In this document: positions 1 through 23,973 of the stretch, in pieces
Layout: each line of letters starts with the position of its first letter
Numbering within the stretch: the stretch's first letter is position 1
Virus record (IMG/VR): IMGVR_UViG_3300050821_004202
Span: 1 to 23,973 of that record
DNA: 23,973 nt
DNA from: a virus
Reading direction: 5' to 3' (one strand)
Made by a program: the position numbers and the translations under genes
Notes under the pieces: model-generated
What the model was told of the DNA's origin: nothing
The model's input: only the letters and a program-made list of their open reading frames with translations
The model's database searches: none

Positions 1-333
1 GTGGCCGCCGCGGCGGCACGCGCGGATCAGGATCTCGGTCGCCTCCGGGTCGCGGCCGAGCCGGTCGGCGTGCCAGGCGGCGATGCCGACGCCGGGGCAC
101 CGCGCCATCTCCTCGAGCATCGCGGCGAACCGCGGCCGGTAGGGCATCGGGGCGTCGATGTCGTCGCGGATGGACCGGAACGCGGTCCGGTCGGAGTCGG
201 AGAACTCGGCGACCACGCGGCCGCCGCGGCGGGCTAGGTGGTCAGTGGTGCTGGCGCGCTGGCGGGTGATGCCCGCGTAGCCGACGCTCTTACGCAGGTA
301 CAACAGCCATTCATCAGATGTCCCCGTAGTCAC
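1..333 (-). CDS. Large serine integrase (recombinase), N-terminal part, truncated by window edge
   Basis: The minus strand from a GTG at 333 reads without a stop for 111 codons to the window edge and encodes a serine-recombinase catalytic domain. Visible are the active-site motif YLRKS (Ser16), an ITRQR segment, a VVAEFSDSDRTAF stretch matching the 'D..SA' region, a RPRFAAML segment, and WHADRLGR, which carries the conserved DRLxR arginines. These are the resolvase-fold catalytic domain; the recombinase and zinc-ribbon domains expected of a large phage integrase would lie to the left and are not seen. An in-frame TGA two codons upstream of the GTG rules out a longer start. There is no strong ribosome site. 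It follows two GntR genes on the same strand. Its role would be site-specific integration and excision. A small resolvase/invertase is possible but less likely, given the spacing of the motifs and the phage context. Confidence 0.85.
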   Translation of the reverse strand, partial: MTTGTSDEWLLYLRKSVGYAGITRQRASTTDHLARRGGRVVAEFSDSDRTAFRSIRDDIDAPMPYRPRFAAMLEEMARCPGVGIAAWHADRLGRDPEATEILIRACRRGGH

Positions 334-341
334 AGGTCAAG

Positions 342-389
342 TGTGTCATATGCGGAGCGTCGTTCCAGCGACCTGCGGGCTATGACACA
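342..389. other. Candidate attP: 48-bp imperfect inverted repeat beside the integrase start
   Basis: TGTGTCATA (342-350) and its exact complement TATGACACA (381-389) flank a 30-bp centre. Folding the 48 bp about its middle gives 16 of 24 matching positions, including an inner GTCG/CGAC match. Serine-integrase attP sites are about 48-50 bp with imperfect dyad symmetry and often lie directly beside the int gene, so size, symmetry and place all fit. The right arm overlaps the last codons and stop of the GntR gene ending at 380. It could instead be an operator or a transcript hairpin. If it is an intact attP, the DNA came from a free or excised phage genome. Confidence 0.45.
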
Positions 390-622
390 TCCGGCTTGAG
401 GTAGTAGCCCATGCCCCCTTCCACCTCAATGAGCCCTTCCGCGGCGAGGGCGAGCAGCGCCTTGTTCGCGGTCTTGCGGTTGACGCTCCACGCCGCGGCG
501 ATCTCGGCGACGGACGGCAGCCGGTCATCGGGCCCGTAGCGGCCCTCGTTGATTTCCTCGCGCAGCGTGGCGGCGATCTGCTGCCACGGCGGGGTGCGTG
601 AACTGCGGTCTACGGAGCGCAT
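380..622 (-). CDS. GntR-family winged-helix transcriptional regulator (short, DNA-binding domain only)
   Basis: An 80-residue protein that is almost entirely a GntR winged helix. It begins with PPWQQIAATLREEI, continues with the RLPSVAEIAAAW turn and the recognition helix NRKTANKALLALAAEGL, and ends in a short wing (EVEGGMGYYLKP). There is no effector-binding domain, as in the small GntR proteins of phages and integrative elements. Its start overlaps the end of the upstream GntR gene by 13 bp, so translation is probably coupled. It lies between that regulator and the integrase on the same strand, consistent with control of lysogeny or of the divergent DUF2637-translocase operon. Family assignment is firm; target and polarity are unknown. 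Confidence 0.8.
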   Translation of the reverse strand: MRSVDRSSRTPPWQQIAATLREEINEGRYGPDDRLPSVAEIAAAWSVNRKTANKALLALAAEGLIEVEGGMGYYLKPDVS

Positions 623-900
623 TCGTCAACACTGGCAGCCCGTGGCAGGGCATCCCCGCCCATGGCCGCGCATGGTAACGCATGGTCGGCTACGTAGGTG
701 CCCTTCGCCGGCAGCGTAACGAGCAGCCCGCGGTCGCGCAGGTCCCTGACGGCGCGGCGGACGGTGGTGATCGCGACGCCGTACTCCTCGGCCATCGCCC
801 TTTCACCGCGGAGCATCGCGCCGGGCGGCAGCGTCCCGTCCGCGATCTCCTGCTCGATCCGGGCCGCCACCTGCTGCCAGACGTAGCCGATCTCTGCCAT
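610..900 (-). CDS. GntR-family winged-helix transcriptional regulator
   Basis: From the ATG at 900 this encodes 96 residues. The N-terminal helix YVWQQVAARIEQEIADG is followed by LPPGAMLRGERAMAEEYGV and the recognition helix TTVRRAVRDLRDRGLL, then a wing TLPAKGTYVADH: the classical GntR DNA-binding domain with no ligand domain. A longer open frame runs up to 1023, but the added residues look like untranslated leader, and the GntR fold starts right at 900 behind a GGAGTGGCAGGG stretch. It is the first gene of a leftward set (this gene, a second GntR, integrase) and is divergent from the DUF2637 gene. Two GntR paralogues side by side suggest a two-component switch or heterodimer, which is inference. 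Confidence 0.8.
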   Translation of the reverse strand: MAEIGYVWQQVAARIEQEIADGTLPPGAMLRGERAMAEEYGVAITTVRRAVRDLRDRGLLVTLPAKGTYVADHALPCAAMGGDALPRAASVDECAP

Positions 901-943
901 GCACGGCACCCTGCCACTCCCCCCAGCAGCGTAAAGATGCCCG

Positions 944-959
944 TAGCGGCTGACCGCTA
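944..959. promoter_or_regulatory. Candidate operator, perfect inverted repeat TAGCGG-4-CCGCTA
   Basis: TAGCGG (944-949) and CCGCTA (954-959) form a perfect 6-bp dyad with a 4-bp spacer in the divergent region between the first GntR gene and the DUF2637 gene. The form and place suit a dimeric winged-helix repressor such as the adjacent GntR proteins. Binding is inferred, not shown. Confidence 0.4.
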
Positions 960-999
960 TGCACCGCGTACAAGTGCGTCGTATGGTGGAAGGCGAAAA

Positions 1000-1018
1000 C
1001 CGCCAGAAACCATGGCGG
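1000..1018. promoter_or_regulatory. Candidate operator, inverted repeat CCGCCA-7-TGGCGG
   Basis: CCGCCA (1000-1005) and TGGCGG (1013-1018) form a second perfect dyad in the 182-bp divergent intergenic region (901-1082), closer to the DUF2637 start. A GC-rich dyad of this length is less improbable by chance than the one at 944. I could not pick out a convincing -35/-10 pair for either direction. Confidence 0.3.
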
Positions 1019-1082
1019 GCCACCGGGGGATCGCAGTCCGCCCGATGGCCCTAACACCCTCCCGACTGAACCGGAAGAGGCT

Positions 1083-1700
1083 GTGAAGAACCCTACAGAC
1101 ACCCCTCGCCGCACCGCCAGCGCACCGCGTGTCGTCGGCTGGCTGGCCCTGGCGGGCGTCTCCCTCATCGCGGGCATCGCGAGTTACTTCCACGCCCTCG
1201 CCGTCGTCCAGGCCGCGGGCGCGACCGCGCCGGTCTCCTACCTGGTTCCCGCGCTGGCCGACCTGGTTATCCTCGGCGCGTCCGCCGACCTGCTCGCCGC
1301 GAGCCGGTCGAACCAGCCGCGGCCAGCGCTGACCATGACCACGCTCGCGGTCGGCGTCGGCGTCACCCTCGCCATGAACATCGCCGCCGGGGGAGGCCAC
1401 GGCCTGGGCGGACGGCTGGTTTCCGGGTGGCCGGCGCTGGCTTTCACCCTCGCCCTTGAGTCCCTCGCGGGGCTCGTCAGGCGCAGCCGGGACGGCGGCG
1501 TGAGCCCCGTCGTCCCGGCCGCCTCCAGCCAGGAACCGCTGACGGCTGACATGGCATGGAAAGAGCTCGCCGCGCGGGTATCGCAGCGGCAGCTAGCCGA
1601 GCTGCTCGACGTCCCCCGCAGCCGGATACAGGCCATGCCGGAGAAGCTGGCCGGGCTGGTTGCGGAGACGACGCTGAACGGGAGCGGATCCCGTGTCTGA
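1083..1700 (+). CDS. DUF2637 / Spd-like membrane protein with C-terminal helix-turn-helix-like tail
   Basis: A 205-residue protein starting at GTG 1083, 4-5 bp behind AGAGG. Four hydrophobic helices are visible at about residues 17-38, 48-72, 82-102 and 112-132, the DUF2637 layout. Such proteins are common on actinomycete plasmids and AICEs, where some are linked to spreading of transferred DNA within the mycelium. After the membrane part, residues about 157-190 (SQRQLAELLDVPRSRIQA) read like a helix-turn-helix. It overlaps the translocase gene by 8 bp, so the two are surely co-translated; this DUF2637-then-FtsK pairing is the standard order in actinomycete conjugative elements. The exact molecular role is not established. 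Confidence 0.8.
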   Translation: MKNPTDTPRRTASAPRVVGWLALAGVSLIAGIASYFHALAVVQAAGATAPVSYLVPALADLVILGASADLLAASRSNQPRPALTMTTLAVGVGVTLAMNIAAGGGHGLGGRLVSGWPALAFTLALESLAGLVRRSRDGGVSPVVPAASSQEPLTADMAWKELAARVSQRQLAELLDVPRSRIQAMPEKLAGLVAETTLNGSGSRV

Positions 1701-3666
1701 GACCATGCCGCAGGCACCCCTCCACGTCGTCCCGGACCAGCCCGAGCCAGCCGCCAGGCCGGCCACGCCACCGGCAGCCGCACCGCTGCGCCCGGTTCTG
1801 CCCGACTGGCTGCGCACCCGCGAGAACCTCCGCGCCGCGGTCCGCCGCCGCGCCCGCCTCGGCCTGCACGGCACCGCCTTCCACGGGCTGCGGCTCCCGC
1901 TTTACGGCGCGCTGCTGCTGTTCTGGGGCGTGGCCGGCACCGGCTGGCTGTTCCTTGCCTGGCTGCGCTGGTGGCTGTCCCCCGTCCCGCTGTCCGCCCA
2001 CCGGCAGGCGGTGAACGAGGGCTGGCGGTCATGGAACACCCTGCACGGCGTCCACCGCAAGACAGCGAAGGCCCGCGCGCAGATCAGCCTCGCCGTGGCC
2101 GCCGCCGCGGCGCTCGCCGGATGGCTGCTGTGGCACTTCGGCACGCCGCTGGCCCTGTACGCCGCCGGGGCCGCCCTCGTCGTCACCGCGGCGCTCGTCG
2201 CCCGGCCGGAAGGCACGCGGATCGTCACCCCGCACGCCGTGCCCGCCGCGCTGGAGAAGCTCACGCAGGACGTCGTGACGCGGGCGCTCGGCTCGGTCGG
2301 CAATCCGAAGATCGACCGCTGGCTCCGCGAGGGCAAGGAGATCGACTTCATCGGCCCCATCCGCCAGGACGGCCCCGGCTGGCGGTTCGAGTGCAACCTG
2401 CCGTACGGGGCGACCGCAACGGAGATCGTGGAGAAGCGCGCCGAGTTCGCCTCCGGGCTGCGCCGGCCGCTCGGCGCCGTCTGGCCGGAATGCGTCACCG
2501 CCGAGCACCCCGGGCGGCTTGAGGGGTGGGTCGGGCAGGAGGACATCACCAGCCGCAAGCCGGTGCCGTGGCCGCTGCTGAAGTCCGGCACCGCCGACGT
2601 GTTCAAGCCGGTCCCCGCCGGCACCGACACGCGCGGCCGGGGCGTGAAGGCCCCGCTCGTCTACCACAACTGGCTGATCGGCTCGATGCCCCGCAACGGC
2701 AAGACGGGCACCGTCGTCGAGCTCAACGGCGCCATCGCCCTCGACGCGCTGTGCGAGCAGTGGATCCACGAGCTCAAGGGCACCGGCGACCTCGACGCGT
2801 TCGAGCCGCTTTGCGAGCGGTTCATCTCCGGCATCGATGACGCGTCGATCGCCTACGCCGCGGAGTCGCTCGCGAAACTGCGCGCCGAGTGCGAGAAGCG
2901 CGCCCCGCTGATCAAGGCGCTGCCGACCGCGATCTGCCCGCACAAGCGCGTCACCAGGGAGATAGCCGAGAAGTACCGGCGCCTGCGCCCGCTCGCCTGC
3001 ACGATCGACGAGTGCCAGAACCTGTTCGCCCACCCGAAGTACGGCAAGCAGGCAGGCGAGGACGCCGAGTTCGTGATCAAGGTCGGCCCCGCGATGGGCA
3101 TCATCCTGATCCTGGCGACGCAGCGGCCCGACAAGGATTCCCTCCCGAAGGGGATCAGCGCGAACGTGTCGGTCCGCTTCTGCCTGTACGTGGCCGGCCA
3201 GGTCGAGAACGACATGATCCTCGGCACGTCGGCGTACAAGCAGGGCGTCAGGGCGACGATGTTCCGCCCGGAGGTCGACGCCGGCCTCGGCTACCTGAAG
3301 GGCGCGACGCCGGTCCCGCGGGTGATCCGGACCCATTACATGGACGTGGCCGAGCGGCTAGCCGTGGTGGCGCGGGCGCGGGTGCTCCGCGAGCGCGCCG
3401 GGACGCTGCCCGCGGGCAGCGCGGACGCGCCGGAGCGGGACGTCCTGGCCGACGTGCTCGCGGCCATGGGCGGCGACCCGGGCCTGCACTGGGGTGTCCT
3501 TGCCGAGCGGCTCGCGCAGCGGTGGCCCGAGCGGTGGGGCGGCTCGGCTAAGGACGCGGTGAGCATGCAGGTGCAGGCGCTCGGCGTGCCCTCGGTAACG
3601 GTGTCTGTGGGGGGCGTGAAGGCCCGCGGGTGCCGGAAAGACGCCATCGAAGCGGCAATGCGATGA
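1693..3666 (+). CDS. FtsK/SpoIIIE-type DNA translocase (TraB/TraSA-like)
   Basis: A 657-residue ATPase. Hydrophobic segments at about residues 72-92 and 131-170 anchor it in the membrane. The Walker A motif is GSMPRNGKT (330-338), the Walker B TIDE (D439-E440), followed by ILATQRPDK as in FtsK-like RecA motors. The C-terminal stretch from about 583 (LHWGVLAERLAQRW, then KDAVSMQVQALGVPSV and GCRKDAIEAA) is the winged-helix domain found in TraB/TraSA-type proteins, which in the family reads short DNA repeats in the clt locus and moves double-stranded DNA between mycelial cells. The start is GTG 1693, overlapping the DUF2637 gene. A role in conjugal transfer is favoured by length, partner gene and the GGTAACG repeats at its 3' end; a phage-specific DNA segregation role is the alternative. 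Confidence 0.85.
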   Translation: MSETMPQAPLHVVPDQPEPAARPATPPAAAPLRPVLPDWLRTRENLRAAVRRRARLGLHGTAFHGLRLPLYGALLLFWGVAGTGWLFLAWLRWWLSPVPLSAHRQAVNEGWRSWNTLHGVHRKTAKARAQISLAVAAAAALAGWLLWHFGTPLALYAAGAALVVTAALVARPEGTRIVTPHAVPAALEKLTQDVVTRALGSVGNPKIDRWLREGKEIDFIGPIRQDGPGWRFECNLPYGATATEIVEKRAEFASGLRRPLGAVWPECVTAEHPGRLEGWVGQEDITSRKPVPWPLLKSGTADVFKPVPAGTDTRGRGVKAPLVYHNWLIGSMPRNGKTGTVVELNGAIALDALCEQWIHELKGTGDLDAFEPLCERFISGIDDASIAYAAESLAKLRAECEKRAPLIKALPTAICPHKRVTREIAEKYRRLRPLACTIDECQNLFAHPKYGKQAGEDAEFVIKVGPAMGIILILATQRPDKDSLPKGISANVSVRFCLYVAGQVENDMILGTSAYKQGVRATMFRPEVDAGLGYLKGATPVPRVIRTHYMDVAERLAVVARARVLRERAGTLPAGSADAPERDVLADVLAAMGGDPGLHWGVLAERLAQRWPERWGGSAKDAVSMQVQALGVPSVTVSVGGVKARGCRKDAIEAAMR

Positions 3667-3756
3667 GCCGTTACCCGCAGGTCAGCGGCCTGACGGTAAC
3701 GCCAGCCCGCATCTGCCCTGATCAGGAACGGAAACGCTGCCGCTACCGCGGTAACG
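3594..3756. repeat. Array of four GGTAACG heptamers, clt/TRS-like
   Basis: GGTAACG occurs at 3594-3600, 3695-3701 and 3750-3756 on the plus strand and once inverted (CGTTACC) at 3669-3675. The first lies in the last codons of the translocase gene, the others in the 102-bp gap after it. Three of the four are preceded by C. The last copy overlaps the perfect 10-bp palindrome TACCGCGGTA (3744-3753). TraB-type translocases recognise short repeats in a clt locus usually found next to their own gene, so these are candidate recognition sites; they could also be operator sites. Confidence 0.5.
3669..3701 (+). other. Hairpin just downstream of the translocase gene
   Basis: Arms 3669-3683 and 3687-3701 pair at 13 of 15 positions (one G-U) around a 3-base AGC loop, starting 3 bases after the translocase stop codon. 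The outer arms are the inverted GGTAACG pair. No U-run follows, so it is not a standard intrinsic terminator. It may be part of the clt-like locus or a transcript processing or attenuation structure. Confidence 0.45.
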
Positions 3757-3768
3757 CGGAGGATGACC

Positions 3769-4149
3769 GTGGGCTTGCGCATAGCGGCCTCGCTGATGAA
3801 GTGCGGGGCGTGCGGCAAGCGGTACTCCAACCCGCTGACGCACGTCTGCTACAACCCGCGCGGCCGCGGCCCGCGGCTTCAGGTGAAGCCCCGGATCGCC
3901 TACGACTGCCCTGGGTGCGGCAAGCCGGTCACGAACCCGCTGGCTCATGTGTGCAAGGTCCGCACCGACTTCCGCAAGCGGCTGGCCGAGCAGAAGCGGC
4001 GGCAGAAGAAGAAGGGCGCCCCGAAGCCCGCGGCGCCGCAGCACGACTATCACTGCACCGACCCGGACTGTCGCAGGCGGATGTGCCTGGCGTACCGGGA
4101 GGGGCTCGAGGACGGGCGCGCGGAAGCGCTGGAACAGATGGGAGCGTGA
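3769..4149 (+). CDS. Zinc-binding protein with duplicated CxxC...NPL(T/A)HVC motif
   Basis: A 126-residue basic protein. Two copies of one motif are clear: CGACGKRYSNPLTHVC and CPGCGKPVTNPLAHVC, each with four likely zinc ligands (C-x2-C, then H and C). A Lys/Arg-rich linker (KRRQKKK) follows, then a third cysteine cluster, CTDPDCRRRMC. I chose GTG 3769 because GGAGG at 3758-3762 is 6 bp away; an ATG at 3763 sits directly against it. The pattern recalls conserved hypothetical proteins of Streptomyces integrative elements and phages downstream of FtsK genes. It probably binds nucleic acid; function unknown. It precedes the next gene by one base. Confidence 0.75.
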   Translation: MGLRIAASLMKCGACGKRYSNPLTHVCYNPRGRGPRLQVKPRIAYDCPGCGKPVTNPLAHVCKVRTDFRKRLAEQKRRQKKKGAPKPAAPQHDYHCTDPDCRRRMCLAYREGLEDGRAEALEQMGA

Positions 4150-4150
4150 C

Positions 4151-4318
4151 GTGATCAAGATCCTGGCCGTCATCCTGGCGGCCCTCATGGTGCTCGGCGT
4201 GCACCTGGTGTTTGAGATCGGGTGCGCCGCAACTGTCATCGCGGCTTTCGCGGTGGCCGGCCGCGTGATGGAGACGGGGATGCGGTGCGTCCCGCGGTGC
4301 GTCGTGAGGGTGGCGTGA
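4151..4318 (+). CDS. Small membrane protein
   Basis: A 55-residue protein from GTG 4151, with GGAG at 4141-4144 as ribosome site and one base between it and the previous stop. The first 40 residues are hydrophobic (VILAALMVLGVHLVF and ATVIAAFAVAGRVM), giving one or two membrane helices, with a short Cys/Arg tail (RCVPRCVVRV). No family recognised. It overlaps the next gene by 4 bp (GTGA). In conjugative elements small membrane proteins often follow the translocase as spread proteins; that is only an analogy here. Confidence 0.6.
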   Translation: MIKILAVILAALMVLGVHLVFEIGCAATVIAAFAVAGRVMETGMRCVPRCVVRVA

Positions 4319-4545
4319 ACGCCCGCCTGGCCGCGCTCAGGACGTGGGGAACGGGCTCGGTCTGGGTTGCCGGGTCCGAGCCGGAGCCTGCCCCGGTGCA
4401 GGCGACGGTCGTGCACGTCGTGCACCACTACCTGCCCGCGGCGGGCAGCCAGGAACTCCCGCTGGAGCGGGACGCCATCGAGGCAACAGAGGTGCGCCGG
4501 ATCGGCGCGGGAAGGGAGCGGTTATGGAGCCGTGGCGTGAGGTAA
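4315..4545 (+). CDS. Hypothetical protein
   Basis: A 76-residue protein from GTG 4315, overlapping the preceding stop as GTGA. It begins NARLAALRTWGTGSVWVAG, has a hydrophobic patch QATVVHVVHHY and ends in a charged tail. No family recognised and no cysteine motif. The 22-bp overlap with the next gene suggests tight coupling. The real end could be questioned, because the frame runs under a good ribosome site for the next gene. Confidence 0.5.
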   Translation: MNARLAALRTWGTGSVWVAGSEPEPAPVQATVVHVVHHYLPAAGSQELPLERDAIEATEVRRIGAGRERLWSRGVR

Positions 4546-4733
4546 GCCGGAGCACGGAGGCGCTGGCTGACGACGGGAGCCTTGAGGCTGCCCGTGAGGA
4601 GTTCAAGGACTGGGACTTCATCGAGGTGCCTTACGGGTTCCTGGCGGTGCCTGCGGGCACGCCGGTGGTGCGGTCGACGACGCTGGGCGGCCTGACCGGG
4701 AAGCTGCGGCGGCGGCCTGAGGAGGACGGGTGA
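4524..4733 (+). CDS. Hypothetical protein
   Basis: A 69-residue acidic protein from ATG 4524 with GGGAG about 6 bp upstream. It contains LEAAREEFKDWDFIEVPYGFLAVPAGTP (in pieces: a helical EAAREEF stretch, then FIEVPYGFLAVP), suggesting a small alpha/beta domain. No family recognised. It overlaps the next gene by 4 bp (GTGA at 4730), typical of the cluster. Codon third positions favour G/C as expected for a real gene. Confidence 0.6.
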   Translation: MEPWREVSRSTEALADDGSLEAAREEFKDWDFIEVPYGFLAVPAGTPVVRSTTLGGLTGKLRRRPEEDG

Positions 4734-4954
4734 CGACGATGAGCGGGCCGGGTGTCCCGGTCCATCACGCGATACCGCGCACGGACACGGCGTACACGAT
4801 GGAGGGGCCGCGTACCGGGAAGCTGCTCGACCTGCGGTACGGGAACTGCTGGCCGGCTGAGGGGATCTGCTCGTGCGGTGAGGTGATCCGCCGGGAGGCG
4901 GTGACGGAGCCGTGGGAGCACACGGGACGCCGGCCGGGCGAGCCGCTAGGGTGA
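4730..4954 (+). CDS. Hypothetical protein with a small Cys motif
   Basis: A 74-residue protein from GTG 4730 (GTGA overlap with the previous stop). An ATG lies 3 codons in. The middle contains NCWPAEGICSCGEVI, with three cysteines spaced like a compact zinc knuckle, followed by EPWEHTG, which could supply a histidine. No named family recognised. It ends 5 bp before the next ATG. Confidence 0.55.
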   Translation: MTTMSGPGVPVHHAIPRTDTAYTMEGPRTGKLLDLRYGNCWPAEGICSCGEVIRREAVTEPWEHTGRRPGEPLG

Positions 4955-4959
4955 CGGGC

Positions 4960-5160
4960 ATGGACGTGTACAAGGTCGCCGAGTTCCTGCGGGCCCGCTC
5001 AGCCGAGGACATGGCGTCGCCTGATGGCGAGCGCCGGGCTCGCGGCCGCGTCGTCGCCATGGTGACCGGCATTTCCGCGAACGTGCTGGAGTCGGTTGAG
5101 CCGGAACTGCTCTGGCTGGCCGGGCACTACAGCGGACACCCGGACTGGGCTGAGCTGTAG
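4960..5160 (+). CDS. Small hypothetical protein, possibly related to DUF6221
   Basis: A 66-residue protein from ATG 4960, with AGGG at 4948-4951; a GTG at 4951 is an in-frame alternative. The first helix is VAEFLRARSAEDM and the end is LWLAGHYSGHPDWAEL. This resembles the start and the 'LALPYADHPDY' end of actinobacterial DUF6221 proteins with most of the middle missing; the match is from memory and weak. Function unknown. Confidence 0.5.
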   Translation: MDVYKVAEFLRARSAEDMASPDGERRARGRVVAMVTGISANVLESVEPELLWLAGHYSGHPDWAEL

Positions 5161-5231
5161 CGCCGCTAAGCTGACCTGCAGCGCACTCGCGCGCTCTACC
5201 TCGCTTCAGCTGAGTTCAGTGGAGTTCCCCG

Positions 5232-5363
5232 TTGCCCGGTGTTGCCCGGCTGCCCGTGTGGCTGGCTGACCAGTTCGTGCGTGACTTGCGGGAGCTTGCG
5301 GCGGCGGGGGACGCTGAGGCGGAGGCGCAGCTTGAGGCGCTGCTGGAAAGGGAAGTAGGTTGA
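5232..5363 (+). CDS. Very small predicted protein (43 aa) with TTG start
   Basis: Starts at TTG 5232 with GGAG at 5221-5224, 7 bp upstream, after an in-frame stop just before. It encodes a mostly helical peptide (LPVWLADQFVRDL, then ELAAAGDAEAEAQLEALLERE). Codon third positions are mainly G/C, and it ends 4 bp before the next start, filling an otherwise empty gap. The stretch 5161-5231 before it holds nothing I recognise. The short length and TTG start keep confidence moderate. Confidence 0.45.
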   Translation: MPGVARLPVWLADQFVRDLRELAAAGDAEAEAQLEALLEREVG

Positions 5364-5367
5364 CCGC

Positions 5368-5694
5368 GTGAGCATCCTCGACACGATCGACGGCGCACTT
5401 GCCGACTACGAGACAAGCGCCGACGCCATGCGGTGGACGCCTGAGAAGCGGACGCGGCAGGGACCGCTTGGCGGCGGCCAGATCTCGCTGGACGGGTCCA
5501 ACTGGCTGCCGGTCAGCTTCGATTCGACCCCCTTGCTTCCGGTGATCACCATCGACACCAGCCAGTTTGAGGCGGCGGTACGGCAGGCGGCCGAGCAGCT
5601 TGCCGAGCTCATGCGCCCGTGCTGGGAGTTCGCGAAGGCCATAGCGCTGGCCATGGCCCCCGGTCGCGAAGGCGCTGAACGAGGTCAAGGCTGA
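5368..5694 (+). CDS. Conserved actinophage-type hypothetical protein with C-terminal frameshift
   Basis: From GTG 5368 it reads 108 residues. The start (LDTIDGALADYETSADAMRWTP) matches, in pieces DTIDGALADY and DAMRWTP, a family I recall from Streptomyces phages and mobile elements. The family normally ends in a basic tail containing MH.xYR. Here the frame after AMAP gives GREGAERGQG and stops, while the next frame from 5663 reads VAKALNEVKAERVSAMHREY and a run of arginines to a TAA at 5756-5758. One extra base near the CCCCC run at 5657-5661 would explain this. The restored protein would have about 129 residues and its stop would overlap the stop of the opposing gene. Function unknown. Confidence 0.7.
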   Translation: MSILDTIDGALADYETSADAMRWTPEKRTRQGPLGGGQISLDGSNWLPVSFDSTPLLPVITIDTSQFEAAVRQAAEQLAELMRPCWEFAKAIALAMAPGREGAERGQG

Positions 5695-5754
5695 GCGGGT
5701 GTCCGCCATGCACCGCGAGTACCACAGGCGCAGCAGGGCGCGGCGACGCAGGCG

Positions 5755-5970
5755 CTAAGTCCATCGCCCGGTCGTCCAGCAGCGCCGCACGTCCCGCCAC
5801 ACCGTCCCCGGCGCCAGGTACCGCAGCACCGGGCGCCACGGGCGCGGCAGCGGCCGGTGCAGCAGCCACGCCAGCCGCCAGCCGAGCGGCACCCAGACCA
5901 GCGCCCCGGCGATCACCCCGAGGATGAACACCGCGCCGGGACCAAGGACCAGGGTGCCCGCGTCGGTCAT
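5755..5970 (-). CDS. Small membrane protein, last gene of late operon (possible lysis accessory)
   Basis: A 71-residue protein from ATG 5970, one base after the endolysin stop (TGA 5972-5974). Residues about 8-35 (VLGPGAVFILGVIAGALVW and LGWRLAWLL) form one long or two short membrane helices, followed by a basic, Trp-rich tail (RPWRPVLRYL, DVRRCW). Position directly behind the endolysin and the size suit a holin or related lysis protein, but no holin family is recognisable. Its stop (5755-5757) overlaps the frame-2 stop of the convergent operon, leaving no room for a terminator between them. Confidence 0.6.
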   Translation of the reverse strand: MTDAGTLVLGPGAVFILGVIAGALVWVPLGWRLAWLLHRPLPRPWRPVLRYLAPGTVWRDVRRCWTTGRWT

Positions 5971-5971
5971 G

Positions 5972-6601
5972 TCAACGGAACGCCAGCTTCGCCAGCGCCG
6001 CCGCGTCACCGTTGAACACGTCCGTGTCCACGCCCCGCTGGCCCGTCTGCCAGAAGCTCACCAGGTTCCACGGGCCGATACCGGTCAGCAGGGGCACGGA
6101 CAGGTCAGCGATCCACAGCGGGCACGCGGCCATACTGTCGAGGTGCGGCGCGATGCTGATCTCCGTGTACACGACCGGGTTGAACCGGGGGAAGTGCTTG
6201 CGGAGCTCGCCCGCGAACTGGGCGGCCACCATGTCGAAGTGCATCAGGGACTGCTCGACGTCGAGCGCGTTGCTGCGGTCGACGTCACCGAGCCCGTAGT
6301 CCTCGACATCAACGGCGATCAGGTCACCGGGCCGCAGCCCTGCCAGGTGCGCCTGCTGCAGGAACCACTCCGCCTGCTGCGGGCCGCCCTGCGCGCCCGT
6401 CCTGTTGAGCAGCATGTGGTAGCCGATCACCGTCGCCCCGAGCGAGCGCGCCCCGGCGATGTTGCGGGCCGCGTCCGGGTCCGCGAAGCCGGTGCCCTCC
6501 GAGATCTTCACCCCGGCGAACTGGATCTTGTTCCTGTACTGCGGCCACGGGAACGATGCGCCCTGGCCTGCGGCGCTGACGTCGATTCCGTTGAGTGCCA
6601 T
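5972..6601 (-). CDS. GH25 family lysozyme (endolysin)
   Basis: A 209-residue protein that is one complete GH25 (Chalaropsis-type) muramidase domain. Visible family marks are GIDVS with Asp7 near the N-terminus, the VKISEGTGF strand, the catalytic VDVED motif (Asp98 and Glu100), VVYTE and the terminal SFWQTG...VDTDVFNGD. The reaction is hydrolysis of the beta-1,4 bond between N-acetylmuramic acid and N-acetylglucosamine in peptidoglycan. There is no signal peptide, so export would need a holin. No wall-binding domain follows the catalytic domain, unlike many Gram-positive endolysins. Start ATG 6601 has AAGGGAAG upstream. It sits between the tail fibre and a small membrane protein. A virion-associated lysin is less likely but possible. 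Confidence 0.9.
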   Translation of the reverse strand: MALNGIDVSAAGQGASFPWPQYRNKIQFAGVKISEGTGFADPDAARNIAGARSLGATVIGYHMLLNRTGAQGGPQQAEWFLQQAHLAGLRPGDLIAVDVEDYGLGDVDRSNALDVEQSLMHFDMVAAQFAGELRKHFPRFNPVVYTEISIAPHLDSMAACPLWIADLSVPLLTGIGPWNLVSFWQTGQRGVDTDVFNGDAAALAKLAFR

Positions 6602-6614
6602 GCTCTTCCCTTCG

Positions 6615-8903
6615 TCATCCGCGCTCAGCGGAGGCGTACCAGCTCACCGACAGGTTGCTGGCCGGCGCGGAGGAGATATTGATGGTGAACTGGGTCGAGC
6701 CGACCCCGGAGATCCACAGGTCGCCGCCAGGGCTGGCCTGCGCGATCGCGTAAATGTTGGCGATGCTCGGCGTGCGCGCTAGCCCGTGGGTGACCGCGAT
6801 CGACGTCGTGCCGGACGCGATCACCGCGGTGCCGCTGTTCTCCGTCACGTAGCCGAAGTTGTCGGTAATCCGCGTGTCGACGTCGGTGCCGCCGAAGGTG
6901 AAAACAGTGGCATTCGTCTTCCGGAACCTGTTGCCGACGAGGATCGACCTGATAGACGAGCCCGCATTCAAGATCGGCCCGGCGTTGGCGTTCTTGCCGA
7001 ACACGGTGTTATTGCTGAACACGTAGCCGCCGCCGCTGACCCCGGTGAAGCTGAACACGGTGGTCGCCGCCGGGGTCGCGTTGTCGTACTCGCACACGTT
7101 CGAGGTGATCACCGGGTGCACGATCGAGTTGGTGGTGCTCAGGAACGGCTGGTCGACCGACAGGTAGGCGTAGTTCCCGTTGATCACCGGCTCGTACCAC
7201 CATCCGGCGCTGGCATTGTCGACCACGATCAGCCCCGTGGCGCCCGCCGAGACGGCATCGGCGTAGAACGTGTTCCCGCTGATCACGGTGCCGTCGATGC
7301 CGCCGCTGCCCTGCAGGATGTAGATCGCCGCCGTGGTGTGGCCGCCGCCGAACAGGCACCCGGTGAAAGAGCACATGTTCCCGGTGACGTATGCCATGTA
7401 CTGGGTGCCGGTGTTGCCGTCGAACAGGCAGCCGGAGAATACCGTCCGCGTGCCCACGTAGGCACCGTAGGTGAGGTTGCCGAAGAAGTGGCAGCCGGAG
7501 AAGATGATCCGCGAGTCCCCGGCCGTCGCGACGCTGACGCCCGTCACGTTGTAGTTGAACTTGCTTCCGATGCACTGCAGGTCAACGGTGGCGACCCCGC
7601 CGTCCCACAGGCCGATGGTGCAGAACCGGACGTCATTCGTCCCGATATTCGGATGCTGGCTGTTGAGCCTGATCCCGTTACTGCAGGTCCAGATCCTGTT
7701 GCCGGACATCGGCACGAACCTGTCATTCTGCGACGAGTAGTAGCCGGTGCCGAACCCGGTTATGTAGTTGTCCTGCACGAACATCTGCTGGCAGATGCTC
7801 GCCGCCGACAGGTCGATGCAGGCCCGCGTGCTGCTGGAGCCGGTATTCGCGCCGTTGACGAGCGTCGATGTCGGGGTTCCGTCGCCCCACAGGCCGAGGT
7901 TGCGCACCGACCCGGAGTTGACGTTCGCGCTGGCGGCAGCGACGAACATGGACGCCGACCCGGTTGGCAGCAGGTAGATGACAGAGGCGTCGAACCCGGC
8001 GCCCTGCCAGTACGCGCCCGTCTCCAAGGGAATGCCCGCGGCGATGTAGCTGCCCGGCGGCACGAAGGTGATCCCGCCGCCCGCCGCGACGGCAGCCGCC
8101 GCGCACGCGGCGAACGCCGCCGAGTCGTCCGTGCCGTAATAGCAGGTCGCGCCCGTCACCGTCGTTGAGGCCGAGGCGGTGAGCGTGACCGTCGTTGAGT
8201 TCGTGAACCCGCTGATCGTGGTCCTGAGCGACGCCCCGGCCGCGCCCGCGCCCCGGACCAGGACAGGCTTGCCGACGTCGGCAACCGTGAAGTGAGCGGA
8301 CGCGGACGTCAGGACGGCAGCGGTGGCGGTTATCGCCGCGTCGAACAAGATAATCGCGCTGGCGGTAGCTCCGTACGCCTTGACGCTGAACACCGGCAGG
8401 CTGGCCGCAGCAGCCGCCGCAGCCGCGCCGGAGGCGTCCGCGCCCACGCTCGCCGCCGTCAGCGCCGTCCACGCCGACGCCTCGCCGGCACCCGTCGCCA
8501 CCGGCACCTGACCGGAGGTAGGCGTGCCGGACGGCAGCGGCAGGTACTGGTACGAGGTCGTCACCACGGGCACCACGGCCAGCGCGTCCAGCCACTGGGT
8601 CGCCCCGTTCGCGAACAGGATCTGCGTCTGGAACTGCGGGACGATCACCTGCCCGCTGGCCGCCGTCACGCTGATCAGGTAACCGGTCCCGGCCGGGAGG
8701 ATCGCGCTGTTGTCGTTCGCGACGATCCCCGCCAGCTGCCCGGTACCCCCCGTGAACGTGTAGGTGCGGGCCACCGGCGGGATCAGCACGTGATCGGTGG
8801 TATCCGACAGCTGCGCGGTCGGGGTGATGCTCAGCGTCGCGGACAGGCCCGCCTGGATAAGGTCAGTCAGGTCCCAGTGCAAAGTCACAGTGTTCAGCGC
8901 CAC
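6615..8903 (-). CDS. Tail fibre/tailspike with pectate-lyase-like beta-helix
   Basis: A 762-residue protein starting at GTG 8903, with GGAGG at 8909-8913 five bases upstream; longer open-frame starts lack this site. Residues 1 to about 145 look like a virion-attachment domain, followed by an Ala-rich linker. FSVKAYGAT and later YGTDDSAAFAAC with FVPPGSY are the entry signatures of the pectate-lyase-3 superfamily used in phage tailspikes, separated by an extra insert (FTVADVGKPVLVRG). A long right-handed beta-helix follows, with repeated N/G/C-rich turns such as SGCHFFGN, SGCLFDGN and TGCLFGGG. The C-terminal 70 residues (GTTSIAVTHGLARTP) form a tip module common in phage fibres. Role: host surface binding, possibly glycan cleavage. 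Catalytic residues cannot be assigned. Confidence 0.8.
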   Translation of the reverse strand: MALNTVTLHWDLTDLIQAGLSATLSITPTAQLSDTTDHVLIPPVARTYTFTGGTGQLAGIVANDNSAILPAGTGYLISVTAASGQVIVPQFQTQILFANGATQWLDALAVVPVVTTSYQYLPLPSGTPTSGQVPVATGAGEASAWTALTAASVGADASGAAAAAAAASLPVFSVKAYGATASAIILFDAAITATAAVLTSASAHFTVADVGKPVLVRGAGAAGASLRTTISGFTNSTTVTLTASASTTVTGATCYYGTDDSAAFAACAAAAVAAGGGITFVPPGSYIAAGIPLETGAYWQGAGFDASVIYLLPTGSASMFVAAASANVNSGSVRNLGLWGDGTPTSTLVNGANTGSSSTRACIDLSAASICQQMFVQDNYITGFGTGYYSSQNDRFVPMSGNRIWTCSNGIRLNSQHPNIGTNDVRFCTIGLWDGGVATVDLQCIGSKFNYNVTGVSVATAGDSRIIFSGCHFFGNLTYGAYVGTRTVFSGCLFDGNTGTQYMAYVTGNMCSFTGCLFGGGHTTAAIYILQGSGGIDGTVISGNTFYADAVSAGATGLIVVDNASAGWWYEPVINGNYAYLSVDQPFLSTTNSIVHPVITSNVCEYDNATPAATTVFSFTGVSGGGYVFSNNTVFGKNANAGPILNAGSSIRSILVGNRFRKTNATVFTFGGTDVDTRITDNFGYVTENSGTAVIASGTTSIAVTHGLARTPSIANIYAIAQASPGGDLWISGVGSTQFTINISSAPASNLSVSWYASAERG

Positions 8904-9025
8904 GGGAACCTCCAGATCCTGAGCCGCCGCGCCCGGCGGTAACGCTTGCACGCGCACCGCGAGCAATAGGTGCAGTAGTGGTCATGGGAGTGCGGCTCGC
9001 GGTCATGGCCGCAGCGGCAGGTCAC
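8894..9025 (-). CDS. 43-residue Cys/His-rich (zinc-binding) protein
   Basis: Starts at GTG 9025, overlapping the upstream stop as GTGA, and its end overlaps the tail-fibre start by 10 bp. The sequence has CRCGH, HSHDHYC, YCSRCAC and a basic tail (KRYRRARRLR), with six cysteines and four histidines in the first 26 residues. This resembles small CxCGH...H...C-x2-C proteins found in actinophage genomes. It probably binds one or two zinc ions. Function unknown. The frame is open further upstream, but the GTGA coupling and the position of the motif favour the short form. Confidence 0.6.
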   Translation of the reverse strand: MTCRCGHDREPHSHDHYCTYCSRCACKRYRRARRLRIWRFPWR

Positions 9026-9306
9026 GGGTGCCTCGTCAGCAGCCACGACAGGACCGCCCCGGCCCCGCCGCCAGCCAGCGCGCCGATCGTCCCGGCCGCG
9101 CCCGCCATCCGCCACCGCCACCGCTCCAGCACCCGCAGCCGCATCTCGTGGTCGCGCATCTTCTCCGACCCGGAGTCGAACCGCTCCCCCACGCCGCGCA
9201 GCTCGACAACCAGCGTCGCCACCTGCAGCGCCAGGCCGCCAAGCTGCTGCTCGGTGGCCCGCTGCGCCTCGTACAGGTCCCGGTTGGTGATCTGGCCGTC
9301 TGTCAT
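9022..9306 (-). CDS. Small coiled-coil protein with C-terminal membrane anchor (holin/XhlA-like candidate)
   Basis: A 94-residue protein from ATG 9306, with AGGAGAGG upstream and an ATGA overlap with the preceding gene. Residues about 8-70 are helical with heptad character (LYEAQRATEQQLGGLALQV, then MRLRVLERWRWR); residues 72-90 (AGAAGTIGALAGGGAGAVLSW) form one membrane helix. The layout recalls the haemolysin XhlA group and other holin-associated phage proteins. It lies between another small membrane protein and the tail-fibre region. A lysis role is inferred from layout and position only. Confidence 0.65.
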   Translation of the reverse strand: MTDGQITNRDLYEAQRATEQQLGGLALQVATLVVELRGVGERFDSGSEKMRDHEMRLRVLERWRWRMAGAAGTIGALAGGGAGAVLSWLLTRHP

Positions 9307-9509
9307 CGCCTCTCCTGCTCGTGCTCGCGCATCGCCTGCTTGTGCCGCTCCACCGCGTGCGGCCCGTGGTGCTTGTCCCACCAGGCCGCCGCCTTCCGCC
9401 CGACGTGGTTCCGCAGCAGCCAGCCGAGAACGCCGAACACGGCCCACCACTCCAGCTGCGCCATGTTGTTGCCCCAGGTCACGCCCCAGAGCACGAACTG
9501 CGGCGTCAC
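9303..9509 (-). CDS. Small membrane protein (holin candidate)
   Basis: A 68-residue protein from GTG 9509, coupled by GTGA to the upstream structural gene and by ATGA to the next gene. One membrane helix (WWAVFGVLGWLL) lies at about residues 21-34, followed by a highly charged C-terminus with many His/Arg/Glu (VERHKQAMREHEQERR). One helix plus a charged tail fits a class III-like holin or a membrane partner of the neighbouring coiled-coil protein. No named family is certain. Confidence 0.6.
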   Translation of the reverse strand: MTPQFVLWGVTWGNNMAQLEWWAVFGVLGWLLRNHVGRKAAAWWDKHHGPHAVERHKQAMREHEQERR

Positions 9510-10006
9510 GCCTGCCTCTTAACGCGCATCTTGCAGCCGGTCGTCAGCGTCGTCGCCGTCCCGCTGCTCGTGTTCTGCGCCCAGGTCAGGGTCAGGCTCC
9601 CGGGCGTGGCGGAAGTCGTGACGACGCCGGACACCCGGGCGTACAGCGGCGTGCCCGTGCCGACGGTGCCCGACGTCGTGACGGTCCCCTGGGTGCCGCC
9701 GACGCTGGCAACCCCGGCGGGGATGGCAACGACGAGGGCCCCGAACGTCATGGTGAAGCCGGACGGCCCGGTGAAGCCGAACTTCAGGTCGCTGCTGCCG
9801 TTCGTGCCGCCGTTGTAGTTGAGGTCCAGGTCAAAGTCGTAGACGGCGTTGGCCTCAAGGGAGAGCACCAGGTGAGGGTCGGCCGCCAGCGTCGTGGTGC
9901 TGGTCCGGGGGGTGGCCGACGACTTGACGGCTATGTCCGGCAGCATCTCGTTCAGGACGGTTACCACCGGGGTCGTCCCGGCGTTGATGACGGGGTACTT
10001 GCTCAT
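9506..10006 (-). CDS. Phage structural protein of unknown role (tail region)
   Basis: A 166-residue protein from ATG 10006 with GAGGGAGCG as ribosome site. It is Thr/Ser/Gly-rich with beta-strand character throughout (LVLSLEANAVYDFDLDLNY, DLKFGFTGPSG, TMTFGALVV). I recall similar proteins after the minor tail gene in several Streptomyces phages, starting with the TTTLAADPHLVL segment seen here. It is probably a virion surface or tail-tip accessory protein with a beta-sandwich fold. It follows the large minor tail protein by 7 bp. Confidence 0.65.
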   Translation of the reverse strand: MSKYPVINAGTTPVVTVLNEMLPDIAVKSSATPRTSTTTLAADPHLVLSLEANAVYDFDLDLNYNGGTNGSSDLKFGFTGPSGFTMTFGALVVAIPAGVASVGGTQGTVTTSGTVGTGTPLYARVSGVVTTSATPGSLTLTWAQNTSSGTATTLTTGCKMRVKRQA

Positions 10007-10013
10007 CGCTCCC

Positions 10014-12782
10014 TCACAGTCCGATCACGGGCGGCGGCCACAAGGTGATCGCGGCCCCCGCAAGGTGCGACTTCACGACGCCGTTCGCCGACCGGGCGAC
10101 CGTCGCCGTCTGCGGCGAGCTCGAGCCGCTCATCGCGGAGACCGTGACCCGCTCCCCGTCAACCACCCAGCTCAGCGGGTAGTCGCCCGGCAGCACCGAC
10201 CACAGCGGCCCGGTCACGTCCACCTGCCAGGACGTCGCCGTCGTGTTCACGCCCGCGTGCAGCGCCGTGCCGGCCGACTCCACCCGGCTGCTCTGCTGCC
10301 ACACCTGGTACGGCAGCTCCGGCACGCCCGCGACGGCGATCGTCAGCGTGTCGTACCAGAGCGTCTCCGTGATGCCCTGCGCCAGCTGCGTCACCGGCTC
10401 GAAGCCCAGCCGCCGCGGCGGGTTGGCGATCACCAGCCGGTCGCCCAGGTCCATGCTGACTACCGCGTTGTAGATGCCGACGGCGTCCGTGTTCGCGAGG
10501 TCGAGCGTGATGCCGGGCAGCCGCGCCTGGTCGGTGGTGCCGAGGTGCAACTTCCACCCGGCGAGGTCGGGCAGCTGCGAGTCGCTGGCGGCACTGACGC
10601 TGTAGGTCTGCGCGTAGGTGCCCACCCCGCCGCTCGCCGGGCTTGCCGTCGACATCCGGCCGCCGGTGATCGGCTGGCCGGCCGCGGCGTACATGCGCGC
10701 TGAGCTGCCCGAGTCGTTCTGCATGGTGACGTCGTTGACGATGGTCTGGTCATCCCTGGTCGGGGATGCCGTCCACGGCGACAGGTGATCCGAGGTGTAG
10801 GAGGGGGTGACCGTCGCAGCCTGGGAGTAGAGCGCCTTGCGGGTCACGTACCCCCAGCCGAGCACCTGCCGCAACTCCGTCCACACCCCCTGGTCGGCAT
10901 CCGCGCACGCCTGCAGCAGGGTCGTCAGCGTCCCGGCCGGCTGGATGCCCATCGGGACCGTGTCGGCCAGGTTCCCGCGCGTCCGGCAGGGAATGCTGTT
11001 CTCCGCGCACAGCCGGGCGAACCTGGTGCCCGCGGGCTCCGCGAGGTAGGCCGCCAGCGCGGTCCCCAGGCTGTACACGCTGTCCACCACTGACCGCACG
11101 TGCACGTGCCCGATCACCGTGTCAGTCCAGACGCCGGCGAACGGGGGCGTCAGCACCAGGCCGACGTACCCGGCCGCCCCTGTCGCCGCCGTGGTGACGT
11201 TCCCGGTCGCCCCGGCGGACGCGCCGGGGGCGACGCTGCTCACCGCGTAGTTGACGTTGGCGCCGGATGCGGTCGCCTCAATCGACCACAGCTGCGGCTG
11301 CTGCACGCCGCCGAACCACGACATGGGGCCGGTCGTCGCGACGACGGTCACCGCGTCACCTGCGTAGGCGGTCAGGGTCACCGTCCCGTCGGCGTTGATG
11401 ATCAGCGTGATGTACGGCGCGACAGAGGACACCGTGCACACCTGGACCAGCACCTGGCTGGAGCCGGGCAGCGTCGGGATGTCAGTCAGGAACCGCACCG
11501 ACCACTGCGTGCCGCCCGTGTACGCCGGCGCCTGGCCGCCGATGTGCGCGCCGCCGATCGCGGGCAACGGGTTCGAGCACGCGAACACGGTGCTGGACGC
11601 CAGTGCGGGCGTGCCGGCGTTCCACGTCATCGGCGCCCCGCCGATGCCGCTCGCGAACTGGCTGCTGCCAAGCGGGTCTTCCATCGGCCAGTAGGCGACG
11701 AGGCCCGACTGCGTGAGGACCGCCCGGTACATGGCCGACTGCACGTTCGGGGCCCGCTGGGAGAGGCGGCGCAGCAGGCCGCCGCCGACCAGCGGGACGA
11801 GGGCATCGACCGGGACGGAGGTGTTGTTCAGCGCGTCCGCGTTGTACTCCGGCTCCTCCTGCGGCAGCTCAGATGCCTCGAAGTGACCGCGGTAGTCCCG
11901 GTCGCTGATCTCCGCCCCGCCGGCCAGGTTCCACGTGTTCCCGTCGGCGCCAGTCCACGTCACCGTCCCGGCGGCCTGCCCGGAGAACGCGCCGTCCGCG
12001 GCGACGCTGCCGCCGATGCCGTTCAGCATCTGGAACTCGTACACGCGGCCGAGCAGCTGCACCGGCGACGTGATGGCGTTCGCGCTCCAGCCGACGACGA
12101 GCGGGCAGTTCCCGGCGCGGACCGACGTGGCGCCCAGCACGATGCTGGACACCTGCGTCCAGCTCCCGCCGATGGTGGTGCCCGACCAGAAAGACAAGGT
12201 GCCCGTCGTGGTATCCAGCGTCACCCGCAGCGCGAAGTCACCGGAGGTGAACGGGACCGGGACGCCCGACGCGATCCCCCCGTGCTGCGTCCCCCCGGCG
12301 TCCCACCACGAGAAACCCATCTGCCCGTCGTGGCCCATCGTCCACCACCACGACGGCAGCGTGTTGTCGTAGCGGGCGGCGAGCACGCACCCCTGCCAGT
12401 CCGACAGCCGCAGCGCGATACGCAGGTCCAGGCTGGCGGTGACGTGCAGGCTGGCGGTGTCGTTGACGTAGGCGCGGTCTGAGTTGTTCGCTTCCAGCCG
12501 CAGGTAGTTCTGGGCGGCGGGGATGCTGGCGCGGACCGGCATGTTCTGCACGACGTACGGCCACAGGTCCGACATCACGTTGTCTGGCGAATAGCGCGCA
12601 GCGGTGTTGGTCACGGTCGCGCTGAACGTGGACGGGCTGACCGTGGTCGACTCGTCGGGGTGGCCGCGGCCGATGACCCAGGGGCCATGGTCGCAGTCGC
12701 CGGTCACGTCGGTCCAGGTGCCGCCAGCGTTCAGCTCGAGGCGGATGGCGAGCTGCGCGCCGGGAGACGGGAAGGTGGTCAT
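10014..12782 (-). CDS. Large minor tail / baseplate hub protein with lectin-like domains
   Basis: A 922-residue protein from ATG 12782, sharing ATGA with the tape measure stop. The N-terminus (LAIRLELNAGGTWTDVTGD) is typical of actinophage minor tail proteins. A concanavalin/LamG-like sandwich follows at about 95-250 (LRLEANNSDRAYV, WWWTMGHDGQMGFSWWDAGG). A second lectin-like region starts near 360 (AVLTQSGLVAYWPMEDP), and the C-terminal part has hub-like beta-rich segments. Coming directly after the tape measure, this one gene may combine distal-tail and hub roles that many siphoviruses split between separate genes. Glycan binding by the sandwich domains is inferred. No peptidase or hydrolase motif was seen. 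Confidence 0.75.
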   Translation of the reverse strand: MTTFPSPGAQLAIRLELNAGGTWTDVTGDCDHGPWVIGRGHPDESTTVSPSTFSATVTNTAARYSPDNVMSDLWPYVVQNMPVRASIPAAQNYLRLEANNSDRAYVNDTASLHVTASLDLRIALRLSDWQGCVLAARYDNTLPSWWWTMGHDGQMGFSWWDAGGTQHGGIASGVPVPFTSGDFALRVTLDTTTGTLSFWSGTTIGGSWTQVSSIVLGATSVRAGNCPLVVGWSANAITSPVQLLGRVYEFQMLNGIGGSVAADGAFSGQAAGTVTWTGADGNTWNLAGGAEISDRDYRGHFEASELPQEEPEYNADALNNTSVPVDALVPLVGGGLLRRLSQRAPNVQSAMYRAVLTQSGLVAYWPMEDPLGSSQFASGIGGAPMTWNAGTPALASSTVFACSNPLPAIGGAHIGGQAPAYTGGTQWSVRFLTDIPTLPGSSQVLVQVCTVSSVAPYITLIINADGTVTLTAYAGDAVTVVATTGPMSWFGGVQQPQLWSIEATASGANVNYAVSSVAPGASAGATGNVTTAATGAAGYVGLVLTPPFAGVWTDTVIGHVHVRSVVDSVYSLGTALAAYLAEPAGTRFARLCAENSIPCRTRGNLADTVPMGIQPAGTLTTLLQACADADQGVWTELRQVLGWGYVTRKALYSQAATVTPSYTSDHLSPWTASPTRDDQTIVNDVTMQNDSGSSARMYAAAGQPITGGRMSTASPASGGVGTYAQTYSVSAASDSQLPDLAGWKLHLGTTDQARLPGITLDLANTDAVGIYNAVVSMDLGDRLVIANPPRRLGFEPVTQLAQGITETLWYDTLTIAVAGVPELPYQVWQQSSRVESAGTALHAGVNTTATSWQVDVTGPLWSVLPGDYPLSWVVDGERVTVSAMSGSSSPQTATVARSANGVVKSHLAGAAITLWPPPVIGL

Positions 12783-15709
12783 GCGCCCACAACCGTGACC
12801 TGGCCGCCGGTGGTGCGGATGCTCTTCTTCAGCCACTGCCGCAAGGCGGCGTCGCCTTGCAGCTGGATCACGACCGGCTGCTGCCGCGAGGCGCCCGCTC
12901 CGCCGCCCGCGGGCACGGTCAGCGCGAGGTCACGGCCGATCGACGCCTTCGCTGACGCCGCGCTCTCGTTCACGCCCTTCGCCAGCCCGTCGGCGAGCCT
13001 GTGGCCCGCCATCACCATGTAAACCGCCTCGGACGGAGGGCTGTTGAAGTGGATGCCCGCCCAGCCGAGGAGCGCGTTGCCGATGTCCTTGCCTATGTTC
13101 GAAATACCGCTGATGAACAGGTTAAATCCGCGAACGATTCCGTTCCAGATGCCGATGATGATGTTCTCGCCGGCCATCACCATCCAGTCGTAAAGTCCCG
13201 TGAAGAACCCGGCGATGTCCTTCACGATCCCGGCGAAGAACCCGTACACCGAGTTCCAGCCCCCGACGACCCCGTTCCAGAAGCCGACGAGGATGTTGCG
13301 GCCGATCCGTTCCATGCTAGATGGCAATTGTTCGAAATAATTTGCGACAATCTGGTAGCCGTCGATGAACGGCCGGGCGATATCGTCACCGATCGAGGCG
13401 AACCAGTGACGCACGGTATCGAACGTGTGAGTGATGAAGTCGGCCGCGTCCTTCGTCCACTGCTCGACGTCGCCCCACGCCTGCTTCGCGGCCCGCGAGA
13501 TCTCCGGCCAGTACTTGACCACCTCGGCGATGGCGGCGATCACCGCGATGATCGCCAGCACCGGCCACGGGATGGCCAGCAGCGCCCACGCGGCCCCCAG
13601 CCCCAGCAGCGCCCCGGCGATCGCCTGGATCACCTGCGGCGGGGCCTTGTCGATCATCTCCGCTATCGCGCCGGCCACCTGCGCGATCACGGGCGCGAGC
13701 TGAGCGAGGATGGGGCCCGCGATCTGCGCCATCGCCGTCGCGACCGGCAGCAGCGCCTGCGCGATCTGGACTATCCCGCCCGACAGCGCGGAGATAGCGG
13801 GACCCGCCTCGGTCAGGAACGGGCCGAGGAACTGCGCCAGCAGTCCGACCAGGGCACCGAGCGGGGCACCGAGAGCGCCGATGACCTGCCCGATGCCCGC
13901 GAAAACCTGCCCGATCGCCGCCGCCGTCGACGGGTTGCCGAGCTGCGCGAACAGCTGACCGAACCCGCCAAGGATGGCCGACAGCCCGCTGCCGAGCCCG
14001 GACACCGCCGATCCGCTGTTCGCGCCCATCTGCACGAACGCGCCGACCAGCCCGCCGATGGCCGGGAGCAAAACCTGAAGCAGCTGGTTGCCCTCATCGA
14101 AAATCTGCTTCAGTTCTGCCCGGAACCCCGAGTCCTGCATCGCCTTCCCGGCGGCCGCGAACGCCCCGCCGATGATGCCGCCCATCTGCTGGATCTCACC
14201 AGACACCAGCGGCCACATGTCCTGCACGCCCTTCAAGAAGGTCAGCAGGCCCGGCGCTATGGCGGTGACCGAGATGCCCTCCAGATCCTTGAGGCCGCCC
14301 TTCATCGACAAGAGCTGGCCGACCAGGGCCTGCGCAGGGCCGCTCATCGCGGCCATGTCCTTCGCGAACGAGGCGGAGGCGTTGCTGCCGGACGATGCCG
14401 CCACCTGCGCGGCGAGCTGCTGCTGCTTGTAGGTGTCGGACAGGTTCTGGATCGCGTTCGCGACCCGCTCGGCGTCCTGCTGCTGCTGGTAGCTCGCGTT
14501 CTGCTGCGCGGTAGCCACCGCCTGCTGCGCGTTCGCGACCCGCTCGGCGTCCTGCTGCTGCTGGTTCGCCGCCGCCCGGCTCGCGTCCGCCACCGCCTGC
14601 TGCGCGTTCGCCACGCCCTGGACGGCCTGCTGGTACGCCTGCTGCGCGGACACCACTGCGGGCAGCCCGTCAACGCCCTCGGCGTTGGCCTTGTTCGCGT
14701 CCGCGGTCGCGTTAGTCGCGGCCTGCTGTGCCTCGGTAAGCCGCTGCTGCGCCTCGGCCACGGAGAGGTCCGCCTGCTGCTTATCCAGCGCCGTGCTAGT
14801 TGAGCTGGCGTAGACCTGCGACCTGCTCAGCTGCGCTTTCTGCAGGTCAATTTCCGCCTGCTGCGCCTGCAGGGCGGCATCCTGGTTCTGGTTGTTTAGC
14901 GACTCCAGCGTCCGGACGCCGTCCTCGCGCGCCTGGGTCAGGCTCCGCTGCGCGTTCTCCGCGGACTGCTGGGCACTCGCTAGTGACCGCTCGGCATTCG
15001 CCTCCTGCTCGGCGCTGGTGATGGCGTCCTGCGCCTGCTGCCGCTGCGCGTCGGCGAGCGACTGCTCAGCGGAGGCGATCTGCTGGTCGGAGGTGATGAT
15101 GTCGTGCGCGGCCTGCGTCTTCGCGTCGCTGATCGCCTGCTGGGCGTTGGCAATGGCCACCGCGTTGCTCTGCTCGGTCGCCGCGAGCTGCGCGGAGGTC
15201 TGCCCGGCCTGCTGGGCTGCCGCCGACCCGTCCGACAAGGCCTTGCTCACGCCCATCACGGCCAGGACCACCGGCGCCGCCGCCGCGGCGATCATGGCGA
15301 GCCCGGCCGGGATCACCGGCAGCGCCGCGCCCACCGCGGCGATGATCAGCGGCCACTTCGCCATCGCCAGCATCGCCGTGTCTGCGCCGTTCGCGTTGAC
15401 GTCCGCGGTGGCGGTTTCCCGCTTGCGCCCGAACTCGTCGAGCTTGGCGTTTTCCTTGTCGAGCTTGGCGCTGCCCGCCGCGGTGTCGACGTCCGCCGTC
15501 GCCGTGACGTTCTTCGCCGCGTCCTTCAGCTCCTGCTTGAAGACGGCCAGCTTCGCCGACGCCTCGGCGGTGTTGATCCTGGCCGTCAGCTCCGGGTTCG
15601 ACGCGCGGAGCTCGTCGGCCTTCTGCTTGATCGCGTCCAGCTTCGCCGCGGCGTCCGCGTCGTCGGCGGTGAGCTGCATCAGGACTTTCCGGACGATCGT
15701 GTCCGCCAT
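12779..15709 (-). CDS. Tape measure protein
   Basis: A 976-residue protein, the longest product in the window, placed between the frameshifted chaperone gene and the minor tail gene as in siphoviruses. Residues about 120-160 are hydrophobic (AVGAALPVIPAGLAMIAAAAA). Residues about 165-440 form a long Gln/Ala coiled coil with many 'AQQA' and 'AERVANA' segments, including a 25-residue tandem repeat. Further hydrophobic segments occur at about 555-730 (LLALALP-type and WPVLAIIAVIAAIAEV), followed by a Trp/Gly-rich C-terminal region. It sets tail length; at about 0.15 nm per residue the tail would be near 145 nm. Start ATG 15709 lies behind a GAGGGGGG stretch. No peptidoglycan hydrolase domain is visible. 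Confidence 0.92.
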   Translation of the reverse strand: MADTIVRKVLMQLTADDADAAAKLDAIKQKADELRASNPELTARINTAEASAKLAVFKQELKDAAKNVTATADVDTAAGSAKLDKENAKLDEFGRKRETATADVNANGADTAMLAMAKWPLIIAAVGAALPVIPAGLAMIAAAAAPVVLAVMGVSKALSDGSAAAQQAGQTSAQLAATEQSNAVAIANAQQAISDAKTQAAHDIITSDQQIASAEQSLADAQRQQAQDAITSAEQEANAERSLASAQQSAENAQRSLTQAREDGVRTLESLNNQNQDAALQAQQAEIDLQKAQLSRSQVYASSTSTALDKQQADLSVAEAQQRLTEAQQAATNATADANKANAEGVDGLPAVVSAQQAYQQAVQGVANAQQAVADASRAAANQQQQDAERVANAQQAVATAQQNASYQQQQDAERVANAIQNLSDTYKQQQLAAQVAASSGSNASASFAKDMAAMSGPAQALVGQLLSMKGGLKDLEGISVTAIAPGLLTFLKGVQDMWPLVSGEIQQMGGIIGGAFAAAGKAMQDSGFRAELKQIFDEGNQLLQVLLPAIGGLVGAFVQMGANSGSAVSGLGSGLSAILGGFGQLFAQLGNPSTAAAIGQVFAGIGQVIGALGAPLGALVGLLAQFLGPFLTEAGPAISALSGGIVQIAQALLPVATAMAQIAGPILAQLAPVIAQVAGAIAEMIDKAPPQVIQAIAGALLGLGAAWALLAIPWPVLAIIAVIAAIAEVVKYWPEISRAAKQAWGDVEQWTKDAADFITHTFDTVRHWFASIGDDIARPFIDGYQIVANYFEQLPSSMERIGRNILVGFWNGVVGGWNSVYGFFAGIVKDIAGFFTGLYDWMVMAGENIIIGIWNGIVRGFNLFISGISNIGKDIGNALLGWAGIHFNSPPSEAVYMVMAGHRLADGLAKGVNESAASAKASIGRDLALTVPAGGGAGASRQQPVVIQLQGDAALRQWLKKSIRTTGGQVTVVGA
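13081..13345. other. Lower-GC patch inside tape measure gene
   Basis: This stretch has clearly more A/T than its surroundings, including runs such as ttcgaaataatttgcgac, and a 10-mer gttcgaaata at 13098-13107 and again at 13330-13339. It codes for the Trp/Gly-rich segment near the C-terminus of the tape measure. It may mark a mosaic junction; base composition was judged by eye. Confidence 0.3.
14454..14564 (-). repeat. 75-bp-period tandem repeat in tape measure coiled coil
   Basis: The same 36 bases occur at 14454-14489 and 14529-14564, a period of 75 bp or 25 residues. The encoded unit contains QQQQDAERVANA twice. Weaker copies of the AQQA pattern extend over the neighbouring coil. Such in-frame duplications can change tail length in whole steps. 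Confidence 0.75.
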
Positions 15710-15711
15710 GA

Positions 15712-16412
15712 TCAGGTCACCCCCCTCATCTGGGCTTCGTGCTTCAGCCAGCCGTCGATGCTGTCGGTCAGGTTCGCGAAGTCGCCGAGCGTCAGGTCAT
15801 CGACGTCCGCGGGTTTCAGGTGGCACAGGCGGCCGAGCTGGAACAGGTACTCCGCGCGCATCCGCTTCAGGTCGCATGTCAGGACCCGGTGGACGACGGG
15901 GGCGGCGTGGCTTCCGGCTTCGGGCTCTGGGTGGCGGTCTGCCTGGACGAGGGAGTGCGCCGGGCGGGCCGGGCTTTTGGGGCAGGCTTGTCCTGAACCT
16001 GCTTCGCCTTGATCTCCTCGCCCGTCGCCGTCATGAACGCCAGGTAGAAGCCGAGGACATCGACGTCGAAATCATCGTCCAGCGCAGGGACGTCCCCGCC
16101 TGACTGGGCGAGCATCAGCCACGCCGCCGCCGCGACGGACATGATCCACGCCGGGTCGGTGAACGCCGGCATCCGCTTAGCCGCCCCGGCAAGGACGGCC
16201 AGGTCAGCCATCCCGGCCGTGCCGTCACCGAGGGCACCCAGCAGCGCGTTCAGGTCCAAGCCCTCCGGCAGCGCGCCGAAGTCGAGGCCGGTCACCCGCT
16301 CCTGCCACGCCAGCAGCGTCAGGCCGGTGAACTCCTGGATGACGAGAGCATGACGCAGGCTAACGTGCACCAGGTCGAGCGTGCGGACCTGCCCATCGAA
16401 TTCGATCTTCAC
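15712..16412 (-). CDS. Tail assembly chaperone fusion made by -1 frameshift (gpGT analogue)
   Basis: Reads 146 codons from GTG 16412 to the slip site at 15975-15981, then shifts back one base and continues from 15975 for 87 more residues to TGA 15712-15714, giving 233 residues. The -1 frame is open from the slip site to the stop and contains DLKRMRAEYLFQLGRL and ADVDDLTLGDFANLTDSIDG, a plausible helical T domain. The stop lies two bases before the tape measure ATG. In siphoviruses the G and GT products chaperone the tape measure and major tail proteins during tail assembly, and are made in exactly this position. No separate start with a ribosome site was found for the downstream part, supporting frameshift expression. 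Confidence 0.8.
15879..16412 (-). CDS. Tail assembly chaperone (gpG analogue)
   Basis: A 177-residue, unshifted product starting at GTG 16412 (GTGA overlap with the gp10-like gene). The N-terminus, KIEFDGQVRTLDLVHVSL, gives two strands followed by a mostly helical domain (HALVIQEFTGLTLLAWQERV, AWIMSVAAAAWLMLAQS). From about residue 133 it becomes a Lys/Pro/Ser-rich tail (QDKPAPKARPARRTP, EATPPPSSTGS) that looks unstructured, as expected for the part replaced by the T domain after frameshifting. Gene order major tail, gp10-like, this gene, tape measure supports the call. Not part of the finished virion in known relatives. Confidence 0.8.
   Translation of the reverse strand: MKIEFDGQVRTLDLVHVSLRHALVIQEFTGLTLLAWQERVTGLDFGALPEGLDLNALLGALGDGTAGMADLAVLAGAAKRMPAFTDPAWIMSVAAAAWLMLAQSGGDVPALDDDFDVDVLGFYLAFMTATGEEIKAKQVQDKPAPKARPARRTPSSRQTATQSPKPEATPPPSSTGS
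15975..15981 (-). promoter_or_regulatory. Programmed -1 ribosomal frameshift site CCCAAAA
   Basis: On the minus strand the zero-frame codons 145-146 of the chaperone gene are CCA AAA preceded by C, giving the canonical heptamer C CCA AAA (X XXY YYZ). After a -1 slip both codons still pair as CCC and AAA. The shifted frame is then open to the base just before the tape measure. A G/C-rich stretch follows and could fold as stimulator, but I did not compute a pseudoknot. Confidence 0.8.
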
Positions 16413-16831
16413 AGCCTTGAGTCCCTCACCATCCGGTCAACCTTCTGCGCGTACTTCGCCAGCGCCGCCCCGGCGCGCTCGTTCGCGGCCGGGGCGAGGA
16501 ACGGGCGAAGGTTCCCCTTCACCCACGTCCAGTCCCTGCGGTCCGGGCCGCGGGCGAACACCGGGTGCCTGGACCCGGTCTCGTTCGGGTAGGCGGGATC
16601 CGCGTCGGCCACGATGTCGGCATGGTTCTCGTCGTGCTGCTCGACGCGGATATTCGGCGGAATCGTCGCCGACCAGGACGCGTTCTTCCTGGCCCCGTCG
16701 GCGATCTCCTCGGCCGCCTGGACCAGCTCGCCGCCGCCGACAGAGCCCGTCGTGGCGTGATAGGACCGCAGGCCCGGGGTCCGCGGCGCCCGGGACCTGC
16801 GCGCAGCGCGCGGCCTGCGGGGAGCCGTCAT
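16409..16831 (-). CDS. HK97 gp10-like tail completion/connector protein
   Basis: A 140-residue protein from ATG 16831, sharing ATGA with the major tail stop. A basic N-terminus (RRPRAARRSR) precedes a helix (ELVQAAEEIADGARKNA), a strand region, DPAYPNETGSRHPVFARGPD and RPFLAPAANE. The 'pYa...G..HPVFA...RPFL.pA' pattern is that of HK97 gp10-type proteins, which join tail and head or cap the tail. Here the gene lies after, not before, the major tail gene, which is unusual. It overlaps the chaperone gene by GTGA. Confidence 0.6.
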   Translation of the reverse strand: MTAPRRPRAARRSRAPRTPGLRSYHATTGSVGGGELVQAAEEIADGARKNASWSATIPPNIRVEQHDENHADIVADADPAYPNETGSRHPVFARGPDRRDWTWVKGNLRPFLAPAANERAGAALAKYAQKVDRMVRDSRL

Positions 16832-18264
16832 CCGGTCGAGTCCAGCGTCCAGTAGGTGCCCTGGAGGATGTTGTTGACGCCGTCGTCCTCGCCCGTGTAC
16901 GTGACCGCCTGCGTCAGCAGGTCCGGCCCCGGGACCTTCGGCGACTCGCCCTCCAGGAACACCTGCGGGCACAGCAGCCCCAGCATCGCGTGGTCGGTGC
17001 CGCTGCCGATCACGGGGCCGGTGAACCGCTGCTCGATCGTCACCCCGGTGTCGGACTGGTAGGCCGCCTGGTAGGTCTCCGCGCTCAGCCACTCGACCGT
17101 GAACGCGCCCGCGATCTGCGTGAGCCCGTTCTGGATCGGCTCGTTGCGGAAGGGCGCGACGTTCGGCGCGTACCTGTCCAGCCGCATCGGCCTGGTGACT
17201 TTGAGCGACATTGACCCGGTGATGTTGCCCGCCAGCGTCGCCCCGCTCACCGTCGTGAGCTGCCCGGCGGTGTTCACCGACTGCCACACCGCGCCGGTGT
17301 TCGTCGGCGGGGCGGTGATGACCAGGTTCGTGCCGATGTTCGTGGGCGAGCCCGGCGCCTGCTGCCGCGTCGCGGTCGCCGCCAGGGCGCCCGCCTGGGT
17401 GACGTACGCGTACCACCCGGTCGCGTAGGGCGCCGCCGCCGGGGAGGTGATCGTGATCGTCGACACGCCCGTAGTCGTCGTGACCGGCGACGCCGTCGAC
17501 CCGATCGTCTCCCCCTGCGAGTCCACGTAGGACACGACAACCTGGTAGGTGCCCGCGGCGACCGTGCCGCCGCTCGCCGCCGGGGTCACCGTCGGCGCGG
17601 ACGGCGCGGCGATCAGCGGTGCCGTCGACGGGGTGCCGCCGTAGTAGACCGCGCCGTCAACCCAGCAGAACGGCGCGCCCGACACCGGCGCCGTGAACGC
17701 CTGCAGCGCGGGGACTGACCCGTTCAGCGGGTCCTTCCAGGTGCCGTTGAGCTCGTTCCTGCCCTCGATGGTCAAGGTCAATTTCGCGATCGCGCTCAGC
17801 TGGCACGCGACCTCCCACGCCTGCACCTTGCAGCCTGTGTAGGTGAACGGCTCCGTCACCCCGTCGACCGTGGGCTTGCCCGCCTGCAGCGTGAAGGTCT
17901 GCCCGAACAGGTCGGCGAGCGAGTGGTACGCCACGTACGCCGTGGTGGAGGCATCCTGCGTCAGCGTCGCACCCGACTGGTTCTTAGACCCGAACATGCG
18001 CTTGAGCCACGGGTTCAGCTGCCTCATCGGCAGGTCCATCGGCAGCGCGCCCTGTGCCGCCCACGTGGTCACCCGGCGCCGGGCACCGCGCGGCGCCAGG
18101 CTGCCGGCGAAGATCCCCGTCCCGTTCTTGGGGCCCTTCTTCAGCTGCAGGCTGTCGCTGTCGGCCGCGACGAATACCGCCGTCGACAGCGACGGGGCGA
18201 CGCCGTACGTGGTCTCGTCGACCGCGCACCACTGGGCGCCTAGGCCCGAGGGAAGGGTGGCCAT
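16828..18264 (-). CDS. Major tail protein with inserted Ig-like domain
   Basis: A 478-residue protein. The start is ATG 18264 (preceded by AAGGAG, spacing 5); GTG 18267 is one codon longer. The N-terminal part (GLGAQWCAVDETTYGVAP, FVAADSDSLQLKKGP) is typical of actinophage tube proteins, with strands up to residue 210. Residues about 211-327 are a different unit: PSAPTVTPAASGG, GTYQVVVSYVDSQGETIGS, ATGWYAYVTQAG, an Ig-like sandwich. After VWQSVNT the tube fold resumes (NITGSMSLKVTRPMRLDRYA, FTVEWLSAETYQ). Such domains decorate the outer face of tail tubes. Place between terminator and gp10-like genes and the length agree. Confidence 0.85.
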   Translation of the reverse strand: MATLPSGLGAQWCAVDETTYGVAPSLSTAVFVAADSDSLQLKKGPKNGTGIFAGSLAPRGARRRVTTWAAQGALPMDLPMRQLNPWLKRMFGSKNQSGATLTQDASTTAYVAYHSLADLFGQTFTLQAGKPTVDGVTEPFTYTGCKVQAWEVACQLSAIAKLTLTIEGRNELNGTWKDPLNGSVPALQAFTAPVSGAPFCWVDGAVYYGGTPSTAPLIAAPSAPTVTPAASGGTVAAGTYQVVVSYVDSQGETIGSTASPVTTTTGVSTITITSPAAAPYATGWYAYVTQAGALAATATRQQAPGSPTNIGTNLVITAPPTNTGAVWQSVNTAGQLTTVSGATLAGNITGSMSLKVTRPMRLDRYAPNVAPFRNEPIQNGLTQIAGAFTVEWLSAETYQAAYQSDTGVTIEQRFTGPVIGSGTDHAMLGLLCPQVFLEGESPKVPGPDLLTQAVTYTGEDDGVNNILQGTYWTLDSTG

Positions 18265-18488
18265 CACATCTCCTTAGCCGGGTAAGGCAGCCGCGGCGGG
18301 TCAGCCGGGGCAGGATCGGGCGCCTCAGGCGCCTCAGGCGCGGGAGGATCGGCAGGCGGGTCATCGGCAGGCGGATCCGCAGGCGGAACGCGCTCAAGGT
18401 AGAAGTCGCTGAACGCCGCGCCGTCCGGCACCTCGACGACATCGCCCGGCTGGTACTGGCTGAACGGGCGGATATAGCGAAGCTGCAC
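18264..18488 (-). CDS. Small protein with Pro/Asp/Ala-rich repeat tail
   Basis: A 74-residue protein from GTG 18488, with AGGAG about 6 bp upstream, ending one base into the major tail start (TGATG). The first 33 residues (LRYIRPFSQYQPGDVVEVPD) form a small SH3-like beta unit often seen in phage head-tail genes. The rest is low-complexity PPADPPADDPPADPP and PEAPEAPDPAPADPP. Function unknown; perhaps a small virion or assembly factor. Confidence 0.65.
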   Translation of the reverse strand: MQLRYIRPFSQYQPGDVVEVPDGAAFSDFYLERVPPADPPADDPPADPPAPEAPEAPDPAPADPPRLPYPAKEM

Positions 18489-18489
18489 G

Positions 18490-19005
18490 TCACGCTCCTG
18501 TCGTAATGAGCCGGGCCCGGTAGATGACCGTGAAGGTGCACAGCACCGCCACGCCGCCCGCGATCTGCCGCGTCTCCCACCGGCCCACGTCGGTGCCGGA
18601 CCAAAGCGCGAGGCCGCCCATCCGCGCGTCACCTGGCCCCGTGTTCCCGTCGCCGCGAAGCAGCAGCTCAACCCCGCCGACGATCGCCTTCGCGCCGTCC
18701 CGGTGGACCTTGACGCTGGGATCGCCGCTCCAGTGCTGCGCCGAGCAGGTGATAACGCCGTCCTCGTCCTTCGTCCGCGCGTGGTCCATCACCTGCCACG
18801 CCTGCGTCGCGTCCGCGAACACCGCGTCCGGGTTCGGGGCGTCGCAGCCGATCCACAGCACCTGGTTCAGCGCCTGCGTGGCTGCGAGCGTCTGGGCGCC
18901 GTCGAACACGTTCACCCTGGGAGTGGCCTGGCCGAGCAGCGGCGAGTTCTGCGCCGCGTTCACCAGCCAGTCGATAACCGCCGGGACGGCGCTGGTCGTC
19001 GTCAT
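18490..19005 (-). CDS. Probable tail terminator protein
   Basis: A 171-residue protein from ATG 19005 (ATGA overlap with the connector stop). It begins TTSAVPAVIDWLVNAAQN, continues with VNVFDGAQ, VLWIGCD and AQHWSG, and ends in strands (VAVLCTFTVIYRARLIT). This helix-then-sheet order and the place between connector and major tail gene fit the tail terminator family, whose ring ends tail growth and docks the head. A head-tail stopper is the main alternative. It ends one base before the next start. Confidence 0.6.
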   Translation of the reverse strand: MTTTSAVPAVIDWLVNAAQNSPLLGQATPRVNVFDGAQTLAATQALNQVLWIGCDAPNPDAVFADATQAWQVMDHARTKDEDGVITCSAQHWSGDPSVKVHRDGAKAIVGGVELLLRGDGNTGPGDARMGGLALWSGTDVGRWETRQIAGGVAVLCTFTVIYRARLITTGA

Positions 19006-19913
19006 GCGAAAGCCGCCCTCGAAGCGGCACCGGACGCCGTGGCGAACAGCTCCACCGCCCGGTTAGGCACCGCGTACCCGAACCCCGGCAGCGTGACAAC
19101 GGACTCACCGGAGGCCACGTCCTGCGCGCCCACCCCGCCGCGCTTGACCTGGTACAAGTGCTCCAGGATCATCTTGCAGCCCTGGTAAACAGCCGCCGGG
19201 ATGACCTTCCGGCCCGCCCAGTAGGTCACCTTCCACTGCGCGAGCGGATCGGCGGTGTAGAAGAACGGCAGCCCCGCGAAGTGCCGCGCGATCCCCGTGT
19301 CCGGGTCCACGAGAAGCTGGCTGATGTCGTACATGAACCCGTAGGTCAGCAGCGGCGTGATGCTGACGATGCCGTTGGTCGTCGACCCGTCGCGGCGGTT
19401 CGCCGCGCTGAACGTCGTGCCGAGGTCGGTCCGCACCGGGGCGAAGTTCAGGACCATCGCGCGGCCCTGCGCGCGGATCACCTCGGTCACCTGCCGGGTC
19501 ACCACCGGCCCGCAGATGTACTCCGCCACCTCGGTCGCCGCCGCGTTGTAGCCCTGCAGCAGCATGTCCTGCGAGGTCGTGCCGGTCAGCTGCAGGATCT
19601 CCTTCGCCTCCGCCAGCGACACGATCGTCGGGTCAGCGGACGGCTGCACCTCGAAGCTGTCGGCGTACGCGCCCGGGTAGGTGGCGTCGGCCGCAACCCA
19701 GAGGATGACATGGTGGCCCGCCTGAGTGGTCGTGTACGCCGCGTTGTAGACGCCAGGCGGGGAGTGGGTGACGGACGGGGTACTGGTGCTGCCGTCGGGC
19801 AGCGTGACCGTGACCGTGACCGTCGCGGCGTCCTGCGCGTTGCCGCCGGTGTCGGTGTTGGTGAAGCTGAGGGGCACCACCGCGCCCTGGTACCACGGTG
19901 ACGTCGCGGGCAC
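19002..19913 (-). CDS. Head-tail connector (gp6-like) with N-terminal Ig-like domain
   Basis: A 303-residue protein starting at GTG 19913 behind a perfect Shine-Dalgarno site. Residues 1 to about 93 are a beta-sandwich domain (AATVTVTVTLPDGSTSTPS, GVYNAAYTTTQAGHHVILWV), Ig-like or carboxypeptidase-regulatory-like. From about 97 on, VSLAEAKEILQL followed by QDMLLQGYNAAATEVAEYIC is the helical start of gp6/gp15-type head-tail connectors, with ITPLLTYG and a C-terminal helix QGCKMILEHLYQVKRGG. Connectors of this family are usually around 100-200 residues, so the N-terminal domain is an addition. It forms a ring under the portal. Confidence 0.7.
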   Translation of the reverse strand: MPATSPWYQGAVVPLSFTNTDTGGNAQDAATVTVTVTLPDGSTSTPSVTHSPPGVYNAAYTTTQAGHHVILWVAADATYPGAYADSFEVQPSADPTIVSLAEAKEILQLTGTTSQDMLLQGYNAAATEVAEYICGPVVTRQVTEVIRAQGRAMVLNFAPVRTDLGTTFSAANRRDGSTTNGIVSITPLLTYGFMYDISQLLVDPDTGIARHFAGLPFFYTADPLAQWKVTYWAGRKVIPAAVYQGCKMILEHLYQVKRGGVGAQDVASGESVVTLPGFGYAVPNRAVELFATASGAASRAAFA

Positions 19914-19919
19914 CGCCCC

Positions 19920-19929
19920 TCACCTCCTT
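19920..19929 (-). promoter_or_regulatory. Perfect 10-base Shine-Dalgarno site AAGGAGGTGA
   Basis: AAGGAGGTGA on the minus strand is fully complementary to the 3' end of 16S rRNA and lies 6 bases before GTG 19913. It is the strongest ribosome site in the late operon and fixes the connector start. Confidence 0.8.
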
Positions 19930-19948
19930 CCGCGTTCCGGTGCGGCGG

Positions 19949-20251
19949 TCAGGCCGCGGCCGGCTCGCCGAGCGGCACGTCGGCCGGCTCGTGTGCCTGA
20001 GCGGCCGCCGCCGCCTTCGCGTTCCCGATCGCCGTGTCAACCGCGTTGATGAACCCCGCCAGCGCCGCCAGCGCCTCCGGGGCCTCCGGCAGGTGCACCG
20101 CGGCGGACAGCGCCGCGACGGCCGGGTTCGTCGACGCCGCGTGCGCCCACTGCTCAACCTGCGGCAGATCCTGCTCGAGCTTCGCCTCGACGTCGGCCTT
20201 GACCGCCTCGAGGTGCTGCCGGATGTTCGCCACCGCGGCCATGAGGTCCAT
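19949..20251 (-). CDS. Small helical head-region protein
   Basis: A 100-residue protein from ATG 20251 with AGGAG about 9 bp upstream. Helices dominate: MAAVANIRQHLEAVKADVE, KLEQDLPQVEQWAHAA and EALAALAGFINAVDTAIG, with an Ala-rich end. No family recognised. It lies between the capsid-side small genes and the connector. It could be a head assembly or connector accessory factor. Confidence 0.65.
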   Translation of the reverse strand: MDLMAAVANIRQHLEAVKADVEAKLEQDLPQVEQWAHAASTNPAVAALSAAVHLPEAPEALAALAGFINAVDTAIGNAKAAAAAQAHEPADVPLGEPAAA

Positions 20252-20432
20252 CAGCTCTTTCTCCTAGCTCTGGCCTCGCGGCCGTCTTCTCCATTGCCGG
20301 GTTCGCGGCCGTCCCCGCGGACAGCCGCGCGATTTCCCGCTCCAGCTCGGCCGCGTAAGCGTCCTCGTGCACGTCCCTGGCCGCCGCGAGCTCCCGCTGC
20401 AGCCGCCCGATGACGTGCGCGCGGTCAGCCAC
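20154..20432 (-). CDS. Small helical protein, probably frameshifted near its end
   Basis: From GTG 20432 the frame reads 92 residues. The first 52 look real and helical (RAHVIGRLQRELAAARDVHE, YAAELEREIARLSAG). After MEKTAA the sequence becomes an Arg/Gly-rich jumble that runs 98 bp into the next gene, unlike every other junction here. If one base (probably G) is restored in GCGAGG near 20275-20280, the frame reads EARARRKS and stops at TGA 20251-20253, giving TGATG with the next start. The true protein is then about 60 residues. Function unknown. Confidence 0.55.
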   Translation of the reverse strand: MADRAHVIGRLQRELAAARDVHEDAYAAELEREIARLSAGTAANPAMEKTAARPELGERADGPHGRGGEHPAAPRGGQGRRRGEARAGSAAG

Positions 20433-20589
20433 CGGCAGCCTTCGGCAGCTTCAGCGTCGGGAGCGCGGGCTCGGCCGGAGGTTCCGGTGCGGGCTCAGGC
20501 TCAGGCTCGGGAGCCACCGCCGCAGCGGCAGCCGCGGCGGCCTCGGCCTTCGCCACCTCGTACGCGTACTCGCCAGGACGGCCGGTCAC
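20425..20589 (-). CDS. Small Ala/Pro/Glu-rich protein
   Basis: A 54-residue protein from GTG 20589, coupled by GTGA to the upstream stop; GTG 20610 is an in-frame alternative 7 codons longer. It starts TGRPGEYAYEVAKAE, has eight alanines in a row, then EPEPEPAPEPPAEP, and ends LPTLKLPKAAGG. Low complexity throughout. No function can be assigned. It follows the putative decoration gene. Confidence 0.55.
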   Translation of the reverse strand: MTGRPGEYAYEVAKAEAAAAAAAAVAPEPEPEPAPEPPAEPALPTLKLPKAAGG

Positions 20590-21209
20590 GACAAGATCAC
20601 CAGCGGGCACACGAACCCCGCCGCGGCCGCCGCGAAGCCCGACAAGGTGGACGGGGGCGCCGTAAGGCTGCCGAGCGACGCCTTGGTGAACAGCAAGGGG
20701 ATCTGCCCGGTGAGGTACACCCCGCCGGCCACCGCCTCCGAGCCGACCGAGTAGGCGTCGATCACGCCGCCCGCGCCGCCGTTGTTGTAGAGCATCACAC
20801 CGAGCACGAGCGGGCCGTTGGTGCCCGTGGTGCCCTCCGCGCCGCCCACCTGGTACGGGGTCGCCAGCGTGAACGTCTGCGCCGCGCCAGAGCCGTGGAA
20901 GCCGCTCGTGTCGTTCGCCGACGCCGCCCCGGTGATCAGCGTCGCCGCCGTCGTCAGGCCCGTGAACAGCGCCGCGAACCCGGCGGTGGGAGTGCTGCTG
21001 GTGGCGGTCTTGACGCCGATCGTCACCTTGGAGATCAGGTCGCCCTGCTGCACCACGATCGGCACCACGTACCCGGTGTCCGCCGTCGCCGTCAGGCCCG
21101 CCGCGACCAGCGGCACGCGGCGGCCGAAGTTCGTCCGGTACGCGTGGCCGGACGCGGGCTGCCCGTCGAGCAGGTAGTCCTCGTGGAAATCCGGGTAGCG
21201 GCCTTCCAT
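20586..21209 (-). CDS. Putative head decoration/structural protein
   Basis: A 207-residue protein whose ATG 21209 overlaps the capsid stop by one base (TAATG). It is Gly/Ala/Thr-rich with beta-strand character (RRVPLVAAGLTATADTG, VVPIVVQQGDLISKVTIG, FTLATPYQVGG, GPLVLGVMLYNNGG) and almost no charged residues after residue 35. The place directly after the capsid gene and likely strong co-expression suggest a capsid decoration or other abundant virion protein. No named family recognised. Confidence 0.6.
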   Translation of the reverse strand: MEGRYPDFHEDYLLDGQPASGHAYRTNFGRRVPLVAAGLTATADTGYVVPIVVQQGDLISKVTIGVKTATSSTPTAGFAALFTGLTTAATLITGAASANDTSGFHGSGAAQTFTLATPYQVGGAEGTTGTNGPLVLGVMLYNNGGAGGVIDAYSVGSEAVAGGVYLTGQIPLLFTKASLGSLTAPPSTLSGFAAAAAGFVCPLVILS

Positions 21210-22999
21210 TAGAAGCCCACCAGCCCGCCGGACGAGCCGGTGCTCAGCGCCGCCCCGGCCGTGGTGCCCGAGTTCGCGTTGCCGTAGGAGACGATCTGCG
21301 CGCTCGCGCCCTGGTAGCGGTTCGCGATGAACGCGTTGTAACCGTAGATCTGGAAGCGGACCTGCAGCGCCCCGGACAGGACTTCCTGTAGCACGCGGGT
21401 GCGGACCTCGCCCTCGAAGAGCAGCAGGTCATCCCATGCTGCGGCGATCGCCGGGGTGAACGTGTTGCCCGAGCCGGTGCCGTCAGTCGGCGCGACGTGG
21501 CCGGCCGACTTGGCGATGCTCGGGTTCGTGGTCGCCCCGCCGAACGTCAGCGGGATGTTGTTGTCCACGTACCAGGGGCGGCCGAGGATGTTCCCGACGA
21601 TGCCCTCGTAGTTCGGGCTGTCCATGTCGGCCGCCGCGTTGAACGGCCCCTGGATGCTCGGCACCACCAGCGGCCGGCTGTTGCCGTCCGCCGCCGTCGC
21701 CATCGCGTACCAGACCGCCGGGTTGGTGACGACCGCGCTCACGTTCGCGTACCGCAGGCGGCTGATCTGGCTCAGCAGCTTGCCCATGCCCGCGTAGAAC
21801 GAGTTCGTGCCGACCCACTGGGCAGTCGTCGTACCGGTCACCGTGTTCACGATCACGCCCGGAGTCGACCCGCCCGTGATCGTGCCCTGCGGGTACATGC
21901 CGGTCATCTGGCCCGACGACCCGGAGCCGAGCAGCACCTGGCCGTCGAGGTTCTGCGCGTAGTCCGCGCTCAGGTCCCGGAAGATGATCTGGTCGATGCC
22001 GACCGGCGACAGGTCGAGCAGCTGCATCGACGCGTCTTCCTGGCCCGCGGTGGTCCGCACGAGGGCGTTGACGTAGTTGTCAGCGATGTCGGTCACGCCG
22101 GGCGAGCTGGTCAGTGCGGTGCCGTCCGCCGACTGGATGCCCGTCGCGGTACCGGTCGTGATGATCGGCAGGTTGATCGAGTTCGTGCCGGGAGGCAGCG
22201 GCATCGAGTGGCACAGGTTCGCCGTCACACGCCCCGCGCGCAGGTAGGCGACATACTCGTCCACCAGCCACAACGGGGGCACGAAATAGCCGCCGGTGCC
22301 CTGGGTCTGGTTGATCGCCCTGGTCTCGAACGTCGGGACGCCGATACCGAGGAACCGCTCGACGGACCGCTCCTCACGCCGCCGGACGCCCGACGGGAGC
22401 GCTGCCAGGCGCTCCTGAGTGTGCGACTCCAGGATCCGGGACGCGGCGCGGGCGCGCTGCTCGCGGCGCTTCGGCAGCTCGACGTCCATCTCAGCGCGGT
22501 GCCGGTTCAGGCGCTGCTCGGCGGCCTGCGGGCCGCCGTCGCCGTCGCCGGTCTTCTGGGTGGCGCGCAGCATGTCCGCGAAGTAGGAGTGCGGGCTGTA
22601 GCGCTCGTAGGTGACCGGCTCGCGGGTCACCTGCACGCCCGTCGCGCCCTGGCCGCTGTCCACGACGGTCGTGGTGCCGTCCGCGCGGGCCGCCGCGGCG
22701 CGCTGCTCGCGGGCGGTCTCCTCGGACAGGTCCGAGATGCGCTGCTTGAGCTTCTCGACCTCGCCGCGGTTGTCCTGGTACCGCTTCTCCTCGTCGGCGG
22801 TCAGGTCGCGGCCGTTGCCTTCGTTTGCCGCCGCGGCGGCGGTCAGGAGCTCGCGGTTTGCCGTGACCAGCGAGGCGCGGCGCGTCTCAAGCTGGCCCGT
22901 CAGGTCGTTAGTGAGGTCGCCGCCGGCGAGCAGCCGGATCGGTGAGCCGTTCTTGCGGTAGCCGATGATCTGCCCAGGGAAGGGCACAGCGCCAGGCAC
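21209..22999 (-). CDS. HK97-fold major capsid protein
   Basis: I favour GTG 22999, because GGAGG lies 5 bp upstream; GTG 23011 is four codons longer with no good ribosome site. About 596 residues. After a short lead, a coiled coil at about 36-110 (LETRRASLVTANRELL, EVEKLKQRISDLSEE) forms a delta/scaffold region. HSYFADMLRAT (about 140-150) looks like the start of the N-arm, followed by a charged helix region. The coat core starts near 235 (GTGGYFVPPLWLVDEYV) and continues with NSINLPIIT, the WVGTNSFYAG region and the C-terminal FIANRYQGASAQIVSYG. The protease gene is next upstream. The N-terminal extension is long for the family. Confidence 0.9.
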   Translation of the reverse strand: MPGAVPFPGQIIGYRKNGSPIRLLAGGDLTNDLTGQLETRRASLVTANRELLTAAAAANEGNGRDLTADEEKRYQDNRGEVEKLKQRISDLSEETAREQRAAAARADGTTTVVDSGQGATGVQVTREPVTYERYSPHSYFADMLRATQKTGDGDGGPQAAEQRLNRHRAEMDVELPKRREQRARAASRILESHTQERLAALPSGVRRREERSVERFLGIGVPTFETRAINQTQGTGGYFVPPLWLVDEYVAYLRAGRVTANLCHSMPLPPGTNSINLPIITTGTATGIQSADGTALTSSPGVTDIADNYVNALVRTTAGQEDASMQLLDLSPVGIDQIIFRDLSADYAQNLDGQVLLGSGSSGQMTGMYPQGTITGGSTPGVIVNTVTGTTTAQWVGTNSFYAGMGKLLSQISRLRYANVSAVVTNPAVWYAMATAADGNSRPLVVPSIQGPFNAAADMDSPNYEGIVGNILGRPWYVDNNIPLTFGGATTNPSIAKSAGHVAPTDGTGSGNTFTPAIAAAWDDLLLFEGEVRTRVLQEVLSGALQVRFQIYGYNAFIANRYQGASAQIVSYGNANSGTTAGAALSTGSSGGLVGF

Positions 23000-23110
23000 A
23001 AGGGCCTCCACGTCGGATGGTTATCTCCGATCCGCGTGGAAGCTGCCGCGTGCGCCCTGGCCTAGACGGGGGCGCCGGCGGGGACTGCCCGGCTGATCAC
23101 GTCGCTGTCA
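23000..23110 (-). promoter_or_regulatory. Capsid leader: hairpin and possible promoter
   Basis: This is the only sizeable gap (about 110 bp) in the late operon. Arms 23008-23018 and 23030-23039 pair over 10 bp with one bulged base around an 11-base loop, just before the capsid ribosome site. Upstream, TGGACG (23134-23139) and CATAAT (23110-23115, minus strand) are 18 bp apart, a partial -35/-10 match overlapping the end of the protease gene. A capsid-specific promoter or RNA processing site is plausible. Confidence 0.35.
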
Positions 23111-23973
23111 TTATGCACGCACCAGGGCCATCTCGTCCATCTCCTGCAACCGCAGCCGCAGCTCCAGCCGCCGGCCGGCCGACAGGGGCTGCTCGTCGCC
23201 CGGGATGCCGTTCACTTCGTCCACCGTCACCACGGCGCCGGTCCCGTTGCAGCCGGGGCAGGTCATGTCCAGTACGCCGGTCACCGGGTGCGGCAGCATC
23301 TTGTTGCCGCGGCAGGTCATGCAGTCCGCCGCCGGGTCGTCGTGCGCCGCGGCAGTGGGGTCGTACTCCGGCGCCGTCGCCGACTTGACGTCATCGGCCG
23401 CGCTCGCCAGCAGCTCGTACGGCTGGCCGGACGACTTCTCCTCGGCGAAGCCGGGCAGCGTGGTCACGTCCACCCCGAGCTCCTTCGCCCGGCGCCGGAT
23501 CAGCTCCTGAGCCGCCTTCCAGTCGCCGTGGTGCGACGCCGCCAGGACCGCGGCCGAGTGAAGCTGCGCGATGTTGTTGATCGGGTAGGACTTGTCCGGC
23601 AGCGAGTTCCCGGCGGCATGAGCCTTGTCCCGCTCGGCCTGGTTGACCGCGCCCCGTTCCAGCAGCACCGGGCCGCCGATCGCGACCGGGCGCCGGAACG
23701 AAAGCTGCTCAACCGGCGCCATCCACGCCCCGGCCGTCGCCGGGTTCGCCCCGTGCACGACCGCCGACACGTCACCGCGGTGAACGTCCGCCTCGATGAT
23801 CCCGCGCCGCTCGTAGGCGTCGTCCCACTGCTGGCGGTTACAGACGAACGCCAGCGACATCTCGTCCATGTCGCCGCGCTCCACCGCCGACGCCAGCGCG
23901 CGGACCTCCTCGCGGCGCCCGTCCATCGACGGGACGTGAACGTGCAGCCCGTGGGAGTCGTCAGACAGCTGCA
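23111..23973 (-). CDS. HK97-type prohead protease, C-terminal part, with extra zinc-like domain (truncated at window edge)
   Basis: The frame is open to the right window edge, so the start and the catalytic His are outside. The visible part begins with LSDDSHGLHVHV and contains ERGDMDEMSLAF with the catalytic Ser of the S78 family, then GDVSAVVHGANPAT, the usual end of the protease fold. A second segment follows (SLPDKSYPINNIAQLHSAAV, ELIRRRAKELGV), a unit also known at the end of other actinophage proteases. Near the C-terminus, CMTCRGNKM and CPGCNGTG form two DnaJ-like CxxC pairs. The enzyme would mature the capsid by cleaving the delta region. It is directly upstream of the capsid gene. 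Confidence 0.85.
   Translation of the reverse strand, partial: QLSDDSHGLHVHVPSMDGRREEVRALASAVERGDMDEMSLAFVCNRQQWDDAYERRGIIEADVHRGDVSAVVHGANPATAGAWMAPVEQLSFRRPVAIGGPVLLERGAVNQAERDKAHAAGNSLPDKSYPINNIAQLHSAAVLAASHHGDWKAAQELIRRRAKELGVDVTTLPGFAEEKSSGQPYELLASAADDVKSATAPEYDPTAAAHDDPAADCMTCRGNKMLPHPVTGVLDMTCPGCNGTGAVVTVDEVNGIPGDEQPLSAGRRLELRLRLQEMDEMALVRA

Follow-up and report, generated by a model that had tools for sequence, protein, structure and literature searches.

The locus analyzed here raises the question of what role is played by four copies of the heptamer GGTAACG that are clustered at the 3' end of a gene for a TraB/FtsK-like translocase of double-stranded DNA. The window, by which we mean the whole stretch of 23,973 nucleotides of the IMG/VR virus record IMGVR_UViG_3300050821_004202, had previously been read from sequence alone, and this preliminary description had proposed the cluster as a candidate clt/TRS locus. 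In our view, the cluster is very likely a clt/TRS-type docking site read by the adjacent translocase, with binding and transfer being inferred. We favor this reading because clusters recur at the same place in related loci and because the word changes together with two residues of the translocase.

The translocase and its phage setting

The translocase (657 aa, positions 1693-3666, plus strand) was assigned to phrog_1358 (FtsK/SpoIIIE-like, 2.8e-17) and is 30.8% identical to TraB of pSVH1 over the motor (7e-25), with Walker A (GSMPRNGKTG) and Walker B (LACTIDE) motifs recognized by reading. No Pfam family passed for this protein, and the search of a phage collection returned no relative of it. 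Its C-terminus (residues ~584-657, positions 3442-3663, plus strand) was predicted by AlphaFold2 to form a winged helix with a mean pLDDT of 83.8 and values above 90 over most of the domain. The earlier claim that such a domain is present thus held, while the accompanying claim that it binds the repeats remains inferred and is supported only indirectly, by covariation (see below). The wing, delimited by the AlphaFold2 model and the covariation (positions 3595-3636, plus strand), comprises T636 (codon 3598-3600) and C647 (codon 3631-3633), which are numbered 87 and 98 in the modelled fragment, and its strands were predicted with high confidence. A Foldseek search of the C-terminal model against the PDB gave only weak winged-helix matches, and the FtsK gamma domain was absent from the 50 hits shown.

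The start of the translocase gene is overlapped by a gene for a DUF2637 membrane protein (1083-1700, plus strand; PF10935, 2.5e-05). With regard to associated Spd (spread) proteins, the only observation is this protein, coupled to the translocase and of unassigned role. The two genes lie on the plus strand and follow, from the left end of the window, a resolvase-type recombinase gene that is cut by the window start and two GntR genes (380-622 and 610-900). Behind the repeats, the next gene encodes a small Cys/His-rich protein without any family match (3763-4149, plus strand, with its start at 3763 or 3769). The HK97-type capsid, protease, tape measure and endolysin genes are found on the minus strand of this virus fragment. 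With the capsid, protease, tape measure, endolysin and recombinase criteria met, the window represents a temperate tailed phage. Among the relatives of the translocase, L001, L004 and L006 are likewise virus records with a capsid gene, and others come from plasmids or chromosomal elements.

Heptamer arrays in the window and behind related translocases

The preliminary description had reported four GGTAACG copies, one of them inverted, within 163 bp (3594-3756) at the 3' end of the translocase gene, and these positions were confirmed exactly. Only copy 1 (3594-3600, plus strand) lies inside the gene, within its last codons. The remaining three are in the gap before the next gene: the inverted copy 2 (3669-3675, minus strand) is located 3 bp past the stop codon, copy 3 (3695-3701, plus strand) follows within the gap, and copy 4 (3750-3756, plus strand) stands just ahead of the ribosome-binding site of the next gene. 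In addition, a variant, GGTAGCG, which is the heptamer of the relative L001, is present at 3741-3747 (minus strand), inverted with regard to copy 4 and 2 bp away from it.

The claim that this number is far above the expectation for a 7-mer held only in part. Within 450 bp round the translocase stop codon, four GGTAACG were found against 0.03 expected (nominal 1.6e-8), and the whole window contains six (two further copies being at 674 and 8938) against 1.09 expected, a number reached in none of 100 shuffles. Yet as many as 17 heptamers of the window have at least four copies within 163 bp, since GC-rich coding repeats inflate such counts; the corresponding means in Markov simulations of order 1 to 3 were 2.2, 1.8 and 4.1. 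Among these 17, GGTAACG is the only one with four or fewer G+C, and a heptamer of this type occurred in 0 of 90 simulated windows. When 410-bp stretches were ranked by their best heptamer cluster, the 3' end of the translocase gene came 10th of 227, with the stretch concerned taking in only three of the four copies. Taken alone, the four copies are thus moderately striking, and it is conservation that decides. A hint of selection on the DNA word itself comes from codon usage, as GTA is used once among the 54 valine codons of the translocase gene, within copy 1. The RNA folding of the translocase 3' region was not more stable than that of shuffles (z -0.78), and a scan for paired GGTAACG across viral contigs gave unspecific matches. 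The lone copy at 674-680 lies within the end of one GntR gene and ~50 bp upstream of the other, smaller one (380-622); it may be a chance occurrence or, possibly, a regulatory site.

A lack of conserved repeats next to related translocase genes had been named beforehand as the result that would refute the idea; this was checked, and the idea survived. Relatives were fetched using the window translocase, and 93 non-redundant ones with enough sequence were retained, comprising AICE-like elements, plasmids and phages. Most of them have a short-repeat cluster behind the translocase gene, with differing words, and ~80 of the 93 reach a nominal 1e-5 for one heptamer. In many loci, chance clusters at other places attain this level too and, therefore, position matters: in 16 of 39 long loci, the cluster behind the translocase outranks every other one of the locus, compared to ~0.4 expected by position. 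As a positive control, the same blind statistic applied to pSVH1 returned its known TRS, GACCCGGA, in 5 copies. The word of the window is shared by the close relative L007 and by the Catellatospora loci L047, L048 and L050 (36-38% protein identity), in which the GGTAACG count proposed as a check in the preliminary description amounts to 7-8 within 180 bp of the stop codon and to 8-9 per whole locus. GGTAGCG is found in L001 (53% identity, 7 copies) and in Nocardioides relatives (6-8 copies), GGTCGCG in Micromonospora relatives (4-8 copies), and mostly palindromic arrays of the GCTAGC/GGTAGCA type in Streptomyces, Glycomyces and Streptosporangiales.

In one clade, the copies follow a near-fixed spacing of 12-18-11-12-about 43-7-67 bp whichever heptamer is used, and they switch together between GGTAACG, GGTAGCG and GGTCGCG. 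The window array has fewer copies and lacks this canonical spacing, so it may be decayed. In seven loci (L047, L048, L044, L045, L054, L001 and L005), the last, inverted copy is located ~157-178 bp past the translocase stop, within the 5' part of the next gene and 66-68 bp from a tandem pair. A second family of arrays, made up of palindromes of the TGCTACCGGTAGCA, CCGCTAGCGG and CTCTAGAG types, was observed past the translocase stop in L012-L043, L305, L327-L346 and L377-L406, and the respective translocases have a wing with an insertion (NRRGI type). Separately, the translocase frame of L427 looks truncated or frameshifted, and the 410-bp stretch scanned downstream of it contains eight copies of CTCCGCA and seven of ATCTCCG.

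Covariation of the heptamer with two wing residues

A translocase that reads the heptamer would be expected to vary in its DNA-binding residues whenever the word varies. We aligned 36 translocases with GGTNNCG arrays and scored all 601 columns. Base 5 of the heptamer is separated without exception by exactly one of these columns, that of T636 in the window (the next best has 3 misfits), with Gly, Thr or Val when the base is A and Asp, Asn, Gln or Ser when it is G. Base 4 is likewise separated without exception by a single column of the 601, that of C647 (1 misfit in the next best), with Ala for C and Tyr, Cys, Val, Leu, Trp, Phe or Ile for A. Both columns fall in the wing of the winged helix. 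The switches were counted on a tree of the motor domain from which the winged helix was excluded: base 5 and the class of residue 636 changed six times each, with 6 of 6 changes coupled (5 of 5 on supported branches), and for base 4 and residue 647, 3 of 3 switches were coupled. An example would be L308, which lies within the Catellatospora group on the tree and is 84% identical to L048, but has GGTAGCG in 6 copies and Ser replacing Gly. The codon of T636 itself is situated inside a copy of the same heptamer that this residue appears to specify.

Several caveats apply to these results. The two residues were spotted by eye ahead of the column scan, and the residue classes are our own grouping, yet no residue is common to two classes. 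The five coupled switches on well-supported branches correspond to a sign test p of 0.06. Among loci added later, the residue rule was right for 4 of 4 with GGTCGCG, though these come from a known clade. In a distant group (L476-L486), bases 4 and 5 agree with the rule in L476, L477, L480-L482, L484 and L485, while L483, with GGTAAAG and Gln, is an exception and L478, L479 and L486 are ambiguous. A prospective test outside the known clades returned almost only the palindromic-array family, in which the wing has an insertion and the alignment column is ambiguous, and to which the rule cannot be applied. The virus contig L408 (IMGVR_UViG_2772190774_000001) encodes a related translocase, followed by GGTTGTG in four copies, whose wing residue, Ala, is outside the set for which the rule was tested.

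Known systems, the docking-site reading and its rivals

TraB together with clt is already known as a kind of system. TraB of pSVH1 is reported to recognize 8-bp TRS repeats at clt, to assemble there as a hexamer and to transfer the plasmid in double-stranded form (PMC4170104; Vogelmann et al. as cited in PMC3583192). The window resembles it in having an FtsK-like translocase with a C-terminal winged helix and short repeats directly behind the gene, and it meets the TraB/clt criteria of an FtsK/SpoIIIE-type motor ATPase, a C-terminal winged helix and conserved 3'-end repeats. It differs in being a phage instead of a plasmid and, as the preliminary description had correctly stated, in its word (GGTAACG versus GACCCGGA). 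The specificity of pSVH1 TraB has been attributed to helix alpha3 (as cited in PMC3583192), whereas the covariation found here is in the wing, and this counts against the wing reading. The clt of pWTY27 takes in 16 bp that belong to traA plus the 159 bp next to it and contains four repeats of 7 bp each, which are footprinted by TraA and needed for transfer (PMC3583192). Its anatomy, in which some of the repeats fall within the final part of the tra gene and others beyond it, is similar to that of the window, so the parallel drawn previously with Streptomyces plasmids is supported in this regard, although the window is a phage fragment, whereas pWTY27 is a theta-type plasmid with the word TGACACC for which translocase binding and the need for transfer were proven experimentally. 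AICEs have been defined by the combination of DUF3631 and a serine recombinase (PMC3218068). The Catellatospora locus L048 has a translocase, a DUF3631 initiator, a serine recombinase and a GGTAACG array, while in the window, where structural genes of a phage are present, an initiator was not seen.

The cluster, its conservation, the concerted switching and the covariation with the translocase are shown here, and the proposal of a clt/TRS candidate is thereby supported. Binding, assembly at the site and a cis requirement for transfer are inferred by analogy with pSVH1 and pWTY27, and no binding or transfer data stand behind the docking-site reading. Given how closely the anatomy matches these two systems, the array most likely serves as a loading site through which the pump is tied to the DNA of its own element. 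In such a mechanism, the C-terminal winged helix would read the heptamers, with residue 636 setting base 5 and residue 647 setting base 4; several bound sites would recruit subunits, so that a hexameric motor would assemble on the DNA of its own element and pump this DNA alone through a membrane or septum. A weaker inference is that the array serves the phage or prophage for transfer of its genome from one cell to another or along hyphae, and conjugation, hyphal spread and segregation are all conceivable uses of the module. A bolder reading, against which we lean slightly, is that the TraB/clt module is functional in temperate actinobacterial phages and lets their double-stranded genome pass between cells (or along hyphae) with no need for virions, the specificity of such modules being reset by one or two wing substitutions with the whole array following.

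Other explanations were considered. The heptamers could serve as operators, either for a GntR-type repressor encoded upstream (at 380-622 or at 610-900) or for a different transcription factor acting on the gene behind the array. Two GntR genes are indeed nearby, with the GGTAACG at 674 upstream of one of them, and copy 4 is at the ribosome-binding site of the next gene. However, L048 and L001 both have full arrays, yet the scan of their flanking ORFs gave no GntR match, 7-8 copies over 170 bp are atypical of a repressor operator, and the base changes follow the residues of the translocase, which leaves this explanation very unlikely. We also give very little credence to replication-origin iterons read by an initiator such as DUF3631. 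Iterons are likewise short clustered repeats, and the Catellatospora elements have downstream a DUF3631 protein whose C-terminal end resembles the translocase wing, but the initiator is 1.5-4 kb from the array and none was seen in the window. Moreover, its motif SDTIRF...KGYR is identical in L048 (GGTAACG) and L045 (GGTAGCG), and thus the initiator does not track the heptamer. Rep and GntR proteins are therefore disfavored as readers of the heptamer, given the unchanged DUF3631 motif and the full arrays without GntR.

As the protein is related to FtsK/SpoIIIE and ends in a winged helix, the repeats could also be polar guide sequences of the KOPS/SRS kind, orienting the motor and not loading it. 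This is highly improbable, as the sites are concentrated behind the gene in both orientations with few elsewhere in the loci, and the criterion of spread sites with biased orientation is not met. Finally, the window cluster could have arisen by chance and have no relation to the arrays in the related loci; the 17 equally clustered heptamers, the rank of only 10 of 227 and the non-canonical spacing would speak for this. Against this, its word is that of the Catellatospora arrays and of L007 and fits the residue rule (T636, C647), and four copies versus 0.03 expected are improbable for a word fixed in advance. Chance as the sole explanation is ruled out by conservation, and a chance origin of the window cluster is hardly credible.

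The DUF3631 proteins (L048:9441-11171 and L045 near 11625-12665) end in SDTIRF...KGYR, a motif similar to the translocase wing, and this resemblance suggests a shared winged-helix type.

Returning to the docking-site reading, what is probably new, within the open-access literature searched, is the GGTAACG specificity, the array geometry, the two-residue wing covariation and the temperate-phage carriers; clt candidates for AICE-like elements are probably new as well. For many AICE-like elements, plasmids and phages, the arrays offer clt candidates that can be put to the test. Two wing residues for two bases would be a simple rule for a change of specificity, by which systems could stay insulated from each other, and the recognition of its own DNA by a one-protein conjugation system becomes testable via small mutant swaps. 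Their presence in phages raises the question of why temperate phages carry such a module. A similar arrangement was observed in pPaSha2 of Pseudonocardia alni (L306; CP052773.1, 1-41938), a phage-like circular element filed as a plasmid, with terminase, portal, prohead protease, capsid and holin genes. As in the window, its DUF2637-translocase pair is opposite lysis and structural genes; unlike in the window, the repeats are weak (CGCTACA in three copies) and behind a small extra gene. pPaSha2 is thus likely to be a phage-plasmid carrying the DUF2637-translocase module.
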